DNA of 64,000 nt, taken from Chromatiales bacterium (lineage in GTDB: Bacteria > Pseudomonadota > Gammaproteobacteria > Steroidobacterales > GCA-2729495). The notes beneath the pieces are model-generated. The model was not told where the DNA came from. It saw nothing but the letters and a program-made list of their open reading frames with translations, and did not search any database. This document shows positions 1 through 64,000 of the stretch, piece by piece. Positions within the stretch are counted from its first letter, which is position 1. Each line of letters begins with the position of its first letter. The stretch lies in the NCBI GenBank assembly GCA_020351875.1, contig CP070671.1, positions 1,046,103 to 1,110,102 on the forward strand, read 5' to 3'. The position numbers and the translations under genes were made by a program.

Positions 1-1
1 C

Positions 2-151
2 GGCCGACGGCTGGACTTCCTGATGCAGGAGCTCAACCGCGAAGCCAACACGCTGGCATCAAAATCCGCAGACCAGGAAACCACGCGCCAGGCAGTGGAC
101 CTGAAAGTGGTCATTGAACAAATGCGCGAGCAGGTACAGAACGTCGAGTGA
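2..151 (+). CDS. yicC: YicC-family endoribonuclease, C-terminal fragment
   Basis: Only the last 49 codons and the stop are in the window; the 5' part lies upstream of base 1. The readable end (RRLDFLMQELNREANT... to EQMREQVQNVE) is the strongly conserved C-terminus of the YicC/YloC family, stress-linked endoribonucleases. In many gammaproteobacteria yicC lies next to gmk; here gmk begins 2.9 kb further on, with a block of secreted-protein genes between them. The last nine codons have a near copy at the 3' end of the first of those genes (1107-1133). Confidence 0.9.
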   Translation, partial: GRRLDFLMQELNREANTLASKSADQETTRQAVDLKVVIEQMREQVQNVE

Positions 152-364
152 CTTGCCAACCTGTCTTGAGCCGTTCTTTTAGCTTGCTGGACATAAGCTG
201 CCAGGCACCCGGACACAGGTTTCTTTGGCCTTCATCTGGATTATGACGAGCGCCGCCTAAACGCATCAGGCGTGCCGCGACCGCGGCCCCTGACTGCCTT
301 AAGTCGCGGTTATAAAAGGGAATTGGTATAGCCTTCAGGGTAAGCTTGCCAGGGGCCTGGCGCC

Positions 365-380
365 CCTGCTTGCAAGCAGG
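365..380. promoter_or_regulatory. 16-bp perfect palindrome upstream of first PEP-CTERM gene, candidate operator
   Basis: CCTGCTTG followed by CAAGCAGG is a perfect 16-bp palindrome. It is preceded directly by another hairpin-forming stretch (AGGGGC-CTGGC-GCCCCT, 350-366). It sits about 30 bases before the leader hairpin of the first PEP-CTERM gene, where an operator could be placed. It is not repeated upstream of the second or third copy, so it is not part of the duplicated leader. The rest of 152-409 holds no gene that I recognise. Confidence 0.3.
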
Positions 381-409
381 TCTCTGGTTCGGCTACCTTG
401 GAATCCGAT

Positions 410-478
410 GACGCAACGCGCGAAAGCGCGGCTGCGTCTTTTTTTGTCTAAAAGAACAACAAGGAACGCTGACGTTCC
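410..478 (+). promoter_or_regulatory. Structured 5' leader, copy 1 (attenuator-like hairpin plus second hairpin)
   Basis: Bases 410-438 form a GACGCA/TGCGTC outer stem and a CGCGC/GCGCG inner stem closed by a GAAA tetraloop. Seven T follow (439-445), giving the shape of an intrinsic terminator. After an A/C-rich linker containing AACAAC, bases 463-478 form a second hairpin, GGAACG-CTGA-CGTTCC. The gene starts 20 bases later, after an AGAGG ribosome-binding site. The same order recurs before the other two paralogues. The hairpin lies more than 250 bases after yicC, so it is better read as part of the leader than as the yicC terminator. Confidence 0.6.
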
Positions 479-497
479 GATCCGAAAGAGGTCAGCC

Positions 498-1133
498 ATG
501 GATAAGGTTACCGGCCTGTGCGGGAAGGTCATCGCGGTCATTTTTCTGGTGATGCTTACCATCACGGCCAACGCCGCAACGGTGTGGACGGGTCCGGAGA
601 TTACATTCAGCAAGGCGGCGTTCGCAGACCCCACAATGGCCGTCAACCAGGACAGCCTGACACCGCTGGTGTCAATCACCCGCGCTAACACGCAAGGATT
701 GTTCAATCCGATACAGGAACCGTCTTTTCAGTTCGGCGGTGGCAGCCCGATAGGCACCGAGTGGGCCTTCCAGGGCCTGAACGGCAATCCGGACAGTGGC
801 GTCAGCGCGGAAAACTTCGGTTCGCTGATCTTCACCGATTGGCAAAACTCTCTCGAAAGCAGGGTCGGACCCAACATCCTTGACAGGCCTGGCGTCGTGC
901 ACCTGGTCAGCGAGGACATCTATTTCGATATCGTCTTTACCGAGTGGGGACAAGGCGGGGGCGCAGGTGGCTTCTTTACCTACGTGAGAACGTCTGCCGG
1001 AGCCGAGGGAGCCGGGGAGGTAGTTCCCGTCCCGGCAGCTTTCTGGCTGATGGCATCAGGGCTCGGGTTACTCGGATTCCTGAAACAGAGACTTACCCCC
1101 CACCTCCGCGAGCACGTGCAGAACGTGGGGTGA
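498..1133 (+). CDS. Secreted protein with PEP-CTERM/VPLPA-type sorting signal, copy 1
   Basis: This 211-residue protein has a signal peptide (roughly residues 1-26, ending ITANA before ATVWTG). The body carries a conserved EDIYFDIVFTEWGQGGGAGG stretch. Its C-terminal signal is VPVPAAFWLMASGLGLLG (from about residue 176), then a basic FLKQR. That arrangement is typical of substrates of exosortase, the membrane protease that processes surface or extracellular proteins. No exosortase is in the window. ATG 498 is preferred over the in-frame ATG at 408 because 408 lies at the base of the leader hairpin and 498 aligns with the starts of the paralogues. Unusually for a sorting signal, 12 residues follow the basic cluster (TPHLREHVQNVG); they look like a copied yicC tail. 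The function of the mature part is unknown. Confidence 0.85.
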   Translation: MDKVTGLCGKVIAVIFLVMLTITANAATVWTGPEITFSKAAFADPTMAVNQDSLTPLVSITRANTQGLFNPIQEPSFQFGGGSPIGTEWAFQGLNGNPDSGVSAENFGSLIFTDWQNSLESRVGPNILDRPGVVHLVSEDIYFDIVFTEWGQGGGAGGFFTYVRTSAGAEGAGEVVPVPAAFWLMASGLGLLGFLKQRLTPHLREHVQNVG

Positions 1134-1348
1134 CCCGCCCGAGTGCTGCAGTGGCACTCGATCTCCCCCGCCCGGAATCCCAGGTCTGCGGACGTTTGTC
1201 ATAAAGTCCGCCGCGTCGTCGGGCGCCCCGGAACGCGTCCTTCGTCGACCCGTCAGCTCCACATAAGCTTATGATATTTAAATAATTAATTTGACTCCCT
1301 TGCGGCCCTTGAAGAGGGGACCGGAGTGTGTCTAAATGAGAGCCTGAT
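1134..1348. other. Intergenic spacer between PEP-CTERM copies 1 and 2
   Basis: No gene is seen. The stretch 1264-1292 (around gatatttaaataattaattt) is strikingly AT-rich against a GC-rich background. It is a likely promoter or UP-element region for copy 2. I could not assign -35 and -10 boxes with confidence. Confidence 0.4.
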
Positions 1349-1426
1349 GACGCAACGCGCGAAAGCGCGTGTGCGTCTTTTTTTTGCTTTGGCTTAATGA
1401 AAACAACGCCGGAACAAGACGTTCCG
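1349..1426 (+). promoter_or_regulatory. Structured 5' leader, copy 2
   Basis: The GAAA-capped hairpin (1349-1377) is followed by eight T (1378-1385). Relative to copy 1 the outer and inner stems are unchanged and the internal loop differs. The second hairpin is CGGAAC-AAGAC-GTTCCG (1410-1426). Its register and sequence differ from copy 1 but its pairing is intact. An ACAAC motif lies between the hairpins and a CGAGG ribosome-binding site follows before ATG 1448. Confidence 0.6.
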
Positions 1427-1447
1427 AGCAATGAAACGAGGCAAGCC

Positions 1448-2035
1448 ATGACGAAGGTGAGAGTCGTTTGTGGAAAGACCCTGATGGTCGCTTTCCTGTT
1501 CAGTTTGACCGCCGTGGTCAACGCGGCGACCGTGTGGACGGGCCCTGTTATTGATTTCAGTAAGGCGGCTTTTGCGGATCCCGAGGACCCCGCCAACCAG
1601 GACAGCCTGAGCGAAGCGGCGTCTCTGACCCGCGCGTCGACGCGAGGCCTCTACAACGCAGCGCAGGAACCCTTTTTCCAAAGCAGCGGGGGCAGCCCGG
1701 TTGATACGGAATGGGCCTTTGCCGGCCTGGCCGGAAACCCCGACGGAATGATCAGCGCCGAGGACTTCGAGTCGCTGACCTTTTCCGAGTGGGCAACTGC
1801 ATTGGGTGGGCAGGGAAACCTCGCGAACAATGTTGTGGGGACGTCCGGCGTTCTGCACCTCATCTCGGACGACATCTATCTGGATATCGTGTTCACCGAG
1901 TGGGGCCAGGGAGGCGGTGCCGGTGGCAACTTCGCCTACTCTAGGACTTCGCCAATTCCCGTCCCGGCAGCGGCATGGCTCCTCGGATCGGCGCTCGGCC
2001 TGCTCGGCGTCATCAGGCGGCGTCGCCCCGCTTGA
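1448..2035 (+). CDS. Secreted protein with PEP-CTERM/VPLPA-type sorting signal, copy 2
   Basis: This 195-residue paralogue aligns with copy 1 along its whole length. It has a signal peptide (to about residue 26, AVVNA before ATVWTG), shared motifs FSKAAFADP, NQDSL, GGSP and TEWAF, and the block SDDIYLDIVFTEWGQGGGAGG. It ends with IPVPAAAWLLGSALGLLG and the basic tail VIRRRRPA, a textbook PEP-CTERM/VPLPA signal of hydrophobic helix plus arginine cluster. ATG 1448 is chosen over an in-frame ATG at 1397 by alignment with copy 1 and by the CGAGG site just upstream. It is probably exported, cleaved by exosortase and released to the surface or matrix. The precise role is unknown. Confidence 0.87.
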   Translation: MTKVRVVCGKTLMVAFLFSLTAVVNAATVWTGPVIDFSKAAFADPEDPANQDSLSEAASLTRASTRGLYNAAQEPFFQSSGGSPVDTEWAFAGLAGNPDGMISAEDFESLTFSEWATALGGQGNLANNVVGTSGVLHLISDDIYLDIVFTEWGQGGGAGGNFAYSRTSPIPVPAAAWLLGSALGLLGVIRRRRPA

Positions 2036-2136
2036 CAGAATCCCGGACACGGGCGCGGCTATTGGCCATAGTCGGCGATTTAATCGGCCCGAAGGCTTGA
2101 AGGCCACCGCCCGGTCTGCCTACCATAGACAGTGAT

Positions 2137-2216
2137 GACGCACCGCGCGAAAGCGCGGCGGCGTTTTTTTTTGCTTGGCTTCAGCACAACAACAACAAGA
2201 AGACCGGCGTCCCGGT
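2137..2216 (+). promoter_or_regulatory. Structured 5' leader, copy 3
   Basis: The GAAA-capped hairpin (2137-2165) ends in a run of nine T (2164-2172). The inner stem is lengthened by a C-G pair where copy 1 has an A:G mismatch. The second hairpin is ACCGG-CGTC-CCGGT (2203-2216), different in sequence from the other two copies but still fully paired. The linker again carries ACAACAACAA, and the site CGAGG precedes ATG 2233. The leader is well preserved although the gene behind it is broken. Confidence 0.55.
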
Positions 2217-2232
2217 GCCAACGAGGTAAGCC

Positions 2233-2524
2233 ATGAAGACAGTCACAAGGCTTTGTGGGAAAGGAATCACGCTCATATGCCTGGTGGCATTGGCTGCGGC
2301 GGCCAACGGCGCAACCGTCGGCACCGGCCCGCTGGTCGAGTTCCGCCCTGATCAGTGACGACATCTACCTGGACATTACTTTCGCCGAGTGGGGACGGAT
2401 GCAGCAGGGTGGCGGCGCCTTTGCTTACATCCGGTCATCCGTGGTCCCGATCCCGGCGGCGGCCTGGATGTTCGCCTCTGCCTTGGGCTTGCTCGGCCTT
2501 CTCAAACGGCGGCTTGCCGGCTAG
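2233..2524 (+). pseudogene. PEP-CTERM secreted protein copy 3, internally deleted and frameshifted
   Basis: The 5' part reads MKTVTRLCGKGITLICLVAL... to ATVGTGPLVEF, matching the N-termini of copies 1 and 2. The frame then stops at 2356-2358. The following sequence, in another frame, encodes LISDDIYLDITFAEWG..., FAYIR and the sorting signal VPIPAAAWMFASALGLLGLLKRRLAG. Compared with copy 2, about 100 codons between the N-terminal block and the DIYLD block are gone and the join shifts the frame. The signal peptide and sorting signal would therefore no longer be in one protein. A frameshift at the junction would restore a mini-protein of signal plus sorting tail, but I see no slippery site. Confidence 0.8.
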
Positions 2525-2583
2525 CCGGTCCTTACGCTAGCGCGAATCGACGTCCCGGTTTAGTAAGGGGGCGTCGCCCGACG

Positions 2584-2937
2584 CTATGCGTCTGCCTCGT
2601 CGACCTGATCGCCCAGGCTGAAAAGCGTTGCCGCAATCCGTTGGGGCTCCTCACCCCAGTCACCGGCGACACTGCGTTGCACAAGCTGGTCACCAATGAA
2701 GTAGTACCAGCAACCGGCGTCTGCAGAGGCGCTGCCCCAATACTCCCAGACTTCGACGACCTGACCGTAGTCGTTGCGGACGGTGCCGCGCGACACCGTC
2801 GGGGCGCCGAGGGCGGCCCGAACCGCTTTCTTCGAGGCACCCGTGTCCACGGCGACTGGCTCGGCAGGCCCCGCGCCGGAGGCTGCAGAAAGTGCGGCGG
2901 CGGCCAGCAGACTGATTATGGTTAAAGCGTAGCGCAT
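2584..2937 (-). CDS. Exported protein with BamE/DUF3192-like fold, hypothetical
   Basis: This 117-residue protein has a Sec signal peptide (MRYALTIISLLAAAALSAASG). Its core, KKAVRAALGAPTVSRG followed by NDYGQVVEVWEYWG, resembles the small BamE-like (SmpA/OmlA) or DUF3192 modules, where a conserved G.P turn precedes a YGQVVEVWEY strand. It is predicted to be periplasmic; there is no lipobox cysteine at the cleavage site. ATG 2937 is chosen because it begins the signal peptide; the longer frame adds a non-signal extension. It is transcribed divergently from gmk and convergently with the PEP-CTERM block. The function is unknown. Confidence 0.7.
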   Translation of the reverse strand: MRYALTIISLLAAAALSAASGAGPAEPVAVDTGASKKAVRAALGAPTVSRGTVRNDYGQVVEVWEYWGSASADAGCWYYFIGDQLVQRSVAGDWGEEPQRIAATLFSLGDQVDEADA

Positions 2938-3034
2938 GACAGGTTTTCCAGTTGGGCCAGAGAATTCGCGCCGCAAAGTTAGCCGGATTCACCCGTGGGG
3001 TATTGTCGACCGGGGTCAATTACTATTCCGCCCG

Positions 3035-3673
3035 ATGGGCGCTTCCAAGGCAGATTCAGGCCGGCTGTATGTGATCTCCGCACCTTCCGGTGCCGGCAAA
3101 ACCACGCTGGTGAAACGGCTCGTGGAGCGCCGGCCCCGGCTGCGGTTTTCCGTGTCCTACACCACCCGGCCCCAGCGCGCCGGCGAGACTGACGAACGGG
3201 ACTATTTTTTCGTGGGCGAGGACCGTTTCGCAGCCATGCAGCGGGCCGGCGAGTTCCTGGAGCACGCCACCGTCTTCGGCAACCGGTATGGGACGAGTCG
3301 CGCCCAGGTGCAGCGCCTGCTGGAGGCCGGCCACGACGTGCTGCTGGAGATCGACTGGCAGGGCGCGCAGCAGGTCCGCAGCAACATGCCGGAATGCGTC
3401 ACGATCTTCGTCGTGCCGCCGTCACTGGCCGAGCTGGAGCGGCGCCTGCGCGGCCGGCAGACCGACACCGACCCGGTCATTGAACGCCGCCTGGGCGAGG
3501 CCGTGGGCGACCTGTCGCACTGGGCGGAATTCGACTACGCCATCATCAACGACGACCTCGACCAGGCGGTCGCGGAGCTGTGCGGTGTGCTGGACGGCCA
3601 CGGCGACGCCTGCGCGACGGACAATCCCGATCGACGGGCCAGCATCACCACGATGCTCGGCCCGGCGGATTAG
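3035..3673 (+). CDS. gmk: Guanylate kinase
   Basis: This 212-residue enzyme phosphorylates GMP to GDP with ATP in purine nucleotide synthesis. The P-loop [10 protein letters not shown] is near residues 15-24. The GMP-binding region follows ([22 protein letters not shown], then [17 protein letters not shown]), and [12 protein letters not shown] precedes the lid region. The start at 3035 gives the usual length; an upstream in-frame extension lacks similarity. It begins the conserved gmk-rpoZ-spoT-ridA-recG series, a link between guanine nucleotides and (p)ppGpp. Confidence 0.95.
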
Positions 3674-3740
3674 ACCGCAGCATTGCGGGCCCGGGCGGAA
3701 GGCGGTAGGCTACGCGCCCCTTTCTGCAGGTGCTGCCTCC

Positions 3741-4031
3741 ATGGCCCGGATCACCGTCGAAGACTGTCTTGACCACGTCGATAACCTGTTCGACCTCGTC
3801 ATGGTGGCCGCGAAACGCGCGCGACGCCTCGCTAACGGGGCCGAGCCGATGGTGGACTGGGAAAACGACAAACCCACGGTCGTTGCGCTGCGGGAAGTGG
3901 CGGCGGGCCTGGTCGACCGGGAAATTCTCGACGACGTCGAGACGCCGGCCGAGGAACTCCTGAGCGCCGACCAGGCCGAGGAGATCCTCGCCAGCACCCC
4001 GATGCCCCGCATGGACAGTCTCGACGACTGA
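3741..4031 (+). CDS. rpoZ: RNA polymerase omega subunit
   Basis: This 96-residue protein begins [20 protein letters not shown] and continues [14 protein letters not shown] and [14 protein letters not shown], the classic omega signature. Omega helps fold and retain beta-prime and forms part of a ppGpp binding site on RNA polymerase, in keeping with its position just before spoT. The C-terminal part is acidic ([16 protein letters not shown]) as in many gammaproteobacteria. It lies 67 bases after gmk, probably in the same transcript. Confidence 0.95.
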
Positions 4032-4093
4032 CGCGCCGCGGCAGCCCACAGTCCGGGGCCGTCGCCGACATGGCCCTGCGCTAGAATCGGGCC

Positions 4094-6247
4094 ATGGACT
4101 ACGCTGCGGCGATTCTGAGCCGCCTGCCGACCACCCGCCGGGGCACGGGCTTCAAACGGCTGCTCGGCAAGCTCGATTACCTCTCCCAGGACCACCTGGA
4201 TACGGTCGGTCGCGCCTACGAAGTGGCCGCCCAGGCCCACGAAGGCCAGCGCCGATACTCTGGCGAGGCCTACATCACGCACCCGGTCGCGGTGGCCGGC
4301 ATCCTCGCGGGCCTGCGGCTGGACTACCAGACAATCGCCGCTGCCCTGATGCACGACCTCATCGAGGACACCCCCACCGGTAAAGATCAGCTCCAGCAGG
4401 ACTTCGGCGAGGAAATTGCCGACCTGGTCGACGGAGTCAGCAAACTCGACAAGCTGAATTTCGACAGCAGGGCGGAGGCCCAGACCGAGAGTTTCCGCAA
4501 GATGATGCTGGCCATGGTGCAGGACATCCGCGTGATGTTGCTGAAACTCGCCGATCGCCTGCACAACATGCAAACGCTCGAAGCGCTGCCCGTGGCCAAG
4601 CAGGGACGCATCGCCCGCGAAACGCTGGAGATCTATGCACCCATCGCCAACCGGCTCGGCGTATATACGATGAAGACGGAACTGGAGGAACTCGGGTTCC
4701 GCTACAGCTACCCGTTCCGTTACAAGGTGCTCGAGCGCGCGGTTCGCCGGGCCCAGGGCAACCAGCGCCAGCTAGTGCGACGTACGTCGGTCCGGATGGA
4801 GGCCGCGCTGGCCGACGCTGGCATCGAGGCCACGGTGCGCGGCCGGAAGAAGAACCTGTACAGCATCTACCGCAAGATGGCCACGAAGCAGCGTTCGCTG
4901 AGTGAGATTGCCGATGTGTTTGGCTTCCGCATCATCGTCGACAGTCCGGACAACTGTTACCGCGCCCTGGGACTGGTACACGCGCTGTACAAACCCATGC
5001 CGGGCCGCTTCAAGGACTACATTGCGATCCCGCGAGTGAACGGTTACCAGTCCTTGCACACCACATTGTTCGGGCCAAACGGCATCCCGCTGGAAGTGCA
5101 GATCCGCACCGAGGAAATGGACCGCATTGCCGAGCGCGGCGTTGCGGCCCACTGGCAGTACAAGGCGACGGACAAACGCGCGATGCCACCGCAGATGCGC
5201 GCGCGTGAATGGCTGAGCAGCATCACCGAGATGGAACTGGCCGCGAATTCCGAAGAATTCATGGAACAGGTCAAGGTGGACCTGTTCCCGGACAAGGTCT
5301 ACGTATTCACGCCGAAGGGTGACATCATGCGCCTGCCGCGCGGTGCGACCTGCGTCGACTTCGCGTACGCGGTGCACACCGATGTCGGCAACCGGTGTGT
5401 GGCAGCGAAGATCGAACGGCGGCTCGTGCCACTGCGCACGCAACTGGAGAGCGGGCAAACCGTCGAGATCATCACGGCCTCCGGCGCGCACCCGAACCCG
5501 CGCTGGGTCAACTTCGTGACCACCGCCAAGGCCCGTTCCAGCATCCGGCAGTACTTGAAGAACCTGCGTTTCGGCGACGCCCGCGAACTCGGTAAGCGAC
5601 TGCTCGAACAATCACTGCGGGATGCCGGCTCATCGCTGCGCAAGACCTCGCGCGCCGCCATGGGCCCCGTGCTGGAAGAACTGGGACTGAACAACACGAA
5701 CGAACTCTTCGAGCAACTGGGCCTGGGCGAAAGGCTAGCGCCGCTGGTGGCCAAAGCTCTGCTGGAAAATCCGCAAGCCGCCGCACCGGACGAGTCAGGG
5801 CGCACGGCCATCGTGATTGCCGGCACCGAAGGCATGGTGCTGAGCTACGGCCGCTGCTGCCACCCGATACCGGGCGACCCGATCATGGGCTACCTCAGCG
5901 CAGGACGGGGTCTGGTCATTCATCGCAACGTGTGCGGCAACCTCGGCGAGTTTCGCAAGCAGCCACAAAAGTGGATTGCGGTGAACTGGGAAAAGCAGAT
6001 CGACCGCGAGTTTTCCGTGGAGATCCGGGTCGAGGTGACGAACCGCCCGGGCGCGCTCGCAGAGATCGCGGCGCAGATCGGCGATGCCGACTGCAACATC
6101 GAGCAGGTTTCGGTAGAAGAACGCGAGGGCGATACCGCCGACCTGCGATTCTCCATCCTAGTGAAAGATCGTGCCCACCTGGCGCGCGTCATCCGGAGCA
6201 TCCGGCACATGCCGGTGGTGCTGCGGGTGACACGCACCTGTACCTGA
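4094..6247 (+). CDS. spoT: Bifunctional (p)ppGpp synthetase/hydrolase SpoT
   Basis: This 717-residue Rel/Spo homologue follows the usual order. The HD hydrolase domain has HDLIEDT near residue 87 and the hydrolysis-side motif [11 protein letters not shown] near residue 150. The synthetase domain carries [26 protein letters not shown] and VEVQIRT-like motifs (about residues 255-350). A TGS domain follows ([29 protein letters not shown]), then a conserved-cysteine region ([13 protein letters not shown]), and a C-terminal ACT domain. It controls the stringent response alarmone. Length and domain order match full-length SpoT. Confidence 0.95.
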
Positions 6248-6254
6248 GGACAAC

Positions 6255-6635
6255 ATGAAACGAGAGCCCGTTCAGACCGATGCGGCGCCGGCTGCAATCG
6301 GCACCTACTCGCAAGCCATACGCGCCGGCGACACCTTGTACCTGTCCGGACAGATTCCACTGGACCCGACTACCGGCGACATGGTGAACGGCGACATCCG
6401 GGCCCAGATCCGCCAGGTCTTCGACAACCTCGCCGCCGTCGCCGGCGCCGCGGGCGCAAGCCTGAACAATGCCGTGAAGATCAACGTATTCCTGGTGGAC
6501 CTTGCTCACTTCGGCGAGGTCAACGAAATCATGATGGATTACCTGCAGTCACCCTACCCGGCCCGCGCGGCGGTGCAGGTTGCCGCCCTGCCGCGCGGCG
6601 CGGCCGTGGAGGCGGATGCAATCATTGCCCTCTGA
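6255..6635 (+). CDS. ridA: RidA-family 2-iminobutanoate/2-iminopropanoate deaminase
   Basis: This 126-residue member of the YjgF/YER057c/UK114 family carries [25 protein letters not shown] near the N-terminus. The active-site region has [25 protein letters not shown], including the conserved arginine and the PRGA.VE.D.IA signature. RidA hydrolyses reactive enamine/imine products of PLP enzymes. It begins 7 bases after spoT and overlaps recG at its 3' end, so translation is likely coupled. Confidence 0.93.
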
Positions 6636-8712
6636 GGCAGCGCCAGCCGCCAACGACGCCCTGACCGCACTGCGCGGCGTTGGCCCGGCGCTGGCGGAAA
6701 AGCTCGAGCGCCTGAACATCCGGCGGCCGGAAGACCTGCTGTTCCTGCTGCCGCAGCGCTACGAGGACCGCACGCGAATCACGCCGGTGGGCGCACTGCG
6801 GCCCGGGCAGACTGCAGTGATCGAAGTCGAGGTTGCGCTCACCGAGGTGGTCTACCGACGCCGGCGCAGCCTGTTGTGCCGGGTCAGCGACGGCACCGGC
6901 CAGCTGACACTACGATTCTTTTACTTCTCACGGGCGCAACAAAACGGCCTGCAGCGTGGCACGAAATTGCGCGCTTACGGGACCGCGCGGCCGGGGCCGG
7001 CCGGTCTGGAAATGGTGCACCCGGAATACCGGCTGCTGGCACCCGGCCGGGCCCCGGCCCTGGAAGACCGATTGACGCCCATTTACCCGACGACCGAGGG
7101 CCTGCAGCAAACGCGGTTGCGCGGACTGATTCAGCAGGCGCTGGACCGCTGGTTGCCGCAGATCGAAGACTGGCTGCCCGGAGAGCTGCTGGCCGATTTC
7201 AGCCTGCCGGCGCTGGACGAGGCCCTTGCCTACCTGCACCAGCCGCCCACCGGTGCCGATCTCACCGAACTCGCCGCCGGCAAGCACCCGTGCCAGCGAC
7301 GGCTCGCACTGGAAGAACTGCTGGCCCACCACTTGAGCCTGAGGCAGCTGCGCGAACGTGCCCGGCACGAACGCGCGACACCGGTGCCGGGCGACGCGGC
7401 GCTGCGCGACGCCTTTTTCAGCAGCCTCGGTTTCGAACTAACGGGCGGGCAGCAGCAGGCGCTGGCGGACATCGATAGGGACATGGCGCAGGCACACCCG
7501 ATGATGCGCCTGGTGCAGGGCGACGTGGGCTGCGGCAAGACGGTGGTGGCGGCCGCCGCGGCACTGGCAGCGGTGGGCGCGGGTCAGCAGGTCGCCATCA
7601 TGGCGCCCACCGAATTGCTGGCCGAGCAACACCGTGAAAGTTTCTTTCGCTGGTTCGATCCGCTCGACGTGCGCGTGGGGTGGCTGTCGGGCAGCCTGCG
7701 CGGCAAGGCGCGCAACCTTGTGCTGCAGGAACTGGCGGATGGCACCACCCAGGTCGTCGTCGGCACACATGCGCTGTTCCAGGAAGGCGTGGATTACCGG
7801 CGCCTCGGGCTGGTCATCGTTGACGAGCAGCACCGCTTCGGCGTGCACCAGCGCCTGGAGCTGATGGAAAAAGGGCGAAGCGGTGACCTGCGTCCGCACC
7901 AGCTGGTCATGACCGCGACACCGATACCGCGCACGCTGGCGATGACCCTGTACGCGGACCTCGACGTGTCGGCGATTCGCGAACTGCCGCCGGGCCGCCA
8001 GCCGGTGCAGACGGTAGCCCTGGCGGAGGCGCGCCGGAGCGATGTGGTGGCGCGCGTGCGCGAAGCCTGCAGCGCCGGCCGACGGGCTTACTGGGTGTGC
8101 CCGCTGATCGAAGACTCCGACCTGATCGAATCGCAGGCCGTGGAGTCCACGCACAAACTGCTCACCGAGGCCCTCGATGACATTCCGGTGGGGCTCGTGC
8201 ACGGGCGCATGAAGCCGGAACAAAAAGACCGGACGATGAAGGCGTTCGCAGCCGGTGAGCTGGGGGTACTGGTTGCCACCACGGTGATCGAGGTCGGCGT
8301 GGACGTGCCCGAGGCATCGCTGATGATCATCGAAAACGCCGAACGCATGGGGCTGTCGCAACTGCACCAGTTGCGCGGCCGGGTGGGCCGTGGCGATGCG
8401 GCCAGCGCCTGTGTCCTGCTCTACCGGTCGCCGCTGTCACGGCTCGCAAGAGAGCGCCTGGACACCATGCGCAGGGTCAGCGACGGCTTCGAACTCGCCC
8501 GCAAGGACCTGGAACTGCGCGGCCCGGGCGAGGTGCTGGGCACCCGGCAGACCGGCCTGATGCAGCTGCGCGTAGCGGACCTGATTCGTGACGCCGACCT
8601 GGCGGCGCAGGTGCAAACCATCGGGCGACAACTGCTCGGCGCGGCGCCCGCCGCCGTGGAGGCGCTGATTCACCGCTGGGTCGGTGGCGCCCACCGCTTC
8701 GGGAAGGTGTAA
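6616..8712 (+). CDS. recG: ATP-dependent DNA helicase RecG
   Basis: This 698-residue branch-migrating helicase reverses stalled forks and processes R-loops and Holliday junctions. An N-terminal wedge/OB-fold region ([17 protein letters not shown], then PQRYEDRT) is followed by the helicase core: Walker [17 protein letters not shown], Walker B-type [33 protein letters not shown], and the C-terminal motifs [37 protein letters not shown] 6616 (MQSLPSE) is chosen because it keeps a sensible N-terminus, has a GGAGG-like site upstream and overlaps ridA by 20 bases. The longer frame from 6580 is mostly ridA read out of frame. Confidence 0.93.
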
Positions 8713-8753
8713 ACAACCGGTATGCTCTGCGCCTGACACCGCGACCCACGAGC

Positions 8754-9656
8754 ATGGCCACCACCAGCGCAACCAACCGCTTCGCCACCGAACTGCGCCG
8801 CCAGTTCGGCCTGTACGCCCGGCTGATGCGCCTGGACCGGCCCATTGGCACGTGGCTGCTCCTTTGGCCCACGCTCTGGGCACTGTGGATCGCCGGGGAC
8901 GGGCGGCCGGATCCGCAAATATTCGTGGTCTTCGTGCTCGGTGTCATCGTCATGCGCAGCGCCGGTTGCGTGATCAACGACTTTGCCGATCGCAAGCTCG
9001 ACCCGCACGTGGAACGCACGCGCAACCGGCCGCTCGCTACCGGTGAGGTTGCGCCCGCCGAAGCGCTGGTGCTGTTTCTCGCGCTCGGGCTGCTGGCCAT
9101 CGCCTTGCTGCTGACACTGAACACGCTGACTCGCTGGCTGGCCGTTGCCGGCGCTGCCCTCACGATTATCTATCCCTTCACGAAGCGCTTTTTCGTGGCG
9201 CCCCAGCTGATTCTCGGCGCCGCCTTCGGCTGGGGCGTGCCGATGGCCTTTGCGGCACAGACCGGCACCGTGCCGCGCCTTGCGTGGCTGATGTGGCTGA
9301 CCGCGGTGGTCTGGGCCGTCATCTACGACACGCTCTATGCGATGGCCGACCGCGCCGGTGACGAAATGATCGGCGTGAAATCCACGGCCATCCTGTTTGG
9401 CAGCGCCGACCTGTTCTGCATCGGGCTGCTGCAGGTAACCATGCTGCTCGCGCTGGCACTGATCGGCCAGGCCGCCGAACTGGGCGCCTGGTACTTCGGC
9501 TCGATCGGCGTGGCCGCGGTGCTGTTTCTGCAGCAGCGCATCCGCGTGAACAACCGCGACCCCGAGCGCTGCTTCCAGGCCTTCCTGGCCAACCGGCACG
9601 TCGGCGCGACAATATTCGCAGGTATCCTGCTGGACTATCTCTACCGCGGCGGCTGA
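8754..9656 (+). CDS. ubiA: 4-hydroxybenzoate octaprenyltransferase
   Basis: This 300-residue integral membrane prenyltransferase attaches the polyprenyl tail to 4-hydroxybenzoate in ubiquinone synthesis. The two aspartate-rich motifs are present: [20 protein letters not shown] (near residue 75) and [21 protein letters not shown] (near residue 190). The N-terminal [21 protein letters not shown] is the family opener. Several hydrophobic helices span the protein. It lies 41 bases after recG, and its last codons overlap the convergent comF end by 16 bases. Confidence 0.94.
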
Positions 9657-10327
9657 GCCGACACCACCCGCGCCGCGCACCAGGCCTCGACACGTCTCGC
9701 CCCGGCCCGACGCAGCGCTACGGCAAGCGCGCTCACGGTGTGACCGGTGGTAATCACATCGTCGACGATCGCCACATCGAGTTCTTCCAGGTCGCGCCGC
9801 ACGGCAAACGCCGCGCGCACATTCACACACCGGTCGCTGCCGGCGAGCCCCGACTGCGGTGGCGTATTCACGCGCCGCTTGCCTGCGTGCTGGTCCACTG
9901 CGGCACCTGCCGCAAGGGCTGCGGGCGCGGCAATCACAGCGGCCTGGTTGTAACCGCGGCGCCCGAGCCGGTCCGGATGCAGCGGCACCGGCACCACGAG
10001 ATCGCAAGCCGGCGCGTCACCGCCATCGCCCGCCAGGTGCCGGGCAAGCAACTCGCCCAGCAGGCGGGCGCATTCCACCCGGCCGTGGAATTTCGCGGCG
10101 GCCACCAGGCTGTCAACCGGATACTCATAGACCAGTGCCGCCCGAACCCGGTCGATGCCGCGAAGCGCCAGGTCACAAGCAGCGCACGGGCCGGGTGGCA
10201 CACCAGGAGGCAGCGGCGCACCGCACCGGCTGCACCCGGACACGATCCAGGGCAAATCCTCGCAACAACCCCGGCACACCATCGCGGCGCCGCTTGCCAG
10301 CCCGCACAGCAGGCAACGGAGCGGCAT
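9641..10327 (-). CDS. comF: ComF-family phosphoribosyltransferase-like protein
   Basis: This 228-residue ComF/GntX-type protein has an N-terminal zinc ribbon with paired cysteines (CLLCG, CRGCC, CSRCG, CAACD). It is followed by a type I phosphoribosyltransferase fold, [21 protein letters not shown] and the PRPP loop [17 protein letters not shown]. The family is linked to DNA uptake and to adhesion or biofilm traits; the reaction is not established. ATG 10327 is chosen at the start of the zinc ribbon; the much longer frame upstream is antisense to bioB. It is divergent from bioB across a BirA operator. Confidence 0.9.
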
Positions 10328-10343
10328 GAAACGGGCCAGCCAA

Positions 10344-10376
10344 TTGTCAACTTGGTCAAGCACTTCAGGTTGACAG
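10344..10376. promoter_or_regulatory. BirA (biotin repressor) operator
   Basis: TTGTCAACT (10344-10352) and GGTTGACAG (10368-10376) are inverted half-sites 15 bases apart. They match the known proteobacterial BirA box TTGTAAACC-N15/16-GGTTTACAA at 14 of 18 half-site positions. The box lies between divergent comF and bioB and its right half overlaps the bioB -35 element. Biotin-loaded BirA would block bioB transcription, giving feedback control of biotin synthesis. Confidence 0.85.
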
Positions 10377-10398
10377 CATGTCAGGGCCTTTCGATACT
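10370..10398 (+). promoter_or_regulatory. Sigma-70 promoter of bioB
   Basis: A perfect -35 box TTGACA (10370-10375) is followed after 17 bases by GATACT (10393-10398), a good -10. Transcription would begin near 10405, about 50 bases before ATG 10454. The -35 box lies within the right half of the BirA operator, so binding would exclude RNA polymerase. Confidence 0.8.
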
Positions 10399-10453
10399 GC
10401 GGCAGCCGGGCCGTGCCCGGCCAGCGCCAAAACGCCGCCGACGGACAACAAAT

Positions 10454-11464
10454 ATGCACACCCCGACGCCACAGACGCCCGCCCGGATTCGCACTGACTG
10501 GTCCCGCGACGAGGTGGACGCGCTGTTCGCGTTGCCGTTCAGCGATTTGCTGTTCCTGGCCCAGTCCGTGCACCGGCAGTACTTCGATCCGGCCGAAGTG
10601 CAGATCAGCACGCTGATGAGCGTGAAGACCGGCGCGTGCCCGGAAGACTGCGCGTACTGCCCGCAGAGCTCGCACTACGACACCGGTGTGGAGGGTGAAC
10701 GCATGGCGCCGGTGGCAGCGGTGGTGGCCGCGGCCCGTGCGGCCAAAGCCAATGGCGCCACACGTTTTTGCATGGGTGCCGCATGGCGCAGCCCGAAGCC
10801 GCGGCAGATCGAGCGCATGGCCGACATCATCCGCGCGGTGGCGGACGAGGGACTGGAGACCTGCGCCACGCTCGGCATGCTGGACCAGGAACAGGCTGCC
10901 AGCCTTCGCGATGCCGGGCTGGATTACTACAACCACAACGTCGACACGTCGGCGAGTTTCTACCCGGAAATCATCAGCACGCGAACCTACCGCGATCGCC
11001 TGGACACCCTGCAGGCGGTTCGCGATGCGGGATTGAAGGTCTGCTGCGGCGGCATTCTGGGCATGGGCGAAACGCCGGCCGACTGGGCGGAAATGCTGCA
11101 CACCCTGGCCACGCTGCCCGAGCATCCAGGCAGCGTGCCGATCAACCAGTTGGTCAAAGTGCCCGGCACCCCGCTGGCCAAATCGGGGGACATCGATCCA
11201 CTGGACTTTGTCCGGGTCATCGCGATCGCTCGCATCCTGATGCCTGCATCGCACGTGCGCCTGTCCGCAGGCCGCACCGAGATGAGCGACGAATTGCAGG
11301 CGTTGTGTTTTGTCGCCGGCGCGAACTCGATCTTCTACGGCGACACGCTGCTCACCACGCCGAACCCCGACCGCAACGAAGACCTGGAATTGCTGACCCG
11401 GCTGGGTATGCGGCCCGAATCCCCCGCGCGAGACAGGCCGGCGCCAAGAAAAGCCACCGGCTGA
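10454..11464 (+). CDS. bioB: Biotin synthase
   Basis: This 336-residue radical SAM enzyme inserts sulfur into dethiobiotin. The [4Fe-4S] motif is [11 protein letters not shown] (CxxxCxxC). Further family blocks are [63 protein letters not shown] and [34 protein letters not shown] marks the C-terminal end of the barrel, and the [2Fe-2S] ligands are in place. ATG 10454 follows the promoter and BirA box; the longer upstream frame is antisense to comF. bioC follows after 5 bases; the other bio genes are not in the window. Confidence 0.96.
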
Positions 11465-11469
11465 CCGCC

Positions 11470-12318
11470 GTGGCCGAGGTCCCGCTCAGCAGGCTGCTCC
11501 GGCTGCACCGCCGGGCCGCGGTCACATTGCCCCAGACAGATTTCCTGCACCGGCAACTGCGCGAAGAACTGCTGTCACGACTGCCATTCGCCCGCCTGGA
11601 ACCCCGCCTGGTGCTGGACCTCGGCTCGGGCCCGGGTGGCGCTTTCGCGGCCCTGGCAAACCGCTTCCCCGGCGCCCGGCTGGTGGGCCTGGATCACGCG
11701 CCCGAGATGTTGCTGGCTGCCGGGCAAGATGCGGCCCAGCGGGTCTGCGGCGACGCCAACCGGCTCCCGCTCCCCGACCAGAGCGTCGACCTCGTGTTCT
11801 GCAACCTGTTGCTGGCTTACTGCCACAGCCCGGTGCCGGTACTGGCAGAAGTTCGCCGGGTGCTGCGCCGGCCCGGGCTGTTCCTGTTCAGCACGCTCGG
11901 TCCGGACACGCTGGCGGAACTCCGCGCCGCCTGGACCGAGGCGGACCACTACACCCATGTCGTCCGTTTCCCGGACATGCATGACCTCGGCGACCTGGTG
12001 GTCCGGGCCGGGCTTGCCGAACCGGTGCTCGACCGGGAGACCCTGCAGGTCAGCTATGCCGACATCGACGCCGTGCGCGCGGACCTGCGGGCCGCCGGCT
12101 CGATCAATCGCACCGCCGGGCGCAATCCCGGTCTGACGGGCAGTGCGGCGGGACGAAAGTTCCGCGCCGCGCTGGACCGCCGCCGGGATGCCGATGGCCG
12201 CCTGGCCCTGACCGTCGAGGTGGTCTATGGGCAGGCATGGGCGGCAGCCGATTCCGACCCGGCGTCGGGAAATGAAACCGCGATCCCAATCGACGCCATC
12301 CGGCGCCGGGGGCCATGA
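11470..12318 (+). CDS. bioC: Malonyl-ACP O-methyltransferase BioC-like
   Basis: This 282-residue SAM-dependent methyltransferase has motif I VLDLGSGPGGAFAALA. The usual BioC order follows: D..APEML, CGDANRLPLPDQSVDLVFCNLLL and LAEVRRVLRRPGLFLFSTLGPDTLAELR. The characteristic BioC C-terminus is present (ADLRAAGSINRTAGRNPGL, then DGRLALTVEVVYGQAWA). BioC methylates malonyl-ACP to start pimelate synthesis for biotin. GTG 11470, 5 bases after bioB, fits the family start. The N-terminus is slightly divergent (RLHRRAAVTLPQTDFLHR). It is probably co-regulated with bioB by BirA. Confidence 0.87.
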   Translation: MAEVPLSRLLRLHRRAAVTLPQTDFLHRQLREELLSRLPFARLEPRLVLDLGSGPGGAFAALANRFPGARLVGLDHAPEMLLAAGQDAAQRVCGDANRLPLPDQSVDLVFCNLLLAYCHSPVPVLAEVRRVLRRPGLFLFSTLGPDTLAELRAAWTEADHYTHVVRFPDMHDLGDLVVRAGLAEPVLDRETLQVSYADIDAVRADLRAAGSINRTAGRNPGLTGSAAGRKFRAALDRRRDADGRLALTVEVVYGQAWAAADSDPASGNETAIPIDAIRRRGP

Positions 12319-12461
12319 GCCAAGCTCCTGAAAAATAAGGATAATTAAGCTCCGCTACGGGTTTCTGTCGATTGCATGGCGGCAGGCCATCCAGTAACAT
12401 CGCGCCGCTTGTTCAGGGAGGCAGTGCGAGGAGAATCACCGGCCGGTTGGGACACAACAAC

Positions 12462-12977
12462 GTGCATCGATTTGAACTGGCCCCCAACTGTTCGCTCACG
12501 ACGCGTTCAGCCCTGGTGTTCTACCTCGGGATTGTCGGCGTCTCCCTGAGTGTCGCCGTAGTTTTCGCAATCGCCGGCTACTGGCCGATCCTGCCCTTCG
12601 CCGGGCTGGAGCTGCTGGCGCTGGGCGTTGCCTTGCGCTGGAGCCTGGTGCAGGGACAACGGCGAGAGCTGATCCGCGTCGAAGACAGTCGCGTGCTCGT
12701 GCGCAAGACCGGCCGGCAAGGGCCGTGCGAATTCGAGTTCGTGCGTCCGTGGACCCGGGTGGAACTCGTCGAAGCGCGAGCCGCCAACTGGCCGCGGCGG
12801 TTGCTGCTGCGATCGAAGGGCCGGGCCGTGGAAGTCGGCGGCTTTCTGACCGACAGCGAGCGAACCAGTCTGGGGAAGCGGCTGGCGGAATTAATCCCGG
12901 GCATACCCGGGCGGGAGATACCGGTATCGGGCGACACCACGTCGGTCGGCACCAACAACTCTGAGTGGAAGGCATGA
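12462..12977 (+). CDS. DUF2244 membrane protein of the cytochrome oxidase cluster
   Basis: This 171-residue protein has two adjacent hydrophobic helices (about residues 18-65: ALVFYLGIVGVSLSVAVVF and PILPFAGLELLALGVAL) and a soluble part with FEFVRPWTRVELVEA and RLLLRSKGRAVEVGGFL. This is the DUF2244 pattern, typically encoded just before coxB. The GTG at 12462 aligns with usual DUF2244 N-termini; a TTG at 12372 is the only longer option. Its stop overlaps the coxB start (ATGA). It is presumably an accessory factor for the oxidase; the mechanism is unknown. Confidence 0.8.
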   Translation: MHRFELAPNCSLTTRSALVFYLGIVGVSLSVAVVFAIAGYWPILPFAGLELLALGVALRWSLVQGQRRELIRVEDSRVLVRKTGRQGPCEFEFVRPWTRVELVEARAANWPRRLLLRSKGRAVEVGGFLTDSERTSLGKRLAELIPGIPGREIPVSGDTTSVGTNNSEWKA

Positions 12978-13810
12978 GTACAAACTTGCGGAAACACGAC
13001 TTCAACACATTCCTGACGGCCTTGGTGGCCAGCCTGCTGGGCAACCCCGCGCAGGCGGCCTGGGAAGTGAACATGCCCGTGGGAGTGACGGACGCCAGCG
13101 CGAAGATTTTCGACCTGCACATGCTGATTTTCTGGGTCTGCGTCGTGATCGCCGTAATCGTGTTCAGTGCAATGATTTACTGCCTGGTCGCGTTCCGGAA
13201 GAGCAAAGGCGCAGTCCCGGCCACGTTCTCCCACAGCACAACGGCGGAAATCGTCTGGACGGTGATTCCGGTGCTGATCCTGGTCGCCATGGCCGTCCCT
13301 GCCGCGCAAACCCTGGTGGAGATCGACGATACGCGCGACACCGAGATGACCATCAAGATCACCGGCTACCAGTGGAAGTGGCAATACGAATACGTCGGCG
13401 AGGACGTGAGCTTCTACAGCAACCTTGCCGCAAGCAGCAACGAAACGCGCCAACTGCGCTCCGGCATCGATCCGTTCCAGGAAGACAACTACCTGCTGGA
13501 CGTCGACCGCCCGCTGGTCGTGCCGGCCGACACCAAGATTCGTTACCTGATTACCTCTAACGACGTCATTCACGCCTGGTGGGTGCCGGACTTTGCCGTG
13601 AAGAAAGACGCGATTCCCGGCTTCATCAACGAAGGCTGGTTCCGGGTCAACGAACCCGGCGTCTATCGGGGCCAGTGTGCGGAACTGTGCGGCAAGGACC
13701 ACGGCTTCATGCCGGTGGTCGTCGAAGTGCTGCCCAGGGAAGAGTTCACTGCCTGGCTCGCCGGACAGCAGGGCGGCGCAGCCGTCGCAAGCGCCGCGAC
13801 AGCACGGTAG
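12974..13810 (+). CDS. coxB: Cytochrome c oxidase subunit II
   Basis: This 278-residue protein has a signal peptide and two transmembrane helices (HMLIFWVCVVIAVIVFSAMIY and the segment after TTAEIVWTVIPVLIL). The periplasmic cupredoxin domain carries the CuA site GQCAELCGKDHGFMPVVV with H, two C, E and M ligands, and YQWKWQYEY for cytochrome c electron entry. There is no fused cytochrome c domain. ATG 12974 is used, with GGAAGG upstream and ATGA overlap with the DUF2244 gene; a GTG nine bases earlier is possible. It passes electrons from cytochrome c to subunit I. Confidence 0.95.
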   Translation: MSTNLRKHDFNTFLTALVASLLGNPAQAAWEVNMPVGVTDASAKIFDLHMLIFWVCVVIAVIVFSAMIYCLVAFRKSKGAVPATFSHSTTAEIVWTVIPVLILVAMAVPAAQTLVEIDDTRDTEMTIKITGYQWKWQYEYVGEDVSFYSNLAASSNETRQLRSGIDPFQEDNYLLDVDRPLVVPADTKIRYLITSNDVIHAWWVPDFAVKKDAIPGFINEGWFRVNEPGVYRGQCAELCGKDHGFMPVVVEVLPREEFTAWLAGQQGGAAVASAATAR

Positions 13811-13871
13811 AAACAGATACACGGACAAGGATGATTTCGCCGGGACAGAAACCGGCTCGGAGCAAGGCTGA

Positions 13872-15452
13872 ATGAGCGCCACGACAACTCACGACGAGCA
13901 TCACGACGACCACGGGCCGGCCAAGGGCATCATGCGGTGGATTACCACCACCAACCACAAGGATATCGGCACGCTGTACCTGGTCTTTGCGTTGGCGATG
14001 CTGTTCGTCGGCGGCGCCATGAGCCTGGTGATCCGCGCCGAGCTGTTCCAGCCGGGTCTGCAGTTCGTGAACCCGGACTTCTTCAACCAGATGACCACGA
14101 TGCACGCGCTGATCATGGTCTTCGGCATGATCATGCCCGCCTTCGTCGGTTTCGCGAACTGGATGGTACCGATGATGATTGGCGCGCCTGACATGGCGCT
14201 GCCGCGGTTGAACAACTGGTCGTTCTGGATTCTGCCCTTTGCCGGCACCCTGCTGCTGTCGACCCTGTTCATGGACGGCGGAGGCCCGGCGTCAGGCTGG
14301 ACGCTCTACCCGCCGCTGGTGCTGCAGACGGGCAATGCGCTGCCGTTTGCGATCTTCTCGGTCCACCTGCTCGGGGTCTCGTCGATCATGGGCTCGATCA
14401 ACATCATCGTGACCATCATGAACATGCGTGCCCCCGGCATGACCCTGCTGAAGATGCCGCTGTTCGTGTGGACCTGGCTGATCACCGCCTACCTGCTGAT
14501 CGCAGTGATGCCGGTGCTCGCCGGCGGCGTCACGATGTTGCTGACCGACGGCTTCTTCGGCACCAGTTTCTTCCAGGCGGCCGGCGGCGGTGACCCGGTG
14601 CTGTTCCAGCACATTTTCTGGTTCTTCGGGCACCCGGAGGTCTACATCATCATCCTGCCGGCCTTCGGCATCATTTCGCAGGTGATCCCGACCTTTTCGC
14701 GCAAGCCGCTGTTCGGGCACGACTCGATGGTGTACGCAACCGCGAGTATCGCCTTCCTGTCATTCATCGTCTGGGCCCACCACATGTTCACGGTGGGCAT
14801 GCCGCTCGCCGGGCAACTGTTTTTCATGCTGTCGACGATGCTGATCGCCATCCCGACCGGCGTGAAGGTATTCAACTGGACGGCCACCATGTGGCGCGGC
14901 TCGCTGAGCTTCGAAACGCCGATGCTGTTCGCACTGGCCTTCCTGTTCCTGTTCACGATCGGCGGCTTTTCCGGCCTGATGGTCGCAATCGCTCCGGCTG
15001 ACTTTCAGTACCACGACTCGTACTTCGTGGTGGCGCACTTCCACTACGTGCTGGTCCCGGGGGCGCTGTTTGGCGCGATCGCCGGCGCCTACTACTGGCT
15101 GCCGAAGTGGACCGGGCACATGTACAACGAGACACTCGGCAAGGTGCACTTCTGGCTGTCGGCGATCTTCGTGAACCTGACCTTCTTCCCGCAGCACTTC
15201 GTGGGCCTGGCCGGCATGCCGCGCCGAATTCCTGATTACGCTACCCAGTTCGCCGATTTCAATGCGATCTCGAGCGTCGGCGCCTTCGGCTTCGGTTTTT
15301 CCCAGCTGCTGCTGGTATATGTCGTGATCCAGTGCGTCCGGGGCGGCGAGAAAGCCAGCGCCCAGGTCTGGGACGGTGCGGAAGGCCTGGAATGGACGGT
15401 GCCGTCACCGGCTCCGTACCACACTTTCGAAGAACCGCCGCTCGTCCGCTAG
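13872..15452 (+). CDS. coxA: Cytochrome c oxidase subunit I
   Basis: This 526-residue heme-copper oxidase catalytic subunit has twelve predicted transmembrane helices. TNHKDIGTLY opens the protein and MTTMHALIMVFGMIMPAF holds the low-spin heme histidine. WFFGHPEVYIIILPAFGIISQ carries the CuB histidine and cross-linked tyrosine (A-type HPEVYI motif). WAHHMFTVG holds the paired CuB histidines, and VAHFHYVL the heme a3 and a ligands. The sequence fits an A-type aa3 oxidase that pumps protons with full D- and K-channels. It begins 61 bases after coxB. Confidence 0.97.
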   Translation: MSATTTHDEHHDDHGPAKGIMRWITTTNHKDIGTLYLVFALAMLFVGGAMSLVIRAELFQPGLQFVNPDFFNQMTTMHALIMVFGMIMPAFVGFANWMVPMMIGAPDMALPRLNNWSFWILPFAGTLLLSTLFMDGGGPASGWTLYPPLVLQTGNALPFAIFSVHLLGVSSIMGSINIIVTIMNMRAPGMTLLKMPLFVWTWLITAYLLIAVMPVLAGGVTMLLTDGFFGTSFFQAAGGGDPVLFQHIFWFFGHPEVYIIILPAFGIISQVIPTFSRKPLFGHDSMVYATASIAFLSFIVWAHHMFTVGMPLAGQLFFMLSTMLIAIPTGVKVFNWTATMWRGSLSFETPMLFALAFLFLFTIGGFSGLMVAIAPADFQYHDSYFVVAHFHYVLVPGALFGAIAGAYYWLPKWTGHMYNETLGKVHFWLSAIFVNLTFFPQHFVGLAGMPRRIPDYATQFADFNAISSVGAFGFGFSQLLLVYVVIQCVRGGEKASAQVWDGAEGLEWTVPSPAPYHTFEEPPLVR

Positions 15453-15461
15453 GTGTCGATC

Positions 15462-15584
15462 GTGGCTGACCTCGTCAACGAACAGGATCGCCGGCGCCGC
15501 GCGCGCCGGACGGCAATATTGCTGGCGCTGGTTGCATTCGCGTTCTACGCCGGCTTCATCGCAATGGGTGTGCTGAACGGATGA
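15462..15584 (+). CDS. Cytochrome oxidase small assembly protein
   Basis: This 40-residue protein has a charged N-terminus (VADLVNEQDRRRRARRT) followed by one membrane helix (AILLALVAFAFYAGFIAMGVL). Proteins of this size and shape are regularly found between coxA and cox11. The start may be GTG 15462 or GTG 15453 in the same frame; 15462 has AGGTG upstream. Its stop overlaps the cox11 ATG (ATGA). Confidence 0.7.
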   Translation: MADLVNEQDRRRRARRTAILLALVAFAFYAGFIAMGVLNG

Positions 15585-16114
15585 GGGACAGTCACCGCCT
15601 GCTCGCCGGTAAGCTCGTGTTATTCGCCGCGGGGATGTTCGGCTTCGGTTTCCTGCTGGTCCCGCTGTACGACGTGTTCTGCCAGGTCACCGGCATCGGC
15701 AGCCGCACCGGCCTGCCCACGGCCGCCACCGTGACGGCAGAAAACCCGGTGACTGATCGCATCGTGACAGTGGAGTTCGTCGCCAATCGCAACCAGCAGG
15801 CGCCCTGGGAGTTCCGCCCCGCGGTTTCGAGCCTGGAGGTCATGCCCGGCAAGCTTTATGACACCACCTACTTCGCGCGGAACCTGACCGATCGGCAACT
15901 CGTCGGCCAGGCCGTGCCCAGCGTCGCACCGGGACAAGCCAACAAGTACTTCAAGAAAACCGAGTGCTTCTGCTTCGAATCGCAGGAGTTCGCCCCGGCA
16001 GAAGGGCGTGACATGGGCCTGACGTTCATGGTCGATCCCGGTCTGCCCGAACATATCGACCGGGTCACCCTGTCTTATACTTTTTTCGTCAATCAGCAAG
16101 TCGCCGCCAACTGA
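15581..16114 (+). CDS. ctaG: Cytochrome c oxidase assembly protein CtaG/Cox11
   Basis: This 177-residue copper chaperone inserts CuB into subunit I. One N-terminal membrane helix (LVLFAAGMFGFGFLLVPLYDVFCQVTG) precedes an Ig-like periplasmic domain. The copper-binding motif ECFCFESQEF is present (CFCF core), and the C-terminus holds GLTFMVDP and VTLSYTFF. It is translationally coupled to the small assembly protein and is followed by coxC after 31 bases. Confidence 0.94.
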   Translation: MRDSHRLLAGKLVLFAAGMFGFGFLLVPLYDVFCQVTGIGSRTGLPTAATVTAENPVTDRIVTVEFVANRNQQAPWEFRPAVSSLEVMPGKLYDTTYFARNLTDRQLVGQAVPSVAPGQANKYFKKTECFCFESQEFAPAEGRDMGLTFMVDPGLPEHIDRVTLSYTFFVNQQVAAN

Positions 16115-16145
16115 ATCGGCGTCAGTCAATCACGGGAATCACACC

Positions 16146-17009
16146 ATGGCACACGCCCAGGACAAGTACTACATCCCTCACGGCACCAAGTGGCCGATTT
16201 TGATGTCGTTGGGGTTGTTCACTCTCTTCCTCGGTGTGTCCGTGTGGCTGAATGGCGGCAATGCAACGCCGGCAATCATCGTGGGCCTGGCCATCGTGAT
16301 TACGATGATGTTTTTCTGGTTCGGTGAGGTCATCGGCGAAAGCGAAGCCGGCACCTTCAACGACCAGGTCGACACCTCGTTCCGCATCGGCATGATGTGG
16401 TTCATCTTCTCCGAGGTGATGTTTTTCGCCGTGTTCTTCGGGGCGCTGTTCTATGCCCGGCAACTGGCCCTGCCGTGGCTCGGCGGCGAAGGCAGCAACT
16501 TCTTCACCAACCTGCTGCTCTGGGAAGGCTTCGAGAGTTCGTGGCCTTCAAATGGCCCGGCTGATGTCGGCGGCGAATTCGAGCCGATGGGCGCGTGGGG
16601 CATACCCGCGCTCAACACCGCGATCCTGCTGACCAGCGGCGTCACGATCACCGTTGCGCATCACGCACTGAAGGAAGGCAATCGGCGCGTACTCGGCCTG
16701 TTCCTGGCGTTGACCTTCCTGCTCGGCTTCATCTTCATGGGATTCCAGGCCTACGAGTACATCCACGCCTACCAGGAGCTGAACCTGACGATGAACAGCG
16801 GCATCTATGGTTCGACCTTTTTCATGCTCACCGGCTTCCACGGCATGCACGTGACGATCGGCGCAATCATGCTGGTGGTGATCTGGCTGCGCTGCCTGCG
16901 CGGGCACTTCACCGCGAAGCATCACTTCGCGTTCGAGGCCGTCGCCTGGTACTGGCACTTCGTGGACGTGGTCTGGCTCGGCCTGTTTATTTTCGTCTAC
17001 TGGCTATGA
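16146..17009 (+). CDS. coxC: Cytochrome c oxidase subunit III
   Basis: This 287-residue protein has seven predicted membrane helices. Family blocks include YYIPHGTKWPILMSLGLFTLF, MMWFIFSEVMFFAVFFGALFYARQ, NTAILLTSGVTITVAHHAL, FMLTGFHGMHVTIGAIML and AWYWHFVDVVWLGLFIFVYW. Subunit III stabilises the catalytic core and supports proton delivery. It ends the structural gene set; a reverse-strand DUF2909 gene follows. Confidence 0.95.
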   Translation: MAHAQDKYYIPHGTKWPILMSLGLFTLFLGVSVWLNGGNATPAIIVGLAIVITMMFFWFGEVIGESEAGTFNDQVDTSFRIGMMWFIFSEVMFFAVFFGALFYARQLALPWLGGEGSNFFTNLLLWEGFESSWPSNGPADVGGEFEPMGAWGIPALNTAILLTSGVTITVAHHALKEGNRRVLGLFLALTFLLGFIFMGFQAYEYIHAYQELNLTMNSGIYGSTFFMLTGFHGMHVTIGAIMLVVIWLRCLRGHFTAKHHFAFEAVAWYWHFVDVVWLGLFIFVYWL

Positions 17010-17042
17010 GAGCCCGGTCCGCGATAACCCGCGGGCAGTCGT

Positions 17043-17258
17043 TCAGTTCAAACCAGCACCGTGCGGCTGGATGAAGCCGGCTGCCCAGGCGGCAAACAGC
17101 AGTACGAACAGCGCGACCGACAGGGTAATTCGTAACGTTAGCGCGTTGACCATGCCCTTGTCGTTGCGCGCTTCGCCCTTGCCCTTGACCAGGTAGAACA
17201 GGCCGGAGCCGAGGCTCCCGATAATGACGAGGAACAGCAAAATAACGACCAGCTTCAC
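17043..17258 (-). CDS. DUF2909 twin-transmembrane protein
   Basis: This 71-residue protein has two membrane helices (MKLVVILLFLVIIGSLGSGLFYLV and LRITLSVALFVLLFAAWAAGF) joined by a basic loop KGKGEARNDKG. This matches DUF2909 proteins, which are commonly encoded between coxC and surf1 in gammaproteobacteria. It lies on the opposite strand to the surrounding cox genes, with its own promoter region facing surf1. It is presumably an oxidase accessory protein; the function is not established. Confidence 0.8.
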   Translation of the reverse strand: MKLVVILLFLVIIGSLGSGLFYLVKGKGEARNDKGMVNALTLRITLSVALFVLLFAAWAAGFIQPHGAGLN

Positions 17259-17282
17259 GGACGCGACACCTGGGGGTCTCGA

Positions 17283-17999
17283 ATGGTCTCCAGACTAACA
17301 TTTCGGCCGCCACTGTGGGCCACGCTGCTGCTGCTGGCCGCCTGCGCCCTGTTCGCAAGCGCGGGCTTCTGGCAGCTGAATCGCAAGGCCGAAAAAGCGC
17401 GTCTGTTTGCCGAATTCGACCGGGCCACCGCCGCAGATCCGGCCACCACGCTGCCGGACGATGCTGAGGCAGCGACCAGCCGTTTTCGGCCGGTGGCCCT
17501 GGGCGGCCGGTACGACCCCGACAGGCAGATACTGCTCGACAGCATGGTGCGGGACGGCGTACCCGGATACGAGGTGCTAACACCGCTGCGCACGCCAGCA
17601 GGCAGCGTCCTGGTCAATCGCGGCTGGATCCCGGCGAATGCGGACCGCAACCGACTGCCGGAGCTCGGCGTGTCGGCCGGAGACCGCAACATCGTCGGGC
17701 AGGTGGCGCCGCTGCCGCAGCCGGGCCTGCGCCTCGACCCGGCGCCGCCAGCACCGGATGCGTCGTGGCCCCGGCGGTTGCTGTTCCCCACCGCGGAGCA
17801 AATCTCCAGCCAGCTGGGCTACCCGGTCCGGGACTACCAGGTCCTGCTGGCCCCGGACGCACCCGCCGGCTTTGTGCGCGACTGGCGCCCGGCAGTGAGT
17901 GGCCCGGACCTGCACCTGGGTTACGCTGTGCAGTGGTTCTCATTTGCCGCGGCCGTAACCGTGATCTACCTGGCGCTGAACCTGAAAAAACGCAGTTGA
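17283..17999 (+). CDS. SURF1-family cytochrome oxidase assembly protein
   Basis: This 238-residue protein has an N-terminal helix (PLWATLLLLAACALFASAGFWQLNRKAEKARL), family blocks GGRYDPDRQILLDSMVRDGVPGYEVLTPLR and VNRGWIPANADR, and a C-terminal helix reached through HLGYAVQWFSFAAAVTVIYL. SURF1 proteins assist delivery of heme a to subunit I. It begins 24 bases from the divergent DUF2909 gene and is followed closely by the Sco-like gene. Confidence 0.9.
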   Translation: MVSRLTFRPPLWATLLLLAACALFASAGFWQLNRKAEKARLFAEFDRATAADPATTLPDDAEAATSRFRPVALGGRYDPDRQILLDSMVRDGVPGYEVLTPLRTPAGSVLVNRGWIPANADRNRLPELGVSAGDRNIVGQVAPLPQPGLRLDPAPPAPDASWPRRLLFPTAEQISSQLGYPVRDYQVLLAPDAPAGFVRDWRPAVSGPDLHLGYAVQWFSFAAAVTVIYLALNLKKRS

Positions 18000-18006
18000 G
18001 AAGTCG

Positions 18007-18576
18007 ATGAACGAAAAACAGACCCAAGGCCGCCTGCAACTGATCATGGTCGCCCTGATCTTCCTGGGCCCGCTCTTAGTGGCTTTCTGGCTCTATTACG
18101 GCAGCGACTGGCGGCCGGACGAACAGACCATTCACGGTCACCTGCTGTCGCCGGCGATTCAGTTACCCGACAACCCGCTGCGCATGGACAGTGACGCCCG
18201 CCTGCGCAACGTCTGGTCGCTGATTGTCGTCGCGCCGGCCGACTGCGGTGAAGCCTGCCAGAATGTGCTGTACGAAACGCGCCAGGTCGTCCAGGCGCTG
18301 GAGCGCGACAGCCAGCGGGTGCAGCGGGTCTGGATCGTGGAAGGCGGCGAACCCGATCTCCATTTCGTGATGGCCGAGCACCCCAACCTGCTGCTCGTGG
18401 ACGCGTCGGCAAGCGTCGGCGCGGATATCCTGCGTCGCATCGACGCGCGCAGCGAAGTGGACATCTTTCTCGTGGACCCGCTCGGTAACCTGATGATGCG
18501 CTTTCCCCCCGACGTCGGCATGCGCGGCATGCACTCGGACATGAAACGCCTGCGGAAATTCTCCAAAATAGGCTGA
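18007..18576 (+). CDS. Membrane-anchored Sco-like cytochrome oxidase accessory protein
   Basis: This 189-residue protein has one N-terminal helix (LIMVALIFLGPLLVAFWLYY) and a periplasmic thioredoxin-like domain carrying APADCGEACQNVLYETRQV, a CxxxC pair placed as in Sco copper chaperones. The C-terminal DIFLVDPLGNLMMRFPPD and MKRLRKFSKIG match the protein family encoded between surf1 and ctaA in pseudomonads and relatives. It probably takes part in CuA assembly or thiol reduction. Its stop overlaps the ctaA start (TGATG). Confidence 0.75.
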   Translation: MNEKQTQGRLQLIMVALIFLGPLLVAFWLYYGSDWRPDEQTIHGHLLSPAIQLPDNPLRMDSDARLRNVWSLIVVAPADCGEACQNVLYETRQVVQALERDSQRVQRVWIVEGGEPDLHFVMAEHPNLLLVDASASVGADILRRIDARSEVDIFLVDPLGNLMMRFPPDVGMRGMHSDMKRLRKFSKIG

Positions 18577-19574
18577 TGTATACGTGGTACGTCCGTTGCT
18601 GTTATGCCGCGTGCCTGATCGCGCTTTGCGTCGTGATGCTGGGCGCCTGGGTGCGGCTCACGGATGCGGGCCTGGGCTGCCCGGACTGGCCCGGCTGCTA
18701 CGGTGAACTGGTGCTGCCCGGCGACGCAGCGGCACGCGCTGAAGCCCAGGCTGCGTTCCCGCAACGCGAGCTCGACGCCGGCAAGGCCTGGCGGGAAATG
18801 ATTCACCGCTACCTCGCCACCACGCTGGGCATGCTGATCATGGGCGCTGCCGGGCTGGCCTGGCGGAACCGCCGCGACCCGCAGCAACCCGTCGTGCTGC
18901 CGGTGATCCTGCTGGGCACGGTCATATTCCAGGGCTTGCTCGGCATGTGGACCGTCACGCTGCTGCTGAAGCCGCTGATCGTGATGGCGCACCTGCTCGG
19001 TGGGCTGACGACCGCCGCCCTGCTGTTCTGGCTGATACTGGATCACCGGCGCCGCAACGCCGGCGGCAGCTCGCCGCGCGCGGCACCCATTGCGGTCGCC
19101 GGGCTGGCAATACTCGTGTGCCAGATTGCACTGGGTGGCTGGACGAGTTCCAACTACGCGGCCCTGGCCTGCCCCGACCTGCCGACCTGTGGGGGCCAGT
19201 GGTGGCCTGCCGACGCGGATTTCGCCGAAGGCTTCGTGATGTGGCGGGGCCTGGGGGTGGACTACGAATTCGGCGTGCTGGATGCGCCCGCGCGTGTTGC
19301 CATTCACTTTACACACCGGCTCGGCGCAATCGTCACCGCGTTGTTCCTGGGTTTTCTCGCCGTGAGCTTCCTGCGCCGGGGCGGACCGCTGGGCCTGGCC
19401 GGCGCGCTGGTGGCAGCCGCGCTCACCGCCCAGGTACTGCTGGGACTGTCGGTGGTCTGGTTCGGGTTGCCGTTGACCCTGGCCACGGCCCACAACGGTG
19501 TTGCCGCACTGCTGTTGCTGTCGATGGTGAACCTGAACCACGCTGCTGCGAGGTATCGCCACGTCCACGCCTGA
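18576..19574 (+). CDS. ctaA: Heme A synthase
   Basis: This 332-residue polytopic membrane protein has the CtaA/Cox15 openers GAWVRLTDAGLGCPDWPGCYG and EMIHRYLATTLGMLIMGAAGL. Paired heme-ligand histidines lie in MAHLLGGL, IHFTHRLGAIVTALFL and TAHNGVAALLLL, and GGWTSSNYAALACPDLPTCGG carries the conserved cysteines. It oxidises the heme O methyl group to give heme A. The heme O synthase gene ctaB, usually next, is not found here or elsewhere in the window. Confidence 0.94.
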   Translation: MYTWYVRCCYAACLIALCVVMLGAWVRLTDAGLGCPDWPGCYGELVLPGDAAARAEAQAAFPQRELDAGKAWREMIHRYLATTLGMLIMGAAGLAWRNRRDPQQPVVLPVILLGTVIFQGLLGMWTVTLLLKPLIVMAHLLGGLTTAALLFWLILDHRRRNAGGSSPRAAPIAVAGLAILVCQIALGGWTSSNYAALACPDLPTCGGQWWPADADFAEGFVMWRGLGVDYEFGVLDAPARVAIHFTHRLGAIVTALFLGFLAVSFLRRGGPLGLAGALVAAALTAQVLLGLSVVWFGLPLTLATAHNGVAALLLLSMVNLNHAAARYRHVHA

Positions 19575-19586
19575 CAGGCACCTCCC

Positions 19587-20585
19587 GTGGATCGCACCAA
19601 CGTCTCGATATTGCTCGCCACCGCGCTCCTCGGCGTGCTGCTCTACGTGGTGCGCCAGATCGGCAACACCGGCCTGGAAGCGGTCACACCGCCCTCGGCA
19701 GCGCCCGATCCGCAGGCGGCAGCAGCCGACTCCACCCGGGTCATCGCCACGCCCGAAACCACCACTGCGGCACTGCCGGTCATCGACGGTCTCAGCACCC
19801 TGCACACACTGCTCGAGACCCTGGGCCTGGACGCCGACGTGACCATCGACGCCACCAGGCAATGGTACGAGGCGAGGGGATTCATCGGGGCCAACCCGCT
19901 GTTCGGCACCGATCCCGGGTCGACGCTGCGTGATTACTACGCGAGCCTCGACCAGGTGACCCTGGAAGTCATGAGCGACGACAACGACATCGGCGCTACC
20001 CACGAACTCGCCGCCCGCGCCCGTCTGAATGACCCGTTTGCCGCGCTGGATTTACTGGGCCGTGCTGCGCGGCAGGGCTCGGTGAACGCGCTGCTGCAGA
20101 TGGCCTCGCTCGAAGAAACACTCGCGGATGTTCGCCCGGAGGATTTCGCGATGGACCGCGACTACGCCAAGAACCTGAGTCGCGTGGGTGGCCGCAACAA
20201 CGAAGCGAACCTGCGCTACCGGGCATTCACCCGGGCCGCCACCGCATTACGGGACGGCGGGGCGCCCATCATCGACGACGCGTTGCTCGACTGGGTCAAC
20301 GACATGCAAGGCCGGATCCCCGCCCAGATGGCCCGCTCCGCCTGCAACGAGTCGCTCAAGAATTACCTGAACCTGGGTATGGCGCGCCGCGCCCTCGGTC
20401 AGTCACCCATGAACCTGGCGCCGCCGCCCGTGTTCCTGGCGGTGCCGGACCGGCAGGAGCGACTCCCGTGCGGCGACACGGTGAACCCCATCGCCAGCTC
20501 GATCGAGCTGGACAACTGTGCGGCGACGGAAGTGCTCGACGGCCAGGGTGCGCTGCGCCTGCTCTACGTTTGCACCGGCAACTGA
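19587..20585 (+). CDS. Membrane-anchored protein of unknown function after ctaA
   Basis: This 332-residue protein has one N-terminal helix (VSILLATALLGVLLYVVRQIG), a proline/alanine-rich low-complexity linker (about residues 32-70), and a helical domain. The segment ATHELAARARLNDPFAALDLLGRAARQGSVNALLQMASLEE resembles TPR/Sel1-like repeats. A C-terminal domain contains four scattered cysteines (ACNES, LPCGD, DNCAA, YVCTGN) that could form disulfides in the periplasm. It starts with GTG 13 bases after ctaA, in the slot normally held by ctaB. I do not recognise a family. It could be an oxidase-related factor or an unrelated passenger. Confidence 0.75.
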   Translation: MDRTNVSILLATALLGVLLYVVRQIGNTGLEAVTPPSAAPDPQAAAADSTRVIATPETTTAALPVIDGLSTLHTLLETLGLDADVTIDATRQWYEARGFIGANPLFGTDPGSTLRDYYASLDQVTLEVMSDDNDIGATHELAARARLNDPFAALDLLGRAARQGSVNALLQMASLEETLADVRPEDFAMDRDYAKNLSRVGGRNNEANLRYRAFTRAATALRDGGAPIIDDALLDWVNDMQGRIPAQMARSACNESLKNYLNLGMARRALGQSPMNLAPPPVFLAVPDRQERLPCGDTVNPIASSIELDNCAATEVLDGQGALRLLYVCTGN

Positions 20586-20614
20586 CCCCGCTCATCCACT
20601 GCTAGACTGCCACG

Positions 20615-22789
20615 ATGGACGTCACGCCGATCATCGACCCGTTGAACGACGCGCAACGCGCGGCGGTCACCGCGCCCGACGAACCGGTGCTCGTGGTTGC
20701 CGGTGCCGGCAGCGGCAAGACGCGTGTGCTGGTGCATCGCATTGCCTGGTTGATCCAGGTCGAGGACGTGTCGCCGTTAGGCATCCTCGCCGTCACTTTC
20801 ACTAACAAGGCTGCCGCGGAGATGCGGGCGCGCATCGGGGCGCTGCTCGACATGCCGGTGGACGCACTTTGGGTCGGCACGTTTCACGGCCTCGCGCACC
20901 GGTTGCTGCGCCGGCACTGGCGCGAAGCCGGCTTGCCCCAGGACTTCCAGATTATCGATGCAGACGACCAGCAGCGGTTACTGCGCCGCCTGGTGCGCGA
21001 CCTGGAGCTGGACGAGGGCACGTGGGTGCCCCGCGAGATCCAGTGGTTCATCAACGCGCAGAAAGACGAGGGCCGGCGTCCGGATCACGTGAATGACGAC
21101 GGCGACCCAACGCGCCGCCAACTGATTCACCTGTACCGCCAGTACCAGGAACTCTGCGAACAGCGTGGGCTCGTGGACTTCGCCGAACTGCTGCTGCGTG
21201 CCCACGAGGTCTGGCTGAACAACCCGGAACTGCTCGCCCGTTACCAGCGCCGCTTCCGCCATGTGCTGGTGGACGAATTCCAGGACACGAATGCGATTCA
21301 GTACGCGTGGCTGCGAGTCCTCGTCGGCAACACGGGTCTGCCGTTCGTGGTCGGCGACGATGACCAGTCCATCTACCGCTGGCGGGGTGCGCGCATGGAG
21401 CACCTGGCGCGCTTCCAGCAGGATTTTCCCAAGGTGCGCACGGTCAAACTGGAACAGAACTATCGCTCCACCGGCACGATACTGAAGGCCGCCAATGCGA
21501 TCATCAGCCACAACAGCGGCCGGCTCGGCAAAGAATTGTGGACAGACGGCAGCGACGGTGAGCCGTTGCACCTTTATAACGCGTACAACGAACGCGACGA
21601 AGCCGACTTCGTCGCGGCGCGACTCCAGGACTGGTCTTCGAAGGGCCACGCGCGCAGCGACTGCGCAGTGCTGTATCGCTCGAACGCCCAGTCCCGAGTT
21701 TTCGAAGAAGCACTGCTGCGCGAGAACATTCCATACCGGGTTTACGGGGGCCAGCGCTTCTTCGAACGCGCCGAGATCAAGGACGCGCTGGCCTACCTGC
21801 GCCTGATCTCGAACCGCGATGATGATCCGTCTTTCGAGCGGGTGGTGAACCTGCCCACCCGCGGCATCGGGGCTCGCACGGTGGAAACCGTGCGGGGTTA
21901 TGCACGTGCCTATGGCACGTCGCTGTGGCAGGCCGCGTGCTCGTCGGCCGGGGGCCAGTTGCCCGGCCGGGCCGCGACGGCATTGCAGGCATTCATGCAG
22001 CTGATCGAGGCGCTGGCCGCGGACACCGACGAGCTGGCCCTGCACGAACGGGTAGACCACGTGATCCGGCACAGCGGCATCGTGGATCACTACCGGAAAG
22101 AGCCCCGCGACCGGGCGGAGGCAAGGCTGGAAAACCTCGACGAACTGGTCAGCGCGGCGCGCGGCTTCGAACCTGCCGACACGGAAGAAGAGGCCGACAT
22201 GACACCGCTGCAGGCTTTCCTGGCCCACGCGGTGCTGGAGTCGGGCGAAACCCAGGGCGATTCGTGGGACGACTGCGTGCAGCTGATGACGCTGCACTCG
22301 GCCAAAGGCCTGGAGTTCCCGATGGTGTTTCTCACCGGCCTGGAAGAAGGGCTCTTTCCACACCGCCGCTCGCTGAACGATCCCGGCGGGCTGGAGGAGG
22401 AGCGCCGGCTCTGCTACGTGGGCGCGACCCGGGCGATGGAAACGCTGTATATCAGCTATGCGGAACAGCGGCGCATGCACGGGGTGGACAACTTTGGCAC
22501 CCCATCCCGGTTCATCAGCGAGATCCCGGAAGAGCTCGTGGACGAGGTGCGCCCGGCGCTGCGCGTGTCCCGGCCAGTCTTTCGCCGCGACTCCGCCGCG
22601 GCCTCCCGGGTATCGCGGGACGACAGCGGCGCGCTGAACCTCGGGCAGCGCGTCCGCCACCAGAAGTTCGGGGAGGGTGTCGTGCTGAACTGCGAGGGCG
22701 CAGGCGCCCATGCCCGAGTGCAGGTCAATTTTGAGACTGCCGGCACAAAGTGGCTGGTCATGTCCTATGCTGGCCTCGAACTCATGTAA
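20615..22789 (+). CDS. uvrD: DNA helicase II (UvrD)
   Basis: This 724-residue superfamily 1A helicase is used in nucleotide excision and mismatch repair. In order: Q motif LNDAQRAAVTAP, Walker A VAGAGSGKTRVLVHRI, TFTNKAAAEMRARI, GTFHGLAHRLLRRHW, Walker B VLVDEFQDTN, GDDDQSIYRWRGA, LEQNYRSTGTIL, VYGGQRFFERAEIKD, MTLHSAKGLEFPMVFLTGLEEG and YVGATRAM. The C-terminal Tudor-like RNA polymerase-binding segment LGQRVRHQKFGEGVV with KWLVMSYAGLELM favours UvrD over Rep. It is followed by trkA after 36 bases. Confidence 0.93.
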   Translation: MDVTPIIDPLNDAQRAAVTAPDEPVLVVAGAGSGKTRVLVHRIAWLIQVEDVSPLGILAVTFTNKAAAEMRARIGALLDMPVDALWVGTFHGLAHRLLRRHWREAGLPQDFQIIDADDQQRLLRRLVRDLELDEGTWVPREIQWFINAQKDEGRRPDHVNDDGDPTRRQLIHLYRQYQELCEQRGLVDFAELLLRAHEVWLNNPELLARYQRRFRHVLVDEFQDTNAIQYAWLRVLVGNTGLPFVVGDDDQSIYRWRGARMEHLARFQQDFPKVRTVKLEQNYRSTGTILKAANAIISHNSGRLGKELWTDGSDGEPLHLYNAYNERDEADFVAARLQDWSSKGHARSDCAVLYRSNAQSRVFEEALLRENIPYRVYGGQRFFERAEIKDALAYLRLISNRDDDPSFERVVNLPTRGIGARTVETVRGYARAYGTSLWQAACSSAGGQLPGRAATALQAFMQLIEALAADTDELALHERVDHVIRHSGIVDHYRKEPRDRAEARLENLDELVSAARGFEPADTEEEADMTPLQAFLAHAVLESGETQGDSWDDCVQLMTLHSAKGLEFPMVFLTGLEEGLFPHRRSLNDPGGLEEERRLCYVGATRAMETLYISYAEQRRMHGVDNFGTPSRFISEIPEELVDEVRPALRVSRPVFRRDSAAASRVSRDDSGALNLGQRVRHQKFGEGVVLNCEGAGAHARVQVNFETAGTKWLVMSYAGLELM

Positions 22790-22825
22790 TATTCGCGTCG
22801 CGCGCGCAAGCCCACACGGTCAACC

Positions 22826-24214
22826 ATGAACATTCTCATTCTCGGTGCCGGCCAGGTCGGTTCGACCGCTGCCTATCAACTGGCCCGGGAGGAAGCCAAC
22901 GAGGTCACGGTCGTGGACATCAACGCGACGGTGTTGCGTGATCTCCAGGACCGCCTCGACATCCGCACGGTAGTGGGCAATGCGTCCTACCCGGACGTGC
23001 TAGCGCGGGCCGGCGCCCGCGACGCCGATATCGTGATCGCGCTGACCAGCCGCGACGAGATCAACATGGTGGCGTGCCAGGTTGCCTACACCTTTTTCCG
23101 CACGCCCACCAAGATTGCCCGCATCCGCGGCACCGAGTACATCAACTACCGGGGCCGCGAGGGCGAGCAACTGTTCGCCCAAGCGGCGCTGCCGGTAGAC
23201 GTCGCGATCAGCCCCGAGCAGCTGGTCATGGAGTACATCGAACAGCTGATTCATTTCCCGGGCGCTTTCCAGGTGCTGGATTTCTCCGGCGGTGAAGTGC
23301 GGCTGGTGGGTGCGCGTGCCCATCGCGGCGGCCTGCTGGTGGATCAGCAGATCAAGACACTGAAGGAACACATCCCCGGCGTCGAAGCCCGCATTGCCGC
23401 CATCTATCGCAGTGGTGAAAGCATCCTGCCGGACGGCAATACTCTGATTCGCGAAAACGACGAAGTGTTCTTCATTGCCAGCCGCGAAGACACGCGGCTG
23501 GTCATGAACGAGATGCGGCGGCCGGAAGACACCGTGCGGCGCGTGGTCATCGCCGGCGGCGGCAATATTGGCTACCGCCTGGCCACGGCACTGGAACAGA
23601 CGAACCAGGTCAAGGTGATCGAAAGAGACCGCGAGCGAGCCAAGGTGATTTCCGAGCGGCTCGGCAAGGCCATCGTGTTGCACGGTGATGCCGCGGACGA
23701 GGAATTGCTGCTCGAAGAGAATGTCGACGGCGCCGATATTTTCGTCGCCGTCACCAATGCCGAAGAGGCGAACATCCTGTCAGCCATGCTGGCCAAGCGG
23801 ATCGGCTGCAAGAAGGTCATGGCCCTGATCAACCGCCCGTCATACGCGGAACTGGTGGAAGCCGGCACGATTGACGTGGCGGTATCCCCGCAGCAGATCA
23901 CGATCGGCGCCCTGCTGGCCCATGTGCGCCGTGGCGACGTGGTGCGTGTGCACTCCCTGCGCCGCGGCCGGGCCGAGGCCATCGAGGCCATCGTGCATGG
24001 CTCGGCGACCGACTCGAAGGTGGTGGGAAAACCGGTTGAAGCGATTCCGCTGCCGCCCGGTACGGCCATCGTCGCGATCTATCGTGACAACGAGATACTG
24101 GAAGCACACCACGACAGCGTGATCCAGGAAGACGACCACGTCATATTGTTCATCACGGATCGCCGCCAGACCGAAGAAGTCGAGCGGCTCTTCGAGGTGG
24201 GCGTCAGCTTTTGA
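22826..24214 (+). CDS. trkA: Trk potassium uptake regulator TrkA
   Basis: This 462-residue peripheral membrane protein is built from two RCK units. The first Rossmann fold begins MNILILGAGQVGSTAAYQLA and the second VVIAGGGNIGYRLATALE (about residue 238). Each is followed by a TrkA-C domain; the last holds VGKPVEAIPLPPGTAIVAIYRD. It binds NAD(H)/ATP and gates TrkH for potassium uptake. The partner gene trkH follows after 47 bases. Confidence 0.95.
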   Translation: MNILILGAGQVGSTAAYQLAREEANEVTVVDINATVLRDLQDRLDIRTVVGNASYPDVLARAGARDADIVIALTSRDEINMVACQVAYTFFRTPTKIARIRGTEYINYRGREGEQLFAQAALPVDVAISPEQLVMEYIEQLIHFPGAFQVLDFSGGEVRLVGARAHRGGLLVDQQIKTLKEHIPGVEARIAAIYRSGESILPDGNTLIRENDEVFFIASREDTRLVMNEMRRPEDTVRRVVIAGGGNIGYRLATALEQTNQVKVIERDRERAKVISERLGKAIVLHGDAADEELLLEENVDGADIFVAVTNAEEANILSAMLAKRIGCKKVMALINRPSYAELVEAGTIDVAVSPQQITIGALLAHVRRGDVVRVHSLRRGRAEAIEAIVHGSATDSKVVGKPVEAIPLPPGTAIVAIYRDNEILEAHHDSVIQEDDHVILFITDRRQTEEVERLFEVGVSF

Positions 24215-24261
24215 GCCACGGGGAGACGCACGGGGGCTGCTGAGCCCGGGAACCGGACACG

Positions 24262-25713
24262 ATGCGGCTGACTGCCACTCAGCGAATACTCGGGCTGCTG
24301 CTGATGCTGTTCAGCACGACGATGCTGCCGCCCGTGTTGATCTCGATCGCCTTCGATGACGGCGCCGCGATGGCCTTCCTTTACGGCTTCGCCGCCAACC
24401 TGGCCGCGGGGCTGGTCATCTGGTTCCCGGTACGAAAGGAGGACCGCGACCTGCGCCTGCGCGACGGCTTCCTGGTGGTAGCGGCCTTCTGGGTCGTGCT
24501 GGGCAGCTTCGGCGCGGCGCCGTTCCTGTTCTCCGAGCAGCCGTCCATGAGTGTGACGGACGCGGTATTCGAAGCCATCTCCGGGCTGACCACCACCGGC
24601 GCCACAGTACTGTCCGGACTGGACGAGTTGCCGCCGTCCATTCTGTATTACCGCCAGCAACTGCAGTGGCTGGGCGGCATGGGCATCATCGTGCTGGCCG
24701 TGGCGGTGCTGCCGATGCTCGGCGTCGGCGGCATGCAGCTGTACCGGGCGGAAACGCCGGGACCGGTGAAAGACACCAAGCTCACACCGCGCATCACCGA
24801 GACCGCGAAAGCCCTGTGGTACATCTACCTGGGGCTCACGGTGGCCTGTGCGCTGGCCTACTGGGTGGCGGGCATGGACATCTTCGACGCCGTGTGCCAC
24901 AGCTTCTCCACGGTCGCGATCGGCGGCTTCTCCACCCACGATGCGAGCATCGGCTACTTCGACAGCGTGTGGGTCGATGGCGTCGCCGTGATATTCATGT
25001 TCCTGGCCGGCATCAATTTCTCGCTGCACTTCATGACCTGGCGTTCCGCTTCAGTCCAGCACTACCTCCAGGAACCGGAATTTCGCGCTTACTGTGCGGT
25101 GCTGACCGGCCTGATCGTTTTCGTGCTGTTCAGGCTGTTCTACCAGGGCCAGTATCCGACGACGCAGGACACGGTCATCAACGGCGTGTTCCAGGCCGTC
25201 TCCATCGCCACCACCACCGGCTTCACAACCACGGATTTCAGCATCTGGCCGGGCGCACTGCCCGTGGTGCTGCTATTCGCCAGTTTCGTGGGCGGCTGTG
25301 CCGGATCTACCGCCGGCGGCATGAAGGTCATCCGCGTGTTGCTACTGTATCGCCAGGGCATCCGCGAGGTGCGGCGCCTGGTGCACCCGAGCGCGGAGAT
25401 GCCGGTCAAGCTGGGCCGCATGGCCGTGTCGCAACGAATCATCGACGCGGTCTGGGGTTTCTTCGCGGTCTACGTGGTGCTGTTCGTCATCATGATGATC
25501 GTGCTGCTCGCGACCGGCCTGGACCAGGTCACGGCTTTTGCCGCCATCGCCGCCAGCATGAACAACCTGGGCCCCGGCCTGGGTGACGTGGCGAGGGGCT
25601 TCGGAGATGTGAACGACCTGGCCAAGTGGGTCTGCATCCTGGCCATGCTGCTGGGCCGCCTGGAGATATTCACCCTGCTGGTGCTGGTCTCCCGGACCTT
25701 CTGGCGCCCCTGA
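24262..25713 (+). CDS. trkH: Trk potassium uptake channel TrkH
   Basis: This 483-residue membrane protein has four pore-loop repeats of the TrkH/KtrB type. The selectivity segments are SGLTTTGATVLS, STVAIGGFSTHDASIGYF, ATTTGFTTTDFSIWP and SMNNLGPGLGDVA. GGMGIIVLAVAVLP and CAGSTAGGMKVIRVL are further signature blocks. With TrkA it forms the low-affinity potassium uptake system. Confidence 0.95.
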   Translation: MRLTATQRILGLLLMLFSTTMLPPVLISIAFDDGAAMAFLYGFAANLAAGLVIWFPVRKEDRDLRLRDGFLVVAAFWVVLGSFGAAPFLFSEQPSMSVTDAVFEAISGLTTTGATVLSGLDELPPSILYYRQQLQWLGGMGIIVLAVAVLPMLGVGGMQLYRAETPGPVKDTKLTPRITETAKALWYIYLGLTVACALAYWVAGMDIFDAVCHSFSTVAIGGFSTHDASIGYFDSVWVDGVAVIFMFLAGINFSLHFMTWRSASVQHYLQEPEFRAYCAVLTGLIVFVLFRLFYQGQYPTTQDTVINGVFQAVSIATTTGFTTTDFSIWPGALPVVLLFASFVGGCAGSTAGGMKVIRVLLLYRQGIREVRRLVHPSAEMPVKLGRMAVSQRIIDAVWGFFAVYVVLFVIMMIVLLATGLDQVTAFAAIAASMNNLGPGLGDVARGFGDVNDLAKWVCILAMLLGRLEIFTLLVLVSRTFWRP

Positions 25714-25717
25714 GCCG

Positions 25718-26230
25718 ATGGCCCGGCTGCTGGCGCAACTGGAGCGTGCAAACATCCTGATCGGCCGCGCCGTCGCGTGGCTCACCCTCGTGATGGTCGT
25801 GGTCACTTTCACGGTCGTCGTGTTGCGCTACCTGTTCGACATCGGCTGGATCTGGCTGCAGGAATCCGTGACCTGGATGCACGCTGCCGTGTTCATGCTG
25901 GGCGCCGGCTACACGCTCGCGCGCGACGAACACGTGCGCGTGGACGTGTTCTATCGCGAGGCGAGCCCGCGGCGTCGCGCGGCGACCGACCTGCTGGGCA
26001 CGCTGCTGTGCCTGATCCCGGTGGCGCTGTTCCTGGCCTGGAGCAGCCTCGACTACGTGGCGGCTTCCTGGGATATCGGCGAAAGCTCGCGCGAAGCCGG
26101 GGGCCTGCCGTTCCCGGTGGTACCGCTGGTCAAGAGCCTGATTCCGGTCACCGCGCTGTTGCTGCTGGTGCAGGCCGTCGTGCTGGGCTTGCGCAGCCTC
26201 GCCACGTTGCTGGGCAGACCGCCGGCATGA
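25718..26230 (+). CDS. TRAP transporter small permease (DctQ type)
   Basis: This 170-residue protein has four membrane helices. It begins MARLLAQLERANILIGRAVAWLTLVMVVVTFTVVVLRYLF, followed by WIWLQESVTWMHAAVFMLGAGYTLARDEHVRVDVFYR, a classic DctQ signature. It forms the membrane domain of a TRAP transporter with DctM and overlaps that gene by ATGA. No periplasmic binding-protein gene is adjacent; one TRAP-type binding protein is encoded 16 kb away on the other strand. Confidence 0.9.
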   Translation: MARLLAQLERANILIGRAVAWLTLVMVVVTFTVVVLRYLFDIGWIWLQESVTWMHAAVFMLGAGYTLARDEHVRVDVFYREASPRRRAATDLLGTLLCLIPVALFLAWSSLDYVAASWDIGESSREAGGLPFPVVPLVKSLIPVTALLLLVQAVVLGLRSLATLLGRPPA

Positions 26231-27594
26231 TGGCCCTGGTCATGTTCCTGACCGTGGTCGCGGTCATGCTCGCCGGCTTCCCGGTGGCCTTCACGCTTGC
26301 CGGCACCGCGTTGCTGTTCGCCCTGGGCGGCGCCGCCACGGGAACCTTCGATACTGCATTTCTCGGCACGATGCCGGCTCGTGTGTTCGGCATCATGGGC
26401 AATGAAACCCTGGTGGCCGTGCCGCTGTTCGTGTTCATGGGCGTGACGCTGGAACGTGCGCGCATCGCGGAAGATCTGCTGGACACCCTTGGGCTGCTGT
26501 TTGGCCGGCTGCGCGGCGGCCTCGCGATTGCGGTCACACTGGTCGGCATGCTGCTGGCGGCCAGCACTGGCATTGTCGGCGCCACGGTAGTGACCATGGG
26601 GCTGTTGTCATTGCCCACGATGCTGAAACGTGGCTACGACCCGGCGGTCGCCGCCGGCACGATCAGCGCGTCGGGCACTCTGGGGCAAATCATTCCACCG
26701 TCCATCATCCTGGTGCTGCTGGGCGACGTGCTCGGCTCGGCTTACCAGCAGGCGCAGCTGAATCAGGGTGTGTACAGCCCGGACACCGTTTCGGTGGGTG
26801 ACCTGTTCGTCGGTGCGCTGATCCCGGGCCTGCTGCTGGTCGCGCTGTACATCGCCTGGCTGTTACTGCTCGCAATGTTCCGGCCGGCGGCACTGCCGCC
26901 GGGTCGCTCGCCGGACGACGACACGGGTCACCTGGCGGGCCGGGTGTTCAAGGCGCTGCTGCCGCCGTTGATCCTGATCGTGGCCGTGCTGGGTTCCATC
27001 ATGGGCGGGCTGGCCACGCCCACGGAAGCCGCGGCGGTGGGCGCGATGGGCGCGCTGATCCTGGCCGCCGCGCGCGGCCAGTTGAACGTCACGCGGGCGG
27101 CGGAAATCTGCCGCAGCACCACGCGGATCAGCAGCATGGTCTTCCTGATCCTGATCGGCGCGTCGCTGTTCTCGGTGGTCTTTCGCGGTTACGGCGGTGA
27201 CGACGTGGTGCGGGACCTGTTGACCGGTCTGCCCGGTGGCACCGCGGGTGCGGTGATCGTCGTGATGCTCGTAATGTTCCTGCTGGGTTTCGTCCTCGAT
27301 TTCATCGAGATCACCTTCGTGGTGGTGCCCATCGTCGGGCCGGTGTTGCTTGCGATGGGTCTCGACCCGGTCTGGCTCGGCATCATGATCGCGATCAACC
27401 TGCAGACGTCGTTCCTGACCCCGCCCTTTGGATTCGCACTGTTTTACCTGCGTGGCGTCGCGCCACCGGCAGTGAAGACCACAGCGATGTACCGCGGCGT
27501 CATGCCTTTCGTGGTGATCCAGCTGCTGATGCTGGTACTGCTCGCCGCGTGGCCGGAGTTGGTAACGTGGTTGCCCCAGAGAGTGTATGGCTAG
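26227..27594 (+). CDS. TRAP transporter large permease (DctM type)
   Basis: This 455-residue polytopic membrane subunit powers sodium-coupled uptake of organic acids or similar solutes. It carries VFMGVTLERARIAEDLLDTLGLLFGRLRGGLA, GAT..TMGLLSLPTMLKRGYDPAVAAGTISASGTLGQIIPPSIILVLLGD and the C-terminal NLQTSFLTPPFGFALFYLRGVAP, all DctM hallmarks. ATG 26227 overlaps the dctQ stop; the longer frame is dctQ read out of phase. The substrate is unknown; the DctM subfamily associated with 2-oxo acids is one possibility. Confidence 0.92.
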   Translation: MMALVMFLTVVAVMLAGFPVAFTLAGTALLFALGGAATGTFDTAFLGTMPARVFGIMGNETLVAVPLFVFMGVTLERARIAEDLLDTLGLLFGRLRGGLAIAVTLVGMLLAASTGIVGATVVTMGLLSLPTMLKRGYDPAVAAGTISASGTLGQIIPPSIILVLLGDVLGSAYQQAQLNQGVYSPDTVSVGDLFVGALIPGLLLVALYIAWLLLLAMFRPAALPPGRSPDDDTGHLAGRVFKALLPPLILIVAVLGSIMGGLATPTEAAAVGAMGALILAAARGQLNVTRAAEICRSTTRISSMVFLILIGASLFSVVFRGYGGDDVVRDLLTGLPGGTAGAVIVVMLVMFLLGFVLDFIEITFVVVPIVGPVLLAMGLDPVWLGIMIAINLQTSFLTPPFGFALFYLRGVAPPAVKTTAMYRGVMPFVVIQLLMLVLLAAWPELVTWLPQRVYG

Positions 27595-27658
27595 GTCCAG
27601 CTTCCAGGCCAACCGTGCGCTGGTGGAGACGAGGGTATACGGCTGATCGCCTTCTTTG

Positions 27659-27758
27659 GTAGGAGCGGCTTCAGCCGCGATCTTCCTAAAATGCGTCACC
27701 CTTCGTTTGCCGGAGGGTGGCGGACTAGAGCCAGGATCGCGGCTGAAGCCGCTCCTAC
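27659..27758. repeat. REP palindrome pair (BIME-like)
   Basis: A 24-bp sequence, GTAGGAGCGGCTTCAGCCGC plus GATC (27659-27682), is matched by its exact reverse complement at 27735-27758, with 52 bases between. Each copy also contains the internal GCGGCTtcAGCCGC palindrome. This is the REP family common in Pseudomonas and Xanthomonadales. The pair lies between the converging ends of dctM and the DUF123 gene, a usual REP position, and could act as a transcript-end structure. No REP-associated transposase (RAYT) is in the window. Confidence 0.9.
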
Positions 27759-28198
27759 TAGAGCCTTTGAAGGGCGCCATCCCCTGGTTTGCGGCGGCCC
27801 AGCCGCCGGCGAAATGCATCGAAAGACGGCGCGCTTGCCGCGTGGTACAAGTGCGACCCGCAACGACAGTCGCTGCAGCCGAAACCCGGCACCGGCTGCA
27901 GACCCCGGCCCCTGGCCAGCGCCGCGGCCCAGTCGTGTTCACGCGATGACTGCTGCACCTGGTACCACACGGCGACAGGGCGGCTCACCGCGCGCAGGTA
28001 GTCCACGTGCCAGTGGGGCCGTCCCCGGCCCGACCAGTGGCGCTCCACGCGCGCCCGCAAGCCACCGGCACCGAAGGCGCTGCCCACGTAAACATAGAAG
28101 CCGGGAGCCAGGCTCAAACGGCCCAGCCGGCCCACGTCGATGTGCGTGGGCCTCGTCAACTGCAGCACCAGCGCGTAAGTTCCCGGCGATCCGGGCAA
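27758..28198 (-). CDS. DUF123 domain protein (GIY-YIG-like)
   Basis: This 146-residue protein carries GTYALVLQLTRP, RLGRLSLAPGFYVYVGSAFGAGGLRARVERH and PHWHVDYLRAVSRPVAVW. The FGCSDCRCGSHLYH block lies near the C-terminus. This pattern defines DUF123 proteins, distant relatives of the GIY-YIG nuclease fold that also occur fused to endonuclease III. The start is a TTG at 28198. The stop codon abuts the REP element, and the last dozen residues may derive from REP-flanking sequence. The function is unproven. Confidence 0.8.
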   Translation of the reverse strand: MPGSPGTYALVLQLTRPTHIDVGRLGRLSLAPGFYVYVGSAFGAGGLRARVERHWSGRGRPHWHVDYLRAVSRPVAVWYQVQQSSREHDWAAALARGRGLQPVPGFGCSDCRCGSHLYHAASAPSFDAFRRRLGRRKPGDGALQRL

Positions 28199-28246
28199 AC
28201 GATGACCCAGGGAACTGGTACTGATGCCCTGCGACCTGGCCAGCAG

Positions 28247-28528
28247 CTACTCGCTCACATTCACACCGCGCCAGAACGCCACGCGGCCAGTGATTTCGCT
28301 GGCCGCCGCCTTCGGCTCCGGGTAGTACCAGGCCGCGTCGGCGTTACGCTCGCCGTCCACGACCACGTGATAATAGTGAGCCGTTCCCTTCCACGGACAT
28401 TTCGTGGTCTTGTCGCTGCTCTCGATGAACTCCGTCTGCAGCGAGTCGACGGGGAAATAGTGATTGCCTTCCACCACCACCGTGTCGTCGCTCTCCGCGA
28501 TCACCGTGTCTTTCCAGACTGCTTTCAT
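28247..28528 (-). CDS. DUF427 domain protein
   Basis: This 93-residue protein begins MKAVWKDTVIAESDDTVVVEGNHYFP and continues KTTKCPWKGTAHYYHVVVDG, AAWYYPEPKAAASEITGRVAFW, the complete DUF427 signature. ATG 28528 has a strong GGAGGA ribosome-binding site; the longer frame has no family similarity. It is likely a small cytosolic beta-rich protein. Its biochemical role is not established. Confidence 0.88.
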   Translation of the reverse strand: MKAVWKDTVIAESDDTVVVEGNHYFPVDSLQTEFIESSDKTTKCPWKGTAHYYHVVVDGERNADAAWYYPEPKAAASEITGRVAFWRGVNVSE

Positions 28529-28675
28529 TGTCGTCCTCCGCGGGTCAGCCTTCACCGGCGACCGCATCATGATGCACCACGCCAGGGATTTCGACTGGCG
28601 GACGAATCGGGATTCCGAGCGCGGCAATCAGGCCGTTTCACGGTATAAGGCCCGCCCCGGGTCAGAGAACGAGCC

Positions 28676-28987
28676 ATGCACCTGTATATCGGCGTCCGCC
28701 TGCGGCAGCTGGCTGCGGATTGCTGGGAGGCGGAGGCGCCGGACTTGCCGGCATCCCGCACGACCGGCCATTCGTCCGGCGAAGCGCTGGCCAGGGTGCG
28801 GCTGGCGCTGGAAGGGCTGATCGCGGAGCGGCTTGGCCGGGGTGACAAGCTGCCGGAGCCCCGTTCCCTGCAGCAGCTGCAGGCCGGCGACGATGGGCCC
28901 GGCGACTACTACGAAATCCACATCAACCTGCGCCATCTCGATGCGGTGGCCCGGCACCAGGACGGCCGCTGGAACCCCGCTCGCTGA
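28676..28987 (+). CDS. HicB-like orphan protein
   Basis: This 103-residue protein begins MHLYIGVRLRQLAADCWEAEAPDLPASRTTGHSSGEALARVRLALEGLI. It resembles the partial RNase H fold of HicB antitoxins (strand, pdlpG.t.G.s..EA, helix). The C-terminal part DYYEIHINLRHLDAVARHQ is unlike a DNA-binding domain. No HicA toxin is adjacent on either side, so it is either an orphan or a different small family. It is convergent with the rhombotarget lipoprotein gene, with 9 bases between. Confidence 0.5.
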   Translation: MHLYIGVRLRQLAADCWEAEAPDLPASRTTGHSSGEALARVRLALEGLIAERLGRGDKLPEPRSLQQLQAGDDGPGDYYEIHINLRHLDAVARHQDGRWNPAR

Positions 28988-28996
28988 ACCGGTCCC

Positions 28997-29896
28997 TCAT
29001 GACCTGGCAGCCGCGGCTCGCCGGCTGGTGGCGGCGCCTGCCAACAACAACAGCAACAGCAATTCGCAGCCCAGGCTGCCGACGCCGCCGCCACGACTGC
29101 CTTCTTGCCACTGCACGTCGGCGAGCTGTGGTTCCTCTTCCAGGCGATCTTCGAACCGGGTCAATTCCGTCGACAGGTTACTGGTCATATCACCCATCGC
29201 TGCGGCGAAACCACCCGTTCGATCTTCGCGCATCTGCTCCATGCTTTGCACCGCAGTCGTCTGCGACTGCCGCTTGTCTGTGCCGGGAGCCCGGAACAGC
29301 AATGTACCGGTTCGCACGTCGAATACGGCCGTATCCACGAAGGTCTGCACTTCATTTTCCGTCGCCGGTATGAAGTACGCACCGACGATGGTCCAGTAAA
29401 GAATTGAGGCCTGCGTGTCGTCGGTGGCGACCACCTGATCATAGGAAACCAGGGCCATCACATCGACGCCATACAGACGTGCGACCTGTTGCATCCCCGA
29501 CAACCCGCTATTGGCGCTCAGGTAGGTCTCGGGAATGACCTCGATATGCTGGATGTATTCCCGATCAATGAAGGCTGATCGCACTTCATTCAGCAGTTCG
29601 GTCTTGGTCGCCTCGGAGAGCACCTGTGAACTGGCGGACGCGGCTGGCACGAAAGCAATGCCCACTCGCAGCGGCAATTCGAGCCGGGGCGTCCCGGGCT
29701 CGAGCTCGGCGGGCTTTTCACCCTTCGGATACAGGTAATCCACCAGGCTGCTTGATACGCCTTGTCTCGTTTCGGCCTGCCCGGGGTTACCGAACATCCA
29801 GCTGCAGCCGCCAGCGGCGAACAGGCAGGCGAACAGGCAGGCGAACAGTGTGATGCGATATATCCCGGACACGGCTTTCTCCCTGGCGCTGGTCAT
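28997..29896 (-). CDS. Rhombotarget-type lipoprotein with GlyGly-CTERM-like tail
   Basis: This 299-residue protein has a lipoprotein signal with lipobox FAAGGC (cysteine near residue 31). The periplasmic domain includes LRVGIAFVPAA, LYGVDVMALVSYDQV and DTAVFDVRTGTLLFRAPGTD. The C-terminus is GGGVGSLGCELLLLLLLAGA with a basic RRAAAARS end. That tail fits the GlyGly-CTERM signal cut by rhombosortase, and the whole fits the rhombotarget lipoprotein family. No rhombosortase gene is in the window. ATG 29896 is used. The signal h-region carries a 12-base tandem repeat giving LFAC-LFAC-LFA. Confidence 0.78.
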   Translation of the reverse strand: MTSAREKAVSGIYRITLFACLFACLFAAGGCSWMFGNPGQAETRQGVSSSLVDYLYPKGEKPAELEPGTPRLELPLRVGIAFVPAASASSQVLSEATKTELLNEVRSAFIDREYIQHIEVIPETYLSANSGLSGMQQVARLYGVDVMALVSYDQVVATDDTQASILYWTIVGAYFIPATENEVQTFVDTAVFDVRTGTLLFRAPGTDKRQSQTTAVQSMEQMREDRTGGFAAAMGDMTSNLSTELTRFEDRLEEEPQLADVQWQEGSRGGGVGSLGCELLLLLLLAGAATSRRAAAARS

Positions 29897-29927
29897 CGAC
29901 AGCTTAACCGAGTTGCGCGCAAACAGA

Positions 29928-30326
29928 TCACCGCAGCTCGCTTCGGTCACGCCACAGCAGCGCGAGGACCAGCGCACCAAAAATCGTGTAGACCGCGCCG
30001 AATACCCACGGCGGGAAGTCGTAGTACAGCAGTCGCGCCAGCCAGTACTGGATGAAGCTCGTGTCGTAGCCGGCCAGCCCGGCCCGGCGGCGCAGTTCAT
30101 TTTCCCAGATGGTCAGCGGGCACAGGCGGCCCAGCCACACCTGCGCGACCACGATACCGATGGCCGCCAGGTGCAACCACCGGAACCAGCGCGAGTAGAT
30201 CCAGCGCCACCGGAAAACCGGACCGACCAGGATCAGCAGGAAGCCAACCACCACGAACCCGACGAAGCTGGTGTGCACGACCAGCACCGTGTCGGCAAGG
30301 AACCGGTAAAGGCTCGGGCTGGCCAC
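29928..30326 (-). CDS. DUF2784 membrane protein
   Basis: This 132-residue protein has four hydrophobic segments. Its blocks are LADTVLVVHTSFVGFVVVGFLLILVG, WFRWLHLAAIGIVVAQVWLGRLCPLTIWENELRRRAG and DTSFIQYWLARLLYYDFPPWVF. This is the DUF2784 pattern. The start codon is GTG 30326 since no ATG is available in frame. It lies 31 bases upstream of the rhombotarget gene on the same strand. The function is unknown. Confidence 0.85.
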   Translation of the reverse strand: MASPSLYRFLADTVLVVHTSFVGFVVVGFLLILVGPVFRWRWIYSRWFRWLHLAAIGIVVAQVWLGRLCPLTIWENELRRRAGLAGYDTSFIQYWLARLLYYDFPPWVFGAVYTIFGALVLALLWRDRSELR

Positions 30327-30353
30327 GTCGAGCAGCGTGCGCGGTTCAGGCCG

Positions 30354-30842
30354 TCAGCATTCCAGGCCGAGACGCTCGTGCCACGCGGCGATGGATTCGA
30401 GCGGGTAGCCGGGGAACTGCTTGTCCTGCGGGTCGGCGTGCAGCGGCACCCAGTTTGCCTTCGAGTCGAGCAGCAGGTGAGTGCGTTCCGGGGGCACCGG
30501 CAAATCGGTGTCGATGGCGGATGCGAAGGGATGCACCAGCTCCGGCCATTGCGGGTCCCAGACCCATAGCGCGCTGCCGCACCGGCTGCAGAAGCGACGC
30601 TCACCGCGGCTCTCGCGCGTGTCCCCGGTATCCGGGTCGCGCAGAAGCGCATGGTAGACAGCGATGTGCTCCTCGCCGGTGATGTCCATTGTCCGGTGGT
30701 CGCCGCTCAGGTTGATCGCGTAGCCCCCGCCGCCGGCCGTCTTGCGGCAAATCGAGCAGTAACAGAGATTGAAGGGATAGGGGTGCTTCGACTGCAGCGT
30801 GAACTTCACCGCCCCGCAATGACATGAGCCTTTGAGTTCCAT
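30354..30842 (-). CDS. GFA/CENP-V family zinc protein
   Basis: This 162-residue protein has the zinc-binding cysteine sets GSCHCGAVKF, LCYCSICRKTAGG and RRFCSRCGSALW, typical of the glutathione-dependent formaldehyde-activating (GFA) family. Most members have no proven reaction, so formaldehyde detoxification is only a possibility. ATG 30842 (MELKGSCHCGAV) is the family start; the longer frame adds an unrelated extension. Confidence 0.88.
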   Translation of the reverse strand: MELKGSCHCGAVKFTLQSKHPYPFNLCYCSICRKTAGGGGYAINLSGDHRTMDITGEEHIAVYHALLRDPDTGDTRESRGERRFCSRCGSALWVWDPQWPELVHPFASAIDTDLPVPPERTHLLLDSKANWVPLHADPQDKQFPGYPLESIAAWHERLGLEC

Positions 30843-31184
30843 GATGACTGTCTCCGAATTCGGGAGCGATACGACTATTCCAGCGCTTCGTAGCGGGTCC
30901 ACTGGAAACGGGGTGTGCAGAAGGGTAACGAATCTCTGCGTTTTCCATGGGGCCCTCCTGGGGTGTCAACGGGGCGTTGGAAACTCCACCCAGCCCGGTG
31001 GGGCATTGGCCGGGTTGCGCACCCTGTTGTGCGCGTCGGTCCTGTCCGTCGCTGCCGACGGCTGAATTAGCCCGAGCAGGAAAAGAAACAAAAAGAAACT
31101 GCGTGTGCGCAAACCCGTTACCGTCGCGATCGGCGATGGCTGGATTATAAGCGGGCGTTGTCGCTAACCGCAGACTATTGCGCT
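30843..31184. other. Intergenic region, no recognised gene
   Basis: This stretch of about 340 bases separates the GFA gene from a small hypothetical gene. It contains a purine-rich run (gaaaagaaacaaaaagaaac, near 31079-31098). No convincing ORF, RNA gene or terminator was seen. It may hold the promoter of the GFA gene near 30850-30950. Confidence 0.4.
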
Positions 31185-31406
31185 TCAGTTGCCCTCGTGC
31201 AGGCGGCGTGCGAACCCGCGCAAGGTCGCAATGCGCTGTTGCTGATCCCGGAATTGCCGGCGGCCATTCTCGTCACGTGGGTCGGGCAGTTCGCCGCGCA
31301 GACGCCGCTGCCAGAGGCGCTCTTCCCAGTCGCTGACCGACTGGCGGTTCTTGTACGCAATGTGATCCAGGCCCTTGCGGGGTCCCCTATACGTCGCGTC
31401 GTCCAT
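31185..31406 (-). CDS. Small hypothetical protein
   Basis: This 73-residue, highly charged protein begins MDDATYRGPRKGLDHIAYK and continues SDWEERLWQRRLRGELPDPRDENGRR. It is soluble, with no signal peptide or membrane helix, and rich in arginine. An AGAGCAGG-like ribosome-binding site precedes the ATG. I do not recognise a family. The amino-acid make-up looks like a real protein rather than a GC-driven shadow, and no competing gene lies on the other strand. Confidence 0.45.
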   Translation of the reverse strand: MDDATYRGPRKGLDHIAYKNRQSVSDWEERLWQRRLRGELPDPRDENGRRQFRDQQQRIATLRGFARRLHEGN

Positions 31407-31559
31407 GACCTGCTCTTCTTTTTGTTCAACGACAACACAATTCTAGGCACCGGAGAGCGCAAGATCACCCGGCCGGCCGGCACGCCCGAACCTCTCTTGG
31501 TTATGCGGTTTTTAACCGCTGCATTATGGGTTTATGTCAGGCTGGACGGACGCCCTTCG

Positions 31560-31814
31560 TCACGCGTCCGAAGCCTTGCCCAACAGCGCGAGCTTGCCCG
31601 CGCGAGGTAACCGCTTGATGGCCAGTTCCCGTCGCAGGGCAGCCCCCCGGTCCACCGCACCTTCCTGGTAGACCAGTTCCACCGGCAGCCGCGAACGCGT
31701 GTAACGGGCGCCCTTGCCGAGATTGTGCTGCCCGACGCGGCCCGGCACGTCCCTGGCCACACCCGTGTACAGCGACTCGTCAGCGCAGCGAACGATGTAG
31801 ACGAACCATTCCAT
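31560..31814 (-). CDS. GIY-YIG nuclease family protein
   Basis: This 84-residue protein begins MEWFVYIVRCADESLYTGVARD, a FVYIV...LYTGV motif standing for GIY-YIG, and continues VGQHNLGKGARYTRSRLPVELVYQEG and ALRREL.IKRL, as in YhbQ/UPF0213-type single-domain members. ATG 31814 is used, as the conserved motif begins at once. Possible DNA nuclease activity is inferred from family only. Confidence 0.88.
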   Translation of the reverse strand: MEWFVYIVRCADESLYTGVARDVPGRVGQHNLGKGARYTRSRLPVELVYQEGAVDRGAALRRELAIKRLPRAGKLALLGKASDA

Positions 31815-31834
31815 GAGTGACTCGCAAATGCGCG

Positions 31835-32620
31835 CTACCGCGTGCCGGTTGGGGCCAGGAAATCCTGCAGGCTGCGCGCATAGCTGGGCCACAAATGCAC
31901 GGTGTTGTGATCCGCACCGTCGATCACCTCGACCGTGACCTGCTGCGACGGGAAGGCCTCGACCAACGCATCCGAATGGTGCCGGAGTATCACGCCATCC
32001 TGCTCGGCCACCAGCACCAGCACGGGCGCATCGACTTTCGGCGCCAGGCTGACTGAATCGAACCGGTCCCGAAGCAGCCAGCCGGCCGGAAAGATCGGCA
32101 TCACGCGCTGTGCTACGCGCGCCGCGCTGTCGAAGGGCGTCACCAGCACCAGCCGCGCCACATCCCGCGCAGCCGCCAGGTGCATGGCCACGGCACTGCC
32201 CAGGCTGCGGCCGACCACCACAATGCTCTCGTACTGCCTCGCCAGGGCGTCGTAGACATTCACTGCGTCTTCGAACAGCGCGGACTCGGAAGGGCTGCCG
32301 GAGCTACCGCCGTAGCCGCGATAGTTCACGAAATAAACCGTGAAGCCCGGCAGCCAGCCAGCATAGTCAGAGATGTTCTTCGACACGTCCTCGGCATTAC
32401 CGCCGAAGTAGATAATGGCGCGGCGGCCCGTGCCTGCCAGCCGCCAGATCTTCAGTTTCTCGCCGGCGCTGGGCAACCAGACGGGGTCGGCCGGTGCCTG
32501 CGTGACCTCGGCGCGCGGAAAATAGATCAGGCGTCGCTGGCCTGCGTACAACAATACACAGGCACCGAGATAAACCAGTAGCGCAATGCTCAGACCGGAC
32601 ATGAGCGTTCGTTTCGGCAT
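31835..32620 (-). CDS. Membrane-anchored alpha/beta hydrolase
   Basis: This 261-residue protein has one N-terminal helix (LSIALLVYLGACVLLYAGQRRLIYFP). The hydrolase fold carries IIYFGGNAEDVSKNI and FVNYRGYGGSSGSPSE, the nucleophile elbow VVGRSLGSAVAMHLA (serine in GRSLGS), LVLVAEQDGVI with the acid, and DGADHNTVHL with the histidine. It resembles the BEM46/ABHD13-like family. The substrate is unknown. The active domain probably faces the periplasm. Confidence 0.85.
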   Translation of the reverse strand: MPKRTLMSGLSIALLVYLGACVLLYAGQRRLIYFPRAEVTQAPADPVWLPSAGEKLKIWRLAGTGRRAIIYFGGNAEDVSKNISDYAGWLPGFTVYFVNYRGYGGSSGSPSESALFEDAVNVYDALARQYESIVVVGRSLGSAVAMHLAAARDVARLVLVTPFDSAARVAQRVMPIFPAGWLLRDRFDSVSLAPKVDAPVLVLVAEQDGVILRHHSDALVEAFPSQQVTVEVIDGADHNTVHLWPSYARSLQDFLAPTGTR

Positions 32621-32690
32621 ACCGCGCCTAGCTTCGCCGGATTGACGTCAATGCGCAAAGGCCGCTGCACCATCCTTTTCAACGGGCCAT

Positions 32691-33176
32691 TCATTTGTCG
32701 GGCCGGTCCGGATACCAGGGCGTTGCGCGCGGCAGCCAGCGATTCACCGCCGCCGAATAGGGCGCCCAGTCGGCGCCGAACTTCCGCGCCAGCCAGAGCT
32801 CCTCGTTGCGGGTGACCCGCAGGTGAAACAGGCTGGCCACGACCAGCGTATACACGAGCAGGACCCACGAAGCACCAAGCAGACACCAGCCTGCCAGAAC
32901 GGTAATCACGCTCACGTACATGGGATTACGCACGAATCGGTACAGGCCGGTAACGACCAGTTTCTTCGGCGGACTCCACGGCGCCAGCGTCCCCTTGCCG
33001 ATCACGTAGAAATCGCGCACACACCAGAACAACAGCATGACACCGACTGCAATCACGACATAACCGGCGGCGAAGCCTGCCGACCGCCACGGGTCGAAGC
33101 TGAAGAGCACCGCCGGGATGACGCCGGCAACCATCCCCGGTAACACGAGAAACGCCAGTAGTGCGCGCGCAAACAT
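32691..33176 (-). CDS. Isoprenylcysteine methyltransferase (ICMT)-like membrane protein
   Basis: This 161-residue protein has four to five hydrophobic helices. VVTGLYRFVRNPMYVSVITVLAGW (the RNPMY signature) is followed by LRVTRNEELWLARKFGADWAPYSAAVNRWLP, the pattern of the ICMT/phospholipid methyltransferase family. In bacteria these proteins rarely have known substrates. ATG 33176 is preferred; a GTG at 33233 would add an unconserved 19-residue stretch. Confidence 0.85.
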   Translation of the reverse strand: MFARALLAFLVLPGMVAGVIPAVLFSFDPWRSAGFAAGYVVIAVGVMLLFWCVRDFYVIGKGTLAPWSPPKKLVVTGLYRFVRNPMYVSVITVLAGWCLLGASWVLLVYTLVVASLFHLRVTRNEELWLARKFGADWAPYSAAVNRWLPRATPWYPDRPDK

Positions 33177-33357
33177 TCCTTCGCTTTCCGGAGCCGTGCT
33201 GGCCCGGTGAGGATGACCAAGGTCGATTTTCACCGATTAGCGCCGGAACCGGTAGCGGCCTTGGTGGACGGTCAGCTCGCAGCGCATACTCCCGCTCAAA
33301 GGGCCTGCTGTCTGCGCGGCGGCAAGGCTGCATCCAACCTCGAAACGGTGTCTGCGT

Positions 33358-34440
33358 ATGCATGTCAGAAAGCCCCGGTACCTCGCCTGGATTGCGCTGC
33401 CGGCCGTCATCGCGCTGCCGCATGCCATGAACGGCTGCGCGGTAGCGGTCAACGAGCCGGTCGCGCAGTCATTCGACAGCGCCGTATTCGAGACGGGCAG
33501 CACCGGCACCTACGTGCGTATCGTCGACGTCGGTTCTGCGCTGTGCGTCGTTACCGCAACGCGGGATGGCCGGCACTTCGTGTACGACGCCGGGGGCATC
33601 GACCAGGCCTGCCTGAAGGCCGTTCGGGAAATCGTCGGCGGCGACAGCATCGACCTGCTGGTGATCAGCCACAGTGACGGCGAACACATGCAGGACGTGC
33701 CAGAGCTTCTCGATAAATTCACCGTGGGGGAGATCTGGTGGACAGAGTACCGGCGGCCGCAGTTGAGCTACCGCCGGGTCGTGCGCGCGATCGCGGCTGC
33801 GGAGCAGGCGGGCGCGCGCGTCCGCAGTCTGCGAACTGAACCGCTGAGCCCCGGCGACAGGTTTCGGCTCGGTGACGCGAGCGTCACTTTCGTTGCCGGT
33901 GGCGCGCTATGGCGGGGCAACGAAGAGCTGGACGAGGAGACGCTGGCGAAGGCGGTCAGCCTCGTCGTGCGGCTGGACTACGGCGACTCGTCGCTGCTGC
34001 TGACTGGCGACACGATCGGCCGCCTGGCTTCGTGGCCCGATGACCAGTGTGGCTACGCGGAAGCCGAGATGGTCAAGACCCAGGCGCAGGCACTGGCCGT
34101 GAACGTGATGCTGGCGCCCAATCACGGGGCCAACACGGCGGGCTCACGCTGCCTGGTGGAGGCCGTTGGACCTGACTGGGTCATCTTCACGGCCGGCCAT
34201 GGCAAGGGTAATCCTGACGCGCGGGCCGTGCAGAGGTACCTGCAGGCCGGCCTGCCCGCAGACCGATTGCTCAGAACCGATCGCAGCGACGATGAAGGCG
34301 GCGGCGAGTGGCCGTCCGGCGTGTCGAGCGGTTGCCATGACCAGCCCGGCGATGACGATATCGAGATCCTGATGCCGGACCGGGGGCCGCCCGTGGTTCG
34401 CTACCTACGTGCGAACGATGTCTGCGTGATCATGAAATAG
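33358..34440 (+). CDS. Exported metallo-beta-lactamase-fold protein, ComEC-like
   Basis: This 360-residue protein has an N-terminal export signal (YLAWIALPAVIALPHAMNGCA). The MBL fold carries VRIVDVGSALCVV, FVYDAGG, LLVISHSDGEHMQDVPELL, SLVVRLDYGDSSLLLTGDT, MLAPNHGAN and WVIFTAGHGKGNP. These match the extracellular nuclease-like domain of ComEC. The usual HxDxDH metal motif reads HSDGEH, with glutamate at the second acidic position. There is no competence membrane domain. The substrate is unknown; nucleic acid or another phosphodiester is possible. Confidence 0.78.
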   Translation: MHVRKPRYLAWIALPAVIALPHAMNGCAVAVNEPVAQSFDSAVFETGSTGTYVRIVDVGSALCVVTATRDGRHFVYDAGGIDQACLKAVREIVGGDSIDLLVISHSDGEHMQDVPELLDKFTVGEIWWTEYRRPQLSYRRVVRAIAAAEQAGARVRSLRTEPLSPGDRFRLGDASVTFVAGGALWRGNEELDEETLAKAVSLVVRLDYGDSSLLLTGDTIGRLASWPDDQCGYAEAEMVKTQAQALAVNVMLAPNHGANTAGSRCLVEAVGPDWVIFTAGHGKGNPDARAVQRYLQAGLPADRLLRTDRSDDEGGGEWPSGVSSGCHDQPGDDDIEILMPDRGPPVVRYLRANDVCVIMK

Positions 34441-34445
34441 CGAGA

Positions 34446-36293
34446 CTAGGCCGTGCCGCCCGTCCCCGGGTCGGCTAGCGCCATTGTCAGGGATTCCAGC
34501 GCCGGCGCCTGCCCCTCGGCCTGCTGGATCTGCCAGAGTTCCGCGTAACGGCCATCGTGGGCCAGCAGTTCCGCGTGGCGACCCTGCTCGACGACTTCGC
34601 CCTGGTCCAGCACCACGATACTGTCGGCATCCACCACGGTGGACAGCCGGTGCGCGATGACCAGGCTGGTGTGCCCCGTCGCAATCTCACGGATCGCCGC
34701 GAGGATGGCGCGCTCCGACTTGCTGTCCAGGGACGACGTCGCTTCGTCGAAGACCAGGATCGGCGGCTGTTTCAACAAGGCCCGCGCGATGGCCACGCGC
34801 TGCTTCTCACCGCCGGACAGTTTCAGCCCGCGCTCGCCCACCACGGTGTCGCCGCCCGACGGCAGCCGGCCGATGAAGTTCTCCAGGTGGGCGAGACGAA
34901 TGGCCTCCCAGACTTCGTCGTCACCCGCCTCGGGCCGGCCATAGCGTACGTTCTCGAAAATCGTGTCGTTGAACAGCACCGTGTCCTGCGGCACGATGCC
35001 GATGGCCGCGCGCAGCGAGTGCTGGGTAACGTCACGTACGTCCTGGCCGTCGATGCGCACTGCGCCACCGCTTGCGTCGTAGAAGCGAAACAGCAGCTTC
35101 ACCAGCGTGGACTTGCCCGCGCCGCTGGCACCCACCACGGCCACCTTCTGCCCGGGCGGCACTTCGAAGCTGACGCCTTTCAAAATCTGCCGATCGGGGC
35201 GATAGCCGAAGCTCACATTGTCGAACTGGATGCTGCCGCGTTCCACCTGTAAATCCGGCGCCCCAGGCTTGTCCTCGATCTGCGTCTTTACGGCCAGCAG
35301 GTCGAACATGCGCTCGATGTTGGCCATGGAACCCTTGATCTCGCGATAGATGAAACCGAGGAAGCCCAAAGGCATGAACAGCTGGATCATGAACTGGTTG
35401 ATCAGAACGAAATCGCCAATGCTGATAACGCCGCCGCGCACCTGGAACGCCGCCATGCCAATCATCGTGGTTTGCGCAACAGCGATGATCAGGGCCTGGC
35501 CGCCGTTCAGCGTGAAGACGGACAGCCGGTTCTTCCGCCGCGCCACTTCCCATTTTTCCAGTTCGTGATCGTAGCGTCGCGCCTCGAACTCTTCGTTGGT
35601 GAAGTACTTCACCGTCTCGAAATTCATCAGACTGTCGATGGCACGAGTGTTGCTGGACGAATCGGCTTCGTTGGCCTCGCGCACGAACTGCGTGCGCCAC
35701 TCGGTCGCACGCACGGAGAACACGCCGTAGGCGGTCACCGCCGCGAGAGTCACCAGCGCGTAGTTGAGCCCGTAGTTCCACAGCAGGATCCCGACCACCA
35801 TCGTGATTTCGAAAATCGTCGGCGCGATGTTGAACACGAAAAAGCGCATCAGGAAACTGATGCCGGTCACGCCCCTCTCGATGTCTCTTGCGAGCCCGCC
35901 GGTCTGCCGGTTCAGGTGAAAGTCCAGGTCCAGCGCGTGGATGTGGCGGAACACCTGCAGCCCGATGCGCCGCATCGCCCGCTCCGTCACCCGGCCGAAG
36001 ATCGTGTCGCGCAGTTCACCAAACAGCACACTGGAAAAACGCGCCAGGCCAAACGCGACGACCAGCGCCACCAGACCGGCCGCCGCGATGTCAGCGCCCT
36101 TGCTGATGTCCAGGGAGTCCACGAGGTACTTGAGCAGGAAGGGAATGACGAGGATCGCGCCCTTGGCTGCGACCAGGAACAGCAGTGACAGAAAGACGCG
36201 GCCACGGTATTCCCACAGGTAGGGCGTGAGCTCACGGAAGACCTGCCAGTTCACGCTGCTGGCGGGTTCCTCATTGAAGTCGCCGTGCTTCAT
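34446..36293 (-). CDS. ATM1/HMT1-type ABC exporter (fused permease and ATPase)
   Basis: This 615-residue half-transporter has six N-terminal helices, then QTGGLARDIERGVTGISFLMRF and NFETVKYFTNEEFEARRYD, both characteristic of the ATM1/ABCB7 subfamily. The ATPase domain holds Walker A VGASGAGKSTLVKLLFRFYD, Q-loop VPQDTVLFNDTI, signature LSGGEKQRVAIARAL and Walker B ILVFDEATSSLD with the H-loop IAHRLST. The subfamily exports glutathione conjugates or glutathione-linked sulfur and metal species. It lies one base after a GST gene on the same strand, which suits a glutathione link. ATG 36293 is used. Confidence 0.88.
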   Translation of the reverse strand: MKHGDFNEEPASSVNWQVFRELTPYLWEYRGRVFLSLLFLVAAKGAILVIPFLLKYLVDSLDISKGADIAAAGLVALVVAFGLARFSSVLFGELRDTIFGRVTERAMRRIGLQVFRHIHALDLDFHLNRQTGGLARDIERGVTGISFLMRFFVFNIAPTIFEITMVVGILLWNYGLNYALVTLAAVTAYGVFSVRATEWRTQFVREANEADSSSNTRAIDSLMNFETVKYFTNEEFEARRYDHELEKWEVARRKNRLSVFTLNGGQALIIAVAQTTMIGMAAFQVRGGVISIGDFVLINQFMIQLFMPLGFLGFIYREIKGSMANIERMFDLLAVKTQIEDKPGAPDLQVERGSIQFDNVSFGYRPDRQILKGVSFEVPPGQKVAVVGASGAGKSTLVKLLFRFYDASGGAVRIDGQDVRDVTQHSLRAAIGIVPQDTVLFNDTIFENVRYGRPEAGDDEVWEAIRLAHLENFIGRLPSGGDTVVGERGLKLSGGEKQRVAIARALLKQPPILVFDEATSSLDSKSERAILAAIREIATGHTSLVIAHRLSTVVDADSIVVLDQGEVVEQGRHAELLAHDGRYAELWQIQQAEGQAPALESLTMALADPGTGGTA

Positions 36294-36294
36294 G

Positions 36295-36924
36295 TCAGGC
36301 GCCCGCGCTGGGCCGGGCGGAGATCTTCTCGTGCCAGGCCGCCAGTGCCGGGCGGCCTTCGCGGCCATCGATTTCCACCCACTTGGCAAAGTCCACGGTC
36401 ACCAGCAGCGCGATATCCGCAAAGGTGAAGTCATCGCCGGCGAGCCACGAACTGTCGGCAAGGCGCGCCTCCATGCGATCCAGGAACTGCGCGGTACGTC
36501 CCGCGCCGCGCTCCACCAGCGCCGGGATCTGCGGGTAGGGTACCGGCCCGGGAAATACGTGGTCGCGAAAACCGGGTGACAGGTTGCGCAGCATCTCGGC
36601 CACCGCCGTCATGCCTTCGTGCTCCACGATGCCGTTCCACATCAGCGTGCGCGCCTCGCCCAACGCATCGGCACCGAACAGCCTCGGCTCCGGCTGCACG
36701 GCTTCGATGTAACGGCAAATGGCCAGCGACTCCGAAATATGCTCGCCGTCGTCGGTCTCCAGCACGGGGACGGTACAGCTCGGGTTGATCTGCCGGAATT
36801 CGGGCGTGAGCTGTTCCATGCGGAACAGGTTCACCGGCACGAGCTCGACTTCCAGGCCTTTCTCGGCCAGGAAGATCCGCACGCGGCGGGGATTGGGGGC
36901 CCGGTTGAAGTCGTAGAGTTTCAT
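36295..36924 (-). CDS. Glutathione S-transferase family protein
   Basis: This 209-residue protein has a thioredoxin-like N-domain (MKLYDFNRAPNPRRVRIFLAEKG, PSCTVPVLETDDGEHISESLAICRYIE) and an all-helical C-domain (GDDFTFADIALLVTVDFAKWV). The N-terminal active-site region NRAPNPRRV resembles beta/theta-type bacterial GSTs. It is coupled to the ATM1-type exporter behind it. The substrate is unknown. Confidence 0.9.
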   Translation of the reverse strand: MKLYDFNRAPNPRRVRIFLAEKGLEVELVPVNLFRMEQLTPEFRQINPSCTVPVLETDDGEHISESLAICRYIEAVQPEPRLFGADALGEARTLMWNGIVEHEGMTAVAEMLRNLSPGFRDHVFPGPVPYPQIPALVERGAGRTAQFLDRMEARLADSSWLAGDDFTFADIALLVTVDFAKWVEIDGREGRPALAAWHEKISARPSAGA

Positions 36925-36958
36925 TATCGTTCGGCCCGGACGATGCAGGCCCGGGCGG

Positions 36959-37936
36959 TCAATCGTACAGGTGACAGCTCACGACGTGCCCGGTTTCCGC
37001 CCCGGCTGGCCGTTTCAGCACCGGCACCTCGCTGCGGCAGCGGTCCATCGCCTGCGGACAACGCGGGTGGAAGGGGCAGCCGGGGGGTGGGTTCCGGGGT
37101 GACGGCACGTCGCCTTCGAGCACGATGCGCGAGCGCCCGCGCGTCGGGTCCGGCACCGGGATGGCCGACATCAGGGCCTTGGTATACGGGTGCTTCGGTC
37201 CACGGTACACGGCGCTCGCGCTGCCGGACTCCACGATCTTGCCCAGGTACATCACGCCGACCACGTTGCTCACGTGCTGAATGACCGCCAGGTCGTGCGC
37301 GATGAACAGGAACGAGATACCGCGCTCGCGCTGCAGGTCGGCCACCAGGTTCAGCACCTGTGACTGCACCGACACGTCCAGCGCCGACACCGGCTCGTCG
37401 GCCACGATCAGCGACGGGTCCAGGGCCAGTGCACGGGCGATGCCGATGCGCTGGCGCTGACCGCCGGAAAACTCGTGGGGATAACGATTCAGCGCGCGCG
37501 GCCCCATGCCCACGACATCCAGCAACTCGCGCACGCGTTCATCGCGTTCCGCCGGTGTGCCAATGCGGTGCAGGTCCAGCGGCTCGCGCAGGGTCTGCGC
37601 GACCGTGCGGCGGGGACTCAGGGACGCGTAGGGATCCTGGAAAATCATCTGCATGCGCCGGCGATAGGGCATCAGGGCCTGGCGGTCCAGTTGCGTGATG
37701 TCGGTGCCGTCGAGCAGTACCTGTCCCCCGGTGGGATCGTGCAGGCGCAGTATCGCGCGGCCCAGCGTCGACTTGCCGCAACCGGACTCACCGACCAGCC
37801 CGTAGGTCTGCCCGGCCTGCAGCTCCAGGTCGACGCCGTCCACTGCGCGCACCTGCGCCTGCGTGCGGCGAAACAACCCGCCGCGCACCGGGAAGTACTT
37901 CTTCAGCTCGCGCACCTGCAGCAGCACGTCGCTCAT
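36959..37936 (-). CDS. Oligopeptide/dipeptide ABC transporter ATPase (OppF/DppF type)
   Basis: This 325-residue protein has Walker [21 protein letters not shown]-loop [16 protein letters not shown], signature [19 protein letters not shown] and Walker [23 protein letters not shown]. The C-terminal Opp/Dpp domain ends in the iron-sulfur-like cysteine set [20 protein letters not shown]. It pairs with the OppD-type ATPase, overlapping it by ATGA, to energise peptide import. Confidence 0.92.
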
Positions 37937-38904
37937 GCGGGCTCCGGGTTGAAACAGGCTGCAGCGGAATCACGGCCGCTGAGTTCCGGTTGCTCTGCGC
38001 GGCACCGATCCAGTACCCGCTCGCAACGCGCCGCGAAACGACAACCCGGCGGCAGGTGCAGCAGGTCGGGCACCCGGCCCGGGATCACGGGCAGGCGTTC
38101 CGGCCGCTGTTCGTGGATCCGGGGAATCGAGTTCAGCAGTCCCATCGTGTAGGGATGGCGCGGTCTGGCAAACAGCTCTTCGATCGGCGCCGTTTCCACG
38201 ATCTTGCCGCAGTACATGACCATCGCCCGGCGACAGGTCTCGGCCACCACGCCGAGATCGTGCGTGACCAGGATCACGGCCATGCGGAATTCTTCCTGCA
38301 GCTTGTTGATCTGTTCCAGCACCTGCGCCTGCGTGGTCACGTCCAGCGCGGTCGTCGGTTCGTCGGCCACCAGCAGCTTCGGCCCGCACGAGAGTGCCAT
38401 CGCAATCATCACACGCTGGCGCTGCCCGCCGGACAACTGGTGCGGATACTCCTCGATACGCCGCGCGGGTGCCGGGATACCCACGTGTCCCAGCATGTCG
38501 ATCGCCTCGCGCCGTGCCTGCGCCGCGCTCAGCGGTTTATGCAGCCGCAGCACGTCGACCATCTGCGTGCCGATCGTGAACACCGGGTTCAGTGCAGTCA
38601 TCGGTTCCTGGAAGATCATCGAGATGTCGCTGCCCCGGATCTCACGCATCTCGTCTTCGCTGGTCTGCACCAGGTCGCGACCCCCGAACTCGATGCTGCC
38701 GCCCGCGATGCGCCCGGGCGGTTGCGGAATCAGCCCGAGCAACGACAAGCCGGTCACCGTCTTACCGCAACCCGACTCACCCACCAGCCCGACGGTTTCC
38801 TCCGGATAAATGTCGAAGGAAACCCCGTCCACGGCCCGCACCACCCCCTGCTCGGTATCGAACTCCACCGCCAGGTCGCGGACTCGGAGTAGTGGTTCCG
38901 TCAC
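37933..38904 (-). CDS. Oligopeptide/dipeptide ABC transporter ATPase (OppD/DppD type)
   Basis: This 323-residue protein begins with GTG (VTEPLLRVRDLAVEF). Walker A is [19 protein letters not shown], the Q-loop MIFQEPMTALNPVFTIG, the signature LSGGQRQRVMIAMALSCGP and Walker B LLVADEPTTALDVTTQAQVLEQ. The C-terminal cysteine motif GCRFAARCERVLDRCRAEQPE is intact. It is separated from the upstream permease gene by 562 bases that hold two copies of a structured repeat, an unusually long gap inside such an operon. Confidence 0.92.
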   Translation of the reverse strand: MTEPLLRVRDLAVEFDTEQGVVRAVDGVSFDIYPEETVGLVGESGCGKTVTGLSLLGLIPQPPGRIAGGSIEFGGRDLVQTSEDEMREIRGSDISMIFQEPMTALNPVFTIGTQMVDVLRLHKPLSAAQARREAIDMLGHVGIPAPARRIEEYPHQLSGGQRQRVMIAMALSCGPKLLVADEPTTALDVTTQAQVLEQINKLQEEFRMAVILVTHDLGVVAETCRRAMVMYCGKIVETAPIEELFARPRHPYTMGLLNSIPRIHEQRPERLPVIPGRVPDLLHLPPGCRFAARCERVLDRCRAEQPELSGRDSAAACFNPEPA

Positions 38905-38930
38905 GGGTTGCTCCCTCCGGGATAGGGCGC

Positions 38931-39064
38931 GACGCGTGGCGGCGGCCCGTCGCGCTTAACCTCGGCTCGCCATCCCTGGCTCGCCTCGGATCGACGGTTC
39001 GTCGCTAAAGCCATCCCTGGCCCGCTCCTCACCGACGACGCGCGACGGGCCGCCGCCACGCGTC
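38931..39064 (+). repeat. Structured intergenic repeat, copy A
   Basis: A perfect 25-bp inverted repeat (38931-38955 and 39040-39064) encloses a 90-base core (38953-39042). The core aligns without gaps with the reverse complement of copy B (73 of 90 positions identical by eye). The arms, however, are unrelated to those of copy B. The core contains CCATCCCTGG twice. The element lies inside the peptide-importer operon. The 215 bases between the two copies (39065-39279) hold nothing I recognise. The short ORFs across the region look spurious. Confidence 0.7.
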
Positions 39065-39279
39065 CAAACCATTTAGAGGAAGACAGGTTTCTGTTTCGCC
39101 GGTCCCCATTCGACAAGCGTTCAACTGACTCTCGAGCTACCCGGTTTCTTTGCAGGAGACGTCCCACCCACCGCGCGTTCAACCACTCGTAAAGAACTGG
39201 CCGTCGACGGGAAAGGTGAGGGCGATGGCGGTTCCCCACCCGCGTTGCGGGCAGCACGCGCGGCGTACGGCACGAGGCG

Positions 39280-39419
39280 GGGCTGGGTGCAGGAAGCTGC
39301 AGCGAGCGTCGTCGGCGACGAGCGTGCCATGGACGGCGTAAGCGAGGAGCCGTCGATCCGAGCCTTGCCAAGGATGGCAAGGCGAGGTTTAGCGAGTCGC
39401 AGCTTCCTGCACCCAGCCC
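39280..39419 (-). repeat. Structured intergenic repeat, copy B
   Basis: A perfect 21-bp inverted repeat (39280-39300 and 39399-39419; GGGCTGGGTGCAGGAAGCTG plus C) encloses the same 90-base core (39305-39394) in the opposite orientation to copy A. Four unpaired bases lie on each side of the core. Only the core is shared with copy A; the arms are copy-specific yet perfectly paired. No coding content is evident. It may be a non-autonomous mobile or structured-RNA repeat. Confidence 0.7.
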
Positions 39420-39466
39420 TGCCGCCACTCCCACGCACCACGAACCTTCAGAGCCCACAAACGACA

Positions 39467-40369
39467 TCACGACTCCGACACCGTCCGCGGATCCAACGCA
39501 TCCTGTAACGCGTCACTGAACAGGTTGAACGCCATCACCAACCCGAACAACAACGCCGACGCCGCCAGGAAGTTGTTGAAGAAACCCGCCAGCACTTCCT
39601 GCGAGCTCTCCGAGATCATCAGCCCCCAGCTCATGCCGTCCTTCACCCCGAGGCCCAGGAAACTCAGGATCACCTCGCTCTTGATCGCTGCTACGAAGGT
39701 GATCGTCGCCTGCACCAGCAGGATGTGCGAGGTGTTGGGCAAAATGTGACGGAAGATGATCGTGAACTCCGGCAGGCCCAGTGCGTGGCCCGCCTCCACG
39801 TACTCCATTTCCTTCAGCTTGATCACCTCGCCCCGCACCAGTCGCCCGGCGGTGATCCAGAAGGTCACGATCATCGCGATGTGCATGGAGTACGGGTTGC
39901 CCTGCAGGGTATAGGCAATGGCCGCGACGAACAGCAGGAACGGAATGGAGTCCAGCACACCCATCAGCCACAGGATCACTTCGTCGAGCCAGCTGCCGCT
40001 GAAGAACCCGGCCACGGCCCCGAGCACCGCACCGATGACCGTCGCGAGCACCGCCACCACCAGGCCCACCTCGAAAGAGGTCTTCGTGCTGTAGATCGCC
40101 CGGTCGAAGATGTCCTGGCCGATGATGTTGGTGCCGAACCAATGTTGCGCAGACACCGGTTCCCACTTGCCGCCGGCGAGGTCTGCCCAGCCAGTGGCCC
40201 AGAAGCCGAGCCAGACGCCCGCCGCAATCACCACGTAGGCCAGCACCACCGCCAGGGACCACATGCCGGTGCGATCGCGGCGGAACTTGTAGAGGCCCTT
40301 CGACCACAGTGACGCGGACCCGGCGTCATCGGCGCCGGCTGCCGGCAGTTCTTCGGCGACCGTACTCAT
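39467..40369 (-). CDS. Oligopeptide/dipeptide ABC transporter permease (OppC/DppC type)
   Basis: This 300-residue membrane protein has an N-terminal helix (MWSLAVVLAYVVIAAGVWLGF) and the OppC openers HWFGTNIIGQDIFDRAIYSTKTS. The EAA-type loop is EYVEAGHALGLPEFTIIFRHILPNT, and the C-terminus includes ILSFLGLGVKDGMSWGLMI. ATG 40369 overlaps the stop of the OppB-type gene. It forms the import channel with that protein. Confidence 0.92.
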   Translation of the reverse strand: MSTVAEELPAAGADDAGSASLWSKGLYKFRRDRTGMWSLAVVLAYVVIAAGVWLGFWATGWADLAGGKWEPVSAQHWFGTNIIGQDIFDRAIYSTKTSFEVGLVVAVLATVIGAVLGAVAGFFSGSWLDEVILWLMGVLDSIPFLLFVAAIAYTLQGNPYSMHIAMIVTFWITAGRLVRGEVIKLKEMEYVEAGHALGLPEFTIIFRHILPNTSHILLVQATITFVAAIKSEVILSFLGLGVKDGMSWGLMISESSQEVLAGFFNNFLAASALLFGLVMAFNLFSDALQDALDPRTVSES

Positions 40370-41319
40370 TTCAGGGCCACCCGCGGGTCTACCCACCGGT
40401 ACATGATGTCAGTGAGCAGCTGCACCGCGACCAGCAGCACCGCGGTCAGCGCGACGACGGCCTTCAGGATGGGCTGGTCGCCGGTCACGATCGCATCGTA
40501 GGTGACCTTGCCGACGCCCGGGATGCCGAAGTAGCTCTCGATCAGCAGGCTGCCGCTGATTACCACGAAGGGAATAGAGAACATGATCCGCGTGATGATC
40601 GGAATCATGCAGTTCTTCAGGATCAGCTTGTAGTACAGCGGCCCGGCCGGCATGCCGAAGGCCCGCGCGGTGCGCACGTAATCGCGCGTGGTCTCTTCGA
40701 CGATCACGGAACGGTAGAAGCGCGTGTTGTAGCCCAGGGCCACGAACACCGTGGCCAGCGTCGGCACCGTCACGTAGAGGACATAGTCGCCGATGGAGTG
40801 CACGTCCCAGCCCCGCACCGGGAACAGGTTCAGCCCGTAGCTCGACGACAGCAGGATCTGGAAGGCAATGATCACGATCAGGAAGCTGATGCTCATGCCG
40901 ATGGCCGCGGCGGCCATGATGAACTTGTCGGGCCACACACCCCTGTAGAAGGCCGCGAACAGGCCCAGCAACACGCCGAAAAGGTTGCCGAGAATGAAGC
41001 CCGGCAGCGCCACCGCCGCGGAAATGGGAATGGTCCGGGCCAGTATTGCGCTCACACGCTCGCCGGTGGAGTCGGAAAAGCCCAGGTCGAGTGTGACCAG
41101 TTCGCGCAGGTAATCGAGATAACGCACCGCGACGGGCTGGTCGTAGCCGAGCTCGGCCCGGACCTCGGCAATCTGTTCGGCGGTCGGATTCTTGCCGACC
41201 AGCTCATAGGTCTTGTCGGGCCCGAAGTAGACCATCAGCAAAAAGCTGATCAGGGTCACGCCGATCACCAGCGGGATGCCGGTGGCGATTTTGCGCAATG
41301 AGTACTGCAGCAGTTCCAC
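40366..41319 (-). CDS. Oligopeptide/dipeptide ABC transporter permease (OppB/DppB type)
   Basis: This 317-residue membrane protein begins with GTG. LRKIATGIPLVIGVTLISFLLM, then LGYDQPVAVRYLDYLRELVTLDLGFS, precede the EAA loop DYVRTARAFGMPAGPLYYKLILKN. The C-terminus has LLIESYFGIPGVGKVTYDAIVTGDQPI. The large periplasmic loop after helix one (residues about 32-70) is typical. It lies 2 bases after the binding-protein gene. Confidence 0.92.
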   Translation of the reverse strand: MELLQYSLRKIATGIPLVIGVTLISFLLMVYFGPDKTYELVGKNPTAEQIAEVRAELGYDQPVAVRYLDYLRELVTLDLGFSDSTGERVSAILARTIPISAAVALPGFILGNLFGVLLGLFAAFYRGVWPDKFIMAAAAIGMSISFLIVIIAFQILLSSSYGLNLFPVRGWDVHSIGDYVLYVTVPTLATVFVALGYNTRFYRSVIVEETTRDYVRTARAFGMPAGPLYYKLILKNCMIPIITRIMFSIPFVVISGSLLIESYFGIPGVGKVTYDAIVTGDQPILKAVVALTAVLLVAVQLLTDIMYRWVDPRVALK

Positions 41320-41321
41320 GG

Positions 41322-43145
41322 CTAATTCAGCGTCAGCCTCGCGGGCTCGGCGCGCTCCAGGATGCCATTGTCACCGGCGAGTGCCACAAAGGGCAGGAAA
41401 AAGCCGCCGACGATGTTGGCGCTCGGATACATCAGCACCTCACGATGCCACACCGCGATGCGCGTGCGGGACAGACCGGTCACGGCCACGCAGTCGTCGA
41501 TCAGCATCTGGTTCATCCGGCGATAGATGCGGGTGCGTTCCGGGGACGGCAGCAGCACGGCGGCCTGCTCGTACAGCACGTCGTACTCCGGGTTATTGTA
41601 GTTCGACGAGTTGGAGCCCGGCGCGCCGTTCGGCCCGTAGAACAGCTGCAGCGTATTTTCTGCGTCCGGATAGTCCAGGCCCCAGCCTGCCGAGATCAGC
41701 GGCAGCCGGCTTTCGCGCCATTGCTTGTTCAGATCGCCGAAGGTTGCAAACTGCTTCAGCACGATTTTCTCCCGCGGGTAGCCGATCTCCATCATCCACG
41801 CCCGGAACTGTTCGTAGAACTGCCGGCTGCGAACCCCGCCAACGCTGCCGTAGGTCATTGTCGGCAAGTTGTCAGCGGTCCAGCCGGCTTCTGCGAGCAT
41901 GCGCTTCGCGCCCGCAACATCGCGCGTGACGCTGTCGAGGCTCAGGTCAGGATCGAACTCCGGCACCACGGGCGGGATCACACCGGGAAATACCACGCCC
42001 AGGTCAAAGTAGAAGCTGTCGTTGCGCCGGCGCCAGTCGAAGCCCCTGATCATCGCGCAGCGCAACACCCGATTGCGGGCCTGTTGCTCCGGGTCCGGGT
42101 GATAGCCGAAGTCCTCGTCCGCCATGTTGAACGCGCTGTAGACGAAGCCCGCCTCGATGTCTGACACCACCTGGTAACGGGCCTCGTACTTGGGGGCGAG
42201 CCGCACCGGATTTTTCGATGCCAGTACCCGGTCGACCAGCTCCACCGGCACGCCCGCATACTGGATTTCGTTGCCCTTGGTGAACGAATTCCAGCGCGCG
42301 GCGGAATCGGTGATGAAAGAAATCATCAGCCGGTCTACGAAGGGCGGCGTCTGCCCGTCGATGGCCGCGATGCCGGTGAAGGCCTGCGTGTCCGGATCGT
42401 AACCCTCTTCTGCCAGGTCTACGGGCCGCCAGCGCCAGTTGCGGTTCGGCTCCAGCACGATGCGCGCGGTGTCGTAGCTGGTCACGCGGAACGGGCCGGA
42501 ACCCACCGGTCGCAGGCCGAACTCGCGCCCGTAGTAGTCGACGGCTTCGCGGGGCACCACGGCGGAGTAGCCCATCGCCAGCGTATACAGCAGCTGCGGG
42601 TAGGGCGCCTCGAGCCGGATGTCGAGCGTGTAGCGATCGACGGCCCGCAACCCGTCCGGCGGCCGGTCGTAGTCCGAGCCCGCCGCTTTCCATTCTTCCA
42701 GCCCTGCCACGCGCCCCTGCCACAGCCACGCGCCCTGCGGCCGCACCGTGGGATCGAAGTGGCGCAGGATCGAGTACACCACGTCAGAGGCGACCACTTC
42801 CCGGCCTTTGCCGTCCGGGAATGCGGGATCATCGATGAAGCGCGTGCCGGGTTTCAGCTGGACGGTGTACACCAGCCCGTCATCCGAAATCTCGGGCATG
42901 GCCGCAGCCAGGTTCGGCTTCAGCTCATACGGGCGTGCGAGGTACTTGTAGGAATAGAGCGTGTCGTAAGCGTTGATCACGACCAGGTTCGCGTAGGCCG
43001 TGGCTGACTGCGCCGGGTCCAGGCTGGTGGGCGCGCCGTCGGCGGAATGGTGATAGACGCGCAGCCCGGCCAGTTCGGGGTCAGGCCCACCGTTACTGCC
43101 GCAGCCGATCAGCAGCGCTGCCGTCAACAGAAAGAGGAACCTCAT
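41322..43145 (-). CDS. Peptide ABC transporter substrate-binding lipoprotein (family 5)
   Basis: This 607-residue protein has a lipoprotein signal (MRFLFLLTAALLIGCG, lipobox cysteine at 15). Family 5 blocks are SLDPAQSATAYANLVVINAYDTLYSYKY, YTVQLKPGTRFIDDPAFPDGKGREVVASDVVYSILRHFDP, PVGSGPFRVTSYDTARIVLEPNRNW and AKRMLAEAGW. It resembles OppA/DppA and binds peptides or similar ligands outside the inner membrane. It overlaps by ATGA the upstream TRAP-type binding-protein gene, so one operon encodes binding proteins of two transporter classes. Confidence 0.9.
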   Translation of the reverse strand: MRFLFLLTAALLIGCGSNGGPDPELAGLRVYHHSADGAPTSLDPAQSATAYANLVVINAYDTLYSYKYLARPYELKPNLAAAMPEISDDGLVYTVQLKPGTRFIDDPAFPDGKGREVVASDVVYSILRHFDPTVRPQGAWLWQGRVAGLEEWKAAGSDYDRPPDGLRAVDRYTLDIRLEAPYPQLLYTLAMGYSAVVPREAVDYYGREFGLRPVGSGPFRVTSYDTARIVLEPNRNWRWRPVDLAEEGYDPDTQAFTGIAAIDGQTPPFVDRLMISFITDSAARWNSFTKGNEIQYAGVPVELVDRVLASKNPVRLAPKYEARYQVVSDIEAGFVYSAFNMADEDFGYHPDPEQQARNRVLRCAMIRGFDWRRRNDSFYFDLGVVFPGVIPPVVPEFDPDLSLDSVTRDVAGAKRMLAEAGWTADNLPTMTYGSVGGVRSRQFYEQFRAWMMEIGYPREKIVLKQFATFGDLNKQWRESRLPLISAGWGLDYPDAENTLQLFYGPNGAPGSNSSNYNNPEYDVLYEQAAVLLPSPERTRIYRRMNQMLIDDCVAVTGLSRTRIAVWHREVLMYPSANIVGGFFLPFVALAGDNGILERAEPARLTLN

Positions 43146-44227
43146 CAGCCGCGCGTATTCAGCATGGCCCGCTCCGACAGATTGCTCCAGTCTTCCGCCA
43201 TCGCCCGGTAATCGGAAAACGATGCGTAGACTTTCGCAACCGCCGGGTCGCCGGCCGCGAGTTCGTCGATCACCTGGTCGGTCAACACGCGCAGCTCGTC
43301 GAGCACCTCGGGCGGGAAGCTGCGAATTTCCGTCTCGCCTTTTTCTCGCAACTGCGCGAGAGATTGCGCATTGCGGGCGACGAACTCTGCCGTCATCTGG
43401 TCGTTGGTCGCACTGCACGCGATCTCCACGACGGCCTGCAGGTCCGCGGGCAGCGAGTCGTAGGCCTGCCGGTTCACGATGCATTCCAGCGCCGGCCCGG
43501 GTTCCTGCCAGCCGGGGTAATAGTAGTAGCGCGCGGCCTTGTTCAGCCCAAAGGCCACGTCGTTATAGGGCCCGATCCACTCGGTGGCATCGATGCTGCC
43601 CGTTTGCAGCGCGGTGAAGATCTCGGCCCCGGGCAGGTTCACCGGCGTGCCGCCGGCGCGGCGCAGCACCTCGCCGCCGAGGCCCGGAATGCGCATCTTC
43701 AGACCCTTCAGGTCGTCGAGGCTGTTGATCTCGCGGTTGAACCAGCCGCCCATCTGCACGCCGGTGTTGCCGGCCGGGAATGGGAACAGACCAAACGGCT
43801 CGTATAACTCCCGATACAATTCCAGCCCGCCACCGTTGTAGAACCAGCCGTTCAGTTCCATCGCCGTCATACCGAAGGGAATGGCGGTAAAGAACTGCGC
43901 CGCCTCGGTCTTGCCCTTCCAGTAATAGGCCGAGCCGTGGCCCATCTCCGCGGTGCCGCCGCGGACGGTGTCGAAAACCTCGAAGGGCGGCACCAGCTCG
44001 CCGGCGGCGTAGACCTTGATCTTCAGTCGCCCGCCGGATGCCCGGTCGATCATCTCCACCAGCCGGTTCACACCGGTACCCAGGCCGGGAAAATTGGGCG
44101 GCCAGGTCGTCACCAGTTTCCACTTGAAGCGTTCGCCGGCCGCGCCCGGGCCGCAGTCGGCCTGCTCGCCGGCACAGCCGGCCAGTGCGGCCGCGGCGCC
44201 GGCCGCCAGTAGTTCCCTGCGCTTCAT
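43145..44227 (-). CDS. TRAP transporter substrate-binding protein (DctP type), Tat lipoprotein-like signal
   Basis: This 360-residue protein begins MKRRELLAAGAAAALAGCAG, a twin-arginine signal with a lipobox-like LAGC. The mature part has FKWKLVTTWPPNFPGLGTGVNRLVEMIDRASGGRLKIKVYAAGELVPPFE, GWFNREINSLDDLKGLKMRIPGLGGEV and FTALQTGSIDATEWIGPYND. This is the TakP/DctP pattern, whose members often bind 2-oxo acids or amino-acid-like ligands. No dctQ or dctM is adjacent. The downstream genes encode a peptide ABC importer, with which it overlaps by ATGA. Confidence 0.9.
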   Translation of the reverse strand: MKRRELLAAGAAAALAGCAGEQADCGPGAAGERFKWKLVTTWPPNFPGLGTGVNRLVEMIDRASGGRLKIKVYAAGELVPPFEVFDTVRGGTAEMGHGSAYYWKGKTEAAQFFTAIPFGMTAMELNGWFYNGGGLELYRELYEPFGLFPFPAGNTGVQMGGWFNREINSLDDLKGLKMRIPGLGGEVLRRAGGTPVNLPGAEIFTALQTGSIDATEWIGPYNDVAFGLNKAARYYYYPGWQEPGPALECIVNRQAYDSLPADLQAVVEIACSATNDQMTAEFVARNAQSLAQLREKGETEIRSFPPEVLDELRVLTDQVIDELAAGDPAVAKVYASFSDYRAMAEDWSNLSERAMLNTRG

Positions 44228-44342
44228 CCGCACTCTCCCCACCACGACAACGGGGAATAGTAGTGCAACGGCCGCCGTTCAGGGGCGGCCGGAAATCCGG
44301 ATGCCGCTGGAACCGGATCGCACCCGAGATATCGTTCGGGGG

Positions 44343-44918
44343 TTAGCCGGGCGGGAATTCCGCCAGAATCGCTTCCAGTGCCTCCCGGATCAATTCGTCC
44401 GGCGCCTCACGATCGCTGCGCGTGACGCGCGTGGACGTCGTGCCGTGCCACACTGGGCGCGCCTGCACTACATCGAACAGGTCGACGGCGAGCTGACCTT
44501 CCGTGTACGTGCGCGTGCGAACCGTGCTGCCGCCCCAGTAGCCGCCCCAGGTGTAACCCCGACGACCGCGCGGTCCGCGCTGGAAACTGCTGGTGGGAAA
44601 GCTCTCGACACGGATCCCCTCGCGCGAGCCGATCGTGAACGCGACGGCGAGGTCCGCTTCCGCGGCATCCTCCACGAAGCGCAGTCCCTGCTCGGTGAGG
44701 ATCTCCTTCGTATCCGCCATCAGGCGCTGTTGCACCAGCGGGCTGAGCGGCCTTGCCGTGACCGAGCGGATCAGCGGGTTCGGGTCGATCCACCCGAAGG
44801 TCTGGAACGCAGAAAAATCCACGCTGTTGTCGACGTCCGTCGTCGCCGTCATCTGCGAGGCGCAGCCGGCAAGCAGTAAACATGCCAATACTGCGAGGCA
44901 ATTCGTCACTCGTTTCAT
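44343..44918 (-). CDS. DUF4136 lipoprotein
   Basis: This 191-residue protein has a lipoprotein signal (CLAVLACLLLAGCAS). DFSAFQTFGWIDPNP, AEADLAVAFTIGSREGIRV and TRTYTEGQLAVDLFDVVQARPVWHGTTSTRV follow, with a glycine- and arginine-rich insert RGPRGRRGYTWGGYWGGS in the middle. These are DUF4136 hallmarks. It is presumably an outer-membrane-associated lipoprotein; its function is not known. Confidence 0.85.
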   Translation of the reverse strand: MKRVTNCLAVLACLLLAGCASQMTATTDVDNSVDFSAFQTFGWIDPNPLIRSVTARPLSPLVQQRLMADTKEILTEQGLRFVEDAAEADLAVAFTIGSREGIRVESFPTSSFQRGPRGRRGYTWGGYWGGSTVRTRTYTEGQLAVDLFDVVQARPVWHGTTSTRVTRSDREAPDELIREALEAILAEFPPG

Positions 44919-45128
44919 AACTGTCTCCGTCTCTCGTCCGGGTCAGGGCACCCTTTGTTCTGGTCATGTCCCTCCGGCAGGTGGACCAGCCGGCAGCCAG
45001 GGCCATTGATCACGGCTTCGGCACTCAGGCACATACGTAATTTCCGATCCGATCTTCTATCGACTGGTGGTCCTCGCTTCCACAATTGATCCCAGCCACC
45101 GGTTGCCACTTTGGTGCGCCAGCCCCGG

Positions 45129-47057
45129 TCAGTCTCCCGGCGTGTACCAGATCGGCGACGTGTAGGCGCGATCCTGGACCGTGGCTGGCACGTTGTCCGG
45201 TCGCTTGATATTGAAGAACGCCGCATCATGGGTGGTCCAGCGCGGTGTCGGGATCTCCAGCACGCGGACGTAGTAAAACGCGTGCTCGTCGGCGTCGAAG
45301 TCCGGATCCACCCAATGCACAGCCATCACCGCATCGCCGATGGTATTGGTGAAGGTGGCCTTCTCTATATCCACCGTGCTGCCTACCGGCGTCTTCGCGC
45401 GACCGTCGGCGCCTATCTGCCGGCCATCGGACACGGCCACATCGTAGACACGCTCCTGCAATTCGCTGTCGCTATCGAGCCAACCCTTGATGATCTGCAC
45501 GCGGTCCAGGTTCGCCCCGTCCGGGTCGCGCAGCGCCCGGATCATGAAGGCTGGCGCCTTGCCGCTCGGCGCATCCCGCAAGTCGCCGCCCATCGGCACG
45601 CCGCGCTGGTAGCCCTGGTCGATGAAGTCGGGCCGCGAGACTTCATCCGCGGTGAAATCCCAACCGGCGAAGACGCGCACGCGGATCCGGGTACCGGTGG
45701 TCGCATAGACTTCCTTGCGCCGCATCGAATCGAAGATCGCGCCGCGGGTATTCTGGCGAGCCCAGACCGCGGTCAGTCCGGAGGCGGATTCCTGGGAGGT
45801 CAGGATTCGCAGCGCCGGGTCGTCCGCCGGAATCACCTCACCGTTGAACCGGTCCGGCGACGGTTCCGTGTGCTGGTACTTGCCGAAGAAATTTTCTTCG
45901 CGCGTGGTGGACAGGGCGGTATGGGAATCAGACGCAGCGTTCAGTCCGAACTTGAAGGGATTCGCGCCGAGCTTGTCGCCCAGCTGCAGACCCAGTTTCA
46001 GGGCCGAGCGGGCGTACTCGTATTGCAGCATATCGGGTGTCTTCGGCGCCGAGCCGGAGATGTTGCTGGTGTCCCAGGTTTCAAAATCCGCGAAATCGTC
46101 GTCGGGCGACAGCAAGGGGTGCGTCTCCTCGTCACCCTTGACCTGTGAAACTTCGTGCAGGGGTTCCCAGCGCATGCGCTGCTTCGCGTATTCGCGGGTC
46201 AGTTTCTTCCCGGCGGAAGTCCGTTCCGAGAACATCAGGCCGTTACTGAGGTTGCCGTTATGCGGAATCGCGAAAGCCTGACCACCGGTATCGGCTTCGT
46301 AACTGGCCAAGTAGTCCCATAGATCCTCGGGGTCGCCGCCATCGAACAGCGAGAACGGCAAAGTCTGGTTAGTTTTGTCGGCGCCGTCGCGATAAATCAC
46401 CACCCGGTGCAGGTTGTTGCCAGCTGGTGAAGAGCTCCACTCGAAGCCCGTCATGGCCGTGAAACGGCCCGGCTCGTTGTAGGTATCCGCCTTTTCGACG
46501 AAATCGATCCAGATGCTGCGCGCCGCGTCGTTGGAGCTCAAGGGATTTTCCAGCCTTACGGTGCCCCATTCGATGATATTGGCGAACGCCTCCATGCGAC
46601 CCTCGGGACCCGCGTTGAAACGCTCGTGCACCCAGCGGCCCCACGGATCGGCCAGCAGGCCCGGGGCCGAAGTCTGGATCATCGGTGCCAGGCCAATGAA
46701 CTCCGCGTGATCGGTGATCACCAGGAAATCGAGGGGCCGGATCAACTGCACCGGCTGCCCGGTGTTTGACCGCACCTTCTCGCCACGCGCGAAGCGGTAA
46801 CCGGCATCCATGTCGAGTGACGTGCCCACCAGGCCGGCATCAAAGGACAGATTGGTATGGAAATGGGTGTCGCCGAACAGCACCTGATCAGGATAGTCCC
46901 GGCCGGCGTAAGGCGAGTAGACCCGCTCTGGTTCCAGCAGTTCTTCGGTGACTACCAGTTCCTGCGGCGATGCCAGCACCTGGCCCGCCGCGAAGGCCAG
47001 GACCAGTCCGGGCGCGCTGGCGAATTTCAGGGTCCGCAGCCTCGATTCAACCGTCAT
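45129..47057 (-). CDS. DUF3604 domain protein, exported
   Basis: This 642-residue protein has an N-terminal hydrophobic signal (APGLVLAFAAGQVLASPQ). PHP-like metal motifs follow: YPDQVLFGDTHFHTNLSFDAG, LDFLVITDHAEFIGL, FAIPHNGNLSNG and GLNAASDSHTAL. RRKEVYATTGTRIRVRVFAGW and the C-terminal AFYYVRVLEIPTPRWTTHDA with YTSPIWYTP complete the DUF3604 signature. The active chemistry is unknown; the histidine and aspartate motifs suggest a metal-dependent hydrolase. ATG 47057 is used (a TTG precedes it). It lies 41 bases after the alkyl-sulfatase-like gene on the same strand. Confidence 0.88.
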   Translation of the reverse strand: MTVESRLRTLKFASAPGLVLAFAAGQVLASPQELVVTEELLEPERVYSPYAGRDYPDQVLFGDTHFHTNLSFDAGLVGTSLDMDAGYRFARGEKVRSNTGQPVQLIRPLDFLVITDHAEFIGLAPMIQTSAPGLLADPWGRWVHERFNAGPEGRMEAFANIIEWGTVRLENPLSSNDAARSIWIDFVEKADTYNEPGRFTAMTGFEWSSSPAGNNLHRVVIYRDGADKTNQTLPFSLFDGGDPEDLWDYLASYEADTGGQAFAIPHNGNLSNGLMFSERTSAGKKLTREYAKQRMRWEPLHEVSQVKGDEETHPLLSPDDDFADFETWDTSNISGSAPKTPDMLQYEYARSALKLGLQLGDKLGANPFKFGLNAASDSHTALSTTREENFFGKYQHTEPSPDRFNGEVIPADDPALRILTSQESASGLTAVWARQNTRGAIFDSMRRKEVYATTGTRIRVRVFAGWDFTADEVSRPDFIDQGYQRGVPMGGDLRDAPSGKAPAFMIRALRDPDGANLDRVQIIKGWLDSDSELQERVYDVAVSDGRQIGADGRAKTPVGSTVDIEKATFTNTIGDAVMAVHWVDPDFDADEHAFYYVRVLEIPTPRWTTHDAAFFNIKRPDNVPATVQDRAYTSPIWYTPGD

Positions 47058-47098
47058 CAAATATGCCTCCAGTCAGTTACTCGTTCGCTCGATGCAGT

Positions 47099-49198
47099 TC
47101 ACTCACCGCTTGGATCGATACCGCTCACCTCGTAATCGTTTGGATCCCCTGCCGGGGCCGGCCCCTTGGTGCCCGGCAAAATTTCAAACCGCGGGTCGAA
47201 GACCACCAGCGTGGACGCCAGCTGCCCGATGATGTCGGCGTTGCCTTCGGCCTGCGCAGTGCCGTCGTCGATCATCGCGCGCAGTGTCTTTTGGCCGCCC
47301 ATCACGGCCTCCAGGTCGCTGCGGTTGATCGTCACGGTGAGATCCGGATCATCGGCCAGGAAGCCTTCGACGTTAGTCAGCGTCGAACTGCGCAGCTCCA
47401 CGACGAACTGCTCGCCGTTGTCCGGCGTAATCAGGTTGATCTTGAACTCCATGCCCGCCGCTTTTTCCGGGTCCATGCGAATACCCACGAAGTCCAGGAA
47501 CAGCTCGGTACTCATGGCGCGGATCACATCCCCGCTGGTCGTACTGATCTGCGCGCCACCGGGAATTCCGGAGCGCAGCTCGTAGGCACCGGCGAGGTAA
47601 CTGTTGCGCAGCCCCGGGTTCTCCTGCTGGTAGCCGATCTGTTCGAAGACATCCGCCAGCAGGTCTTTCGCTGCCTGGTTGTCCGGCTCCGCCTGCACCA
47701 GCTTGTTCAGGATCTCCTGGGCTTCCAGGTAGGCGCCCTCGTCATGCAGCTCCCGGCCCCTGGCAATGATCTTCTCCGACCCGCCCATCATTTCCACGTA
47801 CAGTGGCGCGGACTCGGCGGGTGACAGCGGAATCAGGGTGGCGGGGTTGGCATCCCAGTAGCCGAGGAAACGGTTAATTATCGCGCGGCTATTGTGTTCC
47901 GGCGAACCGTGGTAACCCCGGTTGAACCACTGCTCGGCGATGCCCTCCGGCGTCTCGAATACGTTGTGAATCTGGTTGATCGTGACGCCCTGGTTCGCGT
48001 AATGAAGCACCTGGTTGTTGATGTTCGCGTACAGGTCACGCTGGCCGCGCATGACCTCCTGGATGCGCTCATTGCCCCAGCGCGGCCAGTGGTGCGATGC
48101 GAACATGACCTCTGCATCCTGGCCGAACAGATAGAGCGCCCGGCTGATGTACTTCGACCAGCGCAGCGCATCCCGCACCGGCGCTCCGCGCAGTGTGTAG
48201 ATGTTGTGAAAAGCCGCGACGATGTTTTCGGCCATCCACAGCAACCGCATGTCCGGGAAGTAGGTATTCATCTCCGCCGGGGCTTCCGTGTTCGGCGTAT
48301 TCTGGAAAATCATCTTCACGCCATCCACGGTCAGCTCTTCGATGTCGTCCTCGATCACCCGCGTGGGTGGGATAAGCGTCACGCTGCCGATGGAGATGTT
48401 CTGGGCCAGACCCTGCCCCGCGTGGCCGTAGGGGCTGGCCGGCAGCAGGATGCCGTACTGGTAGAACAGGCGCCGGTTCATCGCGTTGCCGGCGTACACG
48501 TTCTCGGAAATCGTGTGCAGCATGAAATCCCGCGGCGCGATGATTTCCACCTTGCCGGCGCGCACGTCGGCTTCATCCACGACGCCGCGCACGCCGCCCC
48601 AGTGGTCGCCGTGGGAATGCGAGTAGACCACTGCCTTCACCGGCAGCTTGCCGATGTGCTTGTTAACGAGTTCGAGCGCCGCGCGGGCCGTTTCCTCCGA
48701 CGTCAGCGGATCGAAAATGATCCAGCCCGTGTCGCCCTTTACAAAGGAGATGTTCGCGAGATCGAAGCCCCGCACCTGGTAGACGCCCGGGATCACTTCG
48801 TACAGGCCGAAGTTCATGTTCAGCGTGGACTGGCGCTGCAGCGACGGGTGAATACTGTCGAAGTCCTCGCCTTCCAGCAGGAACTCGTAGCGCTCCAGGT
48901 CCCAGACCACGTTGCCGTCCGGGCCGAGAATCTTTTTCGATTCCGGCGCCGCAATGAAGCCGCGTTTTTCTTCGTCAAAATCCCGCTTGTCGCCAAAGGG
49001 CAGCGTCTTCCGTGCCTGGTTCAACACCTGCAGCGTGACTGCCGACGGCGCCTTGCCCTTCGGGTCGAAATGCCGGTCGGGGGCCACACTGGCCGCCATC
49101 TCCGCACCCCCGCCCGCCGCATGAGTCAGCCCGGCTGCGAGCATTGCCACGAACCCGATCAGAAAGGCTGTCATCAGCCCAGCGTCGAAACGCGTCAT
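47099..49198 (-). CDS. Alkyl sulfatase-like metallo-beta-lactamase-fold enzyme (SdsA1/BDS1 type)
   Basis: This 699-residue protein has a Sec signal (MTAFLIGFVAMLAAGLTHA). The N-terminal MBL domain carries SFVKGDTGWIIFDPLTS and the zinc motif VVYSHSHGDHWGGVRG, then EVIAPRDFMLHT-like, TPNTEAPAEMNTYFPD and FASHHWPRWGNERI. A helical dimerisation domain follows (REDPEL-type ARGRELHDEGAYLEAQEILNKLVQ), and an SCP2-like C-terminal domain ends the protein. These features define class III alkyl sulfatases, which release sulfate from alkyl sulfates such as SDS. The natural substrate here is unknown. Confidence 0.9.
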   Translation of the reverse strand: MTRFDAGLMTAFLIGFVAMLAAGLTHAAGGGAEMAASVAPDRHFDPKGKAPSAVTLQVLNQARKTLPFGDKRDFDEEKRGFIAAPESKKILGPDGNVVWDLERYEFLLEGEDFDSIHPSLQRQSTLNMNFGLYEVIPGVYQVRGFDLANISFVKGDTGWIIFDPLTSEETARAALELVNKHIGKLPVKAVVYSHSHGDHWGGVRGVVDEADVRAGKVEIIAPRDFMLHTISENVYAGNAMNRRLFYQYGILLPASPYGHAGQGLAQNISIGSVTLIPPTRVIEDDIEELTVDGVKMIFQNTPNTEAPAEMNTYFPDMRLLWMAENIVAAFHNIYTLRGAPVRDALRWSKYISRALYLFGQDAEVMFASHHWPRWGNERIQEVMRGQRDLYANINNQVLHYANQGVTINQIHNVFETPEGIAEQWFNRGYHGSPEHNSRAIINRFLGYWDANPATLIPLSPAESAPLYVEMMGGSEKIIARGRELHDEGAYLEAQEILNKLVQAEPDNQAAKDLLADVFEQIGYQQENPGLRNSYLAGAYELRSGIPGGAQISTTSGDVIRAMSTELFLDFVGIRMDPEKAAGMEFKINLITPDNGEQFVVELRSSTLTNVEGFLADDPDLTVTINRSDLEAVMGGQKTLRAMIDDGTAQAEGNADIIGQLASTLVVFDPRFEILPGTKGPAPAGDPNDYEVSGIDPSGE

Positions 49199-49303
49199 TG
49201 AATTTCTCCCACTAAAGAAACATGCCAGCCTTTTTCCAGGCCCGGCCTACCAGTACGTCACCATCGGACTGGGCACACTGCGTGGCTGTTGCTCCACCGA
49301 AGC

Positions 49304-49993
49304 TTATTCTTCGCCTGCTGGGGCCTCGTCGCTTTCGCCTGGCGAGTAGTAATGTGCCTTCAGGAAATCCACCAGGATGTCCGCCCAGCGACCCAGCATG
49401 CGGCGCGCCTCGGCGGAATTCGTCACCCGGTTGGTCCACGCCACCTGACCGCCCGCACGCCGGGCGGCGCGCCGGTCGATCGCCCGCCCGAGCACGTCGC
49501 CGCTGACCGAGTCGATGAGTTGCAGGTACAGTGTGGCGGCGCCGGCAGACGCGGCCCAGGTGCGGGACCGACCTGCACTCCGTACATCCGGCGCGGTGAC
49601 GTCCAGGTCAATGATGGCCGGCCGCAATACCAGCACGTCGAAGTTCGCGACGTTCACGATTTCGAAACCTGCGGCTTCCAGTCTCTGCGTGAACACGTCC
49701 TGGAACAGCCACGCCACGTCGGCCTTGATTCTCTCCATGTCGCGGGCGCTGACGTTGCGACCCCGGCCGCGGTTCGCGTCGCGCTGCCAGTTGCTCCGGA
49801 ATGCCACGAAGGGGTCCAGTATTGCGACGCGCCGGAACACGCTGAAATCCGCGTCCGGATCGATATAGGCCGCGCCGACCCGCGCGGGCTCGATGCGCTC
49901 CAGGCCGTCAAAAGTCAGCCCGTCATCATTCTCCTGGGCAAACCCCGCGGTTGCCGCAGCCGTGATCAACGCAAGGGCAAGAAAATGGCGCAT
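49304..49993 (-). CDS. DUF3313-type exported protein
   Basis: This 229-residue protein has a signal peptide (MRHFLALALITAAATAGFAQ). It continues with YIDPDADFSVFRRVAILDPFVAFRSNWQRD, FTQRLEAAGFEIV, VLVLRPAIIDLDV and AATLYLQLIDSVSGDVLGRAIDRRAAR. This matches DUF3313/related lipoprotein-like periplasmic proteins, but a lipobox cysteine is missing. The C-terminus is acidic (SDEAPAGEE). It precedes the alkyl-sulfatase-like gene by 105 bases; the role is unknown. The 297 bases up to dtd hold no gene that I recognise. Confidence 0.75.
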   Translation of the reverse strand: MRHFLALALITAAATAGFAQENDDGLTFDGLERIEPARVGAAYIDPDADFSVFRRVAILDPFVAFRSNWQRDANRGRGRNVSARDMERIKADVAWLFQDVFTQRLEAAGFEIVNVANFDVLVLRPAIIDLDVTAPDVRSAGRSRTWAASAGAATLYLQLIDSVSGDVLGRAIDRRAARRAGGQVAWTNRVTNSAEARRMLGRWADILVDFLKAHYYSPGESDEAPAGEE

Positions 49994-50290
49994 GATGTTC
50001 TCCTGATTCTTGTTTACGCAGCCAGCCCGCTCGTCCAGGCGGCGCGCGCCCAGTTAACCATAATTAGAAAATTGCGCCACCCTGCCCGCGAGTTTGTAGA
50101 TTGAGATGGGGCACGCTGGTCTCGCCAGGCGCCAGGAACCGGGAAAAAGAACCAGCAATCCCACTCCGGATTAATAATTGGCCTAAGTGGATTTTATATC
50201 CCCTTTTATGAACCTTTTAGATCGGATTTTCCCACCCATGAATCCCACTTTATACGCCAAAGCTTGGATTTCAGCCCATCGGGCTCCGCC

Positions 50291-50746
50291 ATGATCGCCC
50301 TGATCCAGAGGGTTTCCCGGGCGGAAGTCCGGGTGGGAGCGGAATCCGTGGGGGCCATCGGACCTGGCCTGCTCGTCCTCGCCGCTGTGCAGCGTGGCGA
50401 CGGCGAAGCCCAAGCCAGGCGAATGGCCGAACGGCTGGCGGCCTACCGCGTGTTCCCGGATGCCGACGGCCGGATGAACCTTGACGTCACCCAGGCCGGT
50501 GGTGGGATTCTGCTCGTCCCACAGTTCACGCTGGCCGCCGATACCCGCAAGGGCAACCGCCCCAGCCTGGGCCGGGCCGCGGACCCCGCGGTGGGACAGG
50601 CCCTGTTTGAGACGCTGGTGGCCGAGGTCCGTGCCCGCTGCAGCAAGGTGGCTACCGGCCGCTTTGGCGCCGATATGGACGTGGAGCTGGTGAACCGCGG
50701 CCCGGTGACCTTCTGGCTCGAAGTCCCACCCGATCAGCCTGCCTGA
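50291..50746 (+). CDS. dtd: D-aminoacyl-tRNA deacylase
   Basis: This 151-residue protein begins MIALIQRVSRAEVRVGAESVGAIGPGLLVLAAVQRGD. The active-site SQFTL-like motif is LLVPQFTLAADTRKGNRPS, and the conserved cross-subunit Gly-Pro motif is NRGPVTFWLEV. It removes D-amino acids and glycine mischarged onto tRNA. ATG 50291 is the family start; the frame extends further upstream without similarity. Confidence 0.94.
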   Translation: MIALIQRVSRAEVRVGAESVGAIGPGLLVLAAVQRGDGEAQARRMAERLAAYRVFPDADGRMNLDVTQAGGGILLVPQFTLAADTRKGNRPSLGRAADPAVGQALFETLVAEVRARCSKVATGRFGADMDVELVNRGPVTFWLEVPPDQPA

Positions 50747-50844
50747 GTCGAAACGTGCGGTGGCGCAGGGGCGGGGCGGGCTTTTCGCGTATCATGGACC
50801 TTTCGCGCGACTAAGCGCCGACGCCGTATGAATGGAGTGAAAAC

Positions 50845-51087
50845 ATGGGTCTGGGCGGCATCAGCCTCTGGCAATTACTCATCATCCTGCTGATCGTTGT
50901 GATGATTTTCGGCACGAAGAAACTGAGCAGCATCGGCGGGGATCTCGGCGGTGCGGTGAAGGGTTTCCGTAAGGCAATGTCCGACGCCGACAAGGAAGAG
51001 GACGAGGATCCGCAGCGGCTCGACAAGCCGGACGCGGAATTCAGCGAAGCGCATCGGGACGACGCCGAGCAGAAATCCAAGTCCTGA
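50845..51087 (+). CDS. tatA: Sec-independent translocase subunit TatA
   Basis: This 80-residue protein has one N-terminal helix and an amphipathic helix: [20 protein letters not shown] then [25 protein letters not shown]. An acidic tail ([12 protein letters not shown]) follows. This is the TatA pattern with the FGTKKL hinge. It is the pore or membrane-thinning subunit of the twin-arginine export system and opens the tatABC operon. Confidence 0.95.
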
Positions 51088-51093
51088 TTACCG

Positions 51094-51381
51094 ATGTTCG
51101 ATATCGGTTTCTGGGAGCTGTTAATCCTGTTCGGGATCGGGCTGATCGTGCTCGGCCCGGAACGGCTGCCGCGCGTGGCGATGAAGGTCGGCCGGTGGGC
51201 CGGCCAGGCCCGCCGCACGGCGCGGACCCTGACCACCCAGCTGCGCAGTGAGCTGGACATGGACCAGACCATCGGCGGCTACCAGCCGAAAAAACCGCAG
51301 AATTACAGCCGCCCGGGGATGGATGACCTGAAGCCAGGCGCCGAGGCGGCCAGCGAGCAGCCGGCGAAGAAAGACGACTGA
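51094..51381 (+). CDS. tatB: Sec-independent translocase subunit TatB
   Basis: This 95-residue protein begins MFDIGFWELLILFGIGLIVLGPERLPRVAMKVGRWAGQARRTARTLTTQL, the TatB signature with the LGPERLP hinge. It forms the signal-peptide receptor with TatC. It lies 6 bases after tatA. Confidence 0.95.
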   Translation: MFDIGFWELLILFGIGLIVLGPERLPRVAMKVGRWAGQARRTARTLTTQLRSELDMDQTIGGYQPKKPQNYSRPGMDDLKPGAEAASEQPAKKDD

Positions 51382-51405
51382 GGCCCCGGCGCGCGGCGCG
51401 CAGCG

Positions 51406-52191
51406 ATGACCAATCCCATCACGCCAGACGACGAAGAAGAGCAGCTGGAAGAGGCCACACTGGTCTCCCACCTGATCGAGCTGCGCGGCCGCCTGATGAA
51501 AGCCTTCGGGGTGGTGCTGGTGATTTTCATCTGCCTCGCCCCCTTCGCGGAGCGGATATTCGCCATCGTCGCCCAACCGCTCATGGCACAGTTGCCGGAC
51601 AACTCCAGCATGATCGCGACCCAGGTCGCGTCACCGTTCCTGACCCCGTTCAAGACCACGCTGTTCGTCGCACTGTTCATCGGCATGCCGGTGGTGATCT
51701 ACCAGCTGTGGGCCTTCGTGGCGCCCGGGCTCTACCGCAAGGAAAAGCGCTTCGCGATCCCGCTGGTCACCTCCAGCATCGTGCTGTTCTACCTCGGCAT
51801 TGCCTTCGCGTATTTCGTCGTGTTCCCGCTGATGTTCGCGTTCTTCAACGCGGTAGCGCCCGAGGGCGTCGCGGTGATGACCGACATCACCGCGTATCTC
51901 GACTTCATCCTGGTGATCTTCCTGGCCTTCGGTATCGCTTTTGAGGTGCCCATCGCCACCGTAATGCTGGTTGCAACCGGCATCACGACGACCGAGGCCA
52001 TGGCCAGCAAGCGCCCCTACGTGTTTCTCGGCGCGTTCGTGATGGGCATGCTGCTGACACCCCCCGATGTGATCAGCCAGACGCTGCTCGCGATCCCGGT
52101 CTACCTGCTGTTCGAAGGGGGCATCTTGATGTCGCGCTGGATGCTGCCGAACCGTGAACCGGCGGAAACGGCCGGCGACGGAACCGCTTAG
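51406..52191 (+). CDS. tatC: Sec-independent translocase subunit TatC
   Basis: This 261-residue membrane protein has six predicted helices. It carries LVSHLIELRGRLMKAFGVVLV, PFKTTLFVALFIGMPVVIYQLWAFVAPGLYRKEKR, FAYFVVFPLMFAFF and ALLAIPVYLLFEG. The conserved SHL.ELR motif and cytosolic loops recognise twin-arginine signals. It completes the tat operon. Two proteins encoded in the window (43145-44227 and 57791-58051) have RR-type signals. Confidence 0.95.
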   Translation: MTNPITPDDEEEQLEEATLVSHLIELRGRLMKAFGVVLVIFICLAPFAERIFAIVAQPLMAQLPDNSSMIATQVASPFLTPFKTTLFVALFIGMPVVIYQLWAFVAPGLYRKEKRFAIPLVTSSIVLFYLGIAFAYFVVFPLMFAFFNAVAPEGVAVMTDITAYLDFILVIFLAFGIAFEVPIATVMLVATGITTTEAMASKRPYVFLGAFVMGMLLTPPDVISQTLLAIPVYLLFEGGILMSRWMLPNREPAETAGDGTA

Positions 52192-52194
52192 ACC

Positions 52195-53709
<1,515 letters not shown>

Positions 53710-53774
53710 GCTTGCGGGGCCTGCAGGCGCCCCGGATAATGGCGCTCCCCAAATAACAGGAACCGGAGAGTCCG

Positions 53775-54065
53775 ATGGCGGCCTACCTGCTCGCAGTGTG
53801 CGATGTCACGAACCCGAACGAGAACTTCAAAAAATATATCGGCCGCTCGGCGGAGATGATTGCCAAGCACGGCGGTGAATACATCGTACGCGGCAAGCCG
53901 GCGCAGAACATCAAGGGCGAGCTGCTCGAGGGCAAGATTGTGATCCTCACCCAGTGGCCTTCCATGGATGCCCTGAACGGATTCCTGACCGACCCGGAGT
54001 ATGCGAACGAAGTGGCTCCGCTCCGCGATGGCACGGGCGACTACCACTTCGCCGCTTACGAGTAG
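53775..54065 (+). CDS. DUF1330 family protein
   Basis: This 96-residue protein begins MAAYLLAVCDVTNPNENFKKYIGRSAEMIAKHGGEYIVRG. It continues GKIVILTQWPSMDALNGFLTDPEY, a dimeric alpha+beta-barrel (DUF1330) pattern. It is a small cytosolic protein of unknown function. A GGAACCGGAGAG ribosome-binding region precedes the ATG. Confidence 0.9.
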   Translation: MAAYLLAVCDVTNPNENFKKYIGRSAEMIAKHGGEYIVRGKPAQNIKGELLEGKIVILTQWPSMDALNGFLTDPEYANEVAPLRDGTGDYHFAAYE

Positions 54066-54094
54066 GCATACGTCCACCGCTCGGGTCGCGTTTG

Positions 54095-54234
54095 CCCGCC
54101 CGGCCCGAGAGTCCGCCAGCGCTCCACCACCGAGGCTGCGTCCTATCCGCCTCGGCCGAGAGTCCGCCAACGCTCCACCGCCCAGGCTGCGTCCTACCCG
54201 CCCGGCCCGAGAGTCCGCCAGCGCACCGGCCAGC
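54095..54234. repeat. 51-bp tandem repeat, about 2.7 copies
   Basis: Units begin at 54095, 54146 and 54197. The shared core is CGAGAGTCCGCCAGCGCTCC, followed by AGGCTGCGTCCTA. The period of 51 is a multiple of three, but the region lies outside the two flanking genes (stop at 54065; the convergent PaaI-like gene ends at 54252). No stop-free gene with support covers it. It sits between converging gene ends. Confidence 0.8.
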
Positions 54235-54251
54235 TTGTCTCGCCTTAGCGC

Positions 54252-54656
54252 CTAGTCAGGCACCACCATGAACGTGGCCTCCGCCTCGGCCACCGTTTCG
54301 CCGTCGCGCAGCGCGAGTCCCTGAAGAATCGCCAGCGGTCCCTTGCTTTTCACCAGCCGGCCCTCCAGTTCCAGCGCCGTGCCAATGGCCACCGGTTTGC
54401 GGAACCGCACGTCACACTTGGCCGTGTGTGCGCGCTTGCCCTGCAGGAACAACCAGTTCGCCATCACGTCATCCAGCACGCTGAACAGGATGCCGCCGTG
54501 GCATTGCTGGTCGTAACCGCAGTGGTCCGGCCCCGGCGTGAATGACGCCCGGCAAATCTCACCGTCCATCCTGAACTCGATTCGCAGTCCGGTCGGGTTG
54601 TCCGGCCCGCACACGAAACACTTGTTCGCGTCCGGGCGTCCCCTGGCTTCGCTCAT
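54252..54656 (-). CDS. PaaI-family hotdog thioesterase
   Basis: This 134-residue protein carries CFVCGPDNPTGLRIEFRMDGE, CHGGILFSVLDDVMANWLF and CDVRFRKPVAIGTALELEGRL. This is the PaaI/YbgC-like single hotdog fold, where HGG..F..LDD.M holds the catalytic acid. It hydrolyses acyl-CoA or acyl-ACP esters; the substrate is unknown. Confidence 0.88.
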   Translation of the reverse strand: MSEARGRPDANKCFVCGPDNPTGLRIEFRMDGEICRASFTPGPDHCGYDQQCHGGILFSVLDDVMANWLFLQGKRAHTAKCDVRFRKPVAIGTALELEGRLVKSKGPLAILQGLALRDGETVAEAEATFMVVPD

Positions 54657-54731
54657 AAACGGGCTCCCGCAGGCAGCTCGTTGCGCGCCAGCCTGCCATC
54701 CCGCATTCTAAGTGACGCAAGGAGACCGAGC

Positions 54732-55166
54732 ATGGCCTACGACAACGACAATATCTTCGCGAAGATCCTGCGTGGCGACGCGCCGGCCCACACGGTGTAC
54801 GAAGACGACCACACGCTGGCTTTCCTGGACGTGATGCCGCAGGCGGACGGGCACACACTGGTGCTGCCGAAGACACCGGCCGCAAATATTTTCGACATCG
54901 ATCCCGGCGCGCTGGGGCCCCTGATGTGCACGGTGCAGACCGTTGCCAGGGGTGTCCGCGAGGCCTTTCCGGCCGACGGTATCCGCATCAGTCAGCTGAA
55001 CGGGCCGGCGGCCGGGCAAACCGTATTTCACCTGCACGTGCACATCATCCCGTGCCTGGAAGGCCGACCGCGCACGCCGCACGCTACCAACATGGCGGAT
55101 CCGTCGGTGCTCGCCGAGCATGCGGAGCAGCTGCGAGCGGCGCTGGATCGCCTGTCAGGCGCCTGA
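54732..55166 (+). CDS. HIT-family nucleotide hydrolase
   Basis: This 144-residue protein begins MAYDNDNIFAKILRGDAPAHTVYEDDHTLAFLDVMPQADGHTLVLPK. The histidine triad is GQTVFHLHVHIIPCLEG. It resembles HINT-type purine nucleoside phosphoramidases. ATG 54732 is the family start, preceded by AAGGAGACCGAGC, a strong ribosome-binding site. Confidence 0.93.
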   Translation: MAYDNDNIFAKILRGDAPAHTVYEDDHTLAFLDVMPQADGHTLVLPKTPAANIFDIDPGALGPLMCTVQTVARGVREAFPADGIRISQLNGPAAGQTVFHLHVHIIPCLEGRPRTPHATNMADPSVLAEHAEQLRAALDRLSGA

Positions 55167-55186
55167 GCAACCCGAAGCAGCAGTTC

Positions 55187-55723
55187 ATGTTTCGAAGCGT
55201 ATTTTTCATCGTCATCTTGCTAGGCTCGACCATTGCCCAGGCGGATGCGAATCGCGGCGAACTGGGCGGCTTCCGCCTGGGCGATGCCTACGCGCTCGAC
55301 GATGATTCCGCCTGGACCACGGCCGCGGACAGGTCTTTGAAGATCGCTGCCACAGCGGCGACGAAACCCGCAGACATCGACATGGTCTATCTCTATGCCA
55401 CGCCCGCATCGCACACGATTGGCAAGATCGTGTACCACAGTGATTTCGACTCGCTGGGTGAAGCCGAGCAGGCCGCGGAAAAGTATCGCGCGCAGCTTGA
55501 AAGCGATTACCCGGACTGGGAGCGGCTGCGGGCGCCGATACCCATGGGCAAGGCGGGCGGTGCAATGGTCAGCCGCCTGCGCAATGGGCCGCATGCGCTG
55601 ATTGTGTTCTACCGCGGCACGGCAGACGGCGCCGAGCTGGCCGTGGAGCTGGAATACGAATCCGCGTCGCCGGAACGCAAAGCCTGGAAGCAGCAACTCA
55701 AGCAGGAACTCGGTGCCCCGTGA
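55187..55723 (+). CDS. Exported protein of unknown function
   Basis: This 178-residue protein has a signal peptide (MFRSVFFIVILLGSTIAQAD). The mature domain is small and mixed, with GGFRLGDAYALDDDSAWTT, HTIGKIVYHSDFDSLGEAEQAAEKYRAQLESDYPDW, ALIVFYRGTADGAELAVELEYESA. I do not recognise a family. It lies 20 bases after the HIT gene and overlaps the next gene by GTGA, so it is probably part of a three-gene unit. Confidence 0.7.
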   Translation: MFRSVFFIVILLGSTIAQADANRGELGGFRLGDAYALDDDSAWTTAADRSLKIAATAATKPADIDMVYLYATPASHTIGKIVYHSDFDSLGEAEQAAEKYRAQLESDYPDWERLRAPIPMGKAGGAMVSRLRNGPHALIVFYRGTADGAELAVELEYESASPERKAWKQQLKQELGAP

Positions 55724-56154
55724 CCGACGCGCCAAGAATGGACACCAGGTTCAGCGGCCTGTATGTGGCCATCATCAGCCTCGTCGTAGCCTTCACTGCG
55801 CTGGGCTACAACACCTGGCGCAACGAACAGTCGGAGTTCAACCGCAATATCCGGCGTGCGGGTTTTGAAATGCTCGTGCACATCTCCGCCCTCCAGCGCG
55901 TCACTTACCTGGCGCATTTTGAAATGGACCGGGAGGGCGGCAACCCGCGCAACGGGTGGGTAGAAGTGCTCGTGTTGCGCGATCTCTCGATGCTGATGCC
56001 CGACACCAGCGCGCTGCGGGCGGAAGCACTCTACCGGGCGTGGAACGACAACTGGCGCGGCCTGGGGGAAGACGATCTGGCCGTGGCCGCCATCGACCAG
56101 GCCATCGACAACCTGCGCAAGGACGTGGTCGCGATACTCGAGTCGCTGGACTGA
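55720..56154 (+). CDS. Membrane-anchored protein of unknown function
   Basis: This 144-residue protein begins with GTG. One N-terminal helix (GLYVAIISLVVAFTALGYNTWRNE) leads into a helical region, ARRAGFEMLVHISALQRVTYLAHFEMDREGG and DDLAVAAIDQAIDNLRKDVVAILESLD. It resembles small periplasmic four-helix proteins. It is translationally coupled to the upstream exported protein. The family is not recognised. Confidence 0.7.
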   Translation: MTDAPRMDTRFSGLYVAIISLVVAFTALGYNTWRNEQSEFNRNIRRAGFEMLVHISALQRVTYLAHFEMDREGGNPRNGWVEVLVLRDLSMLMPDTSALRAEALYRAWNDNWRGLGEDDLAVAAIDQAIDNLRKDVVAILESLD

Positions 56155-56163
56155 CGCGTTGCG

Positions 56164-56682
56164 ATGGGCGAGGGCCGCATTCGGCTGCAGACGGTGGTCT
56201 CGGGCGGACAGACCGGCGTGGACATCGCGGCATTGCGCGCCGCACGGGATGCGGGGCTGGCGATTGGCGGCTGGTGCCCGCCGGACCGGTGCAACGAAGC
56301 CGGACCGATTCCGGAAGACTTCGCCCTGCGCGCCACGCCGGCGGAACGCAGCCCGGCGGCGACGCACGTGCCGCGCTCCATGCGCACCGAGTGGAATGTC
56401 CGCGATGCCGATGCCACCCTGCTGCTCTTACCGGCGTCAGCGGATACCACCGACCCCGGCACCTGGTGGACCGCCCAGTGCGCCGAAACCTACGGGCGGC
56501 CGCTGCTGCAACTGGACCCGGTGGCCCCCGATAGCGCCAGTGCGCTCCTGGACTGGCTCGCAGCTGGTGCCTTCCGGACCCTGAACGTGGCCGGGCCGCG
56601 CGAGTCCACCGCGCCCGGCATCGAAAGCCGGGTCTACGACTGCTTGTTGTCTGCCTTCCGGCGCGCGGTGACCGACGCTTAG
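56164..56682 (+). CDS. Putative molybdenum (Moco) carrier protein, YpsA/Rossmann-like
   Basis: This 172-residue protein begins with the nucleotide-binding-type LQTVVSGGQTGVDIAALRAARDAGLAIGGWCPPDRCNEAGPIPEDF. RTEWNVRDADATLLLLPAS follows. This is the molybdenum carrier family (similar to Volvox/Chlamydomonas MCP and the SLOG/LOG-like folds), which binds molybdenum cofactor or nucleotide ligands. The ligand is not proven. It lies 9 bases after the previous gene. Confidence 0.8.
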   Translation: MGEGRIRLQTVVSGGQTGVDIAALRAARDAGLAIGGWCPPDRCNEAGPIPEDFALRATPAERSPAATHVPRSMRTEWNVRDADATLLLLPASADTTDPGTWWTAQCAETYGRPLLQLDPVAPDSASALLDWLAAGAFRTLNVAGPRESTAPGIESRVYDCLLSAFRRAVTDA

Positions 56683-56704
56683 TGCTGGCCGGGCGCGCCC
56701 GGAC

Positions 56705-57589
56705 CTAGCCTTCGCGTTCCTTGTTCAGGCGCTCGATGAATTCCACGTCGACTTCGCTGATGCCTTCTTCCAGTGCGCGCTTGATGATGCCCTTCAGCGC
56801 GGTCTTCACGAACGGGCGCGGAATCCCGGTGAGCTGCTTGCAGGCTTCGCGGGTGAACTGCACCTCCGGGTTCAGGCGGTTCGCCTCGTAGAGTATCGAC
56901 TCTTCCTTCGGGCCCTTGTCCGTCGGCGTGGGAAACCAGAACGGTTTTCTGATCTCCGTGAACCAGAACTTTGCGCCGTCCCGAAAGCCGAAGGTGATGG
57001 GCATGTTCGGCATACGTGTCGTGCCGTCTTCGATGTTCTTCGCCCAGGTTTCCTTCAGCAGGATGTTCTCCATGCGCAGAATCAGGTACTCGGGGGTCTT
57101 GCCGTCATCGCGGATGTGTTGCTCCTGGTCCAGGCTGCACTCGTAAACCTGGAAGGCCTCCTTCAGGATTTTCGGCATCCGCTTGCCGTCGGACTCCCGG
57201 CCAGGGGTCGGGCTGTCCACCAGCGTGTAGGGGTTGTCCTTCATCTTCTCTTCGGTCGTCTGCCCCGGGTACCCGAGGCTCACGATCTTCTTCAGATGTC
57301 GGCGGTTGAATTCCACGAAGTTCAGCGCGCACTTGCCGGTACGCTTTACGTTGCGATCGGTATTGGAACCCTGGCGACTGATGATCATGACCGCGCGTCC
57401 GCCGATGATCTCGAAGGGAAAGGTCAGCTGATAAGGACCGATGTTGGTTTCCCCGTCCTCGCTGACCGTGGTCACCAGCGAAAAAGACGAGGGCCAGTAG
57501 GAACTGGCCTGATACCAGTTGTCCCGCATCGGGCTGTTGACGAAAGACTCGTTTGCCGTACTGCGGCGGAAGCGGTCGAGAAAGCTCAT
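56705..57589 (-). CDS. Flavin reductase-like (FMN split-barrel) protein
   Basis: This 294-residue protein carries NWYQASSYWPSSFSLVTTVSEDGETNIGPYQLTFPFEI, AVMIISRQGSNTDRNVKRTGKCALNFVEFNRRHLKKIVSLGYPG and PEYLILRMENILLKETWAK. It matches the flavin reductase-like FMN-binding split barrel, in a longer form than the usual 160-200 residues. ATG 57589 is used. It is possibly an FMN-dependent oxidoreductase; the substrate is unknown. Confidence 0.78.
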   Translation of the reverse strand: MSFLDRFRRSTANESFVNSPMRDNWYQASSYWPSSFSLVTTVSEDGETNIGPYQLTFPFEIIGGRAVMIISRQGSNTDRNVKRTGKCALNFVEFNRRHLKKIVSLGYPGQTTEEKMKDNPYTLVDSPTPGRESDGKRMPKILKEAFQVYECSLDQEQHIRDDGKTPEYLILRMENILLKETWAKNIEDGTTRMPNMPITFGFRDGAKFWFTEIRKPFWFPTPTDKGPKEESILYEANRLNPEVQFTREACKQLTGIPRPFVKTALKGIIKRALEEGISEVDVEFIERLNKEREG

Positions 57590-57790
57590 GAATGCTGGCA
57601 CCAGGGTTAAGACCCGCGGCGAAGTCTAGTGCCATCGCGGCACGGAACTAAACCTTCGCGCTCGCTGCGCCTGCCGGACAGCCGAGCTGTCCGGCAGGCG
57701 GCGGCGCGCCGGCAGCGCTCTGCTAAAATTGACCTCATAGACGCAAGGCGACAGCAGATTGATCGCCGCTGCAAACGGAGACACATTGCA

Positions 57791-58051
57791 ATGAACCGAC
57801 GAGATTTCGTGGCCCGCCTGGGCGGGACCGTGGCCGCCGGCGGCGCGGCGGTTGCCAGCGCGGCGGCGGTATCGCGCGACAGGGCCCTGGACGGGGCGGA
57901 GTTGTTGCGCCGGGAGATGAAGGCGCTGAACGACCGGCTCGACAACGTGGCCGAGTCGCACAAGCGCCTGTTTCGCGCCCTCGTGACAGTGGCCGCCGTA
58001 TCCACCGGCATGGATGTCCTGAACTTGCTGAAGGGAGATCTGTTCAGCTAG
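57791..58051 (+). CDS. Small protein with a twin-arginine signal, unknown function
   Basis: This 86-residue protein begins MNRRDFVARLGGTVAAGGAAVASAAAVSRDRALDG, with an RRDF motif and hydrophobic stretch resembling a Tat signal. A helical, possibly coiled-coil segment follows (AELLRREMKALNDRLDNVAESHKRLF), and then a second hydrophobic stretch (ALVTVAAVSTGMDVLNLL). The rest is too short to host a cofactor domain. The family is not recognised. It is preceded by a GGAGAC site. Tat machinery is encoded at 50845-52191. Confidence 0.65.
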   Translation: MNRRDFVARLGGTVAAGGAAVASAAAVSRDRALDGAELLRREMKALNDRLDNVAESHKRLFRALVTVAAVSTGMDVLNLLKGDLFS

Positions 58052-58067
58052 CGCGCAGCGATATCGC

Positions 58068-58400
58068 TCAGCCTTTCCGGTAGAATTTCAACCGGACCTT
58101 TTCCACCGTGACCAGCCCCACTTCCAGGGCCTGGTCCACCAGGGGCAGAAACGCCTCGATCTTCTCGGGCGTGTCCACCATTTCCACGACCAGCGGCAGG
58201 TCCACCGACAGCCGCAGGACGCGGGCGGTGTGCAACTTGCTGTCGGCGCCATAGCCTTCCAGTCCGCGCAGCACCGTTGCTCCGGCCAGGCCCTGGCGGT
58301 GGGCCTCCGATACGAGCCACTGGTGCAGCGGTTCGTCGCCGTAGCGATCCTTCTCGCCGATAAAGATGCGCAACAGCAGCCCGTCAGTCAGGTTCATCAT
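58068..58400 (-). CDS. DUF190 family protein
   Basis: This 110-residue protein has LLLRIFIGEKDRYGDEPLHQWLVSEAHRQGLAGATVLRGLEGYGADSKLHTARVLRLSVDLPLVVEMVDTPEKI, the full DUF190 (PII-like) pattern. DUF190 genes frequently lie next to crcB/fluC, as here (6 bases after). A role in fluoride tolerance is inferred from that association only. Confidence 0.9.
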   Translation of the reverse strand: MMNLTDGLLLRIFIGEKDRYGDEPLHQWLVSEAHRQGLAGATVLRGLEGYGADSKLHTARVLRLSVDLPLVVEMVDTPEKIEAFLPLVDQALEVGLVTVEKVRLKFYRKG

Positions 58401-58406
58401 GATTCC

Positions 58407-58790
58407 TCACAGGAAGCGCGCCCCCACATAACCCACCGTGGCAGCCGTGAGTCCGAGCACTGTCTGCAGCACCACGTTGACTCCGGCGCGAAGCAGGGCG
58501 CCGTCCTGCATCAGGCCCAGGGTTTCAAAGGCGAAGGCCGAAAAGGTGGTGAACCCGCCCAGCACACCGATCATCAGGAAGGCGCGCTGGCCCGGATCCA
58601 GGACCTGGCGGTAGTCGGCCAGTCCGCCGATCAGCCCGATCAGCAGGCAACCCAGGACATTCACTACCAGCGTGCCGACCGGAAACTGGCTCCACCCCGT
58701 CATCCGCTGCGCCCAGCCACCCACGGTGAAACGCAGCACCGAACCGATCGCACCGCCCAGCGCGACCCAGGCAAGGACTCTCAGCTCCAA
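58407..58790 (-). CDS. crcB: Fluoride channel FluC/CrcB
   Basis: This 127-residue membrane protein has four helices. ALGGAIGSVLRFTVGG is followed by PVGTLVVNVLGCLLIGLIGG and the pore motif GGFTTFSAFAFETLGLMQDG. It exports fluoride as an antiparallel dimer. No ATG is available in frame; TTG 58790 gives the usual N-terminus and has a GGTGGG-like site upstream. The extension toward 58964 lies in the deacetylase-family gene. No fluoride riboswitch is seen upstream. Confidence 0.9.
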   Translation of the reverse strand: MELRVLAWVALGGAIGSVLRFTVGGWAQRMTGWSQFPVGTLVVNVLGCLLIGLIGGLADYRQVLDPGQRAFLMIGVLGGFTTFSAFAFETLGLMQDGALLRAGVNVVLQTVLGLTAATVGYVGARFL

Positions 58791-58812
58791 CTGCCCACCT
58801 GTGCGACGAAGG

Positions 58813-59583
58813 TCATTGCGCGGCGAGCATCTGCTGGCCGCGAATGATCGCCCGCACCGGCACCAGCTCGATGCCTTCGTCCGCCAGTCGCGGCAGTGAG
58901 CGTTCCAGGAAATCCAGCGTGCCCGGCCGCGGGTGACCAATGGCCACCGCCTCACCGTGCACACGGGCCAGGTTCTTCAGCCGGTCGAACTGCGCGGCAA
59001 TTGCGCGGGGGTCGGGATCATCGTCCAGGAAGACATCGCGCCGCGTCGCCGGCACGCCATATTCCAGCGCCATTTGCAGCGCGACACTCGCCGCCGTGGT
59101 GCGGCTGTCGACGAAGAACAGGTCGCCGCGCTGGTCGAGTTCACGCATCAGCCAGGACATGTGTCCCGGGTGTTGGGTAATCAGGCTGCCCATGTGGGTA
59201 TTCACGCCGGTTACGTGCGGGACCGAGGCGAGGTTGGCGCCGAGGATGCGGGAGAACTGACCCCGCGACAGGTTCAGCTCGATGTTGCCGATGCCCCTGG
59301 CGTTGTCGTTTTGTACCGGTTCCAGCGGCAGGTGCAGCAACACCTCCTTGCCGGAGTCATTGGCCAGGTTCGCCAGGTAGGCCGCGTGTGGTGTGTGGGG
59401 CAGAATCGCAAAAGCCACCGGACCCCGCAGCGCGGCGGTCCGCTCACCGGCTCCGCGGAGATTGCCAAGGTCGTCGATGATCACCGCGATGCGTGGCTCC
59501 GCGAACGCGGCTCCCGCACCCAGCAACAACAGGGATAGGCCGACGAGGCGGAACAGGGTGGGCCAGCGGTTCTCGTCGGCCAT
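58813..59583 (-). CDS. Divergent polysaccharide deacetylase family protein (YibQ-like)
   Basis: This 256-residue protein has a signal peptide (LVGLSLLLLGAGAAFAE). It continues PRIAVIIDDLGNLRGAGERTAALRGPVAFAILPHTPHAA, EVLLHLPLEP, GVNTHMGSLITQH and FFVDSRTTAASVALQMA, and ends with AVAIGHPRPGTLDFLERSLPRL. This is the divergent polysaccharide deacetylase family, usually encoded after envC and ctp. It acts in the periplasm; peptidoglycan or glycan deacetylation is inferred. Confidence 0.9.
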   Translation of the reverse strand: MADENRWPTLFRLVGLSLLLLGAGAAFAEPRIAVIIDDLGNLRGAGERTAALRGPVAFAILPHTPHAAYLANLANDSGKEVLLHLPLEPVQNDNARGIGNIELNLSRGQFSRILGANLASVPHVTGVNTHMGSLITQHPGHMSWLMRELDQRGDLFFVDSRTTAASVALQMALEYGVPATRRDVFLDDDPDPRAIAAQFDRLKNLARVHGEAVAIGHPRPGTLDFLERSLPRLADEGIELVPVRAIIRGQQMLAAQ

Positions 59584-59600
59584 CGTTTGCGATCGATCGC

Positions 59601-60863
59601 CTACTGGGCCTTGCTATGCATCACGCGGCCACCGCGCAACAGCTCCAGCGCCTGGCGCAGCTGGCCGTCTTTCTGCAGCAGCGCCTCACCTGCTTCCGTG
59701 CGATGGCTGGTGGCGGCGGCGAGCGCATCTTCGAGGCTGGTGTCCGCCAGCGCCGTGTCCGGCGTGATGCCCTGCCCCTGGATCGTGGCGCCTGACGGCG
59801 TGTAGTAATGCGACGTCGTGAGCTTGATTGCCCGGCCGTTAGACAGCGGCATTACTGTTTGCACGGAGCCCTTGCCGAAGGTCTTCTCGCCGGCGATCAG
59901 CGCGCGGTCGTTGTCCTGCAGTGCGCCCGCCAGGATTTCCGACGCCGACGCCGACCCGGCGTTCACCAGCACCACGATCGGCGCGCCGTCCAGCAAATCG
60001 CCTGGTCGCGCCTCGTGGCGGAAACTCGCATCGCGGCCACGCCCGCTCGCGGTTACGATCACACCGCTGTCCAGGAACGCGTCGCTGATTTCCACCGCGC
60101 TCTCCAGCACGCCGCCCGGGTTGTTGCGCAGGTCGATGACCAAACCGTCGAGCTCGACGGGGCTCGCGCGCTCCAGGGACTTGATGGCCTTGCGCAGGTC
60201 CTTGTAAGAGGTCTCGCTGAAATGCGTGATGCGAACGTAGCCGTAACCGGGTGTCAGCAATTCGGAACGCACGCTGCGCACCTGCACGTGGCTGCGAATA
60301 AGCTGAAATTCCAGCGGGCCGGGCTCACCTTCCCGGGCCACTGTCAGTGCTACCCGCGTGCCTGGCTTCCCGCGCATGCGATTGATGGTTTCGCCGAGAC
60401 TGTCCGCGTCCAGCTGCACGCCGTCGATGCTGAGAATGACGTCGCCGGCCTCTAAACCCGCACGGTCGGCCGGTGTGCCTTCAATTGGCGCCACGACCAC
60501 GACTTCGCCTTCTGCGGTGTTCACTTCCAGCCCCACCCCGGAGTAGTTACCGGTGGTGCTGATGCGAACTTCTTCATACTCCGTGGAATCCAGGAACTGA
60601 GAGTGCGGGTCCAGGTCCATGACCATGCCGCGCACGGCCGCTTCCATCAGTTGCCGGTCATCGACGGGTTCGACGTATTCCTGCTTGACCCGCTCGAGCA
60701 CCTCGGCGAGCAGCCGAGCCTCGTCCCACGGCAGGGGTTCGCTGGCCTCGTCCAGGGGCTCCTGCACGTCCCGCTGGGCCAGCACGCCGCCGCCCAGCGA
60801 CAGGCTGAAGCCAAGGACGGTGCCGACGATCAGCACCAGGAAACTCCGGAATTTCAATGACAT
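59601..60863 (-). CDS. C-terminal processing peptidase, S41 family
   Basis: This 420-residue periplasmic serine protease has an N-terminal signal anchor (SFLVLIVGTVLGFSLSLGG). The PDZ domain holds NYSGVGLEVNTAEGEVVVVAPIEGTPADRAGLEAGDVILSIDG. The catalytic domain has LVIDLRNNPGGVLESAVEISDAFL, nucleophile serine in VLVNAGSASASEILAGAL and general-base lysine in GEKTFGKGSVQTVMPLS. It resembles CtpA. The ATG at 60863 is chosen (a TTG lies just before). Confidence 0.92.
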   Translation of the reverse strand: MSLKFRSFLVLIVGTVLGFSLSLGGGVLAQRDVQEPLDEASEPLPWDEARLLAEVLERVKQEYVEPVDDRQLMEAAVRGMVMDLDPHSQFLDSTEYEEVRISTTGNYSGVGLEVNTAEGEVVVVAPIEGTPADRAGLEAGDVILSIDGVQLDADSLGETINRMRGKPGTRVALTVAREGEPGPLEFQLIRSHVQVRSVRSELLTPGYGYVRITHFSETSYKDLRKAIKSLERASPVELDGLVIDLRNNPGGVLESAVEISDAFLDSGVIVTASGRGRDASFRHEARPGDLLDGAPIVVLVNAGSASASEILAGALQDNDRALIAGEKTFGKGSVQTVMPLSNGRAIKLTTSHYYTPSGATIQGQGITPDTALADTSLEDALAAATSHRTEAGEALLQKDGQLRQALELLRGGRVMHSKAQ

Positions 60864-60983
60864 CGGAGACAAAATCTGATGATACCGCCAAAAACCTTAG
60901 CACACGGTGGCGAGACTATACATTGACACGAGCCCGGATTCGCGGCCCCTGACCTCGGGAACTTATCCCACTGCATCAGGTAC

Positions 60984-62123
60984 TTATCGCCGAATCCACC
61001 GCTTCGGGTCCACGGGCTTGCCGTCTTTGCGGATTTCGAAGTACAGGCCGGCTTCGGCCTGCCCGCCGGTATCGCCCACGTGGCCCAGCACTTCGCCCGG
61101 CGCCACCCACTCGCCCACATCGCGCACCAGGTCCTGGTTGTGACCGTAAAGGGTCATATAGCCGTCACCGTGATCCACCACGATCAGCAGTCCCATGCCG
61201 TTGAGCCAGTCGGCAAAGACCACCCGGCCGTAATGCACCGCGCGCACGTCGCTGCCGGCGCGCGCAGCCAGCAGGGTCCCTTCCCAGCGCAACCCGCCGT
61301 CGGCCCGCGGCTGGCCGAAGCGGTGGCGGGCCCGGCCGTCGGCGGGCCACGCCAGCTGCCCGCGTCGCTCGGCAAAGGGCTCCGCGCCCCCGAGGCTCAG
61401 TTCGGCCAGGGCCTCGCGCAGTTCCTTCACCAGGGCTTCGAGGTCGGCGGCCTGTTTGCGCAGCTGTCCCAGTTCGCCCTGGCGACCCTGCAGCTCCTGC
61501 TCCAGCTTTTTCAGCGCCGTCGCCCGCTCCGCTCGTGACGCGTCCAGCTGCGCGACGCGCTCGCGCTGCTCTGCCTGCAGTTTTTCCAGGCGTTCGCGTT
61601 CGGCGGCCACGGCGGCCACGGTAGCGGCGAGCTCGGCAAGCGTCTGGCGCACGGACTCGATCAGGCTGCTGCGTTGCCGGGTCAGGTAGCCGTAGTAGAC
61701 GAACTGCCGACCGGCGTCGACCGGGTCCTGCTGGCTCAGCACCAGCCGCAACCATTCTTCCCGCCCGCTCATGTAAGCCATGCGCAGCTGCTCTGCGAGC
61801 ACTGCCTGCTCGCCGGCCAGGCGGAGCCGCCCCCGACTCTCTTCCGCCTGCAGCCTGGCGAGTCGCTGCACGGCCTGTTCGCGCTCCTGACTCACGGCCT
61901 GCAGGCGTCGGTTGGCTTTCGCTGCCGCCACCTCAGCATCGCGCAACGCGCGCTGCGTTTCGCTCCGATCGGCGACGGAACGTTGCACCACTTGCTCCAG
62001 CGCCTGGATCTGTTCGCGCACCCGGTCCAGTTCCAGCTCGGCCGTCGCGGCATCCTGTTCGGCGACGACCCTGCTGGTGCCGAGCAGGCACAGCGCTAGC
62101 AGAATGGCGGGCGAAAACCTCAT
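60984..62123 (-). CDS. envC: Murein hydrolase activator EnvC
   Basis: This 379-residue protein has a signal peptide (ILLALCLLGTSRVVAE) and a long coiled coil (about residues 27-250: ELELDRVREQIQALEQVV to LVKELREALAELS). The C-terminal LytM-like M23 domain carries GDGYMTLYGHNQDLVRDVGEWVAPGEVLGHVGDTG and GLYFEIRKDGKPVDPKRWI. In EnvC this domain lacks zinc and activates amidases AmiA/AmiB at the septum; the sequence LYGHN..LV is retained but only the last of the zinc ligands is clear by eye. It heads the envC-ctp-deacetylase-crcB-DUF190 minus-strand set. Confidence 0.9.
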   Translation of the reverse strand: MRFSPAILLALCLLGTSRVVAEQDAATAELELDRVREQIQALEQVVQRSVADRSETQRALRDAEVAAAKANRRLQAVSQEREQAVQRLARLQAEESRGRLRLAGEQAVLAEQLRMAYMSGREEWLRLVLSQQDPVDAGRQFVYYGYLTRQRSSLIESVRQTLAELAATVAAVAAERERLEKLQAEQRERVAQLDASRAERATALKKLEQELQGRQGELGQLRKQAADLEALVKELREALAELSLGGAEPFAERRGQLAWPADGRARHRFGQPRADGGLRWEGTLLAARAGSDVRAVHYGRVVFADWLNGMGLLIVVDHGDGYMTLYGHNQDLVRDVGEWVAPGEVLGHVGDTGGQAEAGLYFEIRKDGKPVDPKRWIRR

Positions 62124-62163
62124 CGCGCCGGGAGTGTAACGCGGCGCGGTCGCCGGGCAGGGT

Positions 62164-62169
62164 TATAAT
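62164..62169 (+). promoter_or_regulatory. Probable -10 element for the rhodanese-grxC-secB unit
   Basis: A perfect TATAAT lies 26 bases before ATG 62195, in the short region between divergent envC and the rhodanese gene. A good -35 at 17 bases is not seen (the corresponding bases are GC-rich), so the call rests on the -10 alone. Confidence 0.35.
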
Positions 62170-62194
62170 CCGCGCCCCGCCGCAGGACCCGCCC

Positions 62195-62617
62195 ATGGAT
62201 CGATTGCTCGAATTCACCAACAACCACCCGCTGCTCGTCGCGGGCACGATCATGATGGCGCTGGCCGTCATTTTCTACGAGCTGCGAATGCGGACGCGGG
62301 GCCTGGTAGCCGTCAGCACGGCCCAGGCCGTGCAGCTGATCAACAATGGCGCACGCGTGGTGGATGTGCGGGAGCAGGCGCAGTTCGACGCCGGTCATAT
62401 CGTCGGCGCCGTGCACGCCGCACCGGATGCGCTGGCCGACGACAAGCGCCTGAAGAAGAATCGCCCGGTCATCGTCGTCTGCGACAACGGCTTGAGCAGC
62501 GGCCGGTGCAGCGACCAATTGCGCGGCGCCGGTTTCGAAAGTGCCTACAGCCTGCGCGGCGGGCTGACCGCCTGGCAGCAGGACAACCTGCCGTTGATCA
62601 GCGGGGGCAAAGACTGA
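62195..62617 (+). CDS. Membrane-anchored rhodanese-like sulfurtransferase
   Basis: This 140-residue protein has one N-terminal helix (NNHPLLVAGTIMMALAVIFYELRMR) and a single rhodanese domain with ARVVDVREQAQFDAGHIVGAVHA and the active-site cysteine in VIVVCDNGLSSGRCSDQL. It resembles YibN-type proteins, usually encoded next to grxC-secB-gpsA, as here. The sulfur acceptor is unknown. Confidence 0.9.
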   Translation: MDRLLEFTNNHPLLVAGTIMMALAVIFYELRMRTRGLVAVSTAQAVQLINNGARVVDVREQAQFDAGHIVGAVHAAPDALADDKRLKKNRPVIVVCDNGLSSGRCSDQLRGAGFESAYSLRGGLTAWQQDNLPLISGGKD

Positions 62618-62619
62618 GC

Positions 62620-62901
62620 GTGGCCGACGCGGCACCGGAAGTGCTGATGTATACCCGGGCGCTTTGCGGCTACTGTGCCGCCGCCCGAGACCTGCTGCAG
62701 AGCAAGGGTGTCGATTTCACCGAGCTGGACGCCACACTGAATAGTAAGCTGCGTAAAGAGATGGTCGAGCGGTCCGGCCAGAGCACGTTTCCGCAGATTT
62801 TCGTCGGCGAGCGGCACGTGGGAGGCTATGACGACCTGGCCACGCTCGACGCCGCCGGTGAACTGGATCCGCTGCTGGCCGGTGACACGGCAAATGAATG
62901 A
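62620..62901 (+). CDS. grxC: Glutaredoxin 3
   Basis: This 93-residue thioredoxin-fold protein reads VLMYTRALCGYCAAARDLLQSKGVDFTELD, with the glutathione-binding part STFPQIFVGERHVGGYDDLATLDAAGEL. It uses glutathione to reduce protein disulfides. The active site is CGYC rather than the usual CPYC. GTG 62620 starts the protein, 2 bases after the rhodanese gene. Confidence 0.93.
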   Translation: MADAAPEVLMYTRALCGYCAAARDLLQSKGVDFTELDATLNSKLRKEMVERSGQSTFPQIFVGERHVGGYDDLATLDAAGELDPLLAGDTANE

Positions 62902-62910
62902 GGCTGGCCG

Positions 62911-63384
62911 ATGACTGATTCGATCAAGGGCGCAACCAACGGCAACGGGTCCGACTCACGACAGTTCCTGTTGCAGCAGCTGTTCGTGAAAGACCTGTCC
63001 TTCGAAGCGCCCAATGCGCCGGTCACGCTGCAAGGGGCCAGCGGGGAACCGGACGTGAAGCTGAACCTGCGGCATTCCTCGCGGGCCCTGGACGGCGATG
63101 CGTACGAGGTCGTCCTGCACCTCAGCGTGCACGCCGAACTGGCAGGCAAGACAGTGTTCCTCGCCGAACTGGACCAGGCCGGGTTGTTCATCATCAAGGG
63201 TTACCAGGAAGAGGAGCGCCGGCAACTGCTCGGCGTGTACTGCCCGAACACGCTGTTTCCATATGCGCGCGAGGCCATTTCATCCACCGTGGCCAGGGGC
63301 GGTTTCCCGCCGCTGATGCTGCAGCCGATCAACTTCGAAGCGCTTTACGCGCAGGCGGCCGCGCAACAGGAAGGGCAGGCCTGA
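62911..63384 (+). CDS. secB: Protein-export chaperone SecB
   Basis: This 157-residue protein contains FLLQQLFVKDLSFEAPNAP, EVVLHLSVHAELAGKTVFLAELDQAGLFIIKG and LGVYCPNTLFPYAREAISSTVARGGFPPLMLQPINFEALYAQ, the SecB signature. It is a tetrameric chaperone that keeps preproteins unfolded for SecA. It lies 9 bases after grxC. Confidence 0.96.
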   Translation: MTDSIKGATNGNGSDSRQFLLQQLFVKDLSFEAPNAPVTLQGASGEPDVKLNLRHSSRALDGDAYEVVLHLSVHAELAGKTVFLAELDQAGLFIIKGYQEEERRQLLGVYCPNTLFPYAREAISSTVARGGFPPLMLQPINFEALYAQAAAQQEGQA

Positions 63385-63391
63385 ACGAGTC

Positions 63392-64000
63392 GTGACCACC
63401 ACAACACCAGATATTGCCGTCTTTGGCGCAGGCTCCTGGGGCACCGCGCTGGCGATCCAGCTGGCGCGCGGCGGGCGCGCAACGTGGCTGTGGGGCCGGG
63501 CAGCAGACGAACCCGAGCGGCTGGCTAGAGAACGGCGTAACCAGCGTTACCTGCCGGACGCGGAGTTTCCCGCCGCACTGCAGATCGAAGCGGATTTCGA
63601 CCGCGCGCTCACCAGCCGTGACCTGTTGATCGTGGTGCCCAGCCATGCGTTTCGCGTGGTGCTGACGCAGGTACGCGAAGGCCTGCGCCCCGATCACCGC
63701 GTGGCCTGGGCCACCAAGGGTTTCGAGCAGGACACGGGCATGCTGCCGCACCAGGTGGCCCGCGACGTCCTCGGCGACGGACCACCGCTGGCCGTGTTGT
63801 CCGGCCCCACCTTTGCGACAGAGGTCGGCGCCGGCCTGCCCACGGCCCTGACGGTGGCGGCCACGCACCCCGAGTTTGCAGCCGCGATGGCCGAGCGAAT
63901 CGCCGGGCCCACGTTCCGCACCTATACCTCCCAGGACCTGGCCGGGGTGGAAGTCGGCGGCGCAGTGAAAAACGTGCTGGCGATTGCGGCCGGCCTGTCC
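63392..64000 (+). CDS. gpsA: Glycerol-3-phosphate dehydrogenase [NAD(P)+], 5' part
   Basis: The first 203 codons are present; the gene runs off the window. It begins with GTG. The N-terminal Rossmann motif is IAVFGAGSWGTALAIQLA, followed by NQRYLPDAEFP, SRDLLIVVPSHAFRVVL, VAWATKGFE and LAVLSGPTFATEVGAGLPTA. VGGAVKNVLAIAAGL holds the catalytic lysine region. It reduces dihydroxyacetone phosphate to glycerol-3-phosphate for phospholipid synthesis. It lies 7 bases after secB. Confidence 0.94.
   Translation, partial: MTTTTPDIAVFGAGSWGTALAIQLARGGRATWLWGRAADEPERLARERRNQRYLPDAEFPAALQIEADFDRALTSRDLLIVVPSHAFRVVLTQVREGLRPDHRVAWATKGFEQDTGMLPHQVARDVLGDGPPLAVLSGPTFATEVGAGLPTALTVAATHPEFAAAMAERIAGPTFRTYTSQDLAGVEVGGAVKNVLAIAAGLS

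Follow-up and report, generated by a model that had tools for sequence, protein, structure and literature searches.

In the CsrA/CsrB system, a multi-hairpin RNA with repeated loops matches a motif in the target leaders, and in the RfaH/ops system a leader element acts on the elongation of surface-polymer genes. STARs open a leader terminator through base pairing with the 5' half of its stem (PMC5648800, PMC5435934), and the engineered versions are described as seeding on a linear region (PMC5648800). Plasmid rep antisense attenuation, RnaG/icsA and Rli21-Rli51 are also cases of an RNA acting on a leader terminator (PMC8383071, PMC11394854). PEP-CTERM/exosortase proteins have been linked to exopolysaccharide in environmental bacteria; a shared cis-element, that of sigma54/PrsK-PrsR, lies before many of their proteobacterial genes, and the paper that defined the family expected further regulators and motifs (PMC1569441). 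Regulation by sigma54/PrsK-PrsR is described for one mapped case (PMC9850573). Here, we analyse PEP-CTERM leaders in which a shared 5' tag, together with a complementary hairpin array, suggests that the gene set is under a common RNA switch; within the portions of the open-licence literature on PEP-CTERM/exosortase leaders, small RNAs and STAR antitermination that were accessible, we found no description of such a system.

The window, a stretch of 64,000 nucleotides, contains three tandem paralogues, all on the + strand: gene 1 (498..1133; PEP-CTERM/VPLPA-CTERM-like, TIGR03370 E 0.00077, below cut-off), gene 2 (1448..2035; PEP-CTERM/VPLPA-CTERM-like, just under the cut-off in one profile search and over it in another) and gene 3 (2233..2524), a decayed paralogue broken after the signal peptide, where its frame stops, with the C-terminal part and its PEP-CTERM end in another frame. 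The original prediction was that each is preceded by the same two-hairpin leader, and all three modules were found (+ strand), with the motif GATGACGC at 407..414, 1346..1353 and 2134..2141. This putative 5'-end recognition motif is common to leaders elsewhere. In each copy, a first hairpin with a GAAA loop is followed by 7, 8 or 9 T, an ACAAC-rich linker, a second hairpin (463..478, 1410..1426 and 2203..2216) whose arms are as originally described, and a GAGG before the ATG (at 498, 1448 and 2233). The first hairpin and its T-tract make up a class 1 intrinsic terminator (see below) at 410..445 (hairpin 410-438 and T7; -20.1 kcal/mol), 1349..1385 (hairpin 1349-1377 and T8; -21.3 kcal/mol) and 2138..2172 (hairpin 2138-2164 and a run of 9 T; -19.4 kcal/mol). 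The pattern of the first hairpin has three exact matches and one with two mismatches in the 3.49 Mb genome, against none for the backward control, and is thus far from chance. Folding z-scores for the whole leaders were -2.25, -3.80 and -0.84 (copies 1, 2 and 3), the value for the complete leader of copy 3 being unexceptional.

The signal of the second hairpin is modest, and weak in copy 3, its score being equalled in 2, 9 and 21 of 200 shuffles for copies 1, 2 and 3, respectively. It is local to these three paralogues: when the 22 class 1 leaders described below were scanned for a hairpin of at least 4 pairs within 45 nt after the T-tract, 7 had none. The idea of a selected, putatively attenuator-like RNA structure before secreted surface proteins is supported; a second hairpin common to all such leaders is not. 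The view that no named RNA family has this form is also borne out, the 64-kb window having no Rfam match at gathering score; permissive scans returned one sub-threshold match (E 4.3) for positions 300-2400 of the window and sub-threshold matches only for positions 900-2000 of L066, one of the other loci. Two features were missing from the original prediction, namely the identity of the constant part of the module, GATGACGC at the 5' end, and the presence of its complement in a separate hairpin array.

The three window leaders are real and part of a larger set. Further leaders were found at other PEP-CTERM genes, both in this genome and in congeners, so that the refuting outcome originally named, a lack of further leaders in related genomes, did not occur. 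In the window's genome, GATGA(C/T)GC lies upstream of 15 of 21 VPLPA/PEP-CTERM matches, and 11 of 12 class 1 elements precede PEP-CTERM genes (backward control, 1); in four congeners, 9 of 10 do so and the tenth runs to the end of its contig. Across 5 genomes, CCGATGACGCA was counted 61 times (backward control, 1), and a tally made by eye assigns these sites to PEP-CTERM leaders (24), array units (18), contig ends (5) and other contexts (14). PEP-CTERM genes at leader sites were called with a regular expression, except for L068 and L160, which were counted as PEP-CTERM by eye; the "PEP" label that this expression gave to locus L049 is a false match.

The leaders fall into two classes. Class 1, to which the three window leaders belong, has the motif as the 5' base of an intrinsic terminator with an interior that varies from leader to leader yet stays paired. 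When arms were swapped between leaders, native pairs were clearly favoured (n = 22, -12.1 vs -6.4 kcal/mol; 0/20000 permutations). The 22 predicted terminators have 5-9 T and energies of -16.1 to -30.0 kcal/mol, and a strand tally of their stems (12 G.T vs 6 A.C) leans slightly in the expected direction. Invariance of the motif in this class is partly due to selection of the sites, because the collecting pattern fixes the motif.

In class 2, the leaders have no terminator and the motif appears, from predicted folding, to lie in the loop of a 5'-terminal hairpin. The arm-swap test again favoured native pairs (n = 29, -11.7 vs -9.5 kcal/mol; 0/20000 permutations), more weakly in a subset of 16 sites (171/20000). 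RNAalifold finds no pair in the MAFFT alignment of class 2, so that the evidence for this stem is the arm-swap test. In the 21 sites used for the strand tally, A.C exceeds G.T on the mRNA strand (21 vs 10), partly owing to a recurrent internal mismatch. All 29 sites entered the arm-swap test, 26 the promoter-spacing test (L155, L163 and L146 left out for no substantive reason) and 25 the pairing and Shine-Dalgarno test (one being too short). A PEP-CTERM gene was not confirmed at L064, L062, L133, L138, L150, L171, L137 (minus), L084:2348 and L052:1502, which are at contig ends or have unclear ORFs. Sequestration or release of the Shine-Dalgarno sequence by the motif was tested for class 2 and rejected (mean z of 0 over 24 leaders). 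Two single cases, L024 and L136, look suggestive of Shine-Dalgarno sequestration.

The motif is probably the 5' end of the transcript, because predicted -10 boxes lie at a fixed distance from it. The distance from the end of the -10 box to the motif is 6-8 nt for 14 of 22 class 1 leaders (shuffles 1.6, maximum 7) and 17-20 nt for 20 of 26 class 2 leaders (shuffles 2.6, maximum 7). In the window, the corresponding distances for the best -10-like boxes are 7, 8 and 7 nt in copies 1, 2 and 3, respectively, the box of copy 1 being part of a predicted sigma70-like promoter at 370..399 (+ strand; TTGCAA, 18 nt, TACCTT). The leaders resemble those of the sigma54/PrsK-PrsR system in that a shared cis-element stands before many PEP-CTERM genes, but their promoters look sigma70-like by these predictions, and none of the 48 has a -24/-12 site: a sigma54 promoter (-24 GG/-12 GC, at least 9 of 11 consensus matches in the 120 nt before the motif) was found in 0 of 22 class 1 and 0 of 26 class 2 regions. 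As the genome encodes a PrsR response regulator (TIGR02915, 707 bits, over cut-off), a sigma54/PrsR layer and an RNA layer may coexist. Two further modes of regulation were rejected. Firstly, a leader peptide starting from the ATG in GATGACGC, and hence ribosome-mediated attenuation, finds no frame advantage: among class 1 leaders, the ATG frame and the control frame each run for at least 13 codons without a stop in 19 of 22, and among class 2 leaders they do so in 16 of 26 and 21 of 26, respectively, with the third frame stopping at once. Secondly, a NusG paralogue of the RfaH or LoaP type was sought, and the single PF02357 match in the genome (E up to 0.001) is nusG itself, located between secE and rplK, which sets the system apart from RfaH/ops.

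All five genus genomes searched contain 3-6 long hairpins with the leader-motif sequence in the loop, and in four of the five this array lies downstream of orfX, a small ribbon-helix-helix-like gene. A search model, R1, matches 19 units in 5/5 genus genomes (E up to 2.6e-14), as expected from its construction; in the 35 other family genomes there was no strong match (best E 2.9e-4). Alignments were made with 19 of the 20 units, L175_2156 being left out because its stem is poor. When arms were swapped between units, native pairs were again favoured (n = 20, -27.7 vs -19.3 kcal/mol), also in a non-redundant set (n = 11, -28.7 vs -18.0 kcal/mol), with 0/20000 permutations in either case. The two strands of the array differ. 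Read in the complementary orientation, the alignment folds at -31.7 kcal/mol with 16 pairs, 12 of which have changes on both sides; the motif orientation gives -14.1 kcal/mol and 12 pairs, 9 with changes on both sides. With one fixed helix of 303 cells, which are not independent because units within a genome are related, 96.0% of cells are paired on the complementary strand vs 84.8% on the motif strand, with 37 vs 3 G-U cells and 39 vs 2 one-sided changes that keep the pair. The ratio of A.C to G.T on the motif strand is 37:5 (26:4 in 16 less redundant units), and in number of further pair types the motif strand fell below, and the complementary strand above, all 500 shuffles. Since the stems pair best on the strand opposite to the motif, an RNA made from the array would likely expose UGCGUCAUCGGG, which is complementary to the leader motif. 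Compensatory pairs arise on either array strand. The unit that adjoins orfX in one congener reads, on the complementary strand, as a stem followed by GGTTTTTTCC; a clear terminator on this strand was seen for one array unit only, and several units end in U-rich tails when read on the motif strand.

Array loops and leaders are predicted to pair over 9-12 bp (-15.5 to -23.7 kcal/mol, 11 leaders tested), the loop pairing with GAUGACGC over at least 9 bp in 9/9 class 1 leaders tested. As both partners, motif and array loop, show next to no variation, no co-variation is seen between them. The shared motif, the paired stems, the predicted 5'-end position, the pairing strand of the array and the near-identical genome range of leaders and array, which are confined to nearly the same genomes, are all results of computation. 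Together, they lead us to favour, at somewhat better than even odds, a model in which an antisense RNA, acting in trans, binds PEP-CTERM mRNAs at their 5' ends by base pairing and, for class 1, keeps the terminator from acting; that the array is expressed, that the two RNAs pair in the cell, that termination is prevented and which sign the regulation has are what we infer. On this model, the window module would be the target side of a regulon governed by such an RNA. PEP-CTERM transcription would start at, or ~11 nt before, (CCC)GAUGACGC(A), which in class 1 would form the 5' arm at the base of a ~40-60 nt intrinsic terminator, where transcription would therefore stop by default, and in class 2 would be shown in the loop of a 5'-terminal hairpin. 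The array of 3-6 hairpins would be transcribed on the opposite strand, show UGCGUCAUCGGG in its loops and pair with the mRNA 5' ends over 9-12 bp. In class 1, pairing would remove the base of the terminator stem beside the U-tract, so that RNA polymerase reads on; in class 2, the array RNA would act on the 5' hairpin, through stability or translation.

Such a mechanism would share with STARs a leader terminator, located between the predicted promoter and the gene in class 1, and the 5' half of the stem as the (predicted) pairing target. It would differ from STARs, which are synthetic, in the unpaired toehold of class 1, only ~3 nt long, and in the use of a single array for many genes. In rep attenuation, RnaG and Rli21-Rli51 the RNA promotes termination, while the array RNA would prevent it, and the plasmid and RnaG antisense RNAs are encoded opposite their target, unlike an array that faces a regulon. 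If the pairing is real, a single RNA would switch an entire class of surface proteins by acting at their 5' ends, and would offer a natural example of RNA-driven release of intrinsic terminators, otherwise described as engineered in the STAR papers (PMC5648800, PMC5435934). More tentatively, with the odds slightly against it, we envisage a natural genus-wide regulon in which the antisense array activates surface-protein genes via the 5' tag, partly by blocking terminators, with L049 as a possible same-sense sponge acting as counter-regulator. L049 is a lone sRNA-like locus that carries the motif; its predicted promoter is spaced as in class 2, and its terminator is on the motif strand. As a motif-strand locus it would be a decoy or have another role.

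The strongest alternative, which we judge unlikely, is that a protein (an antiterminator or translational regulator) would bind GAUGACGCA in the leaders and the hairpin loci would serve as decoys, as CsrB does for CsrA. A single motif of 8-12 nt common to leaders, arrays and L049 would fit this reading, L049 with its promoter spacing and motif-strand terminator could be a same-sense decoy, and OrfX, with its sub-threshold DNA-binding-type matches, could be the protein, its gene being present in 4/40 family genomes, all within this genus and all beside the array. The likeness to CsrA/CsrB lies in the multi-hairpin RNA with repeated loops and the matching leader motif. It breaks down at the array strand that keeps its pairing: a same-sense decoy should carry the same site, but it is in the orientation complementary to the motif that the array stems pair best, an indication of base pairing rather than of protein sites in common. 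In addition, the congener G003 keeps both leaders and array, and no orfX was found there.

It is less probable again that class 1 hairpins have no trans partner and serve as constitutive terminators or as mRNA-stabilising 5' stem-loops. They do score well as intrinsic terminators and lie close to the predicted 5' end, but this would leave unexplained why the GATGACGC base is constant while the interior varies freely, why class 2 keeps the motif without a terminator and why a complementary array exists. We give still less credence to a reading in which OrfX or a similar regulator uses the motif as its DNA operator close to +1, with incidental hairpins; the fixed distance to the -10 box and the ribbon-helix-helix-like gene adjoining the array would fit, but the motif is non-palindromic, in class 1 it runs into a terminator with a co-varying interior, G-U pairs are kept on one array strand only and G003 has no orfX that could be found. 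Finally, mere tandem duplication, with the leader copied along with the gene, would suit window genes 1-3 as tandem paralogues but is refuted by the element standing before unrelated proteins at distant loci (e.g. L004/L009) and, with different stem sequences, in three of four congeners.

As regards wider spread, a stricter pattern run against a class sample of 369 genomes gave 6 matches beyond G000, none of them seen before a PEP-CTERM gene. TCCCGATGACGCAATCT is present in 25 stretches of named genomes, 5 of which come from two gammaproteobacterial MAGs (CAKZWQ01 and JANQPY01); we presume the other 20 to be chance. G009, from another genus, has one class 1-like leader and no strong array match. 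When array matches were allowed up to an E of 1, 28 of 40 family genomes had some match; of the six inspected outside the genus (L210-L215), L210 is the best match but without GCGTCAT in its matched part, and L214 (G005, E 0.057) holds GCGTCATCGGGG.

The window carries three tandem paralogues encoding short secreted proteins with a VPLPA/PEP-CTERM-like end, preceded by a gene which we take to be yicC-like. The original prediction described a repeated two-hairpin leader module before these genes, and all its parts were found at the three paralogues. The motif GATGACGC lies before each (positions 407, 1346 and 2134); the 5’ arm of the first, GAAA-looped hairpin begins within it, and this hairpin with its run of 7-9 T is separated from a second hairpin by an ACAAC-rich linker, with GAGG and then ATG downstream. 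The third paralogue (2233-2524) is decayed, with a stop shortly past the signal peptide and the PEP-CTERM end in another frame; its leader nevertheless retains the motif, the terminator and the second hairpin. As inferred from the sequences of one complete genome and four drafts, such leaders are genuine regulatory RNA, conserved within one genus, and a complementary hairpin array is likewise real and structured. The two probably interact, and our best guess for the effect on class 1 leaders, where the motif forms the 5’ base of an intrinsic terminator, is antitermination.

Support for the motif independent of any motif search came from the window’s genome, G000 (a single contig of 3.49 Mb), where upstream regions were collected by protein family (TIGR03370; 21 matches at E up to 10, 8 above cut-off). 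GATGA(C/T)GC was read upstream of 15 of the 21; L013 is a second gene behind a motif-bearing gene, and the motif is absent upstream of L017, L021, L022, L023 and L025, the last a partial, doubtful match. The class 1 pattern (motif, 12-42 nt, GCGT, T’s) found 12 elements in G000 versus 1 in a backward control. Eleven of the 12 precede PEP-CTERM genes; the other, a class 1 terminator leader at L096 (G000:C1:3020055-3020094), stands before a small secreted ORF that lacks a PEP-CTERM end. Congeners hold 10 elements (G001 three, G002 one, G003 six, G004 none), nine before PEP-CTERM genes and the other at a contig end. The remaining 35 family genomes gave 8 matches, 1 before a PEP-CTERM gene and 7 not, while VPLPA-CTERM matches (E up to 0.002) occur in 38 of 40 family genomes; thus, the leader element is narrower in spread than the protein class. 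A stricter pattern, run on a class sample of 369 genomes, gave six matches outside G000, none visibly before a PEP-CTERM gene. The one leader before a PEP-CTERM gene among those 8 family matches, L077 in G009, is class 1-like, with promoter spacing similar by eye, and belongs to another genus; G009 gave no strong array match. In genus g7, PEP-CTERM upstream regions (L115, L122) have a different sequence in common, around GTGTGAAC and GTGACGCA, perhaps a different regulator’s site.

The 22 class 1 elements share the base GACGC/GCGT, with GATGC in one, and differ in interior and loop, the invariance of the motif being partly imposed because the collecting pattern fixes it. These terminators have 5-9 T and energies of -16.1 to -30.0 kcal/mol. 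The pairing energy of an inner arm with its own partner is -12.1 kcal/mol, versus -6.4 with other elements’ arms; none of 20000 permutations reached the observed mean, also after two window copies were removed.

A second group of PEP-CTERM leaders (class 2) has CCCGATGACGCA but lacks a T-tract. Their flanks pair across the motif (-11.7 versus -9.5 kcal/mol swapped; 0/20000 permutations, n = 29; more weakly in a subset of 16, 171/20000), and thus the motif appears to be placed in a hairpin loop. Confidence in this hairpin is lower than in the others because RNAalifold on a MAFFT alignment of class 2 leaders returned no structure and the stem mismatches are unfavourable (21 A.C versus 10 G.T, 21 sites). 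Release of a sequestered Shine-Dalgarno was tested in class 2 leaders and none was found. A second conserved box, around TGGGAA, lies 15-115 nt past the motif in 12 of 26 class 2 leaders, versus 0.8 in shuffles; it also occurs in 3 of 22 class 1 leaders.

Promoters were scored as the best sigma70-like -10 box in the 70 nt upstream of the motif, with 300 shuffle rounds for each class. The distance from the end of this box to the motif is 6-8 nt in 14 of 22 class 1 leaders (shuffles 1.6, maximum 7) and 17-20 nt in 20 of 26 class 2 leaders (shuffles 2.6, maximum 7). Given these fixed spacings, the predicted start of those transcripts is GAUGACGC in class 1 and the 5’ arm of the motif hairpin in class 2. 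No sigma54 site was found in the 48 leaders.

Across the five genus genomes, CCGATGACGCA occurs 61 times versus once in a backward control; by reading, we assigned 24 sites to PEP-CTERM leaders, 18 to array units and 5 to contig ends, which leaves 14 others. The arrays comprise 20 GATGACGC-bearing units (six at L066, four at L169, three each at L170 and L174, four at L175), typically with a stem of ~15 pairs and, in most, the motif in the loop. Arms prefer their own partner (-27.7 versus -19.3 kcal/mol swapped; 0/20000 permutations). In four genomes, each a member of this genus, the array adjoins orfX (minus strand, L066:1907-2398, and orthologues); the gene was seen nowhere else among the 40 family genomes. 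By our own reading, its product would be a small ribbon-helix-helix-like protein; Pfam and NCBIfam gave sub-threshold matches only. OrfX was not found in G003, so array and leaders can persist without it. In G002, G003 and G004 the neighbour of the array is a PEP-CTERM gene that shares its strand with the proposed array RNA.

Which strand is the RNA? Read in motif orientation, array stems contain 37 A.C versus 5 G.T mismatches (26 versus 4 in 16 less redundant units), and an A.C there is a G-U in the complementary orientation. For the complementary orientation RNAalifold gave 16 pairs at -31.7 kcal/mol, 12 of them changed on both sides; for the motif orientation it gave 12 pairs at -14.1 kcal/mol, 9 of them so changed. 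Over the 303 cells of a fixed 16-pair helix, which are not independent events since units within one genome are related, the complementary strand is 96.0% paired versus 84.8%, with 37 G-U cells versus 3 and 39 one-sided changes keeping a pair versus 2. For the complementary strand, none of 500 shuffles (84.2% pairing) reached any of the five measures, and neither did slid versions (28-44% paired); for the motif strand, every shuffle gave more pair types than were observed. The simplest reading is that the functional array RNA would be the complement of the motif strand and display UGCGUCAUCGGG in the loop. A covariance model built on that strand recovers 19 units (E up to 2.6e-14) in all five genus genomes, by construction; in 35 genomes outside the genus the best match had E 2.9e-4, without GCGTCAT in the matched stretch. 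A weak match (E 0.057) near position 1532 of L214 (G005, outside the genus) holds GCGTCATCGGGG and may be chance or coding.

Pairing between array loop and leader motif is predicted to span 9-12 bp (11 leaders tested). In class 1, this would remove the terminator stem base beside the U-tract from use. Loss of the stem base next to the U-tract is expected to give read-through of an intrinsic terminator, and read-through would follow array pairing here. Synthetic STARs share this logic (PMC5648800, PMC5435934), whereas the natural antisense attenuation described in PMC8383071 and PMC11394854 has the opposite sign.

Finally, an sRNA-like locus, L049 (G000:C1, about 1431650-1431800), lies between two convergent genes, in an interval where no ORF reaches 80 aa. 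Its promoter spacing (18 nt) is that of class 2, its motif sits in a hairpin, and it has a second hairpin, a folding z of -4.6 and a strong terminator ~60-90 nt past the motif. It may possibly act as a sponge RNA, a reading against which counts the array model’s match to its complementary strand (29.9 bits).
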